A DNA stretch of 64,000 bases. Source: Clostridia bacterium. GTDB lineage: Bacteria > Bacillota > Clostridia > Christensenellales > Borkfalkiaceae. The stretch spans positions 86,535 through 150,534 of the forward strand of contig JAFTSN010000025.1 in the NCBI GenBank assembly GCA_017467275.1, in the 5' to 3' direction. Below the pieces are notes generated by a model, which was not told the origin of the DNA, searched no databases, and saw only the letters and a program-made list of their open reading frames with translations. Of the stretch, positions 1 through 64,000 are shown piece by piece. The position numbers and the translations under genes were made by a program. How positions within the stretch are numbered: the stretch's first letter is position 1; each line of letters starts with the position of its first letter.

Positions 1-882
1 CAGCCCCCCTTTTGCCACCGTTATAAACGCTTTTCGCGTTGTAAACTTCTCTCCGTTTTTGAGTGTTTTACGCCAATGCCCCGTCAAAAAATCGCTCTGC
101 CCGCCGCCAATCGAAAGATTGCCGTTGCGGAAAACCGTCTCAATCTCCCAAGAGGAGGGGGCTTCTATCGTCGCCGCCCAAACAACGCCCTTTTTTTTGT
201 CCTCGACCGCCACAAAGGGAAGCTGATTGCGCGCGGGCATAGATCCCGTCTGACACCACTTTTCCATGCGGATCCCCAATCCCGACCAAGAATGTTCAAA
301 ACCGAGCTTATCGGTGGAGACGGAATACTTTCTCCCCTCGCCGCTCCAATGGCTCATGAGCTTATGCAAAACAATGCTTTCCGAATCGTTATAGCGTTCA
401 AACGGAGAAATGCAGGAAAGATTAAACGAGGGCGCCGCCTCAAGCACAAGCTCCTCGCCGACGTTTACGATCTCGTTATACGTCGTGAGAAAGCCGCCGC
501 CCCGATACTCAAGAACGTTGTTTACACGCAGCCCCGATTGGTTTTCAAACGCGGAAACAAGGCGTTTCCCATCCGCAAGTTCCTCTTCCGTATGTGCAAC
601 CAAGCAAAGCGAGCTCGCCGTGTCGCTGTTGCGTTGAGTCGAGCCTGCGGTGTAATCGCAGGAGTAGCCGTCCCCGCTCAACGCAATATGGAGCATGGGC
701 TCGGAATGAATAATTTGACCGAGCGGACAAATACAGCAGAGCTTCTCGTCATTGATTTGCCCCTCCGTTCCGCGCGGAACAAGCAGGAACTGCGTGACGT
801 TATTCACCGTTGCGAAAACGCCTACCATGTCCCCGAATACAAATTCTTTTTTCGTCAATTTTTCAGAAGCGTTTATCTTCAT
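1..882 (-). CDS. GH36-like alpha-galactosidase, N-terminal part (cut by window edge)
   Basis: I translated this from the minus strand. The frame is open for 294 codons from ATG at 882 to the window edge, so the C-terminal end is missing. An AAGGGAAGG ribosome site precedes the ATG, and the gene follows the permease by 12 nt, which makes it the last visible gene of the sugar operon. The visible part has no signal peptide and resembles the N-terminal beta-sandwich of GH36: an HWSGEG-type stretch near residue 180, then GIRMEKW, then SMPARNQLPFVAVED and SSWEIETVFRNG. GH36 enzymes remove terminal alpha-galactose (some alpha-GalNAc) in the cytoplasm. The catalytic barrel would lie outside the window, so activity cannot be judged. 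It would act on oligosaccharides brought in by the neighbouring transporter. Family call is from motif memory only. Confidence 0.65.
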   Translation of the reverse strand, partial: MKINASEKLTKKEFVFGDMVGVFATVNNVTQFLLVPRGTEGQINDEKLCCICPLGQIIHSEPMLHIALSGDGYSCDYTAGSTQRNSDTASSLCLVAHTEEELADGKRLVSAFENQSGLRVNNVLEYRGGGFLTTYNEIVNVGEELVLEAAPSFNLSCISPFERYNDSESIVLHKLMSHWSGEGRKYSVSTDKLGFEHSWSGLGIRMEKWCQTGSMPARNQLPFVAVEDKKKGVVWAATIEAPSSWEIETVFRNGNLSIGGGQSDFLTGHWRKTLKNGEKFTTRKAFITVAKGGL

Positions 883-894
883 AGCCTTCCCTTT

Positions 895-1821
895 TTAACT
901 CTTGATCGCGCCGACCATGACTCCTTTGGTGAAATATTTTTGCAGGAACGGATAGATTGCCATAATGGGTATGAGCGCAATAATGATCATTGCCGCGTTC
1001 GAGCCCTGCGGGAACACACGGGAGGTGTCCCAGCCGCCGCCCAGCCCCTCGCCGCGCTCATTGTTGAGCCCCTGCCTGATCTTCAATGCCATGGGTGCCA
1101 GCTCGGGCGCGTCGGAAAGGAAAATTGCGGGCCAATACCAATCGTTCCACTTTGCCACGAGATAATAGAGCATAATCGTTGCCACGCCCGCCTTGGACAG
1201 CGGCAAAACGAACGTGAACAGGATCCTGAACTCGCTCGCGCCGTCCAAGCGGCAGGATTCAATGATGCTGTCGGGCACCTGTTTAAAGAAATTTCTTAAC
1301 ACGATCATATTGAACGTGTTTACCCCAAACGGGATAATGATGCTCGCCAGATTATTCACGCCCGTCGTGTCCTTGACAGTCAGATAGAAGGGCACGAGCC
1401 CGCCGCCGAAGAACATGGTGAAGACGATCATATAGAAAATGAATTTCAGCCCGGGCACATCCTTTTTCGTGAACGAATAGGCGCCGAGCGAGGTTAGTAC
1501 AATGGAATACCCCACGCTTAACACCGTCACCAAAACGGAAATTCCAAAGGCGCGAAAAATATTGTCCTGATAGAGCGTTACCTTATAGTTCTCCACATTG
1601 AAATGGAAAGGAAATACGAGTGTATTCGCCTGCAAATAGTCCGCTTTGGAGGCAAAACTCAACAAGAGAAGATAGACGATCGGCAAAATACAAATGAGCG
1701 CAAACAGCCCCAAAACCGTGTAGTTCACAACGTCGAATAGGGAGGTTTTCTTCCTCTTCACGTAGACAATCTTACCGTCGACGAGCTTCGCATAATAATT
1801 GGGATTATTTTCTTTTCTCAT
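895..1821 (-). CDS. Carbohydrate ABC transporter permease, LplC/MalG-type
   Basis: A 308-residue inner-membrane permease with about six hydrophobic segments. The cytoplasmic EAA-loop is visible as ESCRLDGASEFRILFTFVLP (about residues 190-210), the docking site for the ATPase. A GAGGTGAAG ribosome site precedes the ATG, 8 nt after the stop of its partner permease. It pairs with the LplB-type gene upstream and the binding lipoprotein at 4607-6415. No ATPase gene is present; transporters of this class often share a genome-wide MsmK-type ATPase (known for the family). The substrate is unknown; the linked beta-helix and GH36-like genes suggest a galactose- or uronate-containing oligosaccharide (inference). 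Confidence 0.92.
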   Translation of the reverse strand: MRKENNPNYYAKLVDGKIVYVKRKKTSLFDVVNYTVLGLFALICILPIVYLLLLSFASKADYLQANTLVFPFHFNVENYKVTLYQDNIFRAFGISVLVTVLSVGYSIVLTSLGAYSFTKKDVPGLKFIFYMIVFTMFFGGGLVPFYLTVKDTTGVNNLASIIIPFGVNTFNMIVLRNFFKQVPDSIIESCRLDGASEFRILFTFVLPLSKAGVATIMLYYLVAKWNDWYWPAIFLSDAPELAPMALKIRQGLNNERGEGLGGGWDTSRVFPQGSNAAMIIIALIPIMAIYPFLQKYFTKGVMVGAIKS

Positions 1822-1829
1822 ACTTCACC

Positions 1830-2846
1830 TCAGTCGATCGAATACATGCTATAGCCGTTAATCTTTTTCGTGATTATGTTCCCGCCAATCAGGAACACGA
1901 AATTGACCACCGTCTTAAATAAGCTGACCGCAGACGAGACCGCCTCTCTGTGGTCTTCCATGAACAGACGGTAGACGTAGGTGTCGAGAATGTCTGCCGT
2001 CTCGTAAATCCCCTTATTATAGAGATTGTAGACGGGGTCAAAGCCCGCGTTCATGATGTTGGAGAGCTGCATGATAAACATGACCGTGATCACGGGCGTG
2101 ATCATGGGGATCGTGATGCGGAAAATAAGCCCGCCTCGCTTACAGCCGTCGATCGTCGCCGCTTCATAGAGCGATGGATCGATTCCTGAAATGGCTGCTA
2201 TGTAAATGATCGTGCCCCAGCCCGTCCCTTTCCAAATTTCCGAAAAGAGCAATATGGGATAAAAGGCGTCCTTGTCGTTCAAAAAGGAGACTCGCTCCCC
2301 GCCGAGCGCAGAAATAATGTTGTTGATGACGCCGTCATCAACAGCGAGAATCATTTTTACAAGCCCGCCGAGGATTACCCACGAAATGAAGTGCGGCAAA
2401 TACATCGCCGTCTGAATACATTTCTTGGTCCCCGTGCCGTTCATTTCGTTCAAAAGAATTGCCACAAATATGGGGAGCGGGAAACAGATTGCCAGCTTTA
2501 AACAGCTGATAATGAGCGTGTTTTTGATTGCCCTGCCAAGCTCGGGACGGGCAAACACCCACTCGAAATTTTTCCAGCCCACCCAAGGGCTGCCGAAAAT
2601 CCCGTATTTAGGTCGCCAATCCTTCCACGCGAGCACAATTCCGTACATGGGTACGTATTGATAGACGATATAGAACAAAACGACGGGCAACAGCATCAGA
2701 TAAATCTGACGGCTACGCACGATTTTGCCCCAAAGTTTCTTCCACTTATCCGATTCTGGCTTCTTTTTCACCCTTTCCGCTTCGGAGAAGGCGCCTACGG
2801 GTACCGCCCCCGCTTTCTCTTCCGTCCGTATCTTCTTGTCGTTCAT
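1830..2846 (-). CDS. Sugar ABC transporter permease, LplB/MalF-type
   Basis: A 338-residue permease with a charged N-terminal tail of about 45 residues, then the first membrane helix (IYLMLLPVVLFYIVY) and five more. The EAA-loop is EAATIDGCKRGGLIFRITIP near residues 230-250. An AAAGGAG site precedes the ATG at 2846, and the stop lies 8 nt from the LplC-type partner, so the two are probably translated together. Proteins of this type (LplB, YtcP, YteP) move oligosaccharides rather than monosaccharides, which fits the surface-degradation genes around it. Confidence 0.92.
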   Translation of the reverse strand: MNDKKIRTEEKAGAVPVGAFSEAERVKKKPESDKWKKLWGKIVRSRQIYLMLLPVVLFYIVYQYVPMYGIVLAWKDWRPKYGIFGSPWVGWKNFEWVFARPELGRAIKNTLIISCLKLAICFPLPIFVAILLNEMNGTGTKKCIQTAMYLPHFISWVILGGLVKMILAVDDGVINNIISALGGERVSFLNDKDAFYPILLFSEIWKGTGWGTIIYIAAISGIDPSLYEAATIDGCKRGGLIFRITIPMITPVITVMFIMQLSNIMNAGFDPVYNLYNKGIYETADILDTYVYRLFMEDHREAVSSAVSLFKTVVNFVFLIGGNIITKKINGYSMYSID

Positions 2847-2857
2847 AAATAGCTCCT

Positions 2858-4522
2858 TTATTCGACCGTCAGCTCGTCAAACCACGACGAAGCCTCGTTT
2901 CGGAAAAGCGAAGCGTCGTTTTTATCCGAAGCTTTCAACGTCTTTCCGCAGTGCTGAATATCCTTTAACTTGATATTCGTGATGCTTCCGCCCGTCGCAG
3001 AATAGAACATGGAGAACGCAAACACGCCCAGCTCCGTCGAATAAACGTTGATATTTTTAAAGGTCACGTTATCGAGGATTGCGCCCGCACCGCGTACCCG
3101 CACTGCCATCACGTTGGGAGAAATCACGTGATAAATTTCAATATTCTCAAAGAGAATCTCCCCCCAGCGAGTCTTCGCATTCGTGCCTAAACGGCAATCA
3201 AGCGCACTGCTATACGTCTGCCAAACGGGCTGTGCAAAGCCCACCGAATTATTGCGGAAAGTCATGTTTTCCATATCGCATGCGGACTCCCATACAACGC
3301 CGTAGCCCGTCGCTTTATCCGTCCAACAGTCGTTATATTCATATAAGCAGTTGCTGCCGATGGCAGAGCCACCCCAGCCCGTACCCTTGAACTCAATCGC
3401 GTCGTCGCCCGTGCGAACAAAATTGTATCTTCCCACGCTGTCTCGACACTCGCTCATCATGATTCCGTCGGAATACGTCCGATAGCCGAGGAGTAAATTG
3501 CTTTCAACAAGCACGTTATCCGAATTGTAAAAACACATCGTCCACGTGTTGGAGTTAATGACTGTGAGTCCGCGGACAACAAGATTTTCCACCCGCTTAA
3601 CATTCACGACGTGACGGTTTTTGTTGTCTCCGCCAAGACATTCGCCCATGTCGAGGATCCCCCGACCGAGCACCTTGGCGTTCGCACAGTCCTCTATATG
3701 AATCGCCGTGTTCTTATCGAAATTGCCGCCCGAAAGCTCTCTGTCCGTACATTTCAAATACGCGCCCCGCTCAAGATAGAGCGTGCTCCCGTCGGGAACG
3801 TTGATGCTGGAAATATCGTGCAACCCCGCCTTCATAACGTAGATCATTTCTTTTTCCGTAAATTCAAGCGAACCCGTCTCGTGATACCCGGGCTCGATAT
3901 ATTGAACGTCGTAGCCCACGGGAATTTCAAGCGGCTCCTCTTTTGTGACCATGATCGTGAGAGGCGCCAACTCGGGATTGGTAATCGCCGCATCCGCCGA
4001 GGTCGCGAACGTGTAGGTATAGGAGCCGTAGGCGTTGATAACCGAGGAGAACGTCTTATCGGCGATCTCCACCTCCACATCGCGGCTCAACGGCAGAACG
4101 ACGCATTTTTTATACGCGCGGTTCATTTCGAGCGAAACGTTTAAAATAAAGTCCTCCTGATTGCTCGTGACGTCCACCCACGCAAAGGAATGTACGCCTT
4201 TAGCGCATCTCGCCGAATAGACGGGCACCTCGACGCCGTTGATGTTCAGCTTGTGCCACGGGCTCTTAATGACCCCGTCCTTGGTGGGCATATCGTTATT
4301 GCCGCCGTTGGAGGTAAACACCTCCGCTTTCCAAGAATCGATATCCCCCGCTTCTGTTTGGGAAACGTCCTTTACCGCTTCGTCTCCATAGACCGTGGGA
4401 ACGATCTCAGCGATTTTTGCAGGGTCGTAGGGCTTTTTCCCCGAGGAGGGCTTATCCTCGCAACCCGCCGCGGAAAACAGAAATACCGCCACGCCGAACA
4501 AACTCAAAAGCTTCGTTCTCAT
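2858..4522 (-). CDS. Surface lipoprotein with right-handed parallel beta-helix (GH28-like polysaccharide-active)
   Basis: The protein has 554 residues. Signal peptide with lipobox FSAAGC (Cys21) indicates anchoring to the outer face of the membrane. Residues about 100-230 look like a beta-sandwich. From about 240 onward there are beta-helix coils: VPDGSTLYLERGAYLK, then repeated 'NVxVxGLTVxNS' rungs. Motifs resemble GH28 polygalacturonases: YSDGI at 351-354 (family NTDG) and TGDDAIEFK at 371-379 (family GDDC). The usual GHG histidine motif appears to be replaced by ATGYGVVWES. It may therefore be a GH28-like or GH49-like hydrolase, or a non-catalytic or lyase relative. An AGAGGAG ribosome site supports the start. 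It sits between the binding protein and the permeases, typical for an enzyme producing the transported oligosaccharide. Confidence 0.72.
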   Translation of the reverse strand: MRTKLLSLFGVAVFLFSAAGCEDKPSSGKKPYDPAKIAEIVPTVYGDEAVKDVSQTEAGDIDSWKAEVFTSNGGNNDMPTKDGVIKSPWHKLNINGVEVPVYSARCAKGVHSFAWVDVTSNQEDFILNVSLEMNRAYKKCVVLPLSRDVEVEIADKTFSSVINAYGSYTYTFATSADAAITNPELAPLTIMVTKEEPLEIPVGYDVQYIEPGYHETGSLEFTEKEMIYVMKAGLHDISSINVPDGSTLYLERGAYLKCTDRELSGGNFDKNTAIHIEDCANAKVLGRGILDMGECLGGDNKNRHVVNVKRVENLVVRGLTVINSNTWTMCFYNSDNVLVESNLLLGYRTYSDGIMMSECRDSVGRYNFVRTGDDAIEFKGTGWGGSAIGSNCLYEYNDCWTDKATGYGVVWESACDMENMTFRNNSVGFAQPVWQTYSSALDCRLGTNAKTRWGEILFENIEIYHVISPNVMAVRVRGAGAILDNVTFKNINVYSTELGVFAFSMFYSATGGSITNIKLKDIQHCGKTLKASDKNDASLFRNEASSWFDELTVE

Positions 4523-4552
4523 AATTTTTCTCCTCTTTCCTATTGGGAAAAT

Positions 4553-4585
4553 CCGATTCCGAACGCAAAAACCGTTCGGAATCGG
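4553..4585 (-). promoter_or_regulatory. Intercistronic stem-loop after the sugar-binding protein gene
   Basis: A perfect 13-bp stem (CCGATTCCGAACG paired with CGTTCGGAATCGG) with a 7-nt loop lies 22 nt past the binding-protein stop. On the minus strand it is followed only by ATTTTCCC, a poor terminator tail. In sugar ABC operons such hairpins commonly protect the upstream binding-protein mRNA and reduce read-through to the permeases, giving more binding protein than permease. That role is inferred here. Confidence 0.75.
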
Positions 4586-4606
4586 TCTGTTTTTGCTTGG
4601 CTAAAC

Positions 4607-6415
4607 TTATTTTTTTACGTATTTGGTAAGCTTACCCGATTGAACGGCTTCGTTATACTCCCGTTGCATCTCCGAGCCGCGATAGGTGGAATTATACTCC
4701 TTCACGTATTTGCCCCAAGCCGTCTTCATGGCGTCGCTCACGGTGTAGAGCTTGGTCATACCGTCCGTCTTCCACGTCTTGGCGTCAAACGTCCAATTCG
4801 CCTTGAGGGAGGCGTTCGTGAACATTTTAATCACCGTCTCGTCAAAATAATCGTAGGCACCCGCCTGATTATCGATCATGGATTCCGTGTAAAGATCGGG
4901 ATAGTCGGAAAGGATCATGGTCGCCGCGCTCTTCTTCGCGCGATCGACGAGGATATCACCGTTCGTCAACAGTGCGTCCGCCTCGCTCGGCGTGTAGGTC
5001 AGATAGCTAATGAATGCCGAGAAATCCGTCCAGCGGAGCTCTTGCACAATCCCGTTGTTATCGGGCTCGCAGATCGTCACCTTTTCGCCGCCCACGATAT
5101 CGTCTTTCCATTCCCAATGCTCGCCGTAAACGCCATAGGTTACCAGCTCAATCCCCTCGGGACTATAGAGATATTCAAGGAGCTTTAAGCAAGCCTCGAG
5201 CCTCTCTACGCTCATGCCGCCGCGCAAGCACCAGCCGCGATAGTAACGAATATCACCCTGACCGCCATAGGTGCCGTTCGCACCCTTGGGCGGATCAATA
5301 ATGAGAATTTTGTCGACTGCAGATTGCATCGTGATGCGAAGGGAGCTCATCATGTCCGCCGCCACCACGTTATACCAGTTGTGCGCATACATCATGCCCG
5401 CTTTATCCTGCACAAAATCGTCCTGCTTATTGCTGACCGTCTTAGTGCCCACCTCTTGGCTGACGTAGCCCTCGGAGATCATTTTATTGATGAGAGAGGT
5501 CGCCAGCATCGCGCCGTCGGAAGTGGCGGTGTTGGAATACTCGCCGTTCTCGTCTGCAACCCACATTTTCCAAGGGCTGTCGTAAGCGACGTGGATCCAA
5601 GAATCCATGTCTCGGTTCTCCTCCGTGACGTAACCAAACGTGTCGTTCTTGCCGTCGTTATCGGGGTCGTAGAGCGTAAATGCGCGGGCAAGGCGATAGA
5701 ACTCCGCAAGATCGGCGGGTCCCTCCTCGCTGAACTTATATTCGGCTCGAAGCGTGTCCGTGATCTGCGAAGCCGACGAAACCACGCCGTCCTCCAGTAA
5801 AATCGTGTCAATTTTGGCGTTCAGATTCTTGATCCAATCGCGACGGACGTAGAGCGATTTCTCGTTCTCCCATTTGCGGGGGATAAACCACGTGTGTCCT
5901 TTGGAATAGGAGACGTTGGTCTTCATATAGTCGTAATCGAGCATATATTCGTAGAGATTGGGATATTTGTCCTTGGTTTGCTCGTTCACGTAGTAGGAGA
6001 TCGGCACGATCTCGTCGTCGCGGATCAGATTTTTGAAAAATTCGGGGCTCTTGGGTCCGTCGACGATAAACATATCGCACAGCTGCCCGTTCACGCGCTG
6101 TAAGTTAAGCTGCGTATAATAAGTCTCGAGCGCCGTCGATTTTGCGGTGAGTTTGGTCTCCGTGAGACCCGTTGCCTTTCTGAGCGCCTTATATACAGGG
6201 CTGTTGACCGCAACGCCGTTGTTGAACTGCTCCCAGTCGTTGCAGAACATCGTGATTTCGTCCACGGCGTCCTCATGCCAGATCTTGGGATCGTAGGTCC
6301 AATTGGAGTCGTCGAGCGGAGCTCTGGGTCCGCAGGCGACGATGGGCGCAAACACGATCGCCGCCATTATGAGCGCGCCCGCCTTTTTTACTGCTTTCTT
6401 AAGAGATACTTTCAT
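4607..6415 (-). CDS. Extracellular sugar-binding lipoprotein of ABC transporter (LplA-type)
   Basis: The protein has 602 residues. The signal peptide ends in lipobox PIVACG (Cys28), so the mature protein is tethered outside. It is longer than classical maltose-binding proteins but typical for LplA/YtcQ-type binding proteins that capture oligosaccharides. The middle region (LNLQRVNGQLCDMFIVDGP; WFIPRKWENEKSLYVRRDWI; DNDGKNDTFGY) has the type I binding-protein pattern, including the 'DPDNDGKNDTFG' stretch often seen in this family. A GAGGAAG ribosome site precedes the ATG. The gene is followed by a strong stem-loop and then by the beta-helix enzyme and both permeases. Ligand not predictable from sequence alone. 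Confidence 0.93.
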   Translation of the reverse strand: MKVSLKKAVKKAGALIMAAIVFAPIVACGPRAPLDDSNWTYDPKIWHEDAVDEITMFCNDWEQFNNGVAVNSPVYKALRKATGLTETKLTAKSTALETYYTQLNLQRVNGQLCDMFIVDGPKSPEFFKNLIRDDEIVPISYYVNEQTKDKYPNLYEYMLDYDYMKTNVSYSKGHTWFIPRKWENEKSLYVRRDWIKNLNAKIDTILLEDGVVSSASQITDTLRAEYKFSEEGPADLAEFYRLARAFTLYDPDNDGKNDTFGYVTEENRDMDSWIHVAYDSPWKMWVADENGEYSNTATSDGAMLATSLINKMISEGYVSQEVGTKTVSNKQDDFVQDKAGMMYAHNWYNVVAADMMSSLRITMQSAVDKILIIDPPKGANGTYGGQGDIRYYRGWCLRGGMSVERLEACLKLLEYLYSPEGIELVTYGVYGEHWEWKDDIVGGEKVTICEPDNNGIVQELRWTDFSAFISYLTYTPSEADALLTNGDILVDRAKKSAATMILSDYPDLYTESMIDNQAGAYDYFDETVIKMFTNASLKANWTFDAKTWKTDGMTKLYTVSDAMKTAWGKYVKEYNSTYRGSEMQREYNEAVQSGKLTKYVKK

Positions 6416-6433
6416 TTTTTCTTCCTCTTTTTC

Positions 6434-9229
6434 TTATTTTTTACGCTTGAAGCACACAAGCCCTGCCGCGGCAAGAGTCGTGATTGCCATCACGGAAAGC
6501 CCAATCGACGAGCCGCAGTTTCCGCAAGAAGAACTTTCCTGATCGCTTCCGCCGCCGTTTGTGCCCGAGCCGCCGTTTCCGCCCGCCGCCGCCTTGAATG
6601 TCACGCCGATAGAAACGTCCTCAATTCCCTCGACAACGTAAACGTACTTGCCCTCGTCGTTCTCGCTAATCGCCACGCCGTTCACGCTAACCGTCTGCAC
6701 GACGTAGCCCTTATCGGGCGTTGCCGTGATCGTCACGCTATCGCCGAGATAGGCTTCCGTCTTATCCGCGCTCGCCGTGCCGTTCTTCGTCTCTCCAACA
6801 GAGACCGCACGCGCGACTCTCTCCACCTCTACCTCAACCTTTACTTTCGTCTTACCTGTAAGTAGCGTCGCATAGCCGATATTGCTCGCGTCCACTTCGC
6901 CGACGATATACCACTTGCCGTCCTCTTTTTCATAGCCGAGCCAAGAGATGGGAAGATCAACCGTGCTCTCGTTCGCAAAGACGGCGGCGACAACCGCGTC
7001 GTTAATTCTTCTCGTCGCTTGCGTGGCGGTGAGACGGTCGGTGAGCTTGCCGCTCAAAGGGGTGCCGCCCTCAAATACAGGCGTATCTGCGATCGAAGAA
7101 ATGATTTCGCCGTTCATGTCGCCTACGACAAGCTTGCCCTTTGCCCAATAGGCGTTGGACTGATCGAGCGTCTGTGCGAAGTTGTAGACGGAAACGTTGT
7201 CCACCCAACCCTTGAAAAGGTTGTAGCCGTTGTTCCAGATACATCTCCCGCCGATCGAGAAATTCATGTTCATATGCTCGAGATTCCAGCCCTCGGGGCA
7301 CTCCTCGCTATAAGCGAGCACGCCGTCCACGTAGGCGTTGAAGAACTGCCCGGGGCGCACGCTCAAGGTGACGTTATGCCATCTCTCGCTGCCGTCCTCA
7401 ACGACTTTCTGCGTCCAATAGAGGCTGGGCGTCTCCTCCACCATATTGATCGTGATATTATGACCCTGCACGCGCAGCTCATCCGAGCCGTCCGCCACGA
7501 TAAAGCCCGCGCCCACCGAGGAACCGAAGTCTGCCGCCCCGAAAGATACGGGCGCCGACCAGCCTTGCGAGGTCGTGTAGGTGCCGTCCTGCTTATATTG
7601 GAAATTGAGCGTGAAGCCGTTGTTCACGTGATCGCCGATGTCGTTCATCTGCGAAAGCGCAAGAATGGAATCGCCGTCGAGATATAAAACGCCGTCCTGC
7701 ACCTCGCCCAGATGATAGGCGTTCGCAAGATTCCCTCCCGAGCGCGCCGCGCCCTGAAGATCATACTTGCCCATCGTATCTTTGAGCTTGGTCTCTTCCG
7801 AGTCAAACGTCCAAAGCGCAATCGGCTTGAGCTCAGCCGTAGGTCCCTCGTTCGTCTCCGTAACGTCGAATATGACAGAGACCGTTCCGAACGTGTTCCC
7901 GCCGATCACAACGTCCGCATAGGCGGAATAAACGCCCATGACCGACTTAACCGAGCTGAACGTGACCGTGACTGTTTCCGTGCTGTCGTCGTTAAAGGTC
8001 ACGGTGACCTCTGCCGTGTTGATCTGTTCGAGCATCTCCGCCTCCGTCATGGAGTCCTTGACCTCGCCCTTTAACACCTCGCCTGCAAACACCGCCTCGC
8101 CGAGGCTCTTAAGTTCTGCCACTGTCAATTCATAGGCAATCTCCGTGCCGAAAGCGTTGGCATAGCCGAGCTTACCCGTCGTGATCGTGCCCTTTGCAAA
8201 ATAGGTTTGTTCAATCTTCTCAATCCCCGTCCACGTGATCGGCGTTTCAGCCGTCGTACCGTCCGAAAGAGTCAAGGCTGCGGTTCCCTCGTTCATCGCC
8301 GCAAGCATTGCCTCCTCCGTCATCGTGGAATTGAGCGCAACGCTCGTTGCCTTGTCCGCAAACGTAACGCTTGCGCCCGTTATGTATTTCATGCCCGAGA
8401 GATCGTTTACCGTCACTTTACCGTTCGTGTTATACGCCGTCACGCACGTCTCGTCCATCGCGAAATCGTAGAAAGCAACGTTGCGAATGGAGCCTTTGGA
8501 GGTTTTATCCACCGCGCCGTTGTATCTGCCGCCGATCGAGAAAAAGCTGTTGCCTGTCGCCGTCGCCCAATCCGTATCGATCGTCGTATTCAAAGCCGCG
8601 TTCCCCGCATTCGGATTGGTCAGCGTGATCTTCGAGCCGTTCAGATAAACGCACATCTCCTCGCCCGGCTGAACGGAGACAACCACTTTTTGAAATTCCG
8701 TGGGAGCCGCGTTTCCGTCGAACACCTTCGCACCGTCGTAATATTGCGACGAAACGCCGTGCGCGTTGAAACGAAGCTGTCCTTTCACGCTCGTGCTGCG
8801 GCCGACAAAGGCGAAATAATCATTGGAATTGCCCACGCCGATATAGTGTTGCCAATCCTCTTTGCCGTCCGTTTTGATCTCAAAGCACAGCGTGAACGCC
8901 GTCACGTCCGCAAACATATTGCTCTCCGCGTCCTGCGCCACGCAAAAATTTCCGTCAAACGTCACGCCGCCGCCCGTGATTGCCGTCGCGGTGTCTAGCA
9001 ATGCGCCCGTACCGTCGGCAACGTAGGCGTTGCGGTACTCCATATCGTAATTGCCCATGGAGTCCTTGCCGAAATTAGTTTCATCCTTAAATTCATACTT
9101 CGCGATCGGATTGATTTCCGCCGCGCTTGCGCTTGCCTCGCCGCCCGCAAGAGCGACCCCGCCGAATACGGAGAGTGCCATAACCGCCGTGAGCGCCGAA
9201 AGCGCAATTCTTTTCTTCAAACCTTTCAT
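6434..9229 (-). CDS. Surface protein with two LamG-like domains and C-terminal membrane anchor
   Basis: I use the ATG at 9229 (931 residues) because TGGAGGGCGAT precedes it; an upstream in-frame start would lack a site and spoil the signal peptide MKGLKKRIALSALTAVMALS. Order of parts: LamG/concanavalin-like domain (about 35-290; FSIGGRYNG, GSIRNVAFYDFAM), Ig-like linker repeats with 'SMTEEAMLAAMN' and 'PITWTGIE', second LamG-like domain (about 475-745), another linker, a beta domain 'SADKTEAYLGDSVTITATPDKGYVV', a Gly/Ser-rich spacer, CGNCGSSIG, one membrane helix and KRKK. There is no LPxTG motif. LamG-like domains bind sugars or proteins; likely a surface glycan-binding protein. Its N-terminal half is a close duplicate of the 9404-11332 gene. 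Confidence 0.8.
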   Translation of the reverse strand: MKGLKKRIALSALTAVMALSVFGGVALAGGEASASAAEINPIAKYEFKDETNFGKDSMGNYDMEYRNAYVADGTGALLDTATAITGGGVTFDGNFCVAQDAESNMFADVTAFTLCFEIKTDGKEDWQHYIGVGNSNDYFAFVGRSTSVKGQLRFNAHGVSSQYYDGAKVFDGNAAPTEFQKVVVSVQPGEEMCVYLNGSKITLTNPNAGNAALNTTIDTDWATATGNSFFSIGGRYNGAVDKTSKGSIRNVAFYDFAMDETCVTAYNTNGKVTVNDLSGMKYITGASVTFADKATSVALNSTMTEEAMLAAMNEGTAALTLSDGTTAETPITWTGIEKIEQTYFAKGTITTGKLGYANAFGTEIAYELTVAELKSLGEAVFAGEVLKGEVKDSMTEAEMLEQINTAEVTVTFNDDSTETVTVTFSSVKSVMGVYSAYADVVIGGNTFGTVSVIFDVTETNEGPTAELKPIALWTFDSEETKLKDTMGKYDLQGAARSGGNLANAYHLGEVQDGVLYLDGDSILALSQMNDIGDHVNNGFTLNFQYKQDGTYTTSQGWSAPVSFGAADFGSSVGAGFIVADGSDELRVQGHNITINMVEETPSLYWTQKVVEDGSERWHNVTLSVRPGQFFNAYVDGVLAYSEECPEGWNLEHMNMNFSIGGRCIWNNGYNLFKGWVDNVSVYNFAQTLDQSNAYWAKGKLVVGDMNGEIISSIADTPVFEGGTPLSGKLTDRLTATQATRRINDAVVAAVFANESTVDLPISWLGYEKEDGKWYIVGEVDASNIGYATLLTGKTKVKVEVEVERVARAVSVGETKNGTASADKTEAYLGDSVTITATPDKGYVVQTVSVNGVAISENDEGKYVYVVEGIEDVSIGVTFKAAAGGNGGSGTNGGGSDQESSSCGNCGSSIGLSVMAITTLAAAGLVCFKRKK
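8085..9229 (-). repeat. Tandem paralogous segment, copy A (LamG-coding)
   Basis: About 1.1 kb coding for signal peptide, LamG domain and first linker is closely matched by the segment at about 10190-11332. The encoded stretches IAKYEFKD, NFGKDSMGNYDMEYRNAYVA, FCVAQDAESNMFADVTAFTL and NVAFYDFAMDETCVTAYNTN are the same in both. Boundaries are approximate because they were judged by eye. Confidence 0.75.
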
Positions 9230-9245
9230 ATCGCCCTCCAAACTC

Positions 9246-9389
9246 TTAAAGCTGATCGTTAATCTGCGGAATCGGCACAATCGGAAGCTCGTTGTCCTGA
9301 TAGACGTCCGACGCGCCCGAAGCCGTGATCACGTCCTCGGATAAAAGCTTAATGATTTTCATTTCGGGCTTCTCAAATAATTTTTTCAT
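9246..9389 (-). CDS. 47-residue peptide with DVITASG motif
   Basis: This ORF is too short for usual gene finders. It starts with ATG at 9389 behind GGAGGG with 8-nt spacing and ends with TAA at 9246. The translation begins MKKLFEKPEMKIIKLLSEDV and continues ITASGASDVYQDNELPIVPI, ending PQINDQL. It lies 17 nt upstream of the large LamG protein and 14 nt downstream of the other LamG gene, so it is inside the operon. It has no hydrophobic segment long enough for a membrane helix. A second member of the same type sits at 40077-40217, again directly before a large surface protein. I do not know a named family; function unknown. The two independent instances plus good ribosome sites argue for a real gene. 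Confidence 0.75.
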   Translation of the reverse strand: MKKLFEKPEMKIIKLLSEDVITASGASDVYQDNELPIVPIPQINDQL

Positions 9390-9403
9390 TGTTTCATCCC
9401 TCC

Positions 9404-11332
9404 TTAACCGAGCACTTCATCCGCTTTCGCACTGTAAGAATAGATCGCCTGCACAACGTTATAAAGCGCTGCATTCTCCGTTCCTTGCGAAAGCACCGTT
9501 TCTATATAGCTAATCGCGCTATACTTGACCGTGATGCCGCCGATGGTCACCGTCTGCACCGTGCTCAAATCTCTTGCGACCACCTGCACCTCAATCACCC
9601 AAATCTTATTCGCCTCGTCCACGCATACGGGCGTACCCGAACAGTTAAATCCATCAACGCTCTCCGCCTTGAAATATACGCAGATTGTGGTTTTGGATTC
9701 AAGAATGAGGGTTGCGCCCAAGAGCTCCACGCCCGCCTGTGCGCCCGTAGCCGACCCCTTATATTGTGCAAGCTCCTCCGCCGTGATAACGTTTTCCGTC
9801 ACCTTTTCAACCACCGCGTTTCCGAAATAATCTTGCGTTGCCTCACAGTAGGCAACAAGGCTTGCCAACAGCTCTTTCACACCCTGCGCGTAATCGCCCG
9901 CCTCAATCGCGTTCGCGTAGTCCTTAACGCTATAGGATGCCGTCGCGCCGTTTTCAACAGCCTCGCCGTCCACCTCGACCACCGTGAGCGTCACGGCTTT
10001 ATCGTAGTCCTTTGCCGCCACGGGATAGGTAAATCTCCAGAGTCCCTCGCCCTCGTCGTATACGCCTGAGACCGTCTCCGTTTCCTTATCCGCCATGGCA
10101 AGCGTCGCTTTCGCGCCCGTCGTGCCCGCAGGCAGCTTCACATAGTAATTGAGCCCGAAATCGTCTGCCGCGGAAATGGACATCTTCATAACCGCCGAAA
10201 GCTCCACCACCGTCAGCTCGTAGGCAATTTCGTTGCCAAACGTGTTGGCATAGCCAAGCTTACTCGTCTCAAACGAGCCCTTGGCATAGTATTTATCGTT
10301 TTCCTGTTCAATCCCCGTCCACGTGATCGGCGCTTCAACCGTCGTGCTGTTGGAAAGGGTCAGGGTTACCGTTCCCTCGTTCATTGCAGCGAGCATTGCC
10401 TCTTCCGTCATGGAAGTGTCGAGCGTTTGGCTCGTCGCCTCGCCCTCGAAGCCCACGTTGGCATCCGTTATGTAGGTAAGGTTCGCAATATCATCCGTCG
10501 TCACTTTTCCGTTCGTATTATACGCCGTCACACACGTCTCGTCCATCGCAAAATCATAAAAAGCAACGTTGCGAATAGAGCCCGTCGACAGTTTATCCGC
10601 GGCACCGTTGTATCTGCCGCCGATCGAGAAGAAACTCTTTCCCGTCGCCGTTGCCCAGGTGCTGTCAATCGACGTGTCCCATGCGGCATTGCTTGCGTTC
10701 GGATTGGTCAAAGCCACCGCCGTTCCGTTTCTGTAAACCGTCATATTCCCACCCGGCTGAACTGAAACGATAATTTTCTCAAAATCCGTAGGCGCTTTAT
10801 TTGCACCGTATTCAAACACCTTTGGTGCAGAATAATAATCATTGTTCTTCGTCATGTTGTAGGTGTAAAGTCTGAGTTGTCCAGGATAAGAGGGCATACG
10901 GCCGATAAAAGAGAAATAATCGCTGGAATTGCCCACGCCGATATAATGCTCCCATTCTGCCGTGCCTTTAGCCGTCATGATCTCAAAGCAGAGCGTGAAC
11001 GCCGTCACGTCCGCAAACATATTGCTCTCCGCGTCCTGTGCCACGCAGAAGCCTCCGCTAAAGCTCACGCCGCCGCCCTCGATTGCCGTGGCACTGTTTA
11101 AAAGCTCTCCTGATCCCCCCGCAACGTAGGCATTTCGGTATTCCATATCATAATTGCCCATGGAATCCTTACCGAAGTTGGTAGAGTCCTTGAACTCGTA
11201 CTTTGCGATCGGGTCGATCTCTACTGCGCTCGCGCTTGCCGTCTGTTCCGCAAAGCCAACCGCACCCACGATTGAAACCGCCATGAGCGCGGAAAGAAGG
11301 GAACAGATAATGCCTTTCTTACATTTTTTCAT
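9404..11332 (-). CDS. Secreted LamG-domain protein, first gene of the operon
   Basis: The protein has 642 residues. AGGAGG lies 6 nt before the ATG. Signal peptide: MKKCKKGIICSLLSALMAVS, cleaved near ASASA. Residues about 38-290 form a LamG-like beta-sandwich (FTLCFEIMTAKGTAEWEHYIG, FFSIGGRYNG). Then comes an Ig-like linker with the same wording as in the neighbouring 931-residue protein, and a C-terminal module (about 385-642) starting MKMSISAADDFGLNYYVKLP with an acidic helical part (YAQGVKELLASLVAYCEATQ). It has no C-terminal anchor, so it may be released or held by partners. It is probably the recent tandem copy of the 931-residue gene, with a different C-terminal end. Role: binding of a glycan at the cell surface is plausible, not shown. 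Confidence 0.78.
   Translation of the reverse strand: MKKCKKGIICSLLSALMAVSIVGAVGFAEQTASASAVEIDPIAKYEFKDSTNFGKDSMGNYDMEYRNAYVAGGSGELLNSATAIEGGGVSFSGGFCVAQDAESNMFADVTAFTLCFEIMTAKGTAEWEHYIGVGNSSDYFSFIGRMPSYPGQLRLYTYNMTKNNDYYSAPKVFEYGANKAPTDFEKIIVSVQPGGNMTVYRNGTAVALTNPNASNAAWDTSIDSTWATATGKSFFSIGGRYNGAADKLSTGSIRNVAFYDFAMDETCVTAYNTNGKVTTDDIANLTYITDANVGFEGEATSQTLDTSMTEEAMLAAMNEGTVTLTLSNSTTVEAPITWTGIEQENDKYYAKGSFETSKLGYANTFGNEIAYELTVVELSAVMKMSISAADDFGLNYYVKLPAGTTGAKATLAMADKETETVSGVYDEGEGLWRFTYPVAAKDYDKAVTLTVVEVDGEAVENGATASYSVKDYANAIEAGDYAQGVKELLASLVAYCEATQDYFGNAVVEKVTENVITAEELAQYKGSATGAQAGVELLGATLILESKTTICVYFKAESVDGFNCSGTPVCVDEANKIWVIEVQVVARDLSTVQTVTIGGITVKYSAISYIETVLSQGTENAALYNVVQAIYSYSAKADEVLG
10190..11332 (-). 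repeat. Tandem paralogous segment, copy B (LamG-coding)
   Basis: Partner of the 8085-9229 segment. The match ends where the linker gives way to the DDFGLNYYVKLP module, so the copies differ in their C-terminal halves. The small DVITASG peptide gene lies between the copies. Confidence 0.75.
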
Positions 11333-11390
11333 AAAAAACCTCCTAACATATTCGTTTTCATGAGTTTATTTTGCCGTTCTCACTATCCTT

Positions 11391-11419
11391 ATTATAAAAT
11401 ACTCCTCTTTGCTTTGCAA
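11391..11419 (-). promoter_or_regulatory. Sigma-A-type promoter of the LamG/transporter operon
   Basis: On the minus strand: -35 TTGCAA (11414-11419), 17-nt spacer, -10 TATAAT (11391-11396). The start of transcription would be near 11384, leaving a leader of about 50 nt with AGGAGG before the first ATG. The 217-nt divergent gap to the AraC gene is AT-rich and probably holds the regulator's sites; I could not pick a clear operator. Confidence 0.85.
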
Positions 11420-11514
11420 GAGGGTTTTTTCATTTAATCTAAATATTTGTAAGGTTTTATTACGTTTTTTTACTCCAATTTGCGGAAAAAGGTAGTCTTT
11501 TTAAAATTAAGGTC

Positions 11515-11543
11515 TTGCTTTTTTATTTGTTCCGTGATACAAT
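11515..11543 (+). promoter_or_regulatory. Promoter of the divergent AraC gene
   Basis: -35 TTGCTT (11515-11520), 17-nt spacer, -10 TACAAT (11538-11543). The expected transcription start falls at about 11550, the A of the annotated ATG, and there is no ribosome site between. If both calls are right the mRNA is leaderless. Confidence 0.65.
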
Positions 11544-11549
11544 AGAGCC

Positions 11550-12593
11550 ATGGAACATCTTCGCTTTAAGGACGTGGGAAATTACACGCTTGAGCCCCTT
11601 TCCTACTACATAAAAAAATTCACCCCCGAATTTTACATGGGGATGCACAAGCACGGCTATTTTGAGATCATGTACGCGCAAAGAGGCTCTTTTAATATAG
11701 AGCTTTCCACCGATCCTGAAAAGGAGGGAACGCTTTCGACGGTCACCGTCAATCAGGGCTCCTTTATCTTCCTTGACGCAGACCTGTTCCACCGACTGAA
11801 AATCGCAGAGCCCGAGGTGGTCATTTACTGCATCGAATTTGCGCCCAAGCCGCCTGACGAATACAACCCGTTCGAGGTGAATTCCGTTTTCCCCGTCAAT
11901 TATAAAGCGCTGTTAAATAAGACCAATCTTAAATATCTTGCGGAGAGCTCGAGCGGATACATGGTGGTGCCCAATCTTTGCAACGTGGATTCCGCGCTCC
12001 ATAACCTAATTTTTCAATTAAGCAAGCAGGCAAAGAGCGTTGAGGACGCCTATGCCGTGCGGCTCTGTATTCTCACGCTGTTTTCCGAGATCGCAAAGAG
12101 CATCGCTCTGTTTAAGGAAAACGAAACCTACTACACCAAAAAGGTGTATATCTATATCAAAAACCACTTGAATCAGAAAATTACCCTCGACGATATTGCA
12201 AGTGCGGTGGGCTATCATAAGGCGTATCTGACCTCGCAGTTTAAGAAGCAGACGGGAAAAACAATCATGCAAATGGTCTGCTTCATGCGTATTTCCAAGA
12301 GCTTGCAGCTTTTGCGGGACACCAACCTTTCCGTGACGGAGATTGCCGAGCAGGTCGGTTTTTCCTCGTATACGAGAATGGTCTGCGCCTTTCAAAAGGT
12401 GGTGGGACTATCCCCCTCCGCCTGCCGCAAAAACTTTATTAACGACGAGATCGACCACTCCACCAAAGACCACCAATCCTCCTCCGTCCGTATTTCTCCC
12501 GAAGATTATCTGTTAGACGACGAGGCGTTCTACTCCTCGTATTACAAAAAGGGTCTTCATTCCAAGGTCGAGGAACTTCTCAAAAAATATTGA
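11550..12593 (+). CDS. AraC family transcriptional regulator
   Basis: The protein has 347 residues. The N-terminal half is a cupin-like sensor domain (MHKHGYFEIMYAQRGSFNI near 30-50; GSFIFLDADLFHRL near 70-85), which usually binds a sugar. The C-terminal half has the double helix-turn-helix: ITLDDIASAVGYHKAYLTSQ (about 210-230) and VTEIAEQVGFSSYTRMVCAF (about 255-275), followed by the conserved GLSPSACRK. A tail of about 50 residues follows. It is transcribed away from the transporter operon across a 217-nt gap, the standard arrangement for a regulator of that operon. The cupin starts so close to the ATG that a later start would damage it. Confidence 0.92.
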   Translation: MEHLRFKDVGNYTLEPLSYYIKKFTPEFYMGMHKHGYFEIMYAQRGSFNIELSTDPEKEGTLSTVTVNQGSFIFLDADLFHRLKIAEPEVVIYCIEFAPKPPDEYNPFEVNSVFPVNYKALLNKTNLKYLAESSSGYMVVPNLCNVDSALHNLIFQLSKQAKSVEDAYAVRLCILTLFSEIAKSIALFKENETYYTKKVYIYIKNHLNQKITLDDIASAVGYHKAYLTSQFKKQTGKTIMQMVCFMRISKSLQLLRDTNLSVTEIAEQVGFSSYTRMVCAFQKVVGLSPSACRKNFINDEIDHSTKDHQSSSVRISPEDYLLDDEAFYSSYYKKGLHSKVEELLKKY

Positions 12594-12674
12594 CGTACGA
12601 AAAGAAGCAAGCTCCGCCGACGGGTTGTGAAGCGAACCCCAAAGTTTAAACAAAAAAATATTAAATTCGTGCAT

Positions 12675-12706
12675 GAGTTCTGTACTGTACAGGGCTCTTT
12701 TCTTTT
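12675..12706 (+). terminator. Rho-independent terminator after the AraC gene
   Basis: The stem GAGTTCTGTAC pairs with GTACAGGGCTC (two G-T pairs) around a tight turn and is followed by TTTTCTTTT. It lies about 80 nt past the AraC stop. The bases between stop and hairpin hold nothing I recognise. Confidence 0.7.
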
Positions 12707-12788
12707 CGCTCGAGAAAAAATTCTCTCGTTGTTCCTTTCTTGCTCATAAAATTATCCACTTCCTCGAGATTTTTTGTTATCGCTTCTG

Positions 12789-12817
12789 TTGACATTTGCA
12801 AAAATGCCTGTTATAAT
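12789..12817 (+). promoter_or_regulatory. Consensus promoter of the DegV operon
   Basis: -35 TTGACA (12789-12794), 17-nt spacer, -10 TATAAT (12812-12817): a perfect match to the housekeeping consensus. The start would be near 12824, with a leader of about 47 nt and GAGGAGG before the ATG. Confidence 0.92.
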
Positions 12818-12870
12818 ATATGTAATATAAAAAAATGACAATTTATTAAAGCGTTTACTGAGGAGGAATT

Positions 12871-13773
12871 ATGAGAAAATACGTTATTATCACCGATTCG
12901 GGCTGCGATCTCAACGACGAATTGAGAAAAAAGTATGAAATCGACTATGTTCCGATGCACTATATCTATAACGGAAAGGACGTTGAGGCACATTTGGATT
13001 GGAGAGAGCTCTCCCCGAAAGCATTTTACGACGTCATGCGCGGCGGCACGCGTATTTTCACAGCGGCGGTGAATATTGACGCCTATGTGGAAGCATTTGA
13101 AAAATACCTCTCCGAGGGCTACGATATTTTATCCGTCTCCACCACGGCGGCACTGTCCACCTCCGTCAACTCCAGCTATGCGGCACGGGATACTGTCTTA
13201 AAGAAGTACCCCGAGGCAAAAGTAATCTGCGTGGATTCCACGCGCGCCTGTACAGGCTTGGGCTTGCTCTGCGTGAAAGCGGCAATGCTCCGTGACGAGG
13301 GCAAGACGATTGAAGAAGCGGCGGCTTGGATCAACGAAAATAAAAAATACATCAATCAAGAGGGTTCGGTTGAAAAGCTGGCTTGGCTCAAGCAGGCGGG
13401 CAGAGTCTCGTTCATGAGCGCGTTTTTCGGGGACCTCATCGGTATCAAGCCCATCATCATTGCAGACGTGCACGGCTATAATATCGCAATCGATAAAGTC
13501 AAGGGCAGAAAAGCTTCCTTGGAAAGAGTTGCGACGCGCGTCGCAGAGGAATATATCCCGAACGAGCTGGGCATTTTTATCAACCATGCGGATTGCTTGG
13601 AGGATGCGCTGCTGTTAAAGGAAAAAATACAGGCAAAGACGGGCGTGAGCGACGAAACGTTCACCATCGGCTACATCGGTCCTGCGATCGGCGCTGCCGT
13701 GGGTCCTGGTATGCTCGGTGTGTATTTCCTCGGCAAAGAGGTTACGCTTGATTCCTTAAAGGATAAAAAGTAA
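12871..13773 (+). CDS. DegV family fatty-acid-binding protein (FakB-like)
   Basis: The protein has 300 residues, the usual length of the family. Motifs: N-terminal ITDSGCDL (7-14), the conserved VSTTAALSTSVNSSYAARD stretch (near 90-110), CVDSTRACTGLGLL (about 116-130) and a C-terminal IGYIGPAIGAAVGPGMLG. DegV/FakB proteins hold a fatty acid in a deep pocket and present it to the kinase FakA for phosphorylation, feeding phospholipid synthesis. The next gene, 10 nt downstream, is an acyltransferase relative, which supports a role in lipid synthesis. No FakA gene is nearby. Confidence 0.93.
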   Translation: MRKYVIITDSGCDLNDELRKKYEIDYVPMHYIYNGKDVEAHLDWRELSPKAFYDVMRGGTRIFTAAVNIDAYVEAFEKYLSEGYDILSVSTTAALSTSVNSSYAARDTVLKKYPEAKVICVDSTRACTGLGLLCVKAAMLRDEGKTIEEAAAWINENKKYINQEGSVEKLAWLKQAGRVSFMSAFFGDLIGIKPIIIADVHGYNIAIDKVKGRKASLERVATRVAEEYIPNELGIFINHADCLEDALLLKEKIQAKTGVSDETFTIGYIGPAIGAAVGPGMLGVYFLGKEVTLDSLKDKK

Positions 13774-13783
13774 GGAGCAAATT

Positions 13784-14494
13784 ATGGCAAAGGACTGGAA
13801 AGTTCCAAAGAGAAAACAGCCTGTTTGGAGAGTTACAAAAAAGATCATCTCCCCTTTCTTTAAGGCGAAAGAGGTGGTGTTTGAGGGGGAAAAATTTCCC
13901 GATAAATGTATTATCGTTTCCAATCACAATAATAAAAAAGGCCCCATGGTTTTTGAGGTGAGTCTCCCTGTTTTTCATGCGACTTGGGGTGCCTATCAGA
14001 TGCTTGGTACGTATAAAGAACGCTTCCGCTATCTTCGCGACGTGCTGTATATCCAGAAAAACGGCTTCAGCAAGTTCAAGGCGACGATGAAAGCGTGGTT
14101 TGAAGCAATCTTTTCTATCTATATGTATCGAGGCATGAAAATTCTCCCCTCCTATCCCGACGCACGCTTCCGCAAAACGTTACAATATAGCATGGCGGTC
14201 TTGGAGGCGGGTTGTGCCGTTTCTATGTATCCCGAGGATTCCTCGGAGGGATATTTCGAGGAATTGACCCATTTCTTGCCTGGATTTGTTATGCTGGCGC
14301 AACAGTACTATAAAAAGACGGGCGAGGACGTGCCTGTGTTCCCGATGTATTGGGGCAGAAAGGGAAACAAGATCGTTGTCGGCAAGCCGTTATACGTACA
14401 GGATTTTGTAAAAGAGGGTTTGAACCGAGAAGAGATTGCCGAGCAGTTCCGCCTCGCGGTCAACGGGCTATACTATAAATATTTCAAAAAATAA
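13784..14494 (+). CDS. Divergent lysophospholipid acyltransferase-like (PlsC-like) protein
   Basis: The protein has 236 residues and AAGGAG precedes the ATG. The pattern is that of glycerolipid acyltransferases: a block-I-like SNHNNKKGP (H48) followed later by MYPEDSSEGYF (about 145-155), which sits where the family has FPEGTRS. In ordinary PlsC block I the histidine is followed four residues later by aspartate; here that position is glycine (G53), so the catalytic dyad looks altered. It has no clear membrane helix. With DegV upstream it may transfer or handle acyl groups in phospholipid synthesis, but loss of classical activity is possible. Confidence 0.65.
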   Translation: MAKDWKVPKRKQPVWRVTKKIISPFFKAKEVVFEGEKFPDKCIIVSNHNNKKGPMVFEVSLPVFHATWGAYQMLGTYKERFRYLRDVLYIQKNGFSKFKATMKAWFEAIFSIYMYRGMKILPSYPDARFRKTLQYSMAVLEAGCAVSMYPEDSSEGYFEELTHFLPGFVMLAQQYYKKTGEDVPVFPMYWGRKGNKIVVGKPLYVQDFVKEGLNREEIAEQFRLAVNGLYYKYFKK

Positions 14495-14505
14495 AAATTA
14501 TCTGT

Positions 14506-14543
14506 AATATAAAAGACACGGTTCTTCCCGTGTCTTTTATATT
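14506..14543. terminator. Bidirectional terminator
   Basis: A 16-bp stem (AATATAAAAGACACGG with CCGTGTCTTTTATATT), 6-nt loop. The A-rich/T-rich stem base works on both strands: it ends the DegV-acyltransferase unit on plus and the small gene at 14545-14787 on minus. Confidence 0.92.
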
Positions 14544-14544
14544 A

Positions 14545-14787
14545 TTATCCCCAAGCCACCATATCGTGTTCGGGATATTCTTTTTTTTCCACATATTCCA
14601 TTATGCGGCAATATGAATGCGTTCTATATCCTTGATAAAATTCACTATCATCCTCGCACAACTTCTCGGTACGGCAAACTCCCGTTTTAGGAAAATATAC
14701 TACTATCCCTTTTTCTGCTCCTTTCCACGGATAATAATAATATTTTATATATTCTTCCGTTACTTCTATTTTTTCCAAATAAATCAT
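14545..14787 (-). CDS. Small conserved-looking protein of unknown function (80 residues)
   Basis: The protein has 80 residues, is acidic, and is rich in tyrosine and glutamate (EYIKYYYYPWKGAEKG; SYCRIMEYVEKKEYPEHDMV; ends AWG). It has no signal peptide or helix. AAAAAGGAAA precedes the ATG. A terminator follows the stop by 2 nt, which favours a real gene. I have the impression that small clostridial proteins of the same plan exist (MIxLxxIEV... start, ...MVAW end) but cannot verify it. It lies beside the leader-distal end of the CRISPR array; no functional link is evident. Confidence 0.55.
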   Translation of the reverse strand: MIYLEKIEVTEEYIKYYYYPWKGAEKGIVVYFPKTGVCRTEKLCEDDSEFYQGYRTHSYCRIMEYVEKKEYPEHDMVAWG

Positions 14788-14868
14788 TTTCCTTTTTCTC
14801 GTCTAACACCCTCCTATCATTAACTTGAGCTCCAGCATAAGAAAGTCCTTGCTTTCTTAATTCCAACC

Positions 14869-16225
14869 TCATAATTTCGTGATATACTAACAAGACTCTC
14901 AAACGGACGTTACGGATTATCTTCGGATTTATAAGTTTCAGTTACTTACAGAATAACAAGACTCTCAAACTGGCGTGACGCCTAATTTAATCGCAAGTTT
15001 GTTTCAGTTACTTACAGAATAACAAGACTCTCAAACATAATGCACCGCCTTTTTTGTTTTTAATCAGTTTCAGTTACTTACAGAATAACAAGACTCTCAA
15101 ACAGTAAGATAATAAAAAACCGCTGACCTATCGTTTCAGTTACTTACAGAATAACAAGACTCTCAAACGTTCGCCAGTCTTTCCTATCAATGTAAATAGT
15201 TTCAGTTACTTACAGAATAACAAGACTCTCAAACAATAATCATTTTATCCATAAATTGCCCCCTGTTTCAGTTACTTACAGAATAACAAGACTCTCAAAC
15301 ACTTCCAGCTACGCTGGTGGTATAATGTACGTTTCAGTTACTTACAGAATAACAAGACTCTCAAACTTCGTAATAGTCCAAATATTCCTTTCGGCTGTTT
15401 CAGTTACTTACAGAATAACAAGACTCTCAAACGGCGTAGCCGTAACCGTTAAACCAAAAATAGTTTCAGTTACTTACAGAATAACAAGACTCTCAAACAA
15501 AAAGCGGTTGACAGATTGTATGTAGTATGTTTCAGTTACTTACAGAATAACAAGACTCTCAAACATGTGCGCCGTCGTTGTGTTGCTTTTTCCGGTTTCA
15601 GTTACTTACAGAATAACAAGACTCTCAAACGCGATTGGGGTGGTGGGGGTTTCCTGCCAATGTTTCAGTTACTTACAGAATAACAAGACTCTCAAACTGT
15701 GTGTCATACTCTTTACTCCTTTGCCGTGTTTCAGTTACTTACAGAATAACAAGACTCTCAAACGTCAGGCTGACCTGATACTTTTCGGGAACCGTTTCAG
15801 TTACTTACAGAATAACAAGACTCTCAAACTGAGACTTCTAAAATTTTGCAGATTTGTATGTTTCAGTTACTTACAGAATAACAAGACTCTCAAACATAAA
15901 CTGACGAAGAGCAACTGCATCGGATGTTTCAGTTACTTACAGAATAACAAGACTCTCAAACAGAATTAACGGCAACTGCGTCAAAGTCGATGTTTCAGTT
16001 ACTTACAGAATAACAAGACTCTCAAACCAATTATCTTGTCGTCTTGAATTTTATCTGGTTTCAGTTACTTACAGAATAACAAGACTCTCAAACTGCTTTA
16101 ATCGGTAACAACGGTTGGGGCGGGTTTCAGTTACTTACAGAATAACAAGACTCTCAAACACTAGTCTTTAGCTCACACATACAACGATTGTTTCAGTTAC
16201 TTACAGAATAACAAGACTCTCAAAC
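14869..16225 (-). CRISPR. Type II-A CRISPR array: 20 perfect 36-nt repeats, one degenerate end repeat, 20 spacers
   Basis: Full repeats start at 14935 and recur every 66 nt to 15595, then at 15662 and every 66 nt to 16190. Every spacer is 30 nt except 15631-15661, which is 31 nt. All 20 repeats look identical. In the crRNA direction (minus strand) the repeat begins GTTTGAGAGTCTTGTTA and ends AAGTAACTGAAAC; the GTTTNAGAG start is typical of type II-A. The last repeat (14869-14904) keeps only 17 nt of its first half, so it is the old, leader-distal end. The newest spacer is therefore the one beside 16190. Repeat uniformity and the intact acquisition genes suggest an active array. Confidence 0.98.
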
Positions 16226-16304
16226 CTCAAATGATTGGCGTGAGCGTCACGTATCGACAATACGGCTTTCTGTAAGTTCCTATCAAAACAGCTCTTATGC
16301 TATT
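16226..16304 (-). promoter_or_regulatory. CRISPR leader with ATTTGAG anchor
   Basis: Read on the minus strand, the leader ends in ATTTGAG (16226-16232) directly against the first repeat. This is the leader-anchoring sequence known from type II-A systems of streptococci, where it directs Cas1-Cas2-Csn2 spacer insertion. Two small palindromes lie just upstream: CGTGAGCGTCACG (16239-16251) and CGTATCGACAATACG (16250-16264). A further 10 nt (16268-16277) are an inverted match to part of the repeat. Confidence 0.88.
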
Positions 16305-16333
16305 ATTTTATCACAAATCTTAATAATTTTCAA
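16305..16333 (-). promoter_or_regulatory. Promoter of the CRISPR array
   Basis: On the minus strand: -35 TTGAAA (16328-16333, inside the last codons of csn2), 17-nt spacer, -10 TAAAAT (16305-16310) preceded by TGA, an extended -10. Transcription would start near 16298 and give a leader RNA of about 73 nt before the first repeat. Confidence 0.8.
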
Positions 16334-17009
16334 GTATTTCGCATAAATCTTCCGTAATAATCACTGCCCTTTCTGCGGGAAGCAACGGACGAAATTTTCC
16401 TCTTTCTATCAATAAAAGTCCAATCTGCTCTCTAAAACAATGTTCATATATATTCAACAGTCTTTTATCGTCTAAAACGCTTTTTAAATTGATAAAAACA
16501 AAAAATTCGGACTTTTTTAATTCAATCAGCGCATTGATATAACAAATAAGCTTCTCCTCTAAACTATCGTAGCTTTTTTCAAATTTTACCCCCGCCGCTT
16601 TCAAATAATCGATTGGTTGCGGTTCACTATAATCAAGTGCGAACGGAACGAAAAAAGCAAGCTCGCCCAAAAATTCTATCGTTTTGGCGCTCAATTCGTT
16701 AAACAGTGAAATCTTTTCCCCAAACGCCACCTCCTCCAATCTCTTTTGTAAAAGCGTTAATAGCTTTTTATCGTTAAAATCAAATTGAAATAAATTAGAA
16801 ATGATTGTACCGTATTTTGCCGCATCTATAATTTTTCCGTTTTGCGAAAATACAAACGCTCCTTCTGCACCGTCAAACTGCTCCACTAAATCCGTTATCA
16901 TTGAATAAAACTCATTTGGATTTTCCACGACTAAAAGCTGAACGCATCCGTCGGTTAAAATAAGCGGTGTCTCCAAGTGTACGTGCGCAATTTTAATTTC
17001 CCCTTTCAT
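16320..17009 (-). CDS. csn2: Csn2, type II-A spacer acquisition protein
   Basis: The protein has 229 residues, near the usual 220 of the short Csn2 family. Segments GCVQLLVVENPNEFYSMITD near the N-terminus, IDYLKAAGVKFE (about 133-144) and FFVFINLKSVLDD followed by GLLLIERGKFRPL match the Csn2 plan. Csn2 forms a tetrameric ring that slides on double-stranded DNA ends and works with Cas1, Cas2 and Cas9 during spacer capture. Its start overlaps the cas2 stop by four bases (ATGA). Presence of Csn2 defines subtype II-A. The gene ends 11 nt from the array promoter's -10 box. Confidence 0.9.
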   Translation of the reverse strand: MKGEIKIAHVHLETPLILTDGCVQLLVVENPNEFYSMITDLVEQFDGAEGAFVFSQNGKIIDAAKYGTIISNLFQFDFNDKKLLTLLQKRLEEVAFGEKISLFNELSAKTIEFLGELAFFVPFALDYSEPQPIDYLKAAGVKFEKSYDSLEEKLICYINALIELKKSEFFVFINLKSVLDDKRLLNIYEHCFREQIGLLLIERGKFRPLLPAERAVIITEDLCEILENY

Positions 17010-17326
17010 AGCTCCACCAGCCTATCCAAACTGTCAATGACTAACTGTTGCTCCTCCCCCACTAAATACTCTATTTTTGAAAATTGATTTTCCGTAATCT
17101 CCAAAAGCTCCACTAGTCCCTCGTTTGGAACATTATCGCGTATACGCTGTTTTACGGCTGCACTTGCCACATTGTTAATAACAAGTTTTGTATAAACGGA
17201 TTTTTGCATCATAATAAAGCCGATTTTTAATAAAAATTTATGAAAACGGTTATATTCACGCCGATCTTTATCCGTCAGCATAGGTAAATCAAAAAATAGC
17301 ATTAATCTCATAAATTTATAATTCAT
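17006..17326 (-). CDS. cas2: Cas2, spacer acquisition protein
   Basis: I choose the ATG at 17326 (106 residues), because MNYKFMRLMLFFDLP matches the normal Cas2 start; an upstream in-frame start adds 13 residues that do not fit. The conserved aspartate is D13 (FFDLP). The body FHKFLLKIGFIMMQKSVYTK and LLEITENQFSKIEYLVG match type II-A Cas2. It overlaps the cas1 end by 11 nt and the csn2 start by 4 nt. Cas2 dimerises and bridges two Cas1 dimers in the spacer integrase. Confidence 0.95.
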   Translation of the reverse strand: MNYKFMRLMLFFDLPMLTDKDRREYNRFHKFLLKIGFIMMQKSVYTKLVINNVASAAVKQRIRDNVPNEGLVELLEITENQFSKIEYLVGEEQQLVIDSLDRLVEL

Positions 17327-18197
17327 CTTGCGTAATTTTATCAGGAAAAACCAAAAGCTTTTCATCCTGTTCGTCTAATGCGCGAAAAACGCTCTTAACA
17401 AATTGCCGTATCGCCAAATCGAGAGTAGTATTTTTTCCGTCGATAAGAGTTTTATAGTTTAAAACGTTTGTCATTTTTTTCTTAAAATCTCTATCCCCTT
17501 CTTCAAGCATCATAGCAGCACGATCAACGACCACACGGAAAGGTTCCATCAAATCGCAGGCAAGATTAAACGGATTAAATTCGTTGTCGTGCCAAATACC
17601 TAGTTGCGTTAAATACCCGCTCGCCGCTATTTCACGGTTAAAAGCGGAAAGCAAAATCGCATACCCGTAATTCAAGCAGCCATTCAAAAAACCGCCGCCT
17701 TTTCGTGAATTTCCCATACCAAGCACGCAATTAAAGTAAACCTTTGCTGCATGCCCCTCACGATTGGTGACGTCGTTATCTTGCACCTCCAAAACATAAG
17801 AGTTTAATAAGTCCGCCTGTTGAAAAAAACCACCCTCTCGCAAATGCTCGGCTTGCCCCTCAATCTTTCTTTTCACAATCTCTTTCCAAATACGTGCCTT
17901 TATTTCGACGCCCCAAGCAACCTGCTCTTTATAACGTTTCGACGTGTTATGCGCACCGTAATAAGGCATCAATTCCGATTGCGGATTATGCTTTTCATCG
18001 CAAAAAATAATTTTAACGTTCTTTTTTATCAATTCGCACAGGAGAGAAGCAGTTAAAGAAACCGCCGTACTTTGAATAATTAAAGTGTTGATTTCGTCAA
18101 GAAAGATTTTCTTTTCCTGCTCCCCTCGAACGATTAAACTGTTTAGGCGCACTTCGAGTTTCGCTCTATTTTTGATAATGACAATGCGAAACCCCAT
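17316..18197 (-). CDS. cas1: Cas1, CRISPR integrase
   Basis: The protein has 293 residues, the normal size for type II Cas1. Likely metal-binding residues: E147 (NREGHAAK), H203 (GIWHDNEFN) and E218 (CDLMEPFR). Cas1 cuts and joins new spacers at the leader-repeat junction. Its ATG overlaps the cas9 stop in TAATG, so translation is probably coupled. The N-terminal beta domain (MGFRIVIIKNRAKLEVRLNS) is intact and nothing looks truncated. Confidence 0.98.
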   Translation of the reverse strand: MGFRIVIIKNRAKLEVRLNSLIVRGEQEKKIFLDEINTLIIQSTAVSLTASLLCELIKKNVKIIFCDEKHNPQSELMPYYGAHNTSKRYKEQVAWGVEIKARIWKEIVKRKIEGQAEHLREGGFFQQADLLNSYVLEVQDNDVTNREGHAAKVYFNCVLGMGNSRKGGGFLNGCLNYGYAILLSAFNREIAASGYLTQLGIWHDNEFNPFNLACDLMEPFRVVVDRAAMMLEEGDRDFKKKMTNVLNYKTLIDGKNTTLDLAIRQFVKSVFRALDEQDEKLLVFPDKITQDEL

Positions 18198-21100
18198 TAT
18201 ATTTTTTGAATACGCTCAATTAATCCACACGGCGATTGGTGAATGATAGAAAAATCAATATCGGTTATATTTTTCCCTATTAAAAGACTTCCACAGTTTG
18301 CTCCGTCGTTCAATAAGGTCAAATCTGCCTTTTCTGCATTGCACTTCATTACACGAATAATTTGCAACAATACTTTACATTGCTCAAATACTGTTAAGTC
18401 CTCAAAAATCAATTTCTTTTCTTGAAGTTTAGCGCCAAAGCTTCTTACACTTGACAAGCCTTGATAAGTCTTTTGGGAAAGCTTATCAATAATCGTGGTA
18501 TATAACGCTAGATTTTTTTCTTTGTCGGCATAAAGCTTCACTTCGTTTCGATTACTCATAAGCGGAATTTTATCCAACAATTTTTCCGCACTAGACAATT
18601 TACCATTCTTATCCTTTTCAAGCAACTTTACTAACTGCTTTATATATAAATCGATTTTACTATCCGTAAACCATTGTCGTGCGTTATGGATAATAATTCT
18701 ATTTCCTGATGCAACACCAGCAATCCACACTTTGTAGCCATTTATAGATACGAGAGATTTTACTTTTAATTTCCTCACAAGAATTACGGGCTCAATTAAG
18801 CCGTTTGTCTGTAAAAATTCCTCAATAGCATTCTTGTTTTTCCTTGCCATATAATCGACAAGCACAGGAATTGCCTCTATCGTCTTTATTAAGTTTCCTT
18901 TCTTATCTTTCGATTGCACGATTATAAAATACGCTGTTTTTAAAGACTTAAATCCACCGTATTTTTCTGTTTGATTATATGGAGCGACATTCTTACGAGG
19001 TGCAGTAATCGCCCTGTCTTCTTTTGAATATACCGTTTCGTCATAGAATGCACCTTGATTGGTATACGAATATCTTGTCACAGACATGCTTGTCCGCATG
19101 ACGATTTTCTTAACTCGTTCAATATCTTCTGCCCCCGACCAAGCACCGTCGATTTTCCAACGATAGATTTTCTCCAAATTGTAACCGCGCTGAACTCCCT
19201 CTTTATCGGTATAAAAATAGGAGGCGTTTGAAGTGAATTTCGTGTCGTATATATTCCCGACAATGATGTTTAAATAAGCGTCACGCGCATGATGCAAATC
19301 ATTTGTTTCACGACATTTGACAATACCATGTCTCTGTTTAAAGTCGTCGACATTCTTCGCCTTGCTATAAACAATCTTTGTCCCAAACGGCTCGTATTTG
19401 CATTTTAACAGCTCTGCCACCGCCTTTACCGTTTGATTCGTCACCACCAACTGACGATTAACAAAGCCTCTGAAATCCTCCTCGCTTAACGGGCTCATTC
19501 TTGTCAAGCGCGCATACTTTTCAGAAGACATCAAGCCTTTTTCTTTTAAAATACGCCAAAATCCTTGCTGCTCCGTAAATCCTTGCGGCAAGGGATATGT
19601 ATTGGTTTTTTCCGCATTTTTCTTACGCTCCACAAGCACTTTATTGTCAAGACTGTCATCTTTGGTCATGGATTGCGGAACAATATGATCCACGTCATAC
19701 AAATCGGTTGCCAGCTGCTCCAATTTAATCGAATTTCCCGTGTAGGCGCACTTACCCAATTGCAGGAAATATAAATACAACCGCTCGGAACGTAAACGGG
19801 AATCGGTCATATCCTCACGATTGAGTTCTTTTGTTAACGCTTCCAACTCGCGACAGTCCGAGCCCAACCCCTTGTATAATTCCAAAATCTTGGCTTTACG
19901 GGAGAGCTTACGCCCTTGATCGCCTTTTTCGCCATGCTCGCGCGTCACTTCTATAAAAATCTTATCCGGCGCTTTTCCCACCGCTTTCACGTATTCATCT
20001 GCCATTTGCAGAGCCTGCCAAATCCCTCGGCGCACCATTGGAGAAACATACAATTCTTCCACATCCTTATAGGAGAGCTCCTCCGTTCTTCCCGCATTTT
20101 CCCCGTCGATCGCTTCCTTGAAGGAAAACTCATCCGCAAACAGAAGCTGGTTAAAATTGTAATTCGTGTGATACAGGCGGTTTAAAACAGTGTAAACCTC
20201 GCCAGTCGCAGAATCCGCTCCACCAATAATTTCACAAAGCAATTTTTTAGAAAGACGACCGAATTCCTTGAACGACGTCAACCCCTTCAACCACTTGATA
20301 TTTTCTTTGATTGAAGAGATCTCTCCGTAGTGTTGCAATATCATTTCTTCCACGAGCCTCTTATCCGTATTGAGTGTATGCCAAAGAATGATATTTTCAA
20401 ATATTTCAGGTTTCTCATCCACCAACGAGCCAAACCTGTCTTTAAAATTCACATACGCGTTCATGTTTGCTTTCAGGTCGGTCATCGAATCAAAACCGCC
20501 TAAAATATCTCTGCTTTCCGCTTGCGTACAATAACCGCACGCCACGAGATATTCCCTAATCTGCTTTGCCCCCACTTTCTTTTGCTTTAAGTATACATTT
20601 CGGAAAATTTCCTGTTTTAAAGAAATGGAAATCGGCTCTCCGTTTATCCGCAATTTATTAATTTGATTGAGTACGTCAAACGCCTGATAGTACATCGACC
20701 CTTTCGGCAACACGTCTTGTGTGTGCAAATACGTGCACTTATTCGTCATGCGACGAATAAATCCTTCGTTGCTTTTCGCCTTGTCCACGACCTCGTCAAA
20801 ATTCCAAGGCGTGATTTTTTCATTCCTCCCCGTTTTACGAACCATCCAGCCGTTTTTGCCCGAGGGATTCAGAGGCCCCACATAATAGGGAATTCTGAAA
20901 AGAAAGATCGATTTAATTTTTTCCGCCGCCGAATACCCGTCTTCATCCTTTTGTGCAAAAACAGGATATTTCTCGCAAAGAGCTTTCAAGATGCAATCGA
21001 GCTCTATGCCGTTGATTTGATGCGGGAACAGACCGTTATCTGCATGCAATATCTTGGGCAGAAAATTTTTGTCTTCGATCTCCGAAAGAATCGCGTGAAG

Positions 21101-22285
21101 CGTCTCTTTATCCGTTACGTCCGTTGCACGTAACGTTTTTACCAAAAATTTATAAAACTCTTCCGCAGCGCATTTTTTCTCATTATGCAGCTGCTTTGCG
21201 CCCTTAGACTTATTGTACCCTATATAATTAACATAATTATTTTTCTCCTTTCTCGAGCGGAAAATTGCATAATAGGTTTCCTGCGGATAATTTGCCCGTA
21301 CAAATTCTTTTAATTGTTTGAGATCCCTTTGATGTTTTTCATATAAAGCAACCATCGCCGTGGAAATATTTTCATTCCCGCCTAAAACCTTTTCAAAAAC
21401 GGTAAAATTATAAATGGCGCGTGCCGCATTCAAAAGCTCGAAATGCTCCCCATCAAACGACTCGCTCATCGCTTCAAAATTCTCATCCGTAAGACCGTCG
21501 AAAGAAAAACTTTTTTGTTCTTTGTATTTTTCCGCATGCTCCACCCCGAACAATTTTTTAGGGGAAACCGTTGCGCCAAACAACAGCGCAATCCACTCTT
21601 TCTTTTCAGGCGTCGTCGCACCAAACAAAACCGCGCCCTCTTTTTTCTTATCGTTTTTGCCCTTTCTCTCTAAAGCCAAGGCTTTGAAGTCTTCCGCTCT
21701 ATCCTCTTGAAGCCGCAAATCAACTTCTAAATCCAATTCGCCGACAAAATAGTTATACGTCTGAAACAACTTCCGAATGTCGCGAATCTCGCCCATGTCC
21801 CCCTCGAAAAGGAAGTGCCCACGGTATTTCACAATATGATGCAGAGCAAGATAATAATGGCGCGCGTCCATCCTTTTCTCCGTTCCCTCAATCAATGCCT
21901 TTCGTAAATGAAAAATCGTCGGAAAATCCTTATAAAACTCCGCGTCCGTATAATCCGCGTCAGCAAATAACGAAAATCTCGTCTCCAATTCTTTAGCCTT
22001 ATCCTCTTCGTAAAAGCCGCTGTTATTTAAACGCAAAAAGAAATTCGCGTCCTCTATAAAAGGAGCAAAAACCCCCTGTAAAAAATCAATACGCTGTTTG
22101 CGCCGCTCTAATCTTCTTCGCGCCGTCCGCTTTGCGCGACGCTCCGAAGCGTCTTTCGCTTCATCAAACAAACGCACCGCCCACAGATCTTTTCCCTTTG
22201 CACGCAACAAATTATACTGTTCGTCCGTACAAGCCATACCCACCGATTCGGTACCGATATCCATGCCTAAATAAAATTTTTTCAT
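18197..22285 (-). CDS. cas9: Cas9, type II-A RNA-guided DNA endonuclease
   Basis: The protein has 1362 residues, close to the 1368 of Streptococcus pyogenes Cas9. RuvC-I: D9 in YLGMDIGTESVG. Arginine-rich bridge helix about 49-65. Recognition lobe about 70-750. RuvC-II: E779 in IFIEVTREHGE. HNH: D866, H867 (VDHIVPQSM) and N890 (ERKKNAEKTN). RuvC-III: H999 and D1002 (LHHARDAYLNIIV). The C-terminal 300 residues are the PAM-interacting region; the PAM cannot be read from sequence. TTTTGGAGG precedes the ATG. All nuclease residues are present, so both strands should be cut. It heads cas9-cas1-cas2-csn2, with tracrRNA divergent in its 5' region. Confidence 0.99.
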   Translation of the reverse strand: MKKFYLGMDIGTESVGMACTDEQYNLLRAKGKDLWAVRLFDEAKDASERRAKRTARRRLERRKQRIDFLQGVFAPFIEDANFFLRLNNSGFYEEDKAKELETRFSLFADADYTDAEFYKDFPTIFHLRKALIEGTEKRMDARHYYLALHHIVKYRGHFLFEGDMGEIRDIRKLFQTYNYFVGELDLEVDLRLQEDRAEDFKALALERKGKNDKKKEGAVLFGATTPEKKEWIALLFGATVSPKKLFGVEHAEKYKEQKSFSFDGLTDENFEAMSESFDGEHFELLNAARAIYNFTVFEKVLGGNENISTAMVALYEKHQRDLKQLKEFVRANYPQETYYAIFRSRKEKNNYVNYIGYNKSKGAKQLHNEKKCAAEEFYKFLVKTLRATDVTDKETLHAILSEIEDKNFLPKILHADNGLFPHQINGIELDCILKALCEKYPVFAQKDEDGYSAAEKIKSIFLFRIPYYVGPLNPSGKNGWMVRKTGRNEKITPWNFDEVVDKAKSNEGFIRRMTNKCTYLHTQDVLPKGSMYYQAFDVLNQINKLRINGEPISISLKQEIFRNVYLKQKKVGAKQIREYLVACGYCTQAESRDILGGFDSMTDLKANMNAYVNFKDRFGSLVDEKPEIFENIILWHTLNTDKRLVEEMILQHYGEISSIKENIKWLKGLTSFKEFGRLSKKLLCEIIGGADSATGEVYTVLNRLYHTNYNFNQLLFADEFSFKEAIDGENAGRTEELSYKDVEELYVSPMVRRGIWQALQMADEYVKAVGKAPDKIFIEVTREHGEKGDQGRKLSRKAKILELYKGLGSDCRELEALTKELNREDMTDSRLRSERLYLYFLQLGKCAYTGNSIKLEQLATDLYDVDHIVPQSMTKDDSLDNKVLVERKKNAEKTNTYPLPQGFTEQQGFWRILKEKGLMSSEKYARLTRMSPLSEEDFRGFVNRQLVVTNQTVKAVAELLKCKYEPFGTKIVYSKAKNVDDFKQRHGIVKCRETNDLHHARDAYLNIIVGNIYDTKFTSNASYFYTDKEGVQRGYNLEKIYRWKIDGAWSGAEDIERVKKIVMRTSMSVTRYSYTNQGAFYDETVYSKEDRAITAPRKNVAPYNQTEKYGGFKSLKTAYFIIVQSKDKKGNLIKTIEAIPVLVDYMARKNKNAIEEFLQTNGLIEPVILVRKLKVKSLVSINGYKVWIAGVASGNRIIIHNARQWFTDSKIDLYIKQLVKLLEKDKNGKLSSAEKLLDKIPLMSNRNEVKLYADKEKNLALYTTIIDKLSQKTYQGLSSVRSFGAKLQEKKLIFEDLTVFEQCKVLLQIIRVMKCNAEKADLTLLNDGANCGSLLIGKNITDIDFSIIHQSPCGLIERIQKI

Positions 22286-22303
22286 TTTTTTCCTCCAAAA
22301 CTC

Positions 22304-22332
22304 TTGACAAATTTATTTTTCTATGTTAATCT
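22304..22332 (+). promoter_or_regulatory. tracrRNA promoter
   Basis: -35 TTGACA (22304-22309), 17-nt spacer, -10 TAATCT (22327-22332) preceded by TGT, an extended -10. It lies in the cas9 5' region and points away from cas9. The predicted start falls at about 22339, exactly where the anti-repeat begins. Confidence 0.8.
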
Positions 22333-22338
22333 ATGAAT

Positions 22339-22432
22339 ACAGAATAAACAAGACGAGTTCAAATAAAGATTTATTCTAACCACTTGTTCGCATTGGGCGA
22401 CGTGCTCTCCGTTTCGGAGAGCTTTTCTTTTT
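22339..22432 (+). ncRNA. tracrRNA
   Basis: Predicted from base pairing. Bases 22339-22354 (ACAGAATAAACAAGAC) pair with crRNA repeat positions 9-23 through 15 base pairs with one bulged A. A GA / GAGU internal bulge follows, then UCAAAU pairs with the first six repeat bases GUUUGA. This is the same upper stem, bulge, lower stem plan as the S. pyogenes guide. Downstream of the lower stem comes about 45 nt that should contain the nexus, then a terminator hairpin (GCTCTCCG, loop TTT, CGGAGAGC, 22404-22422) and TTTTCTTTTT. The RNA would be about 90 nt. The terminator ends against the stop codon of the convergent WYL regulator. Confidence 0.9.
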
Positions 22433-23432
22433 AGTCCCCGTAAATAGTAGTAATTTCTCGGATATACGCCCGCAACTTTTTCACGACGTCATTTGGCGCC
22501 GTGATTTTTAATTGTGTTCCGAACGCACAACACCATGCCAAAAACGTAGGACTCACATGCACGTCGGCACAAAACACAAGCTCTCCGTCCGCTTCTTTTA
22601 ATTTAACGCTCTCTCCGAATTTATCGTAAATAACCCCAAGCAGCTCCTTACTTGCATGAAATTCAACCCGTTGCTCTTCGCCGCCAAACATTGAAAACAA
22701 TTTTCTCTTGCGCGCAGACAGTTCGCGCCGTTTTTCATTCGCTTCCTCACTCGACGGTTCTTCAAGCATACGGACAGAATCCATTCGATCCACGCGATAA
22801 TGGGAAATTTGTCCGTAATAATCCTCATAACAAAACAGATAATAATAACCGTTATCAAAGACGGTTCCTAGGGGATTCACTTTATATACTTTCTTCTTTT
22901 CCGGATTCCGCTTGCTCATGCGGTATACCCGCTGATAAGACAAGTCGTAATCAAAATAGTGAAAAGATATTTTCTTCTTATTTAAGACCGCCTGTGAAAT
23001 CTCACTGACCGCATAAAAAATATTTTTGTTTTTACTCTTTGGTGTTGTGAATTCCACGATGTTTTGTTTTAATACTTTCCCACGCGCACTCCCTGCCAGC
23101 TCCGCTATCTTTTCAACAAGTTCTTCCGTCTTTTGCTGGGTAATAAAACTTGCCGCCTGCACTGCGTCCATCAAAATCAACACTTCGGGAATGGAAATAT
23201 TACGATCGGCAACGTAATATTCGTTTTGCTTGCCTCGTTTGCAAAAAATCTCATAACCGTATTTTCGCAGAGTTTTTACGTCCTGATAAAGCGTGGAACG
23301 AACGCAATTGATCCCGATTTCTCCTAATTTTTTAATCAGCGTCTCCGTCAAAATCGGATGCTCTTCATCTGTTTCCCGAAACAAAATCTCCCAAATTTTC
23401 AATATCCGAATTCGTTTTGGTTCCTTTCCCAT
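22431..23432 (-). CDS. WYL-domain transcriptional regulator
   Basis: The protein has 333 residues. N-terminal winged helix-turn-helix (about 8-75: HPILTETLIKKLGEIGINCV then RSTLYQDVKTLRKYGYEI). The WYL domain covers about 140-225 (KKKISFHYFDYDL; YKVNPLGTVFDNGYYYLFCY; HYRVDRMDSV), and a C-terminal WCX-like extension about 255-333 contains FLAWCCAFG. WYL domains sense small ligands, often nucleotides, and several regulate CRISPR loci. It has its own promoter and lies on the same strand as cas9 with 145 nt between. On the minus strand I see no terminator between them, so cas9 may be partly co-transcribed. A role in cas control is inferred from position. Confidence 0.88.
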   Translation of the reverse strand: MGKEPKRIRILKIWEILFRETDEEHPILTETLIKKLGEIGINCVRSTLYQDVKTLRKYGYEIFCKRGKQNEYYVADRNISIPEVLILMDAVQAASFITQQKTEELVEKIAELAGSARGKVLKQNIVEFTTPKSKNKNIFYAVSEISQAVLNKKKISFHYFDYDLSYQRVYRMSKRNPEKKKVYKVNPLGTVFDNGYYYLFCYEDYYGQISHYRVDRMDSVRMLEEPSSEEANEKRRELSARKRKLFSMFGGEEQRVEFHASKELLGVIYDKFGESVKLKEADGELVFCADVHVSPTFLAWCCAFGTQLKITAPNDVVKKLRAYIREITTIYGD

Positions 23433-23466
23433 ATTTTTTCCTTTTTTGTTAAATTTTACTATTTAT

Positions 23467-23495
23467 AGTATAACACAATTTTTTTTATTTGTAAA
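23467..23495 (-). promoter_or_regulatory. Promoter of the WYL regulator, overlapped by a palindrome
   Basis: On the minus strand: -35 TTTACA (23490-23495), 17-nt spacer, -10 TATACT (23467-23472). A perfect palindrome TACTATTTATAGTA (23457-23470) overlaps the -10 and start site. Another inverted pair, TGTCG and CGACA, lies upstream of the -35 (23504-23521). Either could be an autoregulatory operator. Confidence 0.75.
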
Positions 23496-23542
23496 TCCCC
23501 AAATGTCGTCATTTTGCGACAGTTATCATAAAAAACGCGCAG

Positions 23543-23577
23543 AAAAAGACGAGACCAAAATAAATCTCGTCCTTTTT
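23543..23577 (-). terminator. Terminator of the 23681-47621 operon
   Basis: The stem GACGAGA / TCTCGTC has a 10-nt loop and is flanked by A5 and T5, so it can work in both directions. It lies about 105 nt past the stop of the last operon gene and before the WYL promoter. The remaining bases between 23578 and 23680 hold nothing I recognise. Confidence 0.85.
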
Positions 23578-23680
23578 ATGCACTGACAGCTTTTTTGCAA
23601 GCACATGTTGGCTTTCTCTCATAAAAAGATGTCTTTCAAATATTTTCGTTCACTGGAACAATTTAATCAATAAATAAATT

Positions 23681-25570
23681 TTAAACCGTCTCCCATTTCA
23701 ACGAAGGCGCTTTGCCGTCTCCAAATACCCATACGCTTTCCAAATAACCGTTACGGTATTCCAAAACCTTCAACGCGTCCGTACTCTTTGCCGTGATCCC
23801 GTCGCCCTTTCCGACCGAAGAATTACCGATACGGTCAATCGGCGCCAACGTATTGTCATAGTAACAATCCTTATATACGTTCGCATACGATCCCCCCACG
23901 GTCACGCCGACAAACCCGCCGACCTTGATCTGCTCGCCATTCTCCGCCTGTAGCGTTGTCATCGAGATACAACGTACAACCGACACGTTATACCCCTCGG
24001 TTCTTCCGATAAATCCGCCCACGTGCGCGAGCGTAGAGTTGGTGTTTTCGATTGAGCCCGAAACGTAGCAATCGGCAACTTTCCCAGTACCCATGTACCC
24101 GACGAAGCCGCCGCAATACGAAGCGTTCGTCTCAATCTCTACCGCCGCCTTACACTCTGAAACCGTCAACGCGTTATCGGTAAACAATCCGATAAAGCCG
24201 CCGCAATAGGTGGCTTCGCCGCCTATGAGCGAGATCTTTGCCTCCACGCTGCAACGGGTAATCTCACTTTGCCCCGTCGGCTCGTATACTTTTCCAATCA
24301 AGCCGCCCGTCACACAATACGACGAAGTTATCGTGCCTTCAAACGTCACGCCCGCCATGCTCGTTCCACGCGCGATGCCCGCGATCCCACCGACGTATCC
24401 CACGCCGTTTTGCGAAGCAACCGTTACGCTCGCCGATACCTTGCATGCGATCAATTCCGAATTACTCACTCTCGCCGCAAGTGCTCCCACCGCATCGCCG
24501 TGCTCTGTCAACGTTTGTGAAATCACCGAATTTTCCAACGTCAAATTTTTCACTTTCGCGCCGTCCAAGAGAGCGAAAAGCGGTCCGCTTAAGCCTATAA
24601 TTTTAAACCCGTTACCGTCCAAACTTCCTTTAAAGCTTTCCACTTGCCTAAACGTAGAAACGGACGAGAAATCAATATTTGCAGTCAATTTATAATAGCC
24701 CGTTTCCCCCATTTGCATCAAGTCCGCCGCCGTTGTAATCTCTTTGGGATTCCGTTCGGACACCTTCCCCACGCTGACCGACTCGGAAAGCTCGGAAGGA
24801 TAATCCGTTTCTGACTCCGCCCGTATTTGCACTTCGGAAAGATCCGCTTCGGAAAGTTCCGCGGGGATCTCGAAGCGGTTATCCGTCACGCTCGTGTATT
24901 TTACACCATTATTAAATACCGTATAGCCCGTCGCAAATTCCACAGCGTCCCAAACGAGCGTCGTTTGGTTCTCGAAACGGAAATTTTTGGGCGCAGCAAG
25001 CAATATCGGCAATTTGAGCGGCTCGCTGAATTCCGAAGAAATCAACGTCCCCGCCTCGTTCCCGCGCGCAAGCACCTTTACGACGTTTTCCTCCGTCGCC
25101 TCAAACGAAAAGCTGTTTTCTTCCGCGTAATATTGTACGCCGTCCACGCTCACGATATAGCCGTTGGCAAGCGCCACCTCTACCCACACGAGCGTTTCGC
25201 CTTCCTGTTTGAGTCCCGTCGGCGTTTCCAGCTTCCACTGCAACGTCTCTTGCAGAATTTGCGAATATTCGCTCTCCGTTTCGCCGTTCACCGCTTTGAC
25301 ACGCGTGGAAACGGTCCCGTATACGCCGTCCGCAAACGCGTAAACGTTATCCTGCGTTTGGTACTCCGTACCGTTTATTTCTATGACGTAACCGCTCGCA
25401 CCGTCCACTTCCGTCCATAAAAGCTCTCGTTCGGAAAGAGTAAGCCCCGTTGGCTTATTAAGCGTTACGGAAATCGGCTCCTTCCTGCCTTTCTCGCCAC
25501 AAGCAGCCCCGAAAGCCGCCACTATACATACCGCAACGGCGGTAAAAATCCATGAAACGTATTTTTTCAC
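23681..25570 (-). CDS. Surface lipoprotein with fibronectin-like repeats and GLUG-type repeats
   Basis: The protein has 629 residues and uses a GTG start after AAGGAGAAAGTT. Lipobox AFGAACG (Cys24). Residues about 35-265 contain three repeats of a short fibronectin-III-like unit with the pattern W..V..A.GY.V.I.G (LLWTEVDGASGYVIEINGTE; LVWVEVALANGYIVSVDGV; LVWDAVEFATGYTVFNNGV). Residues about 270-600 form a beta-helix of GLUG-type repeats (SLDGNGFKIIGLSG; GGFIGLFTDN; GGFVGYMGTGKVADCYVSGS; GGFIGRTEG). Probably a surface adhesion or glycan-binding protein. It is the last gene of the mannoside operon and a full-length paralog of the 603-residue protein at 32297-34108. No catalytic motif seen. Confidence 0.8.
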   Translation of the reverse strand: MKKYVSWIFTAVAVCIVAAFGAACGEKGRKEPISVTLNKPTGLTLSERELLWTEVDGASGYVIEINGTEYQTQDNVYAFADGVYGTVSTRVKAVNGETESEYSQILQETLQWKLETPTGLKQEGETLVWVEVALANGYIVSVDGVQYYAEENSFSFEATEENVVKVLARGNEAGTLISSEFSEPLKLPILLAAPKNFRFENQTTLVWDAVEFATGYTVFNNGVKYTSVTDNRFEIPAELSEADLSEVQIRAESETDYPSELSESVSVGKVSERNPKEITTAADLMQMGETGYYKLTANIDFSSVSTFRQVESFKGSLDGNGFKIIGLSGPLFALLDGAKVKNLTLENSVISQTLTEHGDAVGALAARVSNSELIACKVSASVTVASQNGVGYVGGIAGIARGTSMAGVTFEGTITSSYCVTGGLIGKVYEPTGQSEITRCSVEAKISLIGGEATYCGGFIGLFTDNALTVSECKAAVEIETNASYCGGFVGYMGTGKVADCYVSGSIENTNSTLAHVGGFIGRTEGYNVSVVRCISMTTLQAENGEQIKVGGFVGVTVGGSYANVYKDCYYDNTLAPIDRIGNSSVGKGDGITAKSTDALKVLEYRNGYLESVWVFGDGKAPSLKWETV

Positions 25571-25580
25571 AACTTTCTCC

Positions 25581-28100
25581 TTACGCCGTATGCGTTACCT
25601 TGCCGTTGACAACCGTATAATAGGAAACGTGATTCAAGCGCTCCCCCGTTTCGGCATCCACAATATATGTTTCCACGTAATACTCCGTCGGCAAATTCGG
25701 GATCATTTCAAGATCTACGGACAGAGAAATCCTCTCCCCTCGCGAATACATACCCAATTCATGATGCAAGAAATGTTTTACAGTATACGCTTTATCCACC
25801 GTCTTTATGAGAGTCCCATCCGTCGCGTAAATATTAGAAACTAATTTAATATCCCAATCGGACTTGTCTTCCCCGTACTTTTTATTCAACGCATACGTAG
25901 AAGCCGTGAGCGTAGTGCCGTTGAGCTCGTATTCCACCGCGCCCGCACCGAAATCCGCGCGCGCCGTCGCAAGCCCTACGTACATATCCCCCGAGCCGTA
26001 ATACAAATACCATTTATTCCCCACGCGGAGCATGGTATCCGCAAACATACATTTATTGAACAGCCCGTAGTCGAACTTATTCGTGTCCGTAGGATATAAG
26101 CTCGGCTCGTCGAGATCAAGTCTTACGTTTGTGAGCTCGAACGGATTGGATTTTGTAAGCTTCATCGCACCGAGCGCGTAAAACCAGCCGTTTACGTTGG
26201 GTTGCTCGTATTGAATATTATTATCCGACAGAACACCGCCGCCGTACATAATATAAATATCTTCTTCGTCTTCGCTGTAAATATTCGTGATCGCCATACA
26301 CGACTCGTTGCCCTTCGTCAGCGCCTCGACGTTATTGGACGCAAAACCGGACGTATCCACATCCACGATATCCTCCGCCTCGATGCGAAGCACGTCTTTC
26401 GTAAACCCGACGCGCGCATAACCGCAGTCCTTCATATAGATCATATATACCTTACCCGTTTTTCCGGGACGGGGATCGTTGATCATTACCGCGTTTCCCT
26501 CGGGATCGGTCACGAACGAACCGGATTTGATCGCCCCGTCGTAATCGGGCGCAATCCTACCCACCTTCGTAAACGTTTTAAAATCGTGCGTATACATGAT
26601 TCCTTCTCGCGTCACGTGGTTGTCGTACATCGTAAACGTAATATAATAGGTGGTTTTGCCGCCGCGGTTAGGATCGTTTTCAATCTTAAACATACGCGGA
26701 TCTTCCAAACCGCCGCCCGCCTCGTCTGCGGTCGTCGGCCAAGCGATCGGGTTGTTTTCCCCACGCGTATAATTGATCCCGTCCTTGGAATACGCGTACG
26801 ACAGAGTAGACATGTGTCCGAGCGTATCCCTACTACCGAAATATCCGTCGAATTTATCGGGGAGCTCGGAACGGTATATCATGTGGAATATTCCCGCGTC
26901 TTCGTCGTAAACGACGGCAGGATTATAGGTTGCGTACGATTCAAAGCCCGGAATATTCCCGTCCTTTATAGAATTGAGATCAGTCACTACCCCCGCCGCG
27001 TCTTTCGGGTACCCGATCGGCGCCAATATGAGACCGCTTTCATTGACGGTAAGATTGCTCATCGCCGTCCACGCGGGACTGTTTTTAGAAAACTCCATCA
27101 CGTTCCCGAGCGGCACGCTCTTTATGTTCGACCAATCGAACAGCTCGAAAGAATAGAACGAAAAGGTCGAAGCCCAAGGAAGTCTACCCGTCTTTTTAAT
27201 CTCTTCCATCGTTTCACGTTGAATAAGCTCTATTTTGAGAAATTGAGCGGTTTTTTTATCGGGTAACGTCCAGCTTTCCACTTCTCCCAAGCCCTCGTCT
27301 GTAGAAAAGATCGCCTCTCCCCAATCACCGTCTCTTTCAGGCATCTGTATACCGCTTGCCGCATAGATCTCGTAACGGCGAGCGAAAGAAACCTCCCATC
27401 TGATCTTAACCGTATCGAAGGTTTTTTCTTTGCCGAGATCGATCAAAACGTATTGCCCGTCCGCAACAGACGACGCCCAACGGGTCGTCGCGTCGTTGTC
27501 TAAAACATACTCCTTTTTCAGCTTTTCTTCGTTTTCATAGCTCGAAACTTCCGTCACCGTCGCACCGTCCGTCGCAAGATTTTTCGGTCCGTATACCTCG
27601 AAGCTATAAAAAGAATAACCGTAATCCGTCGCGCGTTTCACGCCTTGGAATTTCACAAATTTTGTTTCCAAATAATACGGAAACGTAATGACGTCCTTCG
27701 ATTTTTCCGTCTTTTGCACCTTCGCCACGTCTGTCCACGTAACCGCGTCCATTGAAAGCTGCACTTTATACTCCGCCGCGTAAGCCGCCTCCCAATCGAT
27801 CACGATTTTATTGATCTTTTCCGTATTACCGAGATCGATATAATAAAACGCATCGTCCGTTTGCTTAGACGCATACCTGGTATTCGCCTTTCCGTCCACG
27901 GCATAGGAATTTGCCACTTCTTGGCTCTCCGCCTCGGTAGACGCCACCCGTCTGCCGAACGCCAAATCCACTCCGTATTCCGTCGTTTCGCCACTCGCCG
28001 AGGTCGCCGCTTTATCGCGGAAAGCAAAGCCCAAAGCCGTAAACGCCGTTAAAGCCGCTGCACACAGCAGCGCCATCCATTTTTGTTTTCTCTTCATCAT
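25581..28100 (-). CDS. Secreted discoidin-domain protein with GH130-like five-bladed propeller
   Basis: The protein has 839 residues with a signal peptide (FAFRDKAATSASG region). Two F5/8-type C (CBM32-like) domains at about 45-170 and 180-320 (NTRYASKQTDDAFYYIDLGN; ATTRWASSVADGQYVLIDLG). Then a GH130/GH43-like propeller at about 335-700 with GH130 hallmarks YNPAVV, HMIYRSE, LEDPRMFKI and WYLYYGSGDMYVGLATA. A C-terminal beta domain follows. Cytoplasmic GH130 enzymes phosphorolyse beta-mannosides; secreted members are usually hydrolases because phosphate is scarce outside (known). So this is probably a surface beta-mannosidase or a binding protein. GAGGTG precedes two adjacent ATG codons; either could start. 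It sits beside GH125 and has a paralog at 34171-36771. Confidence 0.75.
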   Translation of the reverse strand: MMKRKQKWMALLCAAALTAFTALGFAFRDKAATSASGETTEYGVDLAFGRRVASTEAESQEVANSYAVDGKANTRYASKQTDDAFYYIDLGNTEKINKIVIDWEAAYAAEYKVQLSMDAVTWTDVAKVQKTEKSKDVITFPYYLETKFVKFQGVKRATDYGYSFYSFEVYGPKNLATDGATVTEVSSYENEEKLKKEYVLDNDATTRWASSVADGQYVLIDLGKEKTFDTVKIRWEVSFARRYEIYAASGIQMPERDGDWGEAIFSTDEGLGEVESWTLPDKKTAQFLKIELIQRETMEEIKKTGRLPWASTFSFYSFELFDWSNIKSVPLGNVMEFSKNSPAWTAMSNLTVNESGLILAPIGYPKDAAGVVTDLNSIKDGNIPGFESYATYNPAVVYDEDAGIFHMIYRSELPDKFDGYFGSRDTLGHMSTLSYAYSKDGINYTRGENNPIAWPTTADEAGGGLEDPRMFKIENDPNRGGKTTYYITFTMYDNHVTREGIMYTHDFKTFTKVGRIAPDYDGAIKSGSFVTDPEGNAVMINDPRPGKTGKVYMIYMKDCGYARVGFTKDVLRIEAEDIVDVDTSGFASNNVEALTKGNESCMAITNIYSEDEEDIYIMYGGGVLSDNNIQYEQPNVNGWFYALGAMKLTKSNPFELTNVRLDLDEPSLYPTDTNKFDYGLFNKCMFADTMLRVGNKWYLYYGSGDMYVGLATARADFGAGAVEYELNGTTLTASTYALNKKYGEDKSDWDIKLVSNIYATDGTLIKTVDKAYTVKHFLHHELGMYSRGERISLSVDLEMIPNLPTEYYVETYIVDAETGERLNHVSYYTVVNGKVTHTA

Positions 28101-28112
28101 TTTTCACCTCTT

Positions 28113-30578
28113 TTATCCGTTCAGCAAATTAACACCGAATATCTTCGTCAGCACCAAATGTGCATACAGCGAACAGGGCCAAGTGAAATAATCTCTGCTA
28201 TAATCAGTCGGATCGTTTGCGTTGAACGCTTCGTGCATAACGAACGTGCCGCCCGTCGTTTCCGTCATATATTTTACGCAGCGTTCAATCTCCGCTTTGT
28301 CCGTACTCGTCAAGCCTTGCATAGCAATCGACATGTGCCAAGGCACGGGCACGTCTTTGTGCGGGTTGTCCGTCGATCCGACCATATCGTGCGGATCGCC
28401 GATCCCGCTTGCGTATTCGCCCACGTAATAATAGGGGTTATCGTCGCTCAATACAAACGCACGCGTATTGACGTACGTTTGGTCGTCCACGTCACAATAA
28501 CCCAGCCAAGGTGCCGCAATCAAACTCGGAATATTTGCCGCGTCCATAAAAAGCTTGCCGTCCGTGCTGTTGATATCCGCGTTGCTTCCGTCTACCTCAA
28601 AGGCATACATTTTACCGAATTTGGGATGATTGTATACGCCGTACGTTTCAATCGCCGTACGCACGCTTGCAGCCAACGAAGCCGCCCGATCTTTTATTTC
28701 CCCGTTCAGCCCAACGCTCTCAAGAAGAGACACTATATCCTCCAAAGCAGACACCACGAACATGTTGCCGGGAATAAAGAACTTATAGTGACACACGTCG
28801 TCGCTAGGTCTGTATCCGCTCCAAATGAGCCCGCAATTTTTAAATTCGTTTACGCCCTTGTCGCGGTCTTCACTGATAATGGAATAGTTGGAATCCTTAT
28901 GCTCGCGCTCGTTTTCCAACGTCGTCAAGATTTTATCCAACGTGACGAGGAAAAACGCATTGAAAATTTCCCCGTCGCCCGTGATATCGTAATATTGTTT
29001 GGTCAGCCACAAGGGATAGGCAAGCGAATCCAACTCGAACTTCCGTTCCCAAACGGAACCGTTTTCGTTGAAAGCGTTGGCATACGGATCGCGACGAATC
29101 AGCTCAAACTGTTTTAAGAGCAACCCGCGGACGGTGTTTCTCACGTCCTTATCCACTTTCATGAATTGCAAATACTGCAACACCTGCGCCGATGAATCGC
29201 GCAGCCACATTGCGGGAATATCCCCCGTATAACAAAACGCCGTGCCGTTTTCATAATAGCGCAAAACTCCGCTATAATTGGTGCCGTTCACCGTGAACCC
29301 GTCGAGCGTCGCATAGAACGTGTTTTTAAAGGTCTTTCTTAACGTTTCGTCCTCGATCCCGCTGATTACTCCATCTACGGTTTCACGCATGGTTTCGTAC
29401 GTGGGATCGTCCTCCAAGCGGTATTTTATATCAAACGCCGTCTCATCCTTCAACGACGCAGGCAACTTTTCATACACCGTATCAATCGCCTCCAACGAAA
29501 TCGCACCCCACTGCTCGCGGGAATTATCCACAAATTCGAGATACAAAGCCTCCCCTTTATATTTGGAAAGATCGGCGTAATATAAGTGCGTACTTTCGCC
29601 GTGGGAGATCTTCCATCTATCGGAATGGGTGCGGAACACCTCTTCGTTTGTACCGCATTTTTTAACGGAAAGATACGTTTTGGAGGGATGGGCAGTCATA
29701 CCCAACCGATACGAGATTACGCCCGTTCCCGACACCGTAAACGGTGAAGAACGAAGCACGCCCACCGCGCCGTAATCGCTTTTATTGGAAAGCCTTCCGC
29801 CCGAAATATGCTCTACAGCGAAACAATCTTCTTCGCCCGCCGTCTGCCACCCGTCAAGCCCGTTTGCAAAGTCTGCGTTTTTAATAAAGCTCGGCGTGGC
29901 TTCCGCGCTCACGTATAAAGGCTTAATATCCTCCGCCGAAATAAACGCTTCGCTCGGCTCCGTTTCGTAATAGGTTACAAAATCGTCGAAACTCATATAG
30001 CCGAAATTATCCTTTGAATTGTCCACGATTTTAATTTTCACCTCTTTCCCCATCGCCGAAGAAAGGTCTGCCTTATATTCAATCAGCGCCTCGGCATTCA
30101 ATTCCTGAAACGCGGTGTTGCCGAAACGGAATAGCTCTCTTTCCGCTTCGTCCACAACGGAAAGATAGGTGAGCCCTACGTTCATACCGCCGCCGAGCTT
30201 AAAGGTGATAAATCCGCTGCCGCCGATTTTAAACAAAGAAGAGGTCAAGCTTCCCTCCGCTGATTCGGCGTATTTCGCGAAATAATATTCTCCCGATTTA
30301 TTGTTTTCCTGTCCGTCGTCCGTCGTCGCTTCGTTGGACACGCCAAGCGCGGAAAACGCCTCTCCCTCCGCCGTCCAATTTTTTAAATCGCCGCTTTCAA
30401 AGCCGCCGTTTTTAATTTCAAACGCCTCGGTCGACACCGTCTCCTGCTCGGGCGGAGTCGAGGAATTATCCGAACCCGTATTTTTTTCGCTCTTGCCCCC
30501 GCAGCTGACCGCAAACCCTAACAAGGCGCTCGTCAAAAATGTCAAGCCCGTCGTCAAAAGCCACCGTGATCTTTTCAT
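28113..30578 (-). CDS. Surface GH125 exo-alpha-1,6-mannosidase lipoprotein
   Basis: The protein has 821 residues. Lipobox FAVSC (Cys26) followed by a Ser/Thr linker. Two beta-sandwich CBM-like modules at about 52-205 and 228-370 share the wording 'FxNGxxGWxxxG..., RSSxFTVSGTGxISYRLGM, LYLEFVDNS'. The catalytic alpha/alpha toroid is about 385-821, with GH125 motifs CYTGDIPAMWLRDSSAQV (449-466) and WERKFELDSLAYPLWL, and a C-terminal YFTWPCSLYAHLV. GH125 enzymes remove terminal alpha-1,6-mannose from N-glycans and yeast mannan without a metal ion. AAAGGAG lies 12 nt before the ATG, a long spacing. The same CBM-like module makes up most of the 417-residue protein at 41438-42691. Confidence 0.9.
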   Translation of the reverse strand: MKRSRWLLTTGLTFLTSALLGFAVSCGGKSEKNTGSDNSSTPPEQETVSTEAFEIKNGGFESGDLKNWTAEGEAFSALGVSNEATTDDGQENNKSGEYYFAKYAESAEGSLTSSLFKIGGSGFITFKLGGGMNVGLTYLSVVDEAERELFRFGNTAFQELNAEALIEYKADLSSAMGKEVKIKIVDNSKDNFGYMSFDDFVTYYETEPSEAFISAEDIKPLYVSAEATPSFIKNADFANGLDGWQTAGEEDCFAVEHISGGRLSNKSDYGAVGVLRSSPFTVSGTGVISYRLGMTAHPSKTYLSVKKCGTNEEVFRTHSDRWKISHGESTHLYYADLSKYKGEALYLEFVDNSREQWGAISLEAIDTVYEKLPASLKDETAFDIKYRLEDDPTYETMRETVDGVISGIEDETLRKTFKNTFYATLDGFTVNGTNYSGVLRYYENGTAFCYTGDIPAMWLRDSSAQVLQYLQFMKVDKDVRNTVRGLLLKQFELIRRDPYANAFNENGSVWERKFELDSLAYPLWLTKQYYDITGDGEIFNAFFLVTLDKILTTLENEREHKDSNYSIISEDRDKGVNEFKNCGLIWSGYRPSDDVCHYKFFIPGNMFVVSALEDIVSLLESVGLNGEIKDRAASLAASVRTAIETYGVYNHPKFGKMYAFEVDGSNADINSTDGKLFMDAANIPSLIAAPWLGYCDVDDQTYVNTRAFVLSDDNPYYYVGEYASGIGDPHDMVGSTDNPHKDVPVPWHMSIAMQGLTSTDKAEIERCVKYMTETTGGTFVMHEAFNANDPTDYSRDYFTWPCSLYAHLVLTKIFGVNLLNG

Positions 30579-30622
30579 TTAACACTAACACTCCTTTCGG
30601 TCCTTTTTTTCTTTTACGCCCT

Positions 30623-32287
30623 TTACGCCTTAAACAGCTCGTCCGCGCCCGCACAAAGCCTCGCAAATTTCTTTCGGTTTTCCACCTTGTTTTTTGAAAC
30701 CGTCAAATATACCTTGATCAAAGGCTCCGTACCCGACGGGCGAACGATACATTTTGAACCGTCCGCAAGCGACAGCGAAAGCACGTTTGCCTTGGGCAGA
30801 TCTGCCTCCGTTTGCGTGAGATAATCCACGGTCTTCACAACCCGTTCCCCCGCAAACGTTTCGGGGAGCTGTGCGCGGAATCTTTCAAGGCGTCGGCGCA
30901 TTTCCGCATTGCCCTCTGCACCCGCAAACTCATAAGATAAAAGCTTGTGTTCGTATAAACCGTATTTATCGTACAGCTCCTGCATTTTTTCCACAAGCGT
31001 TTTACCCTGTCTTTTATAATACGCCGCCATTTCCACAATCATCATGCAGCCGTTCACGCCGTCCTTATCACGCACGTACGTGCCTGAAAGATACCCGTAA
31101 CTTTCCTCCATGCCAAACAGGAAACGTTCTTTTTCCCCTCGGCTTTCCAATTTACCGATGACTTCGCCGATATATTTAAAGCCCGTCAAAACGTCCCAGA
31201 CCTCCGCACCGTAATCCCTTGCAATTTGCACGACGAGCTCCGTCGTCACAATGGTTTTTACAATCACGGGATTTTTCTGCAGCGAGCCGTCCGCCGTCTT
31301 TACGGCAAGTAAATAGTCGGCAAGAAGAGCACCGACCTCGTTACCCGTCATAAGTTGATAGCCGCCTGCCGTCTTTACGGCAATCCCCACTCGATCGCAA
31401 TCGGGATCGGTGGCAAGCAAAATATCCGCGCCCGCACTTTCCGCGTAACGCAAACCAAGCTGTAACGCCGCCTCTTTTTCTGGGTTGGGATAAGGACAAG
31501 TAGTAAAATTCCCGTCGGGATACGCCTGCTCTTTTACAAGCGTTATGCCCGTCACATTCATGCGTTCGAGCATAGCAGGTACGAGTTTAAAGCCCGTTCC
31601 GTTCAACGGCGTATACGCCACGAACAGCCCTTCCGCCGTACATTTTCGCAAAGCGAGCACCTCGTTTAAAAACGCTTCCGTAAGCGCATCGTCCACAAAA
31701 CGGATTTTCCCGTTTTGAAGATATGTATCGAAACGCTCCGATGTGACGGAAAAGATATCTACCTTTTCGATATATCCCGTCATTTCCAACGCGCCCGCGT
31801 CCGTCAACTGGCACCCGTCCGCGCCGTACACCTTATATCCGTTGTAGCGGGCGGGATTGTGCGACGCGGTAATCATAACCCCCACGTCCGCATGCAATTC
31901 GCGCGTGATATACGACAAAAACGGCGTCGGCGTCAACTCCTTGGTGATATACGCCGTCACGCCGTTTGCTGCAAACACTTCCGCCGCCGCGCGCGCAAAC
32001 ACTTCCGAATTGATACGGCTATCATACGAAATCGCCACTGCTTTCCAACCGTGCGACTGCATACAGTCGGCAATGCCTTGCGTCACCTTCCGCACCGTAT
32101 ATACGTTCAGACAATTCGGTCCCGCGCCAAGCTCGCCTCGAAGACCACCCGTGCCGAATCCGATATTTTTAAAGAACGAATTTTTCAATGCGTTTTCGTC
32201 GTTTTTTAAGCTGATAAGCTGTGCCGCCACCTCGGAATCGGTTGCGTTTTTAAGCCACTCTTGATACTTTTTCTGTATTTCGTTCAT
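30623..32287 (-). CDS. Phosphohexomutase (phosphomannomutase/phosphoglucomutase)
   Basis: The protein has 554 residues and is cytoplasmic. Motifs in order: active-site serine loop MITASHNPARYNGYKVYG (about 138-155), metal loop ATDPDCDRVG (about 290-300), sugar loop GMEESYGYLSG (about 395-405) and phosphate loop RPSGTEPLIKVY near the C-terminus. The enzyme moves phosphate between C1 and C6 of hexoses through a phosphoserine. Its place in the mannoside operon suggests it turns the mannose-1-phosphate made by the GH130 phosphorylase into mannose-6-phosphate, though such enzymes commonly also use glucose phosphates. AAGGTAAAATA precedes the ATG. Confidence 0.95.
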   Translation of the reverse strand: MNEIQKKYQEWLKNATDSEVAAQLISLKNDENALKNSFFKNIGFGTGGLRGELGAGPNCLNVYTVRKVTQGIADCMQSHGWKAVAISYDSRINSEVFARAAAEVFAANGVTAYITKELTPTPFLSYITRELHADVGVMITASHNPARYNGYKVYGADGCQLTDAGALEMTGYIEKVDIFSVTSERFDTYLQNGKIRFVDDALTEAFLNEVLALRKCTAEGLFVAYTPLNGTGFKLVPAMLERMNVTGITLVKEQAYPDGNFTTCPYPNPEKEAALQLGLRYAESAGADILLATDPDCDRVGIAVKTAGGYQLMTGNEVGALLADYLLAVKTADGSLQKNPVIVKTIVTTELVVQIARDYGAEVWDVLTGFKYIGEVIGKLESRGEKERFLFGMEESYGYLSGTYVRDKDGVNGCMMIVEMAAYYKRQGKTLVEKMQELYDKYGLYEHKLLSYEFAGAEGNAEMRRRLERFRAQLPETFAGERVVKTVDYLTQTEADLPKANVLSLSLADGSKCIVRPSGTEPLIKVYLTVSKNKVENRKKFARLCAGADELFKA

Positions 32288-32296
32288 TATTTTACC

Positions 32297-34108
32297 TTAT
32301 TTCAAAACAGGATATTCGCCGTCTTCAAACAACCAAACGTCGCTATCGAAGCCGTTCAAATTTACACCGTTTTTCAACTCCGCCGTCGCCTCAATACCTT
32401 TTGCACTGCCGCTATTTCCAACCGCATTTCCGTTAAGAGTATACGCCGTGGAATCATAATAACAGTTCGTGAAAATATTTCCGCCGTAATCGCCGCCAGG
32501 CGCAATCCCGACGAACCCAGCCGCCGCACCGTCCCCGCCGTAAGTCACTTTAGAAGCGCTGTAACAAGCCGTTACGGAAGCATTATGCCCTTGCAGAACG
32601 GCGATAAACCCGCCTACTGCATTGCCGTCTTTATGCAACGTAATTTCCATGTTCGCATAGCAGTTTTCAATCTTGCCGTACCCAACGTATCCGACGAACC
32701 CTCCCGCCGCAAACTCGGCGTTGACGCTACCCGTCGCGTACGAAGCTTGTATACTAGCCGTATTGATACGGATCTCGCCAATCAAACCGCCAGCGTAACC
32801 GCCTCCCGTTGCCGTCAACGCGCATTGTGCAAAACAACCTGAAACACGCGCGCTTTCGCCGTCTGCCACCGAGCCGATCAAACCGCCCGCCGTATAATGG
32901 ATTGCCATCAACGTTCCCGAAACTTTACAATTCTCAATAACAGAATTTTCTACTCTACCGCAAAGCATGCCGATTTGTCCAAGCCCGCTTTGCCGTTCCG
33001 CTTCTATCGCCACATCCGCAAGCGTAAGCCCCTTGACTTCCGCGTCGATCACTGCGCCGAAGAATCCAACGAACTCCGCAGCTGAACGAACGCGAAGCCC
33101 TGAAAGCGTTTTACCGTTCCCGTCAAACGTGCCGTAAAAATCAATCGGTTGCCACGTTTTCGTCAACCTGATATCGGCAACGAGCTTATAATCTCCGTTC
33201 GGTTGAATCGCAAAAAGCTCCTCTTCCGTCGAAATTTCTTTCACGGCGTCCGAAACCGTCAAATTACTCGGCTCTCCAACCTTTTCGCCCTTTTTAGCGG
33301 TAAGCGTTGCGCTAAAAGACGCCGTCGCGCCCGTCCATTCGTATTGCGTAGCGTAAGCGTTAAAAGGAATCGGCTCGCCGCCGTCAATCGTCAGGACATA
33401 CCCGTCCGCTCCGACTACTTTTTCCCAACGGAAGGTTTTACTCTCTTTATCAAATCGGAAAAAAGCGGGTGCATGTAAGGACTTCACCGTCGTATCCGTG
33501 ACTGTAAAGGAAAATTCCGCGCTGTAAAGAGAATCCGAGCTCGTCGTTCCGTCGCCGACCGCCTTCACTCTTGCAATACACTCTCCCGAAATGTCGGAAG
33601 GCAAAAGATAATAGGTTTCCACCGTCGTAAACGCTCTGTCGCCGATTGCGATTTCGTACGAAACCGCCCCGTCCACGCCCGTCCAAGACAGCAATCCGCC
33701 GCCATAGGAAAGCCCCGTGGGCGATTGAAGCGGCAATACGGGTTGCTTCCGCACGGCTGAAACGGTCGCGCTATAAGAAGAATCGTACGCGTTGCCGCTC
33801 CCTTTCGCCTTTACCTGCGCCGTCAACTCGCCGTATTCGTCCGCGCCAAGCTCGTATCGGTTTTTTTCCGTTTGATTTTCCGTTCCGTTGAGTTTTAAAA
33901 CGTAACCGCTCGCACCTTTTACCGTATTCCAAGTAAACGCACCGTCCGCATAGGCAAGCCCCGTGGGGATATCCAATACGGTCGCCGTATCCCCGTCGTC
34001 CTTGCCTGTGGGCGCCGTCGCCGCAAGAACGATGAATAGGATACTCACTGCGCAAAGCAACCCCGCAACAGCAAAAAGGGCGATACGTAATATTTTATTC
34101 CTTTTCAT
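32297..34108 (-). CDS. Surface protein with fibronectin-like and GLUG-type repeats, paralog of the 629-residue lipoprotein
   Basis: The protein has 603 residues. An N-terminal hydrophobic segment (ALFAVAGLLCAVSILFIVLAA) lacks a clear lipobox cysteine after it, so it may be an uncleaved membrane anchor. Fibronectin-like units at about 40-265 (FTWNTVKGASGYVLKLNGTE; LSWTGVDGAVSYEIAIGD; FRWEKVVGADGYVLTIDGG). A GLUG-type beta-helix follows at about 290-600 (GTFDGNGKTLSGLRVRS; GGLIGEIRINTASIQASYAT; GGFVGYVGYGKIENCYANM). Domain order matches the 629-residue protein, but the anchoring differs. Weak ribosome site (GGATAAG). Function: surface binding is a guess from architecture. Confidence 0.75.
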   Translation of the reverse strand: MKRNKILRIALFAVAGLLCAVSILFIVLAATAPTGKDDGDTATVLDIPTGLAYADGAFTWNTVKGASGYVLKLNGTENQTEKNRYELGADEYGELTAQVKAKGSGNAYDSSYSATVSAVRKQPVLPLQSPTGLSYGGGLLSWTGVDGAVSYEIAIGDRAFTTVETYYLLPSDISGECIARVKAVGDGTTSSDSLYSAEFSFTVTDTTVKSLHAPAFFRFDKESKTFRWEKVVGADGYVLTIDGGEPIPFNAYATQYEWTGATASFSATLTAKKGEKVGEPSNLTVSDAVKEISTEEELFAIQPNGDYKLVADIRLTKTWQPIDFYGTFDGNGKTLSGLRVRSAAEFVGFFGAVIDAEVKGLTLADVAIEAERQSGLGQIGMLCGRVENSVIENCKVSGTLMAIHYTAGGLIGSVADGESARVSGCFAQCALTATGGGYAGGLIGEIRINTASIQASYATGSVNAEFAAGGFVGYVGYGKIENCYANMEITLHKDGNAVGGFIAVLQGHNASVTACYSASKVTYGGDGAAAGFVGIAPGGDYGGNIFTNCYYDSTAYTLNGNAVGNSGSAKGIEATAELKNGVNLNGFDSDVWLFEDGEYPVLK

Positions 34109-34126
34109 AACTTATCCGTTTCCCGT

Positions 34127-34151
34127 AAAAGAACGCCTAAAACGTCCTTTT
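34127..34151 (-). promoter_or_regulatory. Intercistronic hairpin
   Basis: A 9-bp stem (AAAAGGACG with CGTTCTTTT, one G-T pair) and 7-nt loop, between the GH130-like gene and the next operon gene. The minus-strand tail is ACGGG, so it is not a good terminator; it may stabilise or process the mRNA. Confidence 0.4.
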
Positions 34152-34170
34152 AGCCATAATGTTGTTATCG

Positions 34171-36771
34171 TTATTTACCAAACGATACCGAAGCGGCGTT
34201 TGCAAGCCGCGCATAGCTTGATTTTTGATTGAGCAGCTTACCGTTTGCGTCCGTGAGATAGGTGACCACGTAGCAGCTCCCCGTTGCAGGTAACTGCGTG
34301 CTTACGGAAATTTCCGTGCCCGTGTAATACTCGCCCTCGGGCGTATGACTGAAATGCACGATCTCAAAGCTCTTACTGTTTTTGGAGATCAGCGTTCCGT
34401 CCGCTCTGTAAACTTCGGTTACGTAGCGCACGTTCATTGCGCTCTTATCCTCTCCGTATTTACGGTTTTGCGCAAGCAATGTTGCCTTGACGCCCGCTTC
34501 CCCCAACGCTTCATACGTAGAGGCGGGCGCGCTGAACGAAGCGTTGGACGTGGCAAGCCCCACGTACATATCCCCCGCGCCATAATAGAAATACCACTTG
34601 TCGTTATACCGAACGATGGTATCCGCAAACATACATTTTGCAAATAAACCGCCGTCAATCTTATTCGTTTCCGTTGGATGCATAAACGGCTCGAACAAAT
34701 CCTTTTTGTCGATGTTGACGATTTCAAAAGGATTCGCCTTGGAAATTTTCGCAAGTCCCAAGCCGTAGAACCATCCGTTTACCGCAGGCTGTTGATATTG
34801 AATATCCCAATCGCTCAACACCGTGCCGCCGTACATCAGAATAATATCCTTATCGTCTTCGCCGTAAATATTCGTCACCGCAACACAGGATTCGTTCCCT
34901 TTCACAACCTTTTCCATGTTGGTAGAATCGGAGAAAGATCCGTTGCCCGTGTTTTCCAAATTAATAATGTCCGCAGGATCAATATGCTCGACGTTATCAG
35001 TAAAGCCCATAAAGGATACGCCGCCGTCCTTCATGATACAGCAGTAAACCTTGCCGCTCTTTCCGGGTCTGGGGTCGTCAATCTTCACTGCGTCGCCTTC
35101 GGGGTTGACCACAAACGTGCCGCTCTTCATGCCCGTCGCCGTACCCGCAAAAATGATGATATCGCTGAACGTTTTAAAGTCCGTCGTTTTCACCATCCCC
35201 TCGCGTACGTTCGAGCCGTCGTACATGGTAAACGTAATATAATACGTCGCCTTGCCCATTTCGTCGCGTATGCGGAAAATTCTAGGATCCTCCGTGCCGC
35301 CCCAACGCGCTTCGGGAATATTCGGCGTGACCACGGGCTGCGTAGATCCGCGCGTAAAATGCACGCCGTCGTAACTGTATGCGTAAGCGAGCGTGGACGC
35401 ATGTCCGTACGCCTCGTTCCTACCCCCGTGATAGGTATCGAGATTATCGGGTAATTCCGCGCGATAGATCATACGGAATACGCCGTCGTCGTCTACAATC
35501 ACCGCAGGGTTATACGTCGCGTACGACTCAAACCCGGGCACGTTTTTATTGTTATAATCCTCTTCCGTTAAACCTTTCGCTTGCAAGGGATACCCAATGG
35601 GCGCAAGCACCAACCCTTCGGGGTTAAGCGAAATATTGCTCATCGGCGTCCAAGCGGGCGCATTGACGGAAAATTCCAATTCGCTCCCAATCGGAATCGC
35701 CTTTACTTCTCCGCTATCGAACACTTCAAAGGAACGAATCGAATACCCCGTATTCCAAGGATACAGTTTCATTCCCCTATGGTCGTCCAGATATCCGCCG
35801 CCTTGACCGCTATAATTGCCTTTATACCGCTCGTTCACTTCCCTTTGGATAAGCTCGAGCTTTAAATATCTTACGTTTTGCTTTTCAAACGTAATGCTTT
35901 CCGCTTCGCCGAGCGAAGCGTCCGTCGTATAAACGAGTTTCCACCCGTTTCCGTTTCGATTCGTTTCCGTTTCGGAAACGTACAGTCTGTATCTTCTTGC
36001 AAAGCACAACCCCCAACGCAGTCTCACGTTGTCTATCGCCTGTACCCTGTTTAAATCGACGATGGCATATCCCTCGTCCGCTTGATAAATATACTCGCCC
36101 GAGCCCTTCGCAAGCCCCGAATCCACCGAGGTTTCATACGCGCTGAGCCCGTCGCCGTCGAGCATGTTGGAGGCGGATTTTCCCCCTCCTGCGCTCGTCG
36201 AACAACCGATCACGCTGGCTGTGCCTTGCGAAAGGCTTTTCGGACCGTATACTTCAAAATCATAAATCGACATACTGTAATCGGGAAGGGCTTTGGAAAC
36301 GCATTGAATTTTTACAAACTGCGCTTCCACGATATCCCCAAACACAATGGTTTGCCTTTCCCATTTCGACTGCAACGAAGACGAATTTTTCACTTCGGCA
36401 ACCGTCGTCCACGTATTCGCGTCGTTGGAAACCTGCACGAGATATTCCGTTGCGTAACTGGCTTCCCAATGCAAGCACACCTTACCGATTTTTTCCGCGT
36501 TGTCAAGGTCGACGTATATCCAACCGTCGTCCCTGTTATCGCCCGCCCAACGGGTGCTATCGTTCCCGTCCGTTGCCTTTTCGGGATCTCTGCCGCTTTG
36601 CGAGCCGCTTGCCGCCGCCCGTCTTCCTGCCGCAAGATCCACGCCATACGCAACGGAATCGGCGCGCGTAACCGTTCCTGAGCCGTCAAAAAGACGGCTC
36701 GGGAACGTCGCTGTCCACAAAAAACCCGTTGCCAACAAAAAGGCGATCGTCTTTTTTGTTGCTTTTACCAT
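34171..36771 (-). CDS. Second secreted discoidin-domain protein with GH130-like propeller
   Basis: The protein has 866 residues with signal peptide IAFLLATGFLWTATF. Same plan as the 839-residue protein: discoidin domains at about 45-175 and 185-340 (DSTRWAGDNRDDGWIYVDLD; EGYAIVDLNRVQAI), then a propeller at about 355-725 with YNPAVIVDDDGVFRMIYRAE, GGTEDPRIFRI, YYITFTMYDGS, DDPRPGKSGKVYC and WYFYYGAGDMYVGLAT. The family's ED-x-R motif is intact in both paralogs. TTTTGGAG precedes the ATG. The two paralogs are separated by the GLUG protein, mutase and GH125 genes, so the duplication is not tandem. Different substrate linkages or acceptor sites are plausible. Confidence 0.75.
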   Translation of the reverse strand: MVKATKKTIAFLLATGFLWTATFPSRLFDGSGTVTRADSVAYGVDLAAGRRAAASGSQSGRDPEKATDGNDSTRWAGDNRDDGWIYVDLDNAEKIGKVCLHWEASYATEYLVQVSNDANTWTTVAEVKNSSSLQSKWERQTIVFGDIVEAQFVKIQCVSKALPDYSMSIYDFEVYGPKSLSQGTASVIGCSTSAGGGKSASNMLDGDGLSAYETSVDSGLAKGSGEYIYQADEGYAIVDLNRVQAIDNVRLRWGLCFARRYRLYVSETETNRNGNGWKLVYTTDASLGEAESITFEKQNVRYLKLELIQREVNERYKGNYSGQGGGYLDDHRGMKLYPWNTGYSIRSFEVFDSGEVKAIPIGSELEFSVNAPAWTPMSNISLNPEGLVLAPIGYPLQAKGLTEEDYNNKNVPGFESYATYNPAVIVDDDGVFRMIYRAELPDNLDTYHGGRNEAYGHASTLAYAYSYDGVHFTRGSTQPVVTPNIPEARWGGTEDPRIFRIRDEMGKATYYITFTMYDGSNVREGMVKTTDFKTFSDIIIFAGTATGMKSGTFVVNPEGDAVKIDDPRPGKSGKVYCCIMKDGGVSFMGFTDNVEHIDPADIINLENTGNGSFSDSTNMEKVVKGNESCVAVTNIYGEDDKDIILMYGGTVLSDWDIQYQQPAVNGWFYGLGLAKISKANPFEIVNIDKKDLFEPFMHPTETNKIDGGLFAKCMFADTIVRYNDKWYFYYGAGDMYVGLATSNASFSAPASTYEALGEAGVKATLLAQNRKYGEDKSAMNVRYVTEVYRADGTLISKNSKSFEIVHFSHTPEGEYYTGTEISVSTQLPATGSCYVVTYLTDANGKLLNQKSSYARLANAASVSFGK

Positions 36772-36786
36772 TTTTTTTCTCCAAAA

Positions 36787-39700
36787 TTATTCGCCGACGT
36801 ATTCCACAATCTTGCAAATATTCACGCTCTTGTATTCCGCTCTGCCGTTGCCTTGCGTCGCGCCGAGCATCAACGTCAACTTCATATCACCCGTGCCTAC
36901 AACCGTGCTCAATGCCACCACTCTCGTAGCGTTAGACTTAATGTCGCCCGAACCGTTCACTTGCGTACCGTCTTTCCAGATATTCGTGTAATACGCGGAA
37001 TCCAAATCGCCGAACACGTAGGTAAGGAAGGTGTTGCCGTCCACGTTCAGGTTTACGTCGTCACTGACTACGTTCCCCCAATTATCGTATCTGTCTTCCA
37101 CCACCGCTACGTCCTTATTCGAGTCGTAAGATGCCGTCGCATGGTTGCCGCCGTTTTTACCGTCGGTAAACGTCGCAAGCTTTTCCGCGTTCCAATATAC
37201 GATCTTTTCCACTTCGAACTTCACGTAAGCCGACCAAGAGGAGTAAGAATCTTCACCGAGCACGCCGCGTACGCGAACCGCGTATTTCCCGCTTTCCAAA
37301 TTATCCGCAGAAACTTGGTAAACGTTGCCGCTTGCCACTTTTCCAGCCGTCGCCGTATTCAGCGTTTTCAAAACCACAGTCTCCGCCGTCCAATCGGTGA
37401 GCGTAGACACTTCCACTTCATAAGACGTCGCACCAGTCACGGTAAGCCACGAGATTGCACCCGTCGCCGCACTGTAAGAAGCCGTGCGCGTGTCGGTGAT
37501 CGTCAAAGAAACGTCCAGCGTAAAGCCGTTCGTATCCGTCAAAGTCACGGTGTACTCACCGTATACAAGCGCTTCAAGAGTCGCCGCTTTCAACGTGATA
37601 GCGTGAGGCGTAGTTTCATACTGATCGGAAGTAAGCGTTACCCCGTCGATTGAAACCGACTTCAACGTGGCGGCTTTTTCAAACGTGTAATCAATTTCTT
37701 TATCAGTTGCATTCGATTTATCAAACGTCACTTCCTTCGTTTCCGTCATCGGATCGCAAGGCAAAATAGAGTACTCTGCAAGCACGATGCTCTTGATCGT
37801 GATCGTTCTATTCGAGCTATTCGTACCGCCCATACCAAATGCATAATATAACGTATTGTCGATAATATACGAACCGTTGAAGGACCCGCTTAATGGCGTA
37901 AAGATGTCCGAAATCGTATATTTGCCGCCTGAGGTCACGTAATTCTCAAATAAGATCTCACGAGGGCTCGTTCCAGAAGCCCCGTAAAAGCCCATCAAAT
38001 ATTTCGTATCGTTCGTCACATCGCCGAGCGTAACCGTAATCACGGAATCCGTCGTAAGTCTCTTGCCCGTCATATCGATATGATAGGTAAAGGCAACCCA
38101 ATTACCCGAGCCCGCGCAAACCCAAGAAATACCGTTTTCGTTCATCGTGAAGTCTTTCGCGTCGCCTTCTCTATAAGCGTACCTATTATTAATATACGCC
38201 GCCGTGAAATCAGTGCCTGAATTATGCGTTTCGGTATATCTTACGTCCACAACCGTAGGCTCGGAGGCAGAGTGATATACGCCCTCTGCATCCCCGTTCG
38301 CCATGAACGATACCTGATACGTTTCACCCGAAACGAGCGCAAATTGCGTAAGGTCTACGGAAAGGCTCGTCGCGTCGCTCACGGTATAATTTACACCGTC
38401 GCCCGTCACGCTGATCGTATACGTAATATTCGCTTCCGCAATCTTATTAGCGGGAGCGCTTGCGGAAATTACCGCACCCTTCTTCGTAACGTTTGCGGGC
38501 GCGTCCAATTTCAAAAGCTCTACGGGAGGCTCTACGTATTCGTTCACGCTCACGATATAAATACCGCGAACAGTAATATACGTATCTGCCGTCGAAACGC
38601 CCGGATAAATTTTAAAGTTGGTCACGGTATCCGTCAAATCCCCTTGTTCTACGGGATCGTTCGCCTTAATTGCAATATAACGGTCTTCTTCATACGTACC
38701 CATCTGCGTATCTTTCATAAGATATACTTTATTGCCGTCTTCTTGCGATCCGTCGTAGGACATCTTGAAATACATCGTACCGTTCCCCGCAACCGTGTCC
38801 ATAACGATGATGGGATTCTTTGCCATATTCAGCGTTATACCTTCGTTGGAAACGATTAACCCGTAATTCCCCGCGCTCTTAATCTGTGCGTAGCCAGTTT
38901 GATCATTATACGTTGCGTACACACCGTTTTCCGAGGTCGAGAAAGCCCCGTTCGTTGTGTCAATTTCCGAAGCCGACCAATCCTTATAACGCGTAACGAC
39001 GAACTTATATTCCTCGGAAGCGTTTGCCGAACCGTCTATCCAAGACTTGGTATGCGCCGCTTTTACGGTAGCCGTATACGTACCGCCCGAAAGCAAATAC
39101 GGCTTATACGCGTTTTCGGAAACGGTATACACGTTGGCGTTGCCACCCTCGTCCGTTACCGTCACTTCGTATTGATCTGCCGTGATATTTCCTTGCTCCG
39201 TCGTAACAGCGTCCCACGTCAAAGCACCAAAGCTATCAAGCGTGATTGTACCCACGTCCGCAAGCTGATAACTGCTTGCCACCGTATCTTTTACGGTCAC
39301 TACGCAAATAGCCGTTTTCTTACCGAATTTCGCGATGATCGTCACTTCGCCTTCTTTCACCGCTTTCACCGTGCCGTCTTTCACCGTCGCGATTTCGGAG
39401 TTGGACGATTCCCAAACAACCTCGTAACCCGCGGGAGCCGTCGTCGCCGCAAGAGTCAACGTTTCGCCCGTCTTTACAATCGCGTCCACCTTATCGAGCG
39501 TCACACCCGTAGCCACCGTATCCACGTAATTGAGCATTACGCCGTTTTCGTCCTCTGCGTTCGACGCAAGCGCTTTCGCCGCAACTTGCGCGATAGAGCG
39601 CTCCTGCGGATTTGTCGCATACGTGTATTGCGTGCCGATCCGCACGTAACTGCGTGCAACGAGCACTTCCGCATATCTCGTATCGGGAATATCCGTCAAA

Positions 39701-40077
39701 ACCGCGGTATAGCTCATGTAGTTATCCACTTCGCTTTCTGCCCACACCTTCAATTCGACATCCGCAACGCTCGCAACCGAATGAGTAAGCTCCGCCTCGC
39801 CGAGAAGGGCTTTAGGGATTATGAGCGTACCGAAACTGTAATCCTGCTCCGCAAGAGAAGCGTAATACTCTTCATTGACGTATGTCGTGAAACGAATCCC
39901 CGTAGGCAATTGGGTACGGACGGAACCGCCCGTTCTCATTTCAAACGTGGACGTAGTGATTTCGGGCACTGCATTTTCCGCAGCGTCCGTCGTAAGCATA
40001 TACGCGGCGGGCGCAACGAGTCCAAGCATCAAAGCAGACAAAGCTGAAGTTAAACCGAACTTTAACGATTTTTTCAT
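36787..40077 (-). CDS. Large secreted multi-domain surface protein with Ig-like domains
   Basis: The protein has 1096 residues with signal peptide MKKSLKFGLTSALSALMLGL. Residues about 38-185 form a module with GSVRTQLPTGIRFTTYVNEE and YSFGTLIIPKALLGEAELTH; I know no name for it. A Big_2-type Ig domain follows at about 190-268 (KTGETLTLAATTAPAGYEVV; WESSNSEIATVKDGTVKAVK). Then come several fibronectin-like units and two beta-sandwich modules. There is no anchor and no catalytic motif. Its ATG overlaps the stop of the 46-residue peptide gene in TAATG, so its translation depends on that peptide being translated. Likely an adhesin or scaffold-like component of the glycan system. Confidence 0.75.
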   Translation of the reverse strand: MKKSLKFGLTSALSALMLGLVAPAAYMLTTDAAENAVPEITTSTFEMRTGGSVRTQLPTGIRFTTYVNEEYYASLAEQDYSFGTLIIPKALLGEAELTHSVASVADVELKVWAESEVDNYMSYTAVLTDIPDTRYAEVLVARSYVRIGTQYTYATNPQERSIAQVAAKALASNAEDENGVMLNYVDTVATGVTLDKVDAIVKTGETLTLAATTAPAGYEVVWESSNSEIATVKDGTVKAVKEGEVTIIAKFGKKTAICVVTVKDTVASSYQLADVGTITLDSFGALTWDAVTTEQGNITADQYEVTVTDEGGNANVYTVSENAYKPYLLSGGTYTATVKAAHTKSWIDGSANASEEYKFVVTRYKDWSASEIDTTNGAFSTSENGVYATYNDQTGYAQIKSAGNYGLIVSNEGITLNMAKNPIIVMDTVAGNGTMYFKMSYDGSQEDGNKVYLMKDTQMGTYEEDRYIAIKANDPVEQGDLTDTVTNFKIYPGVSTADTYITVRGIYIVSVNEYVEPPVELLKLDAPANVTKKGAVISASAPANKIAEANITYTISVTGDGVNYTVSDATSLSVDLTQFALVSGETYQVSFMANGDAEGVYHSASEPTVVDVRYTETHNSGTDFTAAYINNRYAYREGDAKDFTMNENGISWVCAGSGNWVAFTYHIDMTGKRLTTDSVITVTLGDVTNDTKYLMGFYGASGTSPREILFENYVTSGGKYTISDIFTPLSGSFNGSYIIDNTLYYAFGMGGTNSSNRTITIKSIVLAEYSILPCDPMTETKEVTFDKSNATDKEIDYTFEKAATLKSVSIDGVTLTSDQYETTPHAITLKAATLEALVYGEYTVTLTDTNGFTLDVSLTITDTRTASYSAATGAISWLTVTGATSYEVEVSTLTDWTAETVVLKTLNTATAGKVASGNVYQVSADNLESGKYAVRVRGVLGEDSYSSWSAYVKFEVEKIVYWNAEKLATFTDGKNGGNHATASYDSNKDVAVVEDRYDNWGNVVSDDVNLNVDGNTFLTYVFGDLDSAYYTNIWKDGTQVNGSGDIKSNATRVVALSTVVGTGDMKLTLMLGATQGNGRAEYKSVNICKIVEYVGE

Positions 40078-40217
40078 TAGTTTGCCCCTCCCTCATCCTT
40101 CACAGTAAACCAGTCGTTTGACCATTTTTGCAAATTGTCCGTTTCGCCGCTGGCTGTAACCACGTCGTTTTCCAGCATCAAACAAACAATTTCCAAAGCC
40201 ACATAGTTCTTTTTCAT
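40077..40217 (-). CDS. 46-residue peptide with DVVTASG motif, coupled to the 1096-residue protein
   Basis: Starts at ATG 40217 after GGAGGCTTGCGGCA and ends in TAA whose last base is the A of the next ATG. It reads MKKNYVALEIVCLMLENDVV, then TASGETDNLQKWSNDWFTVK, ending DEGGAN. The first half shares with the 9246-9389 peptide the plan MKK, then alternating hydrophobic residues, then (E/N)DV(I/V)TASG, followed by a variable polar tail. No signal peptide or membrane helix. It is too short for standard gene calling. Function unknown; the overlap suggests at least a translational-coupling role, but the shared motif suggests the peptide itself matters. Confidence 0.75.
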   Translation of the reverse strand: MKKNYVALEIVCLMLENDVVTASGETDNLQKWSNDWFTVKDEGGAN

Positions 40218-40255
40218 TGCCGCAAGCCTCCTTAATTGTTTTCTGTTTTTTATTT

Positions 40256-41425
40256 TTAGTATCCTAACGTACGGAGAAACGCAGAGAGTTGATATCCCCC
40301 CGCGCGGTGCTCCGCCACGCTTGGATGACCATTTACCGCTTTTTGGAATTTCAACGAGTGTACTTTATATCCGTCTGGCAGCATCGTATTCTTTACCGAC
40401 TCGATGGCGTTTTCCACATCGTTGTTTTTATTCATATATCCGTATACGCACACGAACGCCGTATCCTTTCCGTACGCCTCCGAAAGCCCTGTAATCATAC
40501 GCCGAAGTGCCGCCGCAAAGCCGTTGACGGAAAATTGATTGCCCAGCTCGTCGTTCGTGCCCAACCCGATCAGAACGATATCGGGGACGTATCTTTCCAG
40601 CGACCAAGGGTTTGCATTGAGCGGAGAAACGTTTTTATAAATTTTCTCCACCACGTTGATCTGATCGGCAGAACTCGCCGCGTAAAGACAAATACCGCTC
40701 CTTGAAAATACGTTGATCTCCGCATTTAAATCCTGTGCCGCAAAGGTCGCATACGTCGCCGCGCCGTGCCCCGTGCCCGGAACCACGTCATAACTCGGTC
40801 CGTCGCCGATCAAGCTGTCGCCGCCCGACGTGATCGAATCGCCGTACGCTTCTATCCTTAACTGTTTCCGTTCGGGCGCGGGCAACAGCTCGCCGTCCGT
40901 TTCATAGCCGCGGACGAGCCACGAAGAAACCAGCGGATCATCCGTTTTCAACACTTTTACGGTATGTTCGCCTTCGGGCAAGCCCTCGCAAAGCGTGTAT
41001 TTCTCAAACGCTTCCGTTTCCACGTTGATGATCGTTTGCAAAGGATCCTGCGCCCCGTCCACGAACACGCAGACCACCGAATACATCTCACGGTTCGGAT
41101 TTATCTTGGGCTGTTTGATCGTACGCATTTCCGCGTAGAACGCCGTCCCCTTAAACTTCACCTCGAAGCCCGAAGCCACGTTGTCGAATTGCACCGCTTG
41201 ATAATTCGTCCGATACATGGTACGACCGAACAGATTAACGTATTCGACGTGCTCCTCTTCCGCAGGCGTTCCAATATCCACCGTAGCCGCCGTAGCGGTA
41301 TACCGTAACGTTTTCACCTTTTCTTTCTCCCCGCTAGACTTTTCACCGCAAGCCGCAACCAAACCGAGAAACAGAACGCTTAAAGCGAGAGATATCCATT
41401 TTACAAGGAATTTTCCGAATTTCAT
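40256..41425 (-). CDS. Surface SGNH-hydrolase lipoprotein, CE2-like carbohydrate esterase
   Basis: The protein has 389 residues. Lipobox LVAACG (Cys26). The N-terminal beta-sandwich (about 40-180; GRTMYRTNYQAVQFDNVASG) precedes the SGNH hydrolase fold, the two-domain layout of CE2 acetyl esterases. Motifs: block I EAYGDSITSGG (Ser nucleophile), block III LIGLGTNDELGN, and a C-terminal NGHPSVAEHRAGG that can supply the catalytic histidine. It would remove acetyl groups from polysaccharide outside the cell, opening it to the mannosidases. AAGGAGAGGGG precedes the ATG. Confidence 0.82.
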   Translation of the reverse strand: MKFGKFLVKWISLALSVLFLGLVAACGEKSSGEKEKVKTLRYTATAATVDIGTPAEEEHVEYVNLFGRTMYRTNYQAVQFDNVASGFEVKFKGTAFYAEMRTIKQPKINPNREMYSVVCVFVDGAQDPLQTIINVETEAFEKYTLCEGLPEGEHTVKVLKTDDPLVSSWLVRGYETDGELLPAPERKQLRIEAYGDSITSGGDSLIGDGPSYDVVPGTGHGAATYATFAAQDLNAEINVFSRSGICLYAASSADQINVVEKIYKNVSPLNANPWSLERYVPDIVLIGLGTNDELGNQFSVNGFAAALRRMITGLSEAYGKDTAFVCVYGYMNKNNDVENAIESVKNTMLPDGYKVHSLKFQKAVNGHPSVAEHRAGGYQLSAFLRTLGY

Positions 41426-41437
41426 TTTCCCCTCTCC

Positions 41438-42691
41438 TTAATACGCAATATTTACCGCTTTCACGGCTCCCGACGGAGCGCTCGTCAAACTCGTTTGAAT
41501 AGACGAAAGGGATAAAACGCTGCCGTTCGACGTGCCGTTGTCAACAATTTTGAAATATAAGCGTTTGCCCGTATGTTCAGACAGATCGGCGTAATAATTT
41601 ACGAAATTTCCACCGTTAGCGTTTGTGTTGAAAAAACGCGCAATCTCCGTATTTGTTCCCGCCTCCCGAACGCTAACGTATAAGTTTTTATCCCCTTTCT
41701 CGGCATTTCCGTACGCCATCGAAAACGAAATGAAACCATTTTTTAGCGTAAACACAGCGGAACGAATAACCGACGTCGCGCCCGAGCATCTGTTTACGTC
41801 GTTCAAATTGCCGCCGAAGTTGATGCTTGCCAACGTGCCGCCAAAAGGGATAAACGCCGAACCTTCCTGCGTCCAACCCTCCATACCCTTGGAAAAATCA
41901 CCGTTATATAAGGCGTTTTCCGCTGCGTGCGCTTCGTCGAGAACGGGCTTGATATCCACCGCTTCTACGCCGTGCGTTGGCATCGCTTCATGATAGGTCT
42001 TTACGTCGTCGAAGGTAAGAAAATCCCAATATCCGCTACCGTAATCGCAAAATTCAAGATACAGTTTTTTTTCTGTAAACGCCGAAAGATCGGCTTTGTA
42101 TTCGACCAGATCGCAAGCGTGGAAAAGCGGATTTTTCACCGCCGAATTCGGCAAATACGGCGTCGCCAAATTAAAGCTCAAATTCCCGTAGCGCTTTAAT
42201 TCTTTTCCGCTTTCGGCATCTTTCACGGAAAGATAGCAAAGATCGGGATTCCCACCGCCGCCGAGCCTGAACGTCATGTAGCCCGATCCACCGAGCGTAA
42301 ACTCGGAGGATCTCAACACGCCTTGTTTTTCCGCCCAAGCGTCTCGCGAAGCTCCACTATAATAGGGCAAACCGTAGAGATATTCCCCCTCTGCGTTATA
42401 ATCCACACGCAAATGAGACCCAGAAACGACGTTTGAGTTCATATCGTACAAATACGTAAACTTCTCCGTTGCTTTCACGACGCCTTCCGTCGTAAACGCC
42501 TGCATTGCCGTTTCGCCTTTAAACACGCTAACCGAACGCCAACCGTTCAAAAACCCGCTTTCAAGGTTTCCGTTTTCAAGCTCGTACTGCGCCGTCGCCC
42601 GCGTAGGGACGCCTTGAAACGCAGGAACGGAAAGCGCGGCCGCCATGCTGAAAGAAAGAAATACAAGACAAATTTTCGTCAATCTTTTCAC
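41438..42691 (-). CDS. Secreted protein of two CBM-like beta-sandwich modules
   Basis: The protein has 417 residues with a GTG start after GAGGGAGGATAGACG. A signal peptide is present (LSFSMAAALSVPAFQGVPTRA). Two modules at about 37-235 and 258-405 share NGxFSKGMEGWTQEG / NLESGFLNGWRSV, then RSSEFTLGGSGYMTFRLGGG / RSAVFTLKNGFISFSMAYGN, and LYLEFCDYGSG / LYFKIVDNGTS. The same module occurs twice in front of the GH125 catalytic domain. There is no anchor and no active site. A free carbohydrate-binding protein is the simplest reading. Confidence 0.75.
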   Translation of the reverse strand: MKRLTKICLVFLSFSMAAALSVPAFQGVPTRATAQYELENGNLESGFLNGWRSVSVFKGETAMQAFTTEGVVKATEKFTYLYDMNSNVVSGSHLRVDYNAEGEYLYGLPYYSGASRDAWAEKQGVLRSSEFTLGGSGYMTFRLGGGGNPDLCYLSVKDAESGKELKRYGNLSFNLATPYLPNSAVKNPLFHACDLVEYKADLSAFTEKKLYLEFCDYGSGYWDFLTFDDVKTYHEAMPTHGVEAVDIKPVLDEAHAAENALYNGDFSKGMEGWTQEGSAFIPFGGTLASINFGGNLNDVNRCSGATSVIRSAVFTLKNGFISFSMAYGNAEKGDKNLYVSVREAGTNTEIARFFNTNANGGNFVNYYADLSEHTGKRLYFKIVDNGTSNGSVLSLSSIQTSLTSAPSGAVKAVNIAY

Positions 42692-42704
42692 CGTCTATCC
42701 TCCC

Positions 42705-43571
42705 TCATTTCACAAGGATCACGTCGCGAGCGGTATCATATCCCGCCGCCACGAAATCCACCGTCAAAACCTGCGTCGTGTAACCGTCTAACTTATACTC
42801 GACGTGATAGCCGTAATAGCGGTGTGCCGCTGCGTTTTCGGGGAAAATACCGTCCAAGAAGTAGTATCCGTTTTCGTCCGTGACCGTTCTTGCAGAGCCG
42901 CAAATCACCTCCACGCCCGCAAGCCCGTTTTTACCATCGGTTACTCTGCCTCGCAGCGTCGCGGTGCGGTGCATTTCGATATCCATACCCGATGCTTTTC
43001 CGCTCTCGTCGAACCAATCCCCGCGAACAAGCTTCGTAATCGTTCCCCAACCGTCTTTGGAAAAGGTAAGAATCCCGTCTTTTGCGAGCACGCCGTCCAA
43101 TTCGTACGTGCCATCCTCGTTCGTATACGTTTCTACGCCTCCCGACGTGACCTTTACACCGCCGAGATAGTCTCCCCAGCTGCCTTTTACCGTTCCCGAA
43201 ACGCTCGCTTTCTGCGTCAATGTGACTTCCACGTACGCTTTGCCGTCCTTGAAATCGTCGGCTTCCAATTTATAGCGGTAATCAAAATACCCGTCCTTGG
43301 AAAAGGTAAGCTTTCCTCCGTTAAGATCGGTACTCCGCAAGATAAATTTCCCTGATCGCATGCTCGTCGCCGTCTTGTCTCCAAGCGTAATCTTTACACC
43401 GCTCAACGCTCCGTCCGCGCTTTGGATTAAGCCCTCCACCGTTCCTTTTTCCGTATAATTCGGCTCGTAATCTGGACCAGGTACGTAAGTTATTTTCGTC
43501 TCTCCGCCGCAACCGACGAATAAGAACAAACAACCGATTAAACCGGCGACTGCCGTCAGAATTTTCTTCAT
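42705..43571 (-). CDS. Lipoprotein with three carboxypeptidase-regulatory-like repeats
   Basis: The protein has 288 residues. Lipobox FLFVGCGG (Cys21). Three repeats of the CarboxypepD_reg beta-sandwich type at about 48-125, 128-203 and 207-288, each with the pattern GTVxG..G.L.GVxV..GG..T.TdenGxYxLdGv (EGLIQSADGALSGVKITLGD; VKVTSGGVETYTNEDGTYEL; VEVICGSARTVTDENGYYFL). Such domains bind or space other surface parts. No enzyme motif. AAGGGGGCGACG precedes the ATG. Confidence 0.82.
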   Translation of the reverse strand: MKKILTAVAGLIGCLFLFVGCGGETKITYVPGPDYEPNYTEKGTVEGLIQSADGALSGVKITLGDKTATSMRSGKFILRSTDLNGGKLTFSKDGYFDYRYKLEADDFKDGKAYVEVTLTQKASVSGTVKGSWGDYLGGVKVTSGGVETYTNEDGTYELDGVLAKDGILTFSKDGWGTITKLVRGDWFDESGKASGMDIEMHRTATLRGRVTDGKNGLAGVEVICGSARTVTDENGYYFLDGIFPENAAAHRYYGYHVEYKLDGYTTQVLTVDFVAAGYDTARDVILVK

Positions 43572-43583
43572 ATCGTCGCCCCC

Positions 43584-44594
43584 TTATTCCTCGTATCCGT
43601 CGCTGTAAGCGTTGTCGAACGGACCGTGCGTTACCTCATACAGTTTCTCGCCGAACCGCACGCCAAGCGTGTATTCTTCGTTGCCGTTCCAATGCCAATC
43701 GTCGATACGGCTATCGATAATAAGATCGCCCGTTTCAATTAAATAATTGTTCGGCTGCAACCCCACCTTTGCTTGTGCCTCCACGATTTCACGCACGCGC
43801 ACCACGCAAGTACTGTATTCGTAAATTTCTCCGAAAACGATGGGCATTTTTGAAAGATCTTGACCTACGATCTCGCCGATCTCGCTACGGAAATGCGAGA
43901 ACAGCTCGGTGAGATTGTGCTCGTAAACGCTCGCCGCGTCGTGACCATTATTATTGAACTGAATTTCGCCGTCCGTTTCGCCTTGCATCCACGCAAGCCC
44001 TTTCACAACAGGCGTGTACCCGTCCGCCTTCAGCGCGGCAAGCCCGTTTTTGACCGTCACCATACACTCGGTATACAACCTGCCCGAAGTTTCCGTCGTC
44101 ACGTCCGAAACCGTTTCCGCTTTCTTCACGCCGTCCCAAGGGCCGTGCCAATTATCGTGATTCGTCGCGGTGTTATTCAAGCCCGAATGCTGATAAATCG
44201 CCGTACCGCCGTACGCGTACTTGATAAACGCGACCTCTTTATCCTTTTCGTTTAATATACTCGCCATGCCGAGCTCGGGACCGAACATCACCCACGGCTG
44301 ATTCGCCGCGCCTTGGCCGGGGCGAACGGAAACCCATTTATTCCGCTCGTCGTTCGGACCGTCGCCGCCGTTATAGATCTTCACCCGCGGATACGCCACC
44401 TTATACTGTTCGTCCAAAAGCTCCAAGCGGGAAGTCCCAACCATGTTGCTTTGCCCAGCCATGATATACACGTCGATTTCTTTCGTTCTTTGATCCGCCT
44501 CTTCCGCTACCGAGCGAACGGCATATACGTAACCGCCGATCAACGCAAACAAACCCGCAAGCGCAAACGAAAGGATTTTTTTAATTCCAAACAT
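43584..44594 (-). CDS. Secreted SASA-type carbohydrate acetylesterase
   Basis: I start at ATG 44594 (336 residues), because GGAGGGGTAGCA precedes it and the signal peptide MFGIKKILSFALAGLFALIG follows; the longer frame has no site. Motifs of the sialate O-acetylesterase-like (SASA) family: VYIMAGQSNMVGTS with the nucleophile serine, WMQGETDGE, and a C-terminal DDWHWNGNEEYTLG that may give the catalytic Asp/His. Plant and bacterial relatives deacetylate xylan, sialic acid or other sugars. In this operon it likely deacetylates the same mannose-containing glycan as the CE2-like enzyme. Confidence 0.82.
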   Translation of the reverse strand: MFGIKKILSFALAGLFALIGGYVYAVRSVAEEADQRTKEIDVYIMAGQSNMVGTSRLELLDEQYKVAYPRVKIYNGGDGPNDERNKWVSVRPGQGAANQPWVMFGPELGMASILNEKDKEVAFIKYAYGGTAIYQHSGLNNTATNHDNWHGPWDGVKKAETVSDVTTETSGRLYTECMVTVKNGLAALKADGYTPVVKGLAWMQGETDGEIQFNNNGHDAASVYEHNLTELFSHFRSEIGEIVGQDLSKMPIVFGEIYEYSTCVVRVREIVEAQAKVGLQPNNYLIETGDLIIDSRIDDWHWNGNEEYTLGVRFGEKLYEVTHGPFDNAYSDGYEE

Positions 44595-44608
44595 TGCTAC
44601 CCCTCCTA

Positions 44609-46675
44609 TTACGCCGTTTTTACGGTAATCACGGAAATGCTTTTTACAACGCAAACGACGTTGTTTCCGCTTAACCCAAAGTGCAAATCGAGCGTAAAGC
44701 TTCCGTTCAGCGAAGCAAGCGCTTCCACTTCCGTCAATTTTTTCATGAACGTTCCCGTTACGCTGCTGTCGTGTGAAAGAATCGAATTTGCTCCCGCCTC
44801 GTAACCGCTGACGGGGAGCCGCAAATAATAATTCCCCGACGATACCGACTCAAAATCAATGGAAATATAGGAATTTTTCGTATCTACCATAAACGGGAGC
44901 GTATATTTTCTTGTCCCGTAACCGCTCGCTTGCCTCAACGTAAGCTTTCCGTCCGCGTACGTCGCTTGCGGCGTCGTATCCAAACCGCTCACCGAATTCG
45001 TCGCAAACGCCTGCAGATCAACCTTCTGTGAAGTAATCTGCGCCTCCACTGAAACTACGGCGTCGGAAACGGTAAAATATTTGCCGTCCCCCTCTGCCGT
45101 CACGCGGAAAGTATACGATACCGCGGGATTTTGCCCAATCGCAACGCTAAGATCGCAATTCGTATATTTATAATGTTCAAACGTATGTAATACAACGTAT
45201 TCGCTTTGCACCGTCACCTTTCCCAAAAGCTCTACTTTAAAGGTGGGCGAATACTCACTGTTCCCTTTCGGCGACGACCAATACGCCTTCATGCCGCTAA
45301 ACCGAAGATCGGAAGGCGCGCTTATTTTTTGCGGCGACGCGGGCTGTTTTGCAATCTCTTCTACGTAAACCACCCGCGCAGACGAAATTTTCGATACGAT
45401 TCGATCCGACGCTCCCGTCGGCGCGTAAGTAAATCCGACGGACAAGCTTACGTTTTTGACGATCCCCGTTGCCGATTTGATCGCGCCTTGGAAATTCTCG
45501 TTCATCGGTTTACGCAAGGTCAAATCGGTATACGCCCCTTGGACATCGGGCGCGTAAATATTCATCTCGCCGTCCAAGTAAAAGTTTCCCATATACCCGT
45601 AAGACACTTCGTCGTATTCCAAGACGAACACGGGATTCTTGTTGTAATCCAGCTCGAAGGTCGGCGAAATCAAACCGCCCCAGCCGAGCCCGCAACGGAG
45701 CGCGGCGACACCGTCCGTCAACGTTGCGTAGCACCCGTTCCACTGCGAAAAGTCGTTTACGAGATCTTGTGCCGACCAATTTTTATATTGCGTTACGCGC
45801 ACGGACAGCGGTTCGGTATACGCCGATTCCACCGCTTCGCCAAGACCGTTCGCCTTAATCTTAATCTCATAATCCCCGCTTTCCAAAGCGGTGAGATCAA
45901 ACTCCTCCGTTTCCGCTCTCGCTTCCGTAAACGCCGTATCGGCAAGCTTTTTGTACGCCACCGTGTACCCGTTCGTCAAGAAGCTTTGCGTATTCCAACG
46001 CAACGTGCCGTCCTTTTCCACACGCACGTTTGCAGGTACGGTATATTCGATTCCGAATTCGTAAGAATACGGCGTAGACCAATCGGAATCGGCGTAATAC
46101 CCGTCGTTTTCCGCCGTTGCGCGAACTTTAATCTCATAATCCCGTCCAGGCAAAAAACCGCCGCCCGTAAAATTCGTTCCCGAAACGCGAACGGGCTGTT
46201 CGCCGTTGACGGATATTTCGTAGCCCGAAGCGTTTTCCACCGCGTCCCAGCGGATCTCGCCGCTCTCAACGATTACTCCCGTCGGTGCAGAAAGCCTCAA
46301 CGTCACGTCGGAAAAAATCTCAAACCAATCCGACCACTCGGAGCGGGAATAGAAGCTGTCTTCGGGTGCAAACGCTCGAACGCGCGCCGCGTAAACACCG
46401 GGCAGTTCGCAGAGCAGATCGTACGACGTCGAAGCCGTCGTCACCGTTACCGCCGTCGCGTTCTCCGTTTCGGAATACAGATATTCCACGACGTAATTCT
46501 CCGCGTTTTCCACCGCATCCCAAGAAAGGACCTCTCCGTCAACACGCACGTTCTCGGGTGTATTCAGTTGCGTCCGTTCTTTTATTACTGTTTTCTCTTT
46601 ATCTGCGTCACAACCGGTCAAAGTCAGCGCCGCAGCAAAAACAGCCAATAGCCAACACAGGTTTTTCCTTCTCAT
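44609..46675 (-). CDS. Surface lipoprotein with fibronectin-like repeats
   Basis: The protein has 688 residues. Lipobox LTLTGCD (Cys22). Three short fibronectin-like units (VLSWDAVENAENYVVEYLYS; IRWDAVENASGYEISVNGEQ; LRWNTQSFLTNGYTVAYKKL) to about residue 295. Two larger beta-sandwich modules follow, the first starting YKNWSAQDLVNDFSQWNGCY at about 297; they match modules in the 982- and 1858-residue proteins (YKNWSA / RYSAQDLDT; the FELDYNKNPVFVLEY wording). AAAAAGGGGAAA precedes the ATG. It is probably a substrate-binding or structural surface protein. No catalytic residues recognised. Confidence 0.75.
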   Translation of the reverse strand: MRRKNLCWLLAVFAAALTLTGCDADKEKTVIKERTQLNTPENVRVDGEVLSWDAVENAENYVVEYLYSETENATAVTVTTASTSYDLLCELPGVYAARVRAFAPEDSFYSRSEWSDWFEIFSDVTLRLSAPTGVIVESGEIRWDAVENASGYEISVNGEQPVRVSGTNFTGGGFLPGRDYEIKVRATAENDGYYADSDWSTPYSYEFGIEYTVPANVRVEKDGTLRWNTQSFLTNGYTVAYKKLADTAFTEARAETEEFDLTALESGDYEIKIKANGLGEAVESAYTEPLSVRVTQYKNWSAQDLVNDFSQWNGCYATLTDGVAALRCGLGWGGLISPTFELDYNKNPVFVLEYDEVSYGYMGNFYLDGEMNIYAPDVQGAYTDLTLRKPMNENFQGAIKSATGIVKNVSLSVGFTYAPTGASDRIVSKISSARVVYVEEIAKQPASPQKISAPSDLRFSGMKAYWSSPKGNSEYSPTFKVELLGKVTVQSEYVVLHTFEHYKYTNCDLSVAIGQNPAVSYTFRVTAEGDGKYFTVSDAVVSVEAQITSQKVDLQAFATNSVSGLDTTPQATYADGKLTLRQASGYGTRKYTLPFMVDTKNSYISIDFESVSSGNYYLRLPVSGYEAGANSILSHDSSVTGTFMKKLTEVEALASLNGSFTLDLHFGLSGNNVVCVVKSISVITVKTA

Positions 46676-46700
46676 AATTTCCCCTTTTTCTTTTTATCTC

Positions 46701-47621
46701 TTATAAAGATTCGTATTCCTTAAACGGATCATCAATCACGATATACTGACCTTCCGCGTCACTCGTACCCGTATAAAGAGTCGCTTTTCCGTCCTCGCCT
46801 CTGACAATCCCGCCCGAAAAGAGTACGTCTACAAGATCGGAGCGCTTGCTTTCTCCCGCCTTGAAATCGGCACGCTCAGCAATAATCTTCACTGCCGTCC
46901 GCTCCATCGTCTCGGGCTTGAACGCAAACGTCATTGCATAATAATGTCTAACGTATCCCTCGCTCATTTTCGCGATATGTCCCAAAACGCCGATCCAACC
47001 GTTTTTCAAAACGAACAGCTCGTTCGCACCGCCCCACTCCTTTTCGTCGAAAAGATCTTCAAACAATACGGCTTTCTCCAACGTCGCAGGCGTAATATCG
47101 GCAAGCGAATCCACCGTGATAACGCCTATTTTACCGCACCCCGCAACGCCTCCCTGCGGACGGGTACAGACAAGAATCTTATCTTTATACGCCGTAAGAC
47201 GCGCGTCTTTCATCTTTTTCGGCGCGTCGGCAAAACGTTGCAGATTGAAAATATCCGTTCCTTTATAAAAGGTCGTATTCCAATTCACGATCTTGCCGTC
47301 CTCCACGTCGATGTGCGTCCCGCCCACGACGAGCTCCCCGTTATACGTCGTCACGCAAGGGTCTTGCAGATCTTCTAAAACTGCTCCCTCGACAAATTTA
47401 TATTCCTTATCCGTGACTTTTTGGAAAAACGCCACCTTACTCAACTCGCTTTCAAGCGGCTCTACTCTGCCGAGAATATACGTTTTTCCGTTCCAATCAA
47501 ACGCGCGGCTAATATTGTAAACGGTTTCGTTTACGCCCGTGAATACAATTTTATCCGTATCGTAAACGCGTTTGTTTTGTCTATATCTTTCCAATAGCGT
47601 AGTTACTTGTTCTCTTTTCAT
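46701..47621 (-). CDS. DUF1861-like five-bladed beta-propeller protein (GH43/GH130-clan-like)
   Basis: I start at ATG 47621 (306 residues) after GGGTAGAAG; a TTG 15 nt upstream is in frame but less likely. No signal peptide, so cytoplasmic. The motifs YILGRVEPLESELSKVAFF, DLQDPCVTTYNGELVVGGTH and WGGANELFVLKNGWIGVLGH fit my memory of the DUF1861 family, a small propeller often encoded near beta-mannoside genes. It may act on mannose-containing oligosaccharides, but no activity is established. It is the first gene after a consensus promoter and so the lead gene of the big operon. Confidence 0.65.
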   Translation of the reverse strand: MKREQVTTLLERYRQNKRVYDTDKIVFTGVNETVYNISRAFDWNGKTYILGRVEPLESELSKVAFFQKVTDKEYKFVEGAVLEDLQDPCVTTYNGELVVGGTHIDVEDGKIVNWNTTFYKGTDIFNLQRFADAPKKMKDARLTAYKDKILVCTRPQGGVAGCGKIGVITVDSLADITPATLEKAVLFEDLFDEKEWGGANELFVLKNGWIGVLGHIAKMSEGYVRHYYAMTFAFKPETMERTAVKIIAERADFKAGESKRSDLVDVLFSGGIVRGEDGKATLYTGTSDAEGQYIVIDDPFKEYESL

Positions 47622-47656
47622 AAATCTTCTACCCAAATCTTAATGCCTTTATTTAT

Positions 47657-47685
47657 ATTATAAATAACCCCTAGAAAACAGTCAA
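47657..47685 (-). promoter_or_regulatory. Promoter of the 23681-47621 operon
   Basis: On the minus strand: -35 TTGACT (47680-47685), 17-nt spacer, -10 TATAAT (47657-47662). Start near 47650, with a short leader. The AraC gene ends 41 nt upstream of the -35 box with no terminator visible, so read-through from the upstream operon is possible. Confidence 0.9.
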
Positions 47686-47726
47686 TATACAAACTTGTAA
47701 AAGTGTTGTATTATCGTGCAATGAGT

Positions 47727-48611
47727 CTATCTTCGGTTACGGAATTCCGTCGGTGTGATCCCCTTGTATTTTTTAAACAGCCGACAAAAATAGTATACGT
47801 TGGAAAAACCGAGCGACCACGCGATATGCGTCACCGTCTTATCCGTGACCGTAAGCTGATACTCCGCTTCCTTGATCTTTACACGGTTGACGTAATCTTT
47901 AAAGGGCAACCCCGTCTGTTTTTTAAATACGTGGTGCAAAGAGCTTTTTGAAAGTCCGTACGCTCGCGCCACCTCTTCCACCGAATACTGTTTATGAACG
48001 TTCGTCGCGATGTCTTCGATAATCAATTCGATAATGTTGTTGACGGACGACTTCGATTCCTTTTCCGATTGCGTTATTTTCAATAGACGCATCACGTCGA
48101 TCAAAATTTCCGAGATTCTGTTCTCTACGATCTGCTTAAACCCAAGCTCTTGATATTGCATTTCGTCGAAAATCTTAATAAACTTTTCACGCAAGCCTCT
48201 GCCCGGTTTTTTAAACTTTTGCAACGCTGTTTCTTTCAAAAAGCTGTCCATCCGAACGCCTCGGTAATTATATAAAAAGAACTTGACGTAAATGAATGCC
48301 AAAGGCTCGCTCAAAGACGTTTCCTTGTGCTTTTGCCCCGGCTGAATCAAATACATATCGTCCGCTTCCACCACGAATTTTTCGTCATTACACTTATATT
48401 CCACGCTCCCTTTCAAGATATATATAAATTCATATTCGTCCTGAACGTGTTCCTTATAATTGTACGCGACGTCGCTCTCCTGTTTCCCGACGTTTAAAAA
48501 CTTGGGAAACAGTCCGAGCACTCTGCCGATCTTATAATCGTCCGATTGAAAAAATACGTTGCGTTGCGTATCTTTTTTATTCACCTTGCGTTTAGTTTTC
48601 ACCGAGCCCAC
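47727..48611 (-). CDS. AraC family transcriptional regulator of the mannoside locus
   Basis: The protein has 294 residues. N-terminal cupin sensor at about 45-130 (EFIYILKGSVEYKC; DDMYLIQPGQKHKE). C-terminal double helix-turn-helix at about 195-290: YSVEEVARAYGLSKSSLHHV and VTHIAWSLGFSNVYYFCRLF, then GITPTEFRNRR. The start is a GTG with a weak AAAAGAAA site 6 nt past the previous stop; coupling to the upstream gene may help. It is the last gene of the operon starting at 63514 and directly precedes the next operon's promoter, so it probably controls one or both. Confidence 0.9.
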   Translation of the reverse strand: MGSVKTKRKVNKKDTQRNVFFQSDDYKIGRVLGLFPKFLNVGKQESDVAYNYKEHVQDEYEFIYILKGSVEYKCNDEKFVVEADDMYLIQPGQKHKETSLSEPLAFIYVKFFLYNYRGVRMDSFLKETALQKFKKPGRGLREKFIKIFDEMQYQELGFKQIVENRISEILIDVMRLLKITQSEKESKSSVNNIIELIIEDIATNVHKQYSVEEVARAYGLSKSSLHHVFKKQTGLPFKDYVNRVKIKEAEYQLTVTDKTVTHIAWSLGFSNVYYFCRLFKKYKGITPTEFRNRR

Positions 48612-48617
48612 TTTCTT

Positions 48618-51600
48618 TTACCGCCTTTTCTTCATGAATAACAGCCCAACAAAAATTCCACCGAGCGAAAGTGCAAGCGTCACCGAAGAAACGACGATCA
48701 CCGCCGTTTTATTCATACCCAACGACTCTTTAAACGTTGCCTTGCGCGGCTTTTCTTCCGTTATGCGGAACAACCTCACGGACGCGTTTGAATCATAATA
48801 GCCCGCGCCAGAAGCGGTTACCTGCACGCTATAATCCCCCTCTCTTTTCAAGAAGGAAAGATCATATTCGGTCGCCGTCACTTTTTCGCTAATCAGCACG
48901 CCGAATTCGTTAGAAACGGTAACGAGATACTCTTGCGCGTTATCCACCGCGTCCCAAACCGCTTTACCGTTCGACACCGAAACTGCCGCACGCGCCAACT
49001 GACCTACCGTTTTCACGCCTTGACCTTCCGTCATTTCATACACGGTCGCACTCTTATAATAGACCTTCGGCGTACCCGAGCTTTCACCCATCGTCACACC
49101 GAACAGAATCTGCACGGTATGTTTTCCTTTTACCGCCGTTTGCGGTCCGTCGTAATACGGAGGTCCGTTTCTGCTTTCAAGCGCCGCGTTAATATCCATA
49201 TACAGCGTGCCGCTGCCGTAATCATAGGTGTCGTCGCAAAGGTTGTACGTCACGCCGTCCAACACAATCGAGAGATGGTACCCACCCACGTTATTTTCTC
49301 CGAATACGACGACTAAAACGGGAGTTTTATCGAAATCGAGCGTAAATTCAGGGCTTTGCACGTTGCCCCAATTCCCGTTATCGGGCACGGTGATCGCCGA
49401 AGCGCCGACCGCCGAGTCATAGGTCGCTACCGCGTTGTTCTGCCCACGAGTCATGGCGGGGAAGCCTGTTGCCGTATATCTCGCAACGTCCGCCGTATAG
49501 AAGGAAAAAGTAGTCGTTGCGCCGTCCACGAACACCGTGCCGTCGCCAAGCGCCTTCACTTCCATTCGATAATTGAACGCGGTAAATCCGAACGTCGACA
49601 AATCGAGCGCACGCTCCGCAGTCACGCCTTCCACAACCGTTTCGCCGCTTTCCGCATCGACGAGCTTATACGCGTATTGCGTTGCGTTGACCACTTCGCT
49701 CCAAACAACTTTAACGCCATTTAAAGAGATCTTCGCTTTGCCGAGCGTCACCGTCGCAATATCGCCCACTTTAAAGCTGATTTTTGCGCTCGCCGAATCA
49801 ACGAATCCGTTGGACGTCGCCGTAATTACCGCCGTATAGATTCCCTGCGATAACCCCATATCGCTTAAAGCCAACTCGTTAAAAATCGTCTTGCCGCTCT
49901 TGACTGCATCGCCCGAAGCGTTGTAGATCGCAAAGGCATACTTCTCCACTTCATCCGAGCCGTCCCACTTAAGTTCGTTTTCGTCGCTAACGACGAGTCC
50001 CGAAGGTGCGTCTAACCGATATTTAAACGACACTTCGTCTAACAGGAAAGAAAACTCTTCGCCGCTCGCGCCGATCGCAAGCCGCATTGTGAAGGCGCGC
50101 GCTCTGTTAAAGCCCGTAATCGCACGCAAATCAAACGAATATTCCCCCGACGAGAATATTCCCGCACCGCTTAAAGCATAGGAATTTTCGCCGATAAACG
50201 CCGTGACAAACACGCCGTCCGTTTCCTGCACGTCCAAAAGCGATACGCCAACAATCGGCGTCGTATTCCCTTTCACACGCAAGGACGGGGAAAGAATGTA
50301 TTTTTCGCCCAACCCGTTTGACCGAATACGCAAATCGCCGTTTTCCACAAAAAGCTCGGGCGCATTCGTTTCGGGCAACCAAGTCGCCGCGCCCGACGAA
50401 TAGCTGCCGCCGAATACGGGCTGTACCGTTTGATAATAAGTCTCAATCGACTGCAAGGTTACCGTTGTTCCGCCGCCGCGTAATTCAAGAGCAAGATACA
50501 CCGACTGTTCGCCCGTCAGCGCGCCGTCAAGCTTATCGCTCAACGCCACGACAACCCCGTCTCTGCCGAATTCGCCGTTCCAGCCGATCAGTTCGTATAC
50601 GGTTCCGTCCTGCACGGTGATCAGCGTAAGCCGCCAGTCCCCCGTCGCGTTGCGGACGGTAATCGAAAAATAGGGATTGCGGTCTAAATCGACGCTAAAC
50701 GCGCTTCTTCTACCCGCGATCGCCGTTTCGTTGTCCGATTCCGCGCGGTTGACAAACACCGCTCTGCCGCCGAGATCAAGCGTAACCGTAGCGCGCGCTG
50801 AAGCACCCGCAAGATTTTCCCATTCGCTCGCCGCCGTGCCCGTGATCTGCACACCCCATTCTGGTAATGCATAATACGTGAGCAGTTTCCCCATTTCCAA
50901 AACGGAATCCTCATCCACGCCGATCAAAACGCGTACGCGCACGTCCTGATCAAACGTACCGGGATATAAGCGGTCCATTTCTTCTGAAACAGACAAAGAA
51001 AGCGGCTCCGCCGAAGAAATATTACGGCGAAGATAATAAATATTCCCGTCGTAACCCTCCAGCTGCACGGCTATGAAATATGTTCCCGTAAGCGACACGG
51101 GTTTTAGCGTGACGGACGGGTTTCTCGCGCTGAATACGGAAAGATACGGACTTGCCACGCCGCTTTCTTCATCCGCGGAGATCTTCGTCACGCCCTTCTC
51201 GTAAACGAGAGTCGCATTACCGTGCGCCGAAGCGTCGAAATTATAAATATGCGCCGCCGAGAACTCGTAACCCCACTCGTAAGAATCGGGCGCTACAGGG
51301 CTGGGCTTACCCGAACCGTGATACACCGTAAACCCACTGATGTCCACACTGTCCCCCACGCCGCCGACCGCCGCGATCTTGACGGAAACGCGGTAGACGC
51401 CCGTCGGATCAAAGTTTTCGTCTTTGACAATCTCGCTCGGCAAATCGTCAGGTAAATTATAGATAACTTCCCCAACAGCCGAAGCGCTGTTTGCGATCAA
51501 ATATTTTCCCGTGTATGCATCCGATTTTTTTTCGATTCCCTCAATAAAGATCTTTACCGAATATTTCGCCGTAGCCGAATCCACGCTGAATTTCAACACG

Positions 51601-54194
51601 GGTTGCCTCGAAAAGTCCACCGTGAAAAGCTCCGACGTGACCCAAGCGTAATCCTTTCCCGCACTTAGATTAGACGGAAGCGAAACGGTAATTCCGTCGC
51701 CGTCGTCACCCTTTGCGGTTACGTTGCCGTAATGTTCGCTTTCCGGATGCGCTTCATTCCATTCTGACGTCGCCGCCGTCCACTTCGCCGCTAAATCGGC
51801 GTCGGATTGATAATCGACGATATCATAGGTAGGCGTTCGGTTATCGACGGTTACGGAAATCTCCACACTCTCCTTTGACCCGCCGAAATCCACCGTCAAG
51901 CGCACGCCGCCCGTGGTATTTTTCAATGCTGTCGTGTCAATCGCCACGCGACCTGTAGGCAATGCGTCGTAGGTACCGATCACCGTACCGGCAAAGGAAA
52001 GCGTCAACGAAGAAATTTCGCCGCCCTCTGGAGCAATCGCACCGAGCTCCGCGTATACGGTATCTTTTACCGTTGCGCCGCTACGGATCGCAGAACCGCC
52101 CGTTTCCGCACCGTATAAAGCAAGGGAAACGCTCCCCTTTTCCTGCGCCAAAAATACGCCGTCGCACGTATACACGCCGCCTGCGGCAGAAACGGTTTTC
52201 CCTTGTGGAATGAACGCGAGAGCAACCGTTTGCCCCGCTTCAAGAGTCACGGAAGCCTTGCCTGCCCCCGTCGCGCTTCCGACCGTCGTTTTGGTTACCG
52301 TATCGAAAAGCGTTACGCCGTTTTCACAGTCGATCGTTACCGTCTTGCTTTCCGAATAAGGATTATAGTACATTTTAAACGCGATCTCTTTGCCGTCCGT
52401 CGTTTGATTATCCGCAAACACGTCCAGCTTGCTCAAATCGATTTCCAAAATGCGCGAAACGTTTGTTTTTTCGATAACGGAAGCGAATATCCCCACGTGC
52501 GCGCCGCCGTACATACCGTAGTCGGTATGCCCGTTCCAATTATAGGTATAGGCGTCACCGCTTGCGTACGGACCGTAATTCGTATCGTTCGCCGAAGCGC
52601 GGCTACTGGAAGCCGAACTGTTGTAAACGACTTTCTTTCTGTATCTTCTCAAGCCCTCGTACGGGATAAAAGAAGACATTTTTACGCCCGCTTCCCCCGT
52701 CCAATATTCAGGTTCGGTATCCTTTTGAATCCATTTACCCGATTGATAGAATCCGTTATAGACGTCGTTGCCGTAATACCCGTTCGTTTCGCCGCCGTAA
52801 ACGCTGCCGTCCACCGCATAGTTATCGGAATAATCTAATCCCGCGGGATAGAAATTTTGCGCGCTTTGCGAAGCGCAGGTCATCCACTTTGCAATATCTT
52901 CCGCGAAACGTGCGTCGTAACGCACCATCGGCACAAATCCGAGCACCGTATCGAACGTATTCATCGCAAACGCATACCCGCCCGTATCCGTTGTCGAGCC
53001 CATTAAGCCTTGCGTGTAGAATCCGTTCCAATTTTCGTTGATCATTCCCCAACCGCCGCGGACAGCTGAATCGGAAAACGCCCAATGATACATTTTCGCC
53101 ACGTTATAATTCGTGCCCTCTTCCGCGTTCATGCGCGCCGCCATATACGGTGCGAGATACACAAGCACCTCGTAAAACGGAGAAAAGTCGATTCGTTCAA
53201 GATAGTCCATAGACCATTTTGCACCCAACAGGAAATTTTCCATCTCCGCTTCCGTTGCAAGACGCTCGTCTACGGGCAACGCCTCGTTCATTTTATACGC
53301 CGAGTATAAAATATACGCAAATCCCGCCGCCGAATCGGCGTTGCGCTGTCCCGAATTATCAATGGGCGCGTCTAAATTGATATCGTAGCCTTTATGATCG
53401 AAATTTGCGTTGACGCCGCCCATACCGACAACGGCTTTCAAGCGGTTGCGCGCCGATTCCGTGACGATATCGCGAAGGTAATAGTTGCGTTCGCCGTTTT
53501 CTTCCACGTACTCGATATCGCTGTATTCGTTGGCGATAATCGTAAAGAGTACGTTGGGCAAAAGCTCGTACCAAAATTCATCCTGACCGCTTCTACCCGA
53601 TCCGTCGTCGCCGTTGGAAACGATATGATCGTAGCGGTTGTAATGCGCCACCGCGGACTTGACGAAGTTATACTTCGCAAGCGGCGTGCCGTCTTCGTTA
53701 TAGAGCTGATAATCGTTGAGATTTTCCAATCCGATAAGCGCTGCGGACGCGATCGCCGCAAGATTGGTGATCCCTTCGCCCAACTCCGCGTCGTTCATAT
53801 TGTAGGCAATATACGACGCCATGCCCCAAGCTTGATTCTCGCCCGATTCATCCCCGAAATAATCGTCCATATTTTTTGAATCGACGAATCTGCCAATCTT
53901 ACGGGAGCGTTCCGCGTACATAAATCCGCCGTGATCGCCGTTATCCGCCTGATAATCGTTTCGGGTATCGAAAACGTAGCGCAGGTAATTTTCCGCCGTC
54001 TTTTTCCAATCCCAATTTTCGTTATACTGTTCTTGCGTCGGCGCGGAAATGGACTGTATGCGCCCGTTATGAATCTGTTCCGTCGAGCCTTTTGCCTGCG
54101 GCTGTTTCCAAAGAGATACGCCAATAGCAGCACTCGCCAAGAACGCCACTCCTGCCGTCAAGACCGATTTAAGCCGTTTTTTAAATTTCCCCAT
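48618..54194 (-). CDS. Giant membrane-anchored surface protein with uncharacterised N-terminal domain
   Basis: The protein has 1858 residues. N-terminal signal segment VLTAGVAFLASAAIGVSLW. Residues about 55-660 are rich in helices and aromatic residues (ENQAWGMASYIAYNM; GQDEFWYELLPNVLFTIIAN; WAFSDSAVRGGWGMINENWN; MNTFDTVLGFVPMVRYDARF), reminiscent of an alpha/alpha toroid as in several glycosidases; I cannot assign a family. Then come a beta domain, large beta-sandwich modules from about 800 to 1400, and fibronectin-like units to about 1810. The end is a membrane helix (TAVIVVSSVTLALSLGGIFV) and KKRR. GGGAGAATGACAT precedes the ATG. Operon context predicts action on a mannose-containing glycan. 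Confidence 0.75.
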   Translation of the reverse strand: MGKFKKRLKSVLTAGVAFLASAAIGVSLWKQPQAKGSTEQIHNGRIQSISAPTQEQYNENWDWKKTAENYLRYVFDTRNDYQADNGDHGGFMYAERSRKIGRFVDSKNMDDYFGDESGENQAWGMASYIAYNMNDAELGEGITNLAAIASAALIGLENLNDYQLYNEDGTPLAKYNFVKSAVAHYNRYDHIVSNGDDGSGRSGQDEFWYELLPNVLFTIIANEYSDIEYVEENGERNYYLRDIVTESARNRLKAVVGMGGVNANFDHKGYDINLDAPIDNSGQRNADSAAGFAYILYSAYKMNEALPVDERLATEAEMENFLLGAKWSMDYLERIDFSPFYEVLVYLAPYMAARMNAEEGTNYNVAKMYHWAFSDSAVRGGWGMINENWNGFYTQGLMGSTTDTGGYAFAMNTFDTVLGFVPMVRYDARFAEDIAKWMTCASQSAQNFYPAGLDYSDNYAVDGSVYGGETNGYYGNDVYNGFYQSGKWIQKDTEPEYWTGEAGVKMSSFIPYEGLRRYRKKVVYNSSASSSRASANDTNYGPYASGDAYTYNWNGHTDYGMYGGAHVGIFASVIEKTNVSRILEIDLSKLDVFADNQTTDGKEIAFKMYYNPYSESKTVTIDCENGVTLFDTVTKTTVGSATGAGKASVTLEAGQTVALAFIPQGKTVSAAGGVYTCDGVFLAQEKGSVSLALYGAETGGSAIRSGATVKDTVYAELGAIAPEGGEISSLTLSFAGTVIGTYDALPTGRVAIDTTALKNTTGGVRLTVDFGGSKESVEISVTVDNRTPTYDIVDYQSDADLAAKWTAATSEWNEAHPESEHYGNVTAKGDDGDGITVSLPSNLSAGKDYAWVTSELFTVDFSRQPVLKFSVDSATAKYSVKIFIEGIEKKSDAYTGKYLIANSASAVGEVIYNLPDDLPSEIVKDENFDPTGVYRVSVKIAAVGGVGDSVDISGFTVYHGSGKPSPVAPDSYEWGYEFSAAHIYNFDASAHGNATLVYEKGVTKISADEESGVASPYLSVFSARNPSVTLKPVSLTGTYFIAVQLEGYDGNIYYLRRNISSAEPLSLSVSEEMDRLYPGTFDQDVRVRVLIGVDEDSVLEMGKLLTYYALPEWGVQITGTAASEWENLAGASARATVTLDLGGRAVFVNRAESDNETAIAGRRSAFSVDLDRNPYFSITVRNATGDWRLTLITVQDGTVYELIGWNGEFGRDGVVVALSDKLDGALTGEQSVYLALELRGGGTTVTLQSIETYYQTVQPVFGGSYSSGAATWLPETNAPELFVENGDLRIRSNGLGEKYILSPSLRVKGNTTPIVGVSLLDVQETDGVFVTAFIGENSYALSGAGIFSSGEYSFDLRAITGFNRARAFTMRLAIGASGEEFSFLLDEVSFKYRLDAPSGLVVSDENELKWDGSDEVEKYAFAIYNASGDAVKSGKTIFNELALSDMGLSQGIYTAVITATSNGFVDSASAKISFKVGDIATVTLGKAKISLNGVKVVWSEVVNATQYAYKLVDAESGETVVEGVTAERALDLSTFGFTAFNYRMEVKALGDGTVFVDGATTTFSFYTADVARYTATGFPAMTRGQNNAVATYDSAVGASAITVPDNGNWGNVQSPEFTLDFDKTPVLVVVFGENNVGGYHLSIVLDGVTYNLCDDTYDYGSGTLYMDINAALESRNGPPYYDGPQTAVKGKHTVQILFGVTMGESSGTPKVYYKSATVYEMTEGQGVKTVGQLARAAVSVSNGKAVWDAVDNAQEYLVTVSNEFGVLISEKVTATEYDLSFLKREGDYSVQVTASGAGYYDSNASVRLFRITEEKPRKATFKESLGMNKTAVIVVSSVTLALSLGGIFVGLLFMKKRR

Positions 54195-54197
54195 ATG

Positions 54198-57146
54198 TCA
54201 TTCTCCCAAAAGTTCCAACGAAACCACACGAATACTCTTCACGCAAATCTGCCGCTCGCCCGAATCGCCGCCCATACCAAGGCCGAGATAGAACGAGCCG
54301 TTAGAAAGCGTCGCTTTTTCCATGCTATACGTGCGCGTGACGTTCGACGAGATAGGCGAATCGCCGCCCAAATCGTACGTGTTACCCGCGCCGTCCGAAC
54401 CCGAATAATATCTGCCCGCAAGCCGCGTGTTTTCCGTTATATCGCCAAAATCGATCACAAGAATATCTTCCGCGGAAACAGCTTCCATTTGGATACGTAT
54501 CGCAAAAAGTACCCAATCGCCGCTGTTCGCGCCGTAAACGAGCCCGTCTGCCGTTTTGGAAATAATACTTCCGCTCCCCTCGCGACGGGAAACCTCCACG
54601 TCCGTAAAGTCGGTAATTTTCGTTTTCACGGAATACGAAACCTGCGTGCTAGACACGGGCGAATCGGCAAAGTATATGCCGTCTCCCTTCGCTTGCACCG
54701 TAATCGTGTACTTTTCGCCGTAAACCAATGCAAAATCGTTAAGGTCGACAGAGGGCGATAATACGCCATTCGCCGCGTAATTTACGCCGTTCCCCGTCAC
54801 GGTGATATCGTATACGGGCGTGTATTCTAAATTGCCTTCCACCGCCTTAGCCGTAATCACCGAACCGCTCTTTTCAAAACCTGTTGGCGCGGCGAGCATA
54901 ACGGGCTCGTCGGGAATTTCCACTTCTTCATACGGTTGCACGTAAACGATATCGATTCCCGTGAGATATATACGGCAAACGAGATGATACTCTCCGTCCG
55001 CTTTTCCAAGTGAACCGAAATGGAATTTATACGCCGTCTTTACGCCGCTCCACGTCACCCCGCCGTTTTGTTGTTTTGCCGCTTCCGCATTCGCACGAAT
55101 AACGTGCACGCCGTCGCCCGTATAATTTAAGCTGGTATCGCTTTGTACGTCCACAATGGACGAACCGTAAAACTCCTGTTTCGCAAAGAACCCGCCTTGC
55201 GCGCCCTTCGTACGGATAACGACGAGCGGATTCTTATCCATATCCACCGTTATGCCCGACTTCGGACTGATCCAGCCCCATTCCTCTTTATTCGTCGAAT
55301 TGAAGACGGTATACCCGTTCTCTTGATCGTACTTTGCTTCTATGCCTTGCGCTCCCGTTTGAAACAAGCCCGCCGAAGTATCCAAATCCTGCGCGGAATA
55401 TCTAGCCGCGCTCGACACTTTCACATCAAAGGACACCCCGTCCGATTCTTCAATGACCGTAGGCCACATCGTATTTTTAGCGCACACTTTCACCGTATAA
55501 ACCCCGTCGGGAAGACCATACAGCGAAAACGACGTAAACAATTCGTCTCCCTCGTAAACGACCGTGTTCGTGCCGTATTCTTTTACGGTTATACCGTAGG
55601 CGTCGCAAGCTCCGTTTGTCGGCGCTTTCCAGGTAAGCTCGCCCTTTTCGTTCAAGTTAAGATCGTTCACGTCCTCCAGCTTCACCGCGTCAGGCTTGAC
55701 GATATCCCCAAGATAGAATATCTGAATCCCGCTGTAATGCACCACTGCGTCGTTTGCGTCGATGCTTGTGGAGTCGTTCACGCCCAAACGCAGATGTACG
55801 TTATGCTTTCCGCTAACCATGTGTTTCGTCGCCGATACGATATCCGCCGACAAATTACCGAGCTTGTTCGTATCGTCCACGACCGTATAATAAGAATCGC
55901 TTTGTTTTAATTGTAAATGATAACCGCCGAACACATACCCAACGGATATAAACACGATAGGATTGCGGTCAAAATCCAGTGAAAATTCAGGTCCTGCAAC
56001 GCGTCCCCAGCCGTCCGCGACGGGATAGATCTCCGCATATTTTTTTCCGTTTACTTCTATCAACCGCGCGCCACCGTGCTCACCGCCCTCCGAGATATTT
56101 CCTTTAAATTTCACGATCTCCTCAGGGGTATAATTTACCGCGTACTCAATGCAAAAACCGTATTCGCCGTATGCACTCTTTTCGCTGTCGTGACGGGAAG
56201 ATTCCCACGCGACTTTCGCTTTATAATTGCCCGATTTCAAACCGAGTTCGGCGATGGATAATTTACGGTTATTTTCCAGCACAATATTCACGTCGACCGT
56301 TTCACCCGTAAAATATTCGCACACGATGACGTCCACGCCACTTGCGTGGGGCACGTTATCCCAAACGAGCATACCGTTATTCAAGCGCATGTTTTGGGGC
56401 CTTTCTAGCTCTCCGAACGAAGAAATCGAAAACGTAAGCGTCTTTTCCTCCGAATCGTTCACGGAAACGCCGTCGCCCGACACCACAAGCTTCGCCGTAT
56501 ATTCGCCGAGCGGCAAAGAAACGGTATCCGCGCCTGCCTGCGTACCGTCGTAAGACATTACGCGCGTAATCCCTTTATACACCTCCAAAATATACCCGTT
56601 GTTGTTTTCCACGTCCTGCCAAACGAGCTTATCCGCGTTTCGGTCGTAAGAAAAAGTTTCGGGGGCGGGCATCTTTTCCGAAATCTCGCCGATATTGGAA
56701 GCATATTCTAAAACAAATGAATACGTCGTAACCAAAGAGGCGCGGAAAGTATCCTCCACCTCTTTTGCCTGAATCTCAGCAAGATATTCTCCCGCGGAAA
56801 GGGATTTTAAATTGACGGCGGGGCTCGTCACCGTTTCGTCAACGTATACCTGCCCCTCCTGTTTAATCTTCACCGACCAACCCTTCGTCGCATTTTCATC
56901 GGCGTTCCACGTCAACGAAATTTCTGTTTCGTCGAAATATACCGCCTGCGGTGCGTCAAGTGCGGGAAGTTCTTTTTTCGTCGTTTCTCCGCCGTTAATA
57001 TCGCCGCCTGAAGAATCGGTATCCACACTGCTACTCGGGCCGAGGTCTTCCGTCTTCATACCGCCGCCGACCATTTTGCCGCAAGCCGTCATCGTGAGGA
57101 TAGCCGCGAACGTCGCCAACAGAAATATCAAACCCTTTTTCTTCAT
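54198..57146 (-). CDS. Surface lipoprotein with fibronectin-like repeats and beta-sandwich modules
   Basis: I start at ATG 57146 (982 residues), because the signal peptide MKKKGLIFLLATFAAILTMT with lipobox MTACG (Cys22) begins there; an in-frame ATG at 57188 would lie inside the RCC1 gene. Fibronectin-like units appear near 60-310 (ISLTWNADENATKGWSVKI; LVWQDVENNNGYILEVYKGI; LVWDNVPHASGVDVIVCEYF). Three larger modules contain the wording FSLDFDRNPIVFISVGYVFG / ITVDMDKNPLVVIRTKG, also found in the 1858- and 1096-residue proteins. It is a member of the set of shared-module surface proteins in this locus. No enzyme motif. Only 3 nt separate it from the giant protein. Confidence 0.75.
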   Translation of the reverse strand: MKKKGLIFLLATFAAILTMTACGKMVGGGMKTEDLGPSSSVDTDSSGGDINGGETTKKELPALDAPQAVYFDETEISLTWNADENATKGWSVKIKQEGQVYVDETVTSPAVNLKSLSAGEYLAEIQAKEVEDTFRASLVTTYSFVLEYASNIGEISEKMPAPETFSYDRNADKLVWQDVENNNGYILEVYKGITRVMSYDGTQAGADTVSLPLGEYTAKLVVSGDGVSVNDSEEKTLTFSISSFGELERPQNMRLNNGMLVWDNVPHASGVDVIVCEYFTGETVDVNIVLENNRKLSIAELGLKSGNYKAKVAWESSRHDSEKSAYGEYGFCIEYAVNYTPEEIVKFKGNISEGGEHGGARLIEVNGKKYAEIYPVADGWGRVAGPEFSLDFDRNPIVFISVGYVFGGYHLQLKQSDSYYTVVDDTNKLGNLSADIVSATKHMVSGKHNVHLRLGVNDSTSIDANDAVVHYSGIQIFYLGDIVKPDAVKLEDVNDLNLNEKGELTWKAPTNGACDAYGITVKEYGTNTVVYEGDELFTSFSLYGLPDGVYTVKVCAKNTMWPTVIEESDGVSFDVKVSSAARYSAQDLDTSAGLFQTGAQGIEAKYDQENGYTVFNSTNKEEWGWISPKSGITVDMDKNPLVVIRTKGAQGGFFAKQEFYGSSIVDVQSDTSLNYTGDGVHVIRANAEAAKQQNGGVTWSGVKTAYKFHFGSLGKADGEYHLVCRIYLTGIDIVYVQPYEEVEIPDEPVMLAAPTGFEKSGSVITAKAVEGNLEYTPVYDITVTGNGVNYAANGVLSPSVDLNDFALVYGEKYTITVQAKGDGIYFADSPVSSTQVSYSVKTKITDFTDVEVSRREGSGSIISKTADGLVYGANSGDWVLFAIRIQMEAVSAEDILVIDFGDITENTRLAGRYYSGSDGAGNTYDLGGDSPISSNVTRTYSMEKATLSNGSFYLGLGMGGDSGERQICVKSIRVVSLELLGE

Positions 57147-57165
57147 GACAATTTTCCCTCTTTCC

Positions 57166-58728
57166 TTAATTCTTTTTCGCTTTTTCAAGTCGACGCTGTT
57201 TTGCCCATTTCAGCTCCGTCGCGACGAAAAACAGCGCCGCTGCCCCGAAAATCACCGACAACCCGATGATGGGCTCCAATAAATAATTCTTTTCCTTAAT
57301 CTTCACGTCGTAATCCTTATCGCGGAATAACGTCGTACGCACGGGTACGTTCGTTGCGGAAACGTTGCCGCTCCCCACTTGCCCGTCGGTGTTTTTTCCC
57401 CAAGACCAAACGTTTCCGTCTTCGTCTTTTACGAAAGTCCGTTCACCGATCGTGCCGATAAATTCAACGATTCGCACCGTTTTTTCCTTCGTCTTATCCA
57501 CGGGCGTTCCGTCGGTCGGTTTTCCCGACGACGTAAGGTCTTCCACCGACAACGGCTCGTAAAAGGTTATTTTCGTAGGCGAAATCACTTTTCCTTCCGT
57601 TTCAAAGGGACTGCCCGCCGCAATAAAGCCGAGCTCCCCTGCGCCGCCCGAGCCGCACGCATAAACCGCCCCGCTTGACGACAGTAAGAAATTTGCAATC
57701 CCACCGCAAGCGATATCCACGATTTCCGCCAATTCCTCCGAGCCCGTTGCGTCGTATACTTTTTCAATCTCTACAGGCGTGTTGCTCCATTTTTTATTCT
57801 CCGACACGTCGATCCTGCCAACGCCGAACTGCCCGAACAGGTTATTCCCCCAAACGAAAACCTTCCCGTCCGTCGTCAATGCCATCGCCGTCGTACTTTC
57901 CGCCGAAACCTTCTTGACATTTGAAAGCAACGACTCTTTCGGCTCGGTCACGTAATCGGACTGCGCGTCCGTTTCCCCGTCGCAAAGCTGTCCGACATCG
58001 GGATCCCCCCAAGCATACAGTTTCCCTGATTCCGTCACTGCATAGCTCGTATATTCCGCCGCGGCGATCTGCGTTACGTTTTCCCCGCCGAATTTTTCTT
58101 TGGGAATCTTGGTCGGTGCAATCACGTTCACCTTTCTCGACGCCGCTAAAGAAAGTCCCAACTGACCGCAGTTATTTTGCCCCCAGGCGTAAACTTCGCC
58201 GTCCGTGCTCAACAACAATGCATAAGAGTAACCCGCCTGCACGTCTGCCGCCACGCAGCCACTTGGAAGCTCGATCTTTAAAGGCGTTGCATAACAATTC
58301 GATTTATCTTCGGGGTCGTTCAGGGTTTTGATCTCTTTTCCGAGCTGACCGTTACTATTATTGCCCCAACCATACAGCTTACCGCTTTCGGTAACGGCAA
58401 GAACGAACCCCGATCTCCCCGTATCGAACGCAACCGTTTTCTCGGACAAAATCCGCCCCTCCAACGGCTCGATTTTCGACTTGCCGCCGAGCTGTTTTCT
58501 GCCGAGCTGTCCGACGGAATTATCCCCCGAAGCATATAAGTATCCGTCTTTATTTTTATATATAGAAAAGTTGCTTTCTCCGCAATAGTCAACGACGGTA
58601 TATTTCTCCGAAACGAGCGGTTTTTCACTGTCCGCTGACGAAGAAAATACGGGAAATACACCGCCGATTGCGAACGTGCACAGCGCGCATATAAGCAACA
58701 TTTTCCTTTGAAAACCTTTGTTTTTCAT
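57166..58728 (-). CDS. Secreted, membrane-anchored RCC1-repeat seven-bladed propeller
   Basis: I start at ATG 58728 (520 residues) with signal peptide MLLICALCTFAIGGVFPVFS. Seven RCC1-type repeats can be read off: YASGDNSVGQLG, YGWGNNSNGQLG, YAWGQNNCGQLG, YAWGDPDVGQLC, FVWGNNLFGQFG, YACGSGGAGELG and WSWGKNTDGQVG, enough for one closed seven-bladed propeller. A C-terminal membrane helix (LLEPIIGLSVIFGAAALFFV) and a basic tail follow. RCC1 propellers bind proteins or ligands; in bacteria surface versions are poorly understood. It is encoded between the sugar-binding lipoprotein and the large surface proteins, so it may be a docking component. Weak ribosome site (GGGATCAAAGT). Confidence 0.85.
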   Translation of the reverse strand: MKNKGFQRKMLLICALCTFAIGGVFPVFSSSADSEKPLVSEKYTVVDYCGESNFSIYKNKDGYLYASGDNSVGQLGRKQLGGKSKIEPLEGRILSEKTVAFDTGRSGFVLAVTESGKLYGWGNNSNGQLGKEIKTLNDPEDKSNCYATPLKIELPSGCVAADVQAGYSYALLLSTDGEVYAWGQNNCGQLGLSLAASRKVNVIAPTKIPKEKFGGENVTQIAAAEYTSYAVTESGKLYAWGDPDVGQLCDGETDAQSDYVTEPKESLLSNVKKVSAESTTAMALTTDGKVFVWGNNLFGQFGVGRIDVSENKKWSNTPVEIEKVYDATGSEELAEIVDIACGGIANFLLSSSGAVYACGSGGAGELGFIAAGSPFETEGKVISPTKITFYEPLSVEDLTSSGKPTDGTPVDKTKEKTVRIVEFIGTIGERTFVKDEDGNVWSWGKNTDGQVGSGNVSATNVPVRTTLFRDKDYDVKIKEKNYLLEPIIGLSVIFGAAALFFVATELKWAKQRRLEKAKKN

Positions 58729-58762
58729 ACTTTGATCCCATTGCGCCGTACGCGCCGAATGA

Positions 58763-60487
58763 TTATAAGCTGTCAATAAACTGTTGAAGCTGGAACTTCA
58801 CTTCTGCTTGAATGGTCTTCATTGCCGTTTGCAAATCGACATTACCGAAACGGTTTTCCAGCTTAGAGTTCCATGCCGCGATCGGATTCGCAATCTGACC
58901 GAGCTGATAGCTTTTCGCTTCGGAGATTGCCGTTGCAAGCAACGGACTGTTTACCGCACTGATCAATTTCTCCGTACGTTGCGAATCGAACGTGAAATCG
59001 GAATACGGAATTTCCACGTAACGATCCATATCGAACATATATTCCATATATTCCATGACTTTCGGATCGCTTGCCGCCTGCACGCGGATATAATTCGCGT
59101 TCCACGTCAGCTCGTACGCGGGGAACGTGTAGCTTTCAAAGCCGATGGTGTTCACCGTCCCCTCGATTTCGTTGCCGTTTTCGTCCTTCGCCACGTCCCA
59201 ATGCACGCCCTTGATTCCGTATTGGAAAAGATCGTGATTTTCCTCCGACTTAAACAGCCAATCCATGAATTTCATAATGCCGTCAAGTTTCGATTTGCTC
59301 ACCGTTTTGGGTACGCAAAGATAATTCCATGCTTTGAAATCCGTTTGCGCATAACCCGATTTCTTTTCTCTAACCGCTGGATCGTTGACGAAAATTTCCA
59401 ATTCCGCGCCGGGGTTATTTGCCTTTAAGCGGGCTTCCACCGCGCTGAAATTGTTGATGGATTGCACCACGCAAGCCCCCATTCCCGCTTCAAATTTCGT
59501 ATCCGAATCGGAAACGCTCATCACGTCGGGATCGATAATCCCGTCCTCTTGCCAACGGCGAATAATTTCGTAATCTTCCTGCCATTTTGAGTCTACTGTG
59601 TTAAACCCTGCGGGGAATTTCCCCAACCCGTCCGCCGCATTCGGATCCAAATAGTCATTGATTCCGACAGCCATTACTTCGTCGTTTTTGATATATGCCG
59701 TCGCTTCTACGCCTTGACGGACAAGAATGCTCGTTTTAATCCCCGCTTCTTTATAATCATTCGCGCTTTTAGAAACGAGTCTGTGGGTATTGACAAGGTC
59801 CCAAGCGCCCCATGTTGCGTCGTTGTTGGACAAAGCGGGTACAACCCCCGATTTGTTTTGCTTGATCCAATAAAGATAGTATTCAAGCTCTTCAAAATCG
59901 TCGATCCCATCGGAAAGCTTATCCGCGGTCACGGTGGAAGAAGAAATCCCCGCAGGCTTCACGAACGAAGCATCCGCCGCGCAGAGCTCGCGCCAATCCT
60001 TGCGGATATACGCTACGGAAATATCAGAAAACGTTTGGGTAAGCGGAATTCCGTACACGCCGCCGTTAAATTTGTTTTTGTTTAAAAAGTTCTGATCAAA
60101 CGCCTGTTTCAATCCAGGATATTCGTCGCTTTGAAAATACGGTTCGAGATTGTAATAATAATCTTTTTTTGCAAAATCGGAAAGATAGATCCACGCCGCG
60201 TCAAACACGACGTCGTAACGGGTTTCGCCCGCCGACATCGCCAGATTCAGCTTTTGTTTATAATTGTTTTGCGTATCAAACGAAAAGGCAAGTTTGACGC
60301 CGAGATCCTTCCCCGCGCCGCTATTAAATTCGTTTAAGACCTTGGAAAAGCCTGCGGGTTCGCCGCCGTCCGTGCTCCAAAGATAAAAGCGGATATCGCT
60401 AGAACCGCCGCCCTTTTTACCGCATGCCGTAAACGTAGTAAATGCCGCCAAAGCCGCAAGCGCGCACGCCGTTATTTTTTTCTTCAT
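58763..60487 (-). CDS. Extracellular sugar-binding lipoprotein of ABC transporter
   Basis: The protein has 574 residues. Lipobox FTACG (Cys22) and a short Gly/Ser linker. Body of the type I sugar-binding class (IRFYLWSTDGGEPAGF; YDVVFDAAWIYLSDFAKKDYY; VYGIPLTQTFSDISVAYIRKDW), relative of the LplA-type proteins. AAGGAGAAAACGG precedes the ATG. It is encoded downstream of both permeases after a 98-nt AT-rich gap that holds no clear hairpin or gene. Its likely ligand is a manno-oligosaccharide, judged only from the linked GH130, GH125 and mutase genes. Confidence 0.92.
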   Translation of the reverse strand: MKKKITACALAALAAFTTFTACGKKGGGSSDIRFYLWSTDGGEPAGFSKVLNEFNSGAGKDLGVKLAFSFDTQNNYKQKLNLAMSAGETRYDVVFDAAWIYLSDFAKKDYYYNLEPYFQSDEYPGLKQAFDQNFLNKNKFNGGVYGIPLTQTFSDISVAYIRKDWRELCAADASFVKPAGISSSTVTADKLSDGIDDFEELEYYLYWIKQNKSGVVPALSNNDATWGAWDLVNTHRLVSKSANDYKEAGIKTSILVRQGVEATAYIKNDEVMAVGINDYLDPNAADGLGKFPAGFNTVDSKWQEDYEIIRRWQEDGIIDPDVMSVSDSDTKFEAGMGACVVQSINNFSAVEARLKANNPGAELEIFVNDPAVREKKSGYAQTDFKAWNYLCVPKTVSKSKLDGIMKFMDWLFKSEENHDLFQYGIKGVHWDVAKDENGNEIEGTVNTIGFESYTFPAYELTWNANYIRVQAASDPKVMEYMEYMFDMDRYVEIPYSDFTFDSQRTEKLISAVNSPLLATAISEAKSYQLGQIANPIAAWNSKLENRFGNVDLQTAMKTIQAEVKFQLQQFIDSL

Positions 60488-60585
60488 ACCGTTTTCTCCT
60501 TAATTTTTATAATATTTTTTATTTAATTGTTTTTAAAAAGCCAATAAAGAACTCACGAGCCGATTTACCGTTGAATGCTTTCGAC

Positions 60586-61479
60586 TTATCCCTTCACGCC
60601 GCCAACACGTAAGCCTGCGACGAAATATTTTTGTAAGAAGGGATACAACAGCACGATAGGACCGATCGTGGCGATCGCGGTCGCAAGCTGGAAAGTAACC
60701 GCGATCTGTTGGCTCTCTCCCGCGGGTGCCCCGCTCACATTCTTGTTCGATATGCTGTCTACCATTTCAATAATGATATACTGCAAAAGATAATACTTTT
60801 CGTCGTGAATGAACAGCATACTAGTCATCCACTCGTTCCAGAACGAAACCGCCGTAAACAGGCTCACCGTTGCAAGCGCAGGCAGTGAAAGCGGTAACAC
60901 GATCCGAAACGCCGTACACCATTCCCCTGCCCCTTCCAAGACGGCGCTTTCGATAATTTCTTCGGGGATATCGTTGAAGAAATTACGCAGCAAAAACATA
61001 TTCCACACGTTGAACGAAAAGGGCAGAATGTATACGAGCAGATTATCTGAAAGATTGAGATATTTGGACACAACGATATAATACGCTGTCAACCCGCCCG
61101 AAAAGAGCATGGTCAAATAATAGATAAAATTGAAAAAATTACGGTATTTTAACTTTTTCCCTGAAAGCGCGTACGCCGCCATTGCGGTCACAAGCACACA
61201 AAGCGCCGTCCCAATCACCGTCGTACCGATAGTCAAGCCGTAGGCTCGAACGATCGTTTGATCGGCAAACAACGTCCGCCAAGCCGAAAGAGAAAATTTC
61301 GACGGAATGAGTTTATAGCCTTCTCTTACCAACGTCACTTCGTCTGCAAAGCTACTGATCAAGACCTGAAAGAAAGGATAAAGGCAAAGGATCGCAAACG
61401 CACCCGCGATAACGTACATGACAATCTTTACCGCCAATTCGCCTTTACCCGTTTTAATTTTATTTCTCGTTTTTTCCAT
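60586..61479 (-). CDS. Carbohydrate ABC transporter permease, LplC-type (mannoside locus)
   Basis: I start at ATG 61479 (297 residues) after AGGGGTGTCGT; the longer frame has an untypical N-terminus rich in Cys and Arg and overlaps the partner gene by 65 nt. Six hydrophobic segments; the EAA-loop is ESAVLEGAGEWCTAFRIVLP (about residues 190-210). The C-terminal PFLQKYFVAGLRVGGVKG is typical of this subfamily and parallels the region 1 permease (PFLQKYFTKGVMVGAIKS). It pairs with the LplB-type gene just upstream. Confidence 0.92.
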   Translation of the reverse strand: MEKTRNKIKTGKGELAVKIVMYVIAGAFAILCLYPFFQVLISSFADEVTLVREGYKLIPSKFSLSAWRTLFADQTIVRAYGLTIGTTVIGTALCVLVTAMAAYALSGKKLKYRNFFNFIYYLTMLFSGGLTAYYIVVSKYLNLSDNLLVYILPFSFNVWNMFLLRNFFNDIPEEIIESAVLEGAGEWCTAFRIVLPLSLPALATVSLFTAVSFWNEWMTSMLFIHDEKYYLLQYIIIEMVDSISNKNVSGAPAGESQQIAVTFQLATAIATIGPIVLLYPFLQKYFVAGLRVGGVKG

Positions 61480-61489
61480 ACGACACCCC

Positions 61490-62446
61490 TTAAAACACCG
61501 CCGATTCGGGCGCGTAGCGCTTTGCAAGCGCATTGGACACGATAACGAATACAAAGCCCATCACCGATTGATATAATCCCACTGCCGCCGTTTCGCCGTA
61601 GTTGGGGAAAGTACTCAATGCACGGAGCACGTACGTGTCGATAACGTCCGTGGTATATAGTAGCTCCGTATTGTTGCCGACGAAGGGATAAATCATGCCG
61701 AAATCACCCTTGAAGATACTGCCGATATTCATAATCGTCATCAACACAACGGTGTTTTTGATAAGCGGCAACGTGATAGAAAAAATACATCTAACACGGC
61801 TCGCCCCGTCAATGGTCGCCGCTTCATAAATGGATTTATCTATCCCCAAGATCGCCGCCATATATACGATTGAATTCCACCCCGCACTTTTCCAAATCCG
61901 CAAGATCACAAAAACCTCCACCCATACGTCTGGATTGGAATAAAAGTCAATCGGCGTTCCGCCCACTAATTTAATGGCAGAATTGATGATACCGTCGGCT
62001 TTCAAAAACGCCACCGAGAACATCGCGACCGTTGCCCAAGAAACGAAGTTGGGCAAAGTCATCAAGGTTTGTGACACACGCGTGAATGCCTTTGATTGTA
62101 GCTCGCTCATAATTACAGCGAGAAATACGGACATCAACATACCCGTCAAAATGAACAATGCGTTGAGATACAGCGTATTCAACGTCACTTGCATCCATTC
62201 TCCGCTCGCAAAAAAGAAACGGAAATTGGCAAATCCGTTAAAATCGCTAGCAAAAAATCCCGCGATCGGATCGTAATCCTGAAACGCCATCACAATTCCG
62301 AACATAGGCAGATACGCAAAAACGATCATAAACACGAGCGACGGCAATAGCAGCGAATACCTGCCCGCATTTTTCACGAAATCATTTTTCTTCAAACGAT
62401 TGACGCACACCCCGCGCGTCCCCGTCGCGTTATTCTTATCTTCCAT
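61490..62446 (-). CDS. Sugar ABC transporter permease, LplB-type (mannoside locus)
   Basis: The protein has 318 residues. AAAGGAGCAAAACGG precedes the ATG. First membrane helix YSLLLPSLVFMIVFAYLPMF and five more. EAA-loop EAATIDGASRVRCIFSITLP near 215-235. Ends 10 nt before the LplC-type start. As in region 1, no ATPase is encoded in the window, so both transporters must use one from elsewhere. Confidence 0.92.
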   Translation of the reverse strand: MEDKNNATGTRGVCVNRLKKNDFVKNAGRYSLLLPSLVFMIVFAYLPMFGIVMAFQDYDPIAGFFASDFNGFANFRFFFASGEWMQVTLNTLYLNALFILTGMLMSVFLAVIMSELQSKAFTRVSQTLMTLPNFVSWATVAMFSVAFLKADGIINSAIKLVGGTPIDFYSNPDVWVEVFVILRIWKSAGWNSIVYMAAILGIDKSIYEAATIDGASRVRCIFSITLPLIKNTVVLMTIMNIGSIFKGDFGMIYPFVGNNTELLYTTDVIDTYVLRALSTFPNYGETAAVGLYQSVMGFVFVIVSNALAKRYAPESAVF

Positions 62447-62473
62447 ACCGTTTTGCTCCTTTCTTGCCTCCCT

Positions 62474-63514
62474 TTAAACGAGCGTATCTAGAATATCTTT
62501 AATCGGGGTTTTCACAAGACAAACTTTATCGTCTGCCGCCCCGTAATAAATCCATAAAGAATCACCGTTTTTCACCGCACCGCAAGGAAATACCACACCG
62601 CCAAAAAAGCCGTTTTGTTCATAATCGTTAATCGGTTCCAAAAAAGGCTTTGCACTCCGCTTTAACACCTTTGACGGATCGTTGCGGTCCAAAAGAATCG
62701 CTCCCACGCAATAACGGTTGTTTTTATCTGCGCCGTGATAGAGCGTAAGCCAACCGTCCTCCGTTTTGATTGGAGCTGAGCAAACACCCAGCCGCTCACT
62801 ATCCCAACGATCCTTTCTTACGCCGAGAACGCGTACATGCCTGCCCCATTCCAGCATATCGGACGATTGTGCAAGCCACGCTTCAGGTTTTCCGAACTCC
62901 GATGTAGACGGGCGATGCAGCATATAATACTTCCCGCCCATCTTTTCGGGGAAAAACGCCACGTCTTTGTTGTCGGGCGTCAAAAGAACGCCTTTCTTTT
63001 CAAATGTTTTAAAATCCTTCGTCGTTGCAAGCGCCACACAGATTCCCAAATCGGAAACCGCCGTATACGTAATATAATATTTCCCGTCGATCACCGAGAT
63101 CCGTGCGTCCTCCACACCATACGCTTCGTATTCTGTTTCGGGAAAAATTCCGCAATTTTCATCTAAAATGAAATTTTCTCCGTCCTTGCTTCGCGCCACC
63201 GCAAGATAGGACATCGACGTTAGATATTTCCCATTTTTGCCCTTCACAACGCGCGCGTCGGAAAAATCGTAATTTGGATCGGACGGGCTAAAATATTTTA
63301 CGACGTACGCCCCCTTTTCAATCATGGGTACGCCCACGCGCCCCCCGTTCTCTTTCACACGCTCCGCAATACGGACAAGCAAGACCGTCTCGTCTTCAAA
63401 CTGTGTGGCAGCAGGATTAAAAACGCCTATCGCCTCCGTATCTTGATAACGACTTTTCACCTTTTCTTTCGTCAATAAAGGATTCTTCTTCGAGTAAAAA
63501 TTCATAGACTCCAC
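62474..63514 (-). CDS. Cytoplasmic GH130 beta-mannoside phosphorylase
   Basis: The protein has 346 residues without signal peptide. GH130 signatures along the five-bladed propeller: GVFNPAATQFEDETVLLVRI (about 30-50), YGVEDARISVIDGKYYITYT (about 132-150), KDVAFFPEKMGGKYYMLHRP (about 183-202) and WIYYGAADDKVCLVKTP near the end. The ED-A-R aspartate is the likely general acid. Such enzymes split beta-mannosides with phosphate, yielding alpha-mannose-1-phosphate; the length and GVEDAR motif recall the beta-1,2-mannobiose/oligomannan phosphorylases. AGGTGGAG precedes the ATG. It is the first gene of the operon behind tandem promoters, and the phosphohexomutase at 30623-32287 could use its product. 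Confidence 0.88.
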   Translation of the reverse strand: MESMNFYSKKNPLLTKEKVKSRYQDTEAIGVFNPAATQFEDETVLLVRIAERVKENGGRVGVPMIEKGAYVVKYFSPSDPNYDFSDARVVKGKNGKYLTSMSYLAVARSKDGENFILDENCGIFPETEYEAYGVEDARISVIDGKYYITYTAVSDLGICVALATTKDFKTFEKKGVLLTPDNKDVAFFPEKMGGKYYMLHRPSTSEFGKPEAWLAQSSDMLEWGRHVRVLGVRKDRWDSERLGVCSAPIKTEDGWLTLYHGADKNNRYCVGAILLDRNDPSKVLKRSAKPFLEPINDYEQNGFFGGVVFPCGAVKNGDSLWIYYGAADDKVCLVKTPIKDILDTLV

Positions 63515-63532
63515 CTAATAATCTCCAAAGTT

Positions 63533-63561
63533 ATTATAAAACATATATACCAACATTTCAA
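63533..63561 (-). promoter_or_regulatory. Promoter P2 of the GH130/transporter operon
   Basis: On the minus strand: -35 TTGAAA (63556-63561), 17-nt spacer, -10 TATAAT (63533-63538). The transcription start would be near 63526, leaving a leader of about 12 nt that contains the ribosome site. Confidence 0.85.
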
Positions 63562-63612
63562 TACACAAAACCGCAAATTCTTTATACTTTTCAGCAATCA
63601 AGAAGTAATTTT

Positions 63613-63642
63613 ATTATAACAGGAAAACGTTTCTTCGGTCAA
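63613..63642 (-). promoter_or_regulatory. Promoter P1 with cre-like palindrome in the spacer
   Basis: On the minus strand: -35 TTGACC (63637-63642), 18-nt spacer, -10 TATAAT (63613-63618) with an extended TGT. The spacer carries AGGAAAACGTTTCTTC (63621-63636), centred on AAACGTTT, which partly resembles the CcpA-binding cre consensus. It would place carbon catabolite control on the operon; match is imperfect. Confidence 0.7.
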
Positions 63643-63735
63643 TATATTTTTAATAGATACTATTACAATACCTGAAAACGAATAAAATATTTGCTTAAAG
63701 CAAGTTTCCGTTTCAGTTCATAACCTATACGTTCT

Positions 63736-63874
63736 GAAATGACAGCTAGCTCCAAATCGTATCATTTTTGTCCAACTTTTTACGTGAATAATTATTCTAT
63801 TTTATACTGTTTTATGCACGTCCGCTTTTTTATAAGTGCAAGATGGCTAACACTTATAAAATAGCTGTCATTTC
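63736..63874. repeat. 139-bp element bounded by 13-bp perfect inverted repeats
   Basis: GAAATGACAGCTA at 63736-63748 is the exact reverse complement of TAGCTGTCATTTC at 63862-63874. A second inverted pair lies inside: TTTTATAAGTG and CACTTATAAAA, 11 bp each, at the right-hand side. No gene fits in the element. It could be a MITE-like mobile remnant or a large RNA hairpin. There is no obvious target-site duplication. Confidence 0.55.
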
Positions 63875-63933
63875 CCAAACAAAAAACACGGTTCTAGACG
63901 CTCTTCACATAGGGATTTAAATATGAAACTTAT

Positions 63934-63970
63934 AAAACTCGACTTTTAACCAAGCCGAGTTTTCTTTTAT
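63934..63970. terminator. Rho-independent terminator near the right edge
   Basis: The stem AAAACTCG-A-CTT pairs with AAG-C-CGAGTTTT (one mismatch) around TTAACC and is followed on plus by CTTTTAT; the minus tail TTTTATAAG is weaker but usable. It probably ends a minus-strand gene beyond the window. Bases 63643-63735 and 63875-63933 show no gene. Confidence 0.65.
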
Positions 63971-64000
63971 CCACGCAAAACAAATTGAATTAATTTTTAT

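Follow-up and report, generated by a model that had tools for sequence, protein, structure and literature searches.

The 46-codon ORF at 40077..40217 on the reverse strand of the window (the whole 64,000-nucleotide stretch analysed here) was confirmed by sequence comparison as a real gene, and its product is very probably a RiPP-type precursor, one of a family of short peptides encoded directly beside large secreted proteins. The reading which we favour, with fair but by no means full confidence, is that these peptides are dispersed precursors resembling those of the LPP RiPPs (linear polyphosphorylated peptides of Bacillota; PMC13381572, Nat Commun 2026), and that they would be bound by a shared RRE, cleaved, phosphorylated on a serine and exported as partners of a domain in the neighbouring surface protein. 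The preliminary description of this DNA had listed a secreted signal or modified peptide among the possible jobs, and this is the job now favoured, given the RiPP machinery that co-occurs with the peptides; its statement that no characterised family was known has been overtaken, as the closely related LPP system was published in May 2026.

The window ORF reads MKKNYVALEIVCLMLENDVVTASGETDNLQKWSNDWFTVKDEGGAN (46 amino acids, ATG start) and has the strong ribosome site TTAAGGAGG, with AAGGAGG at 40227..40233 of the reverse strand read directly from the sequence. It can be divided into a leader, MKKNYVALEIVCLMLENDVVTAS(G), and a tail, ETDNLQKWSNDWFTVKDEGGAN. As described previously, its TAA stop codon shares one base (TAATG) with the ATG of the reverse-strand ORF at 36787..40077. 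The product of that ORF, a secreted protein of 1096 aa, contains a Big_2 domain and has a marginal Shr-like match. The second peptide of the window (9246..9389, reverse strand, 47 aa) consists of MKKLFEKPEMKIIKLLSEDVITASG followed by the tail ASDVYQDNELPIVPIPQINDQL, has the same ribosome site TTAAGGAGG and contains EDVITASG, the core already seen to be shared between the two. It is located between two reverse-strand genes for secreted proteins, one of 642 aa (9404..11332) ending 14 nt before the peptide, and one of 931 aa (6434..9229) starting 16 nt past it. A degenerate DNA motif, GAYRTNRTNACNRCNWSNGG, matches at these two sites in the window and nowhere else in the entire 1.55-Mb genome, compared with a mean of 0.02 matches in window shuffles. 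In a set of 101 genomes, made up of the own one and 100 relatives, GAYRTNRTNACNRCNWSNGG had 33 exact matches spread over 26 genomes (the own two counted), and the reversed pattern used as control over the same genomes had none. Matches within the genus were short ORFs, with L007 as sole exception, and of the 11 outside the genus two were true members of the family (L004, L020), the other nine being chance matches in other frames or long ORFs. From these counts and the inspection of the matches, it is clear that the window pair is far beyond chance.

The family consensus is MKKxYxxPE-x9-D[VI]IT[AT]SG, after which the tail is variable and in many cases acidic; the leader, of about 25 residues, combines a YxxP-type element with a D[VI][IV]T[AT]SG block. 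Both of the copies seen earlier are real, but the own-genome total is 14, of which 12 were found with a leader-only profile (26 positions, E≤0.05) and two (L272, L273) solely through inspection beside the remaining domain genes; likewise the conserved core stands, but now reads as the leader/processing region of a putative RiPP-type precursor. The search for similar clostridial ORFs proposed in the preliminary description was made with a stricter pattern in 84,980 GTDB species genomes and gave 61 stretches. All of these contain a short ORF in frame with the pattern, 28-87 codons long (the one in L106 extends past the end of its stretch), and many adjoin giant secreted proteins. The 27-nt spacing was identical in 60 of these 61, with 24-30 nt in any phase permitted, and the record titles are mainly of Clostridia, among them Ruminococcus, Oscillospiraceae and Lachnospiraceae, with gut or rumen as the sample source in many cases. 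Profile searches found additional, looser copies of the family. One contig labelled Alistipes senegalensis (L090) has a peptide and neighbours closely similar to those of Ruminococcus loci (L088 and L119, for example), and is probably misbinned.

Among 121 aligned members, the aromatic leader position is Tyr in 111 and Phe in nine, the Pro of YxxP is present in 76, and the Ser column contains Ser in 116 and no other residue in the other five. This last count is the fairer one, because the Ser invariance seen in two earlier sets was partly by choice, with members omitted: a set of 41 peptides was author-chosen and left out some matches, including the EDVTNFGG type, and another alignment left out 6/65, with two members unparsed. 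Peptides of the EDVTNFGG, EDFTNFGG and -GE type (L168, L170, L176) are without Ser at that site. Of the 113 members which could be parsed (eight of the 121 could not), 93 have a spacing of 19 between the aromatic residue and the Ser, and 11 a spacing of 18; peptide 1 is among the latter, and has YVAL without the Pro of YxxP, the equivalent in peptide 2 being FEKP. A Pfam/NCBIfam scan of 41 members gave no match above cut-off, only single matches at chance level (best E 0.015), and a search for the motif strings in open-access full texts of papers found none. The dN/dS pooled from 17 pairs, which are orthologues apart from a few paralogues, was 0.18 for the leader and 0.33 for the tail, hence the peptide sequence is under purifying selection at the protein level, with the tail evolving faster; equal rates of synonymous and non-synonymous change, as considered in the preliminary description, were not seen.

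The secreted proteins adjoining the peptides have two domains in common, both absent from Pfam. The first, GIRF (about 160 residues, GASVR..GIRF..ARGYI..RSxxxVA), is found in the 1096-aa protein as GGSVR..GIRF..ARSYV..ERSIAQVA (residues 38-187, E 2e-42; 39517..39966, reverse strand), which is N-terminal and on the side of peptide 1. The second, BL (about 287 residues, bilobal), covers residues 370-642 of the 642-aa protein (E 2e-70; 9407..10225, reverse strand), which is C-terminal and on the side of peptide 2; the 931-aa protein was searched and has neither GIRF nor BL. AlphaFold models of BL (pLDDT 85, from 26 sequences; two beta lobes with helices after each) and GIRF (pLDDT 67, from five sequences) both have beta strands followed by helices. 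Foldseek returned only weak matches to these models (NEAT, CBM56, FN3, Ig and adaptin-ear folds), none with E below 0.001 and no close solved structure, and PDB sequence searches with GIRF and BL gave nothing significant. Homology between GIRF and BL is not claimed, as the profile comparison extended over 22 columns with a probability of 4.5% (E 0.009). Signal peptides were called by a crude hydrophobicity score, and the N-terminus of the C14 protein (L245) lay outside the examined part. The 931-aa protein ends in a hydrophobic segment and a basic tail; this protein (window 6434-9229) and the secreted proteins at L066 2622-4496 and L068 4203-6464 have ends that are Cys/Ser-rich with a hydrophobic segment and a charged tail (e.g. 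CGNCGSSIG...KRKK), a possible surface-sorting signal.

The linkage between peptides and domains is close to one-to-one in the own genome, which contains 15 proteins with GIRF or BL, one of them weak (C15:80103). Thirteen of the 15 have a same-strand peptide within 20 nt, those without being C13:223149 and the weak C15:80103, and 13 of the 14 peptides abut a domain protein (11/12 when L272 and L273 are left out), the remaining peptide at C13:22226 having no detected domain neighbour; a binomial estimate is 3e-21, with 1400 genes assumed and L272 and L273 included. This upholds the earlier proposal of a family of short peptides accompanying large secreted proteins. The domain also tends to be encoded at the gene end facing the peptide, with upstream peptides next to N-terminal and downstream peptides next to C-terminal domains, in 44 of 46 cases over the loci compared (p 3e-11; exceptions L095 and L162). 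This rule was formed on L062-L142 and then held for 5/6 in L143-L176; the count takes same-strand neighbours within 45 nt only, takes a domain as near when it lies closer to the end in question than to the opposite one (L067 being central), and omits near-duplicates (L079, L085, L089, L115, L146) and ambiguous rows (L080, L088, L092, L120, L167). Adding six own-genome loci (L245-L248, L272, L273; four near, and L245 and L248 far) brings the tally to 48/52 by hand, and three of the 13 linked own-genome pairs (C24, C23, C14) have the domain in the middle or at the end away from the peptide. More widely, a domain protein was present within 45 nt for 51 of 120 peptides; among 33 further adjacent proteins, some have GIRF-like ends when read by eye (L076, L145, L147), beyond the reach of the profiles, and many have neither GIRF nor BL. 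Judged from linkage alone, it is fairly probable that the peptide is a functional partner of the neighbouring domain.

With regard to the enzymes, a candidate RiPP cluster is present in the own genome at C13:314137-318587 (L229), on another contig than the window, as a same-strand run of kinase, PqqD, SPase, ABC and NTP_transf_5 genes, the PqqD and NTP_transf_5 genes of this genome being within 3 kb. The predicted RRE matches PqqD (PF05402, E 1.5e-17), its best NCBIfam match being lasso_PqqD_Bac (E 4e-10, under its cut-off), NTP_transf_5 has an E of 3e-45, and an ABC exporter is also present. The kinase candidate has a GKSGTGKS P-loop, an ScmC match (E 2e-4) far below cut-off and no matching Pfam family, and the protease has an SPase-I-like match (TIGR02228, E 2e-7) under its cut-off with SMLP, LHR and GDN motifs; the HprK-like kinase and SPase assignments are thus weak, being based on weak profile matches and motifs read by eye. 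We consider it likely that the peptides are processed in trans by this cluster, although the finding of a precursor in none of the 15 stretches around a PqqD gene (own L229, and L231-L244) counts against it. Precursors do lie beside enzyme genes elsewhere: in L171 (G351, of the own family) PqqD and NTP_transf_5 come immediately after the peptide, the peptide of L127 adjoins both (Pfam), and both are in the same stretches as the peptides of L161 and L164 (G321 and G152, respectively). RiPP-type genes were also recognised by eye beside the peptides of L095 and L107, the L095 SPase being checked separately as well. L095, L107, L127, L161 and L164 carry parts of the kinase, PqqD, SPase, ABC and NTP_transf_5 set, not each of them all, and the RiPP-type gene calls in L127, L161 and L164 were profile-tested in part.

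The association was also apparent at genome level in 297 genomes of the order, where PqqD was over cut-off in 18 of the 19 genomes with a peptide versus 30/278 others (Fisher p 4e-15), and NTP_transf_5 in 17/19 versus 18/278 (Fisher p 4e-16), with these p values ignoring kinship and the peptide genomes defined at E≤0.001 (27 at the looser E≤0.05). G070 has a peptide without PqqD or NTP_transf_5, G174 is without NTP_transf_5 over cut-off, and G036 has both genes and no peptide match, and the listed genomes of three genera of the own family (g43, g45, g46) are without peptide, PqqD and NTP_transf_5. This tracking of RRE and NTP_transf_5 by the peptide across genomes speaks against the idea that the peptide stays in the cytosol and binds the nascent surface protein, as a chaperone or secretion pilot for GIRF and BL, with its likeness to RiPP leaders a matter of ancestry only. 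Such a partner would fit with the near one-to-one linkage, the closeness to the domain-encoding end, the stop/start overlap with the giant gene at the window locus, L246, L248 and L273, and the failure to recognise a Sec signal in the peptide, but a conserved leader with a faster tail is the pattern of a precursor and not of a chaperone, and in L107, L159, L164, L165 and L171 the peptide has RRE or radical SAM genes next to it but no protein with GIRF or BL; we therefore regard a cytosolic role as unlikely.

The closest published counterpart of the precursor reading is the LPP system. PMC13381572 describes clusters of lppA-K-B-S-D-N, with a precursor, the HprK kinase LppK, the RRE LppB, the SipW-like protease LppS, the MsbA-like exporter LppD and the NTP transferase LppN; these have one to three precursor ORFs each, and are often located by capsule loci in Bacilli. 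According to the same paper, the leader motif is YxxPxVLxHQxIxFETxxS, cleavage is after T-1, Ser3 receives one to four phosphates, and what LPPs and paeninodins do biologically is unknown. Set against that description, the C13 cluster is similar in having five accessory genes in the lppKBSDN order (with the weak kinase and SPase matches given above), among them a discrete PqqD-type RRE and a signal-peptidase-I-like protease, and the peptides are similar in their leader, which is partly of YxxP type, variable C-terminus and conserved Ser soon after the presumed cleavage region. There are also clear differences from the LPPs as described there: the peptides have the D[VI]IT[AT]SG block and lack VLxHQxIxFET, so that only the aromatic residue, the Pro (partly) and the final Ser are common to both, the Ser mostly follows the aromatic residue at a spacing of 19 instead of the 18 of LppA, and the 14 precursors are scattered outside the own enzyme cluster and tied to surface-protein domains. 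As the mid-leader differs and peptide 1 is without the Pro, we call the peptides LPP-like, and not LPP in the strict sense. Searches of open-access full texts found no second paper on LPPs besides PMC13381572, and only unrelated uses of the acronym for ScmC and NTP_transf_5; word searches of two papers on RREs (PMC12710340, PMC7470986) found no kinase or signal peptidase. The enzyme machinery is of a published kind, and the dispersal of the precursors and their linkage to domains appear to be new; no account of either was found in open-access full texts, with print elsewhere possible.

From homology and co-occurrence, the following route can be proposed for the LPP-like peptides. The C13 RRE would bind the YxxP-type leader, the SPase-like protease would cut close to the DVIT block, the kinase would phosphorylate the Ser of T[AT]SG, a counterpart of LppA S3 as given in PMC13381572, and the exporter would release the tail. 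By analogy with the LPPs, we lean, if only slightly, towards the conserved Ser being phosphorylated. Going by the linkage, phosphopeptide and neighbouring domain might then act together outside the cell, with the peptide as ligand, adaptor or assembly tag, and the overlap or spacing of <20 nt may keep peptide and surface protein in proportion. Much more tentative is the wider notion that gut Clostridia rely on a single trans-acting RiPP cluster to produce a whole series of phosphopeptides for export, each one serving specifically the domain of the giant surface protein next to it, as ligand or assembly tag. If true, RiPP chemistry would here underlie a system for surface display or assembly, and Ruminococcus-like genomes would have a version of the tag (ELPFVP) tethered as a lipoprotein. 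The linkage offers the LPP-like peptide class a concrete, testable partner, and a function-linked handle on many uncharacterised surface proteins in gut glycan-utilisation loci, and the dispersal implies that searches centred on enzyme clusters alone would miss many precursors.

Lipoproteins were seen downstream of the peptide in ten loci (L084, L090, L092, L097, L109, L115, L119, L124, L131, L139). These proteins of Ruminococcus-like loci are small, with a Thr/Ser-rich linker, and end in ELPFVP or ELPFIP plus two residues, which is like the tail that some peptides have and like NELPIVP in peptide 2. The ELPFVP lipoprotein resembles a version of the same tag tethered to the membrane, and since its C-terminus resembles peptide tails, the peptide tail may act outside the cell. 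The surface role suggested by this shared tail does not sit well with an exported peptide that acts apart from its neighbour, as a pheromone or antimicrobial, and is linked to it merely by co-regulation with glycan-utilisation loci. The RiPP machinery and variable tails would suit such a signal or bacteriocin, as would the location of the window copies inside polysaccharide-utilisation loci with AraC-type regulators, but co-regulation does not predict linkage to two particular domains, mostly at their gene end, and 14 copies in a single 1.5-Mb genome are also against it, making an independent signal improbable. The weakest proposal, a coupling leader that is translated only to make the giant gene's ribosome site accessible, whatever peptide it encodes, draws on the TAATG overlap at the window locus and is hardly credible, and as a sole function is refuted by position and dN/dS, since the peptide gene can be on either side of the giant gene (downstream of it in 26 of the 28 domain-linked rows of the GTDB loci L082-L142), purifying selection acts on the amino-acid sequence and the same family adjoins RiPP enzymes.

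The LPP-like peptides also share features with other RiPP systems. Bacillota lasso leaders have a [Y/W]xxP motif (PMC13381572), and paeninodin-like and other Bacillota lasso clusters have a PqqD-type RRE, with an HPr-kinase-like enzyme and a nucleotidyltransferase in some (PMC7533575). Compared with these descriptions, the [Y/W]xxP leader, a Thr near the leader end, the RRE and the accessory enzymes are alike, but the B2 peptidase is missing: PF13471 was over cut-off in one of 35 PqqD-bearing genomes (eight have any match at E≤0.01) and has no match in the own genome, and the lasso reading was rejected on this ground. The genes of the own C13 cluster include no macrolactam cyclase. The same leader type is found with radical SAM/SPASM (TIGR04463-like) and NHLP/C39 systems, as radical SAM maturases adjoin the peptides in L126, L159, L165 and L166 (and, by eye, in L153), and an NHLP C39 exporter is beside that of L163, whereas such genes are absent at the window loci. 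The maturases score below curated cut-offs and the L163 exporter above its own. Peptides with this leader type and Cys-containing tails were seen in L253 (4485-4859 and 7655-7930) and L165 (851-1361), those of L165 adjoining the radical SAM maturase and thereby suggesting that the leader type is common to several RiPP classes.

Two further features of the window were recorded. The region from 23681 to 48611 is a polysaccharide-utilisation locus, with GH125, two GH130-type proteins with F5/8 domains, a phosphomannomutase, CE2 and SASA esterases, DUF1861 and an AraC regulator, the gene content of which suggests use of mannan or host glycans. Cas9 is encoded at 18197-22285 (reverse strand) and a repeat array with a period of about 66 nt is located at 14865-16225, so that 14865-22285 is, by its gene content, a type II CRISPR-Cas system, in which the ORFs between Cas9 and the array are probably cas1, cas2 and csn2.
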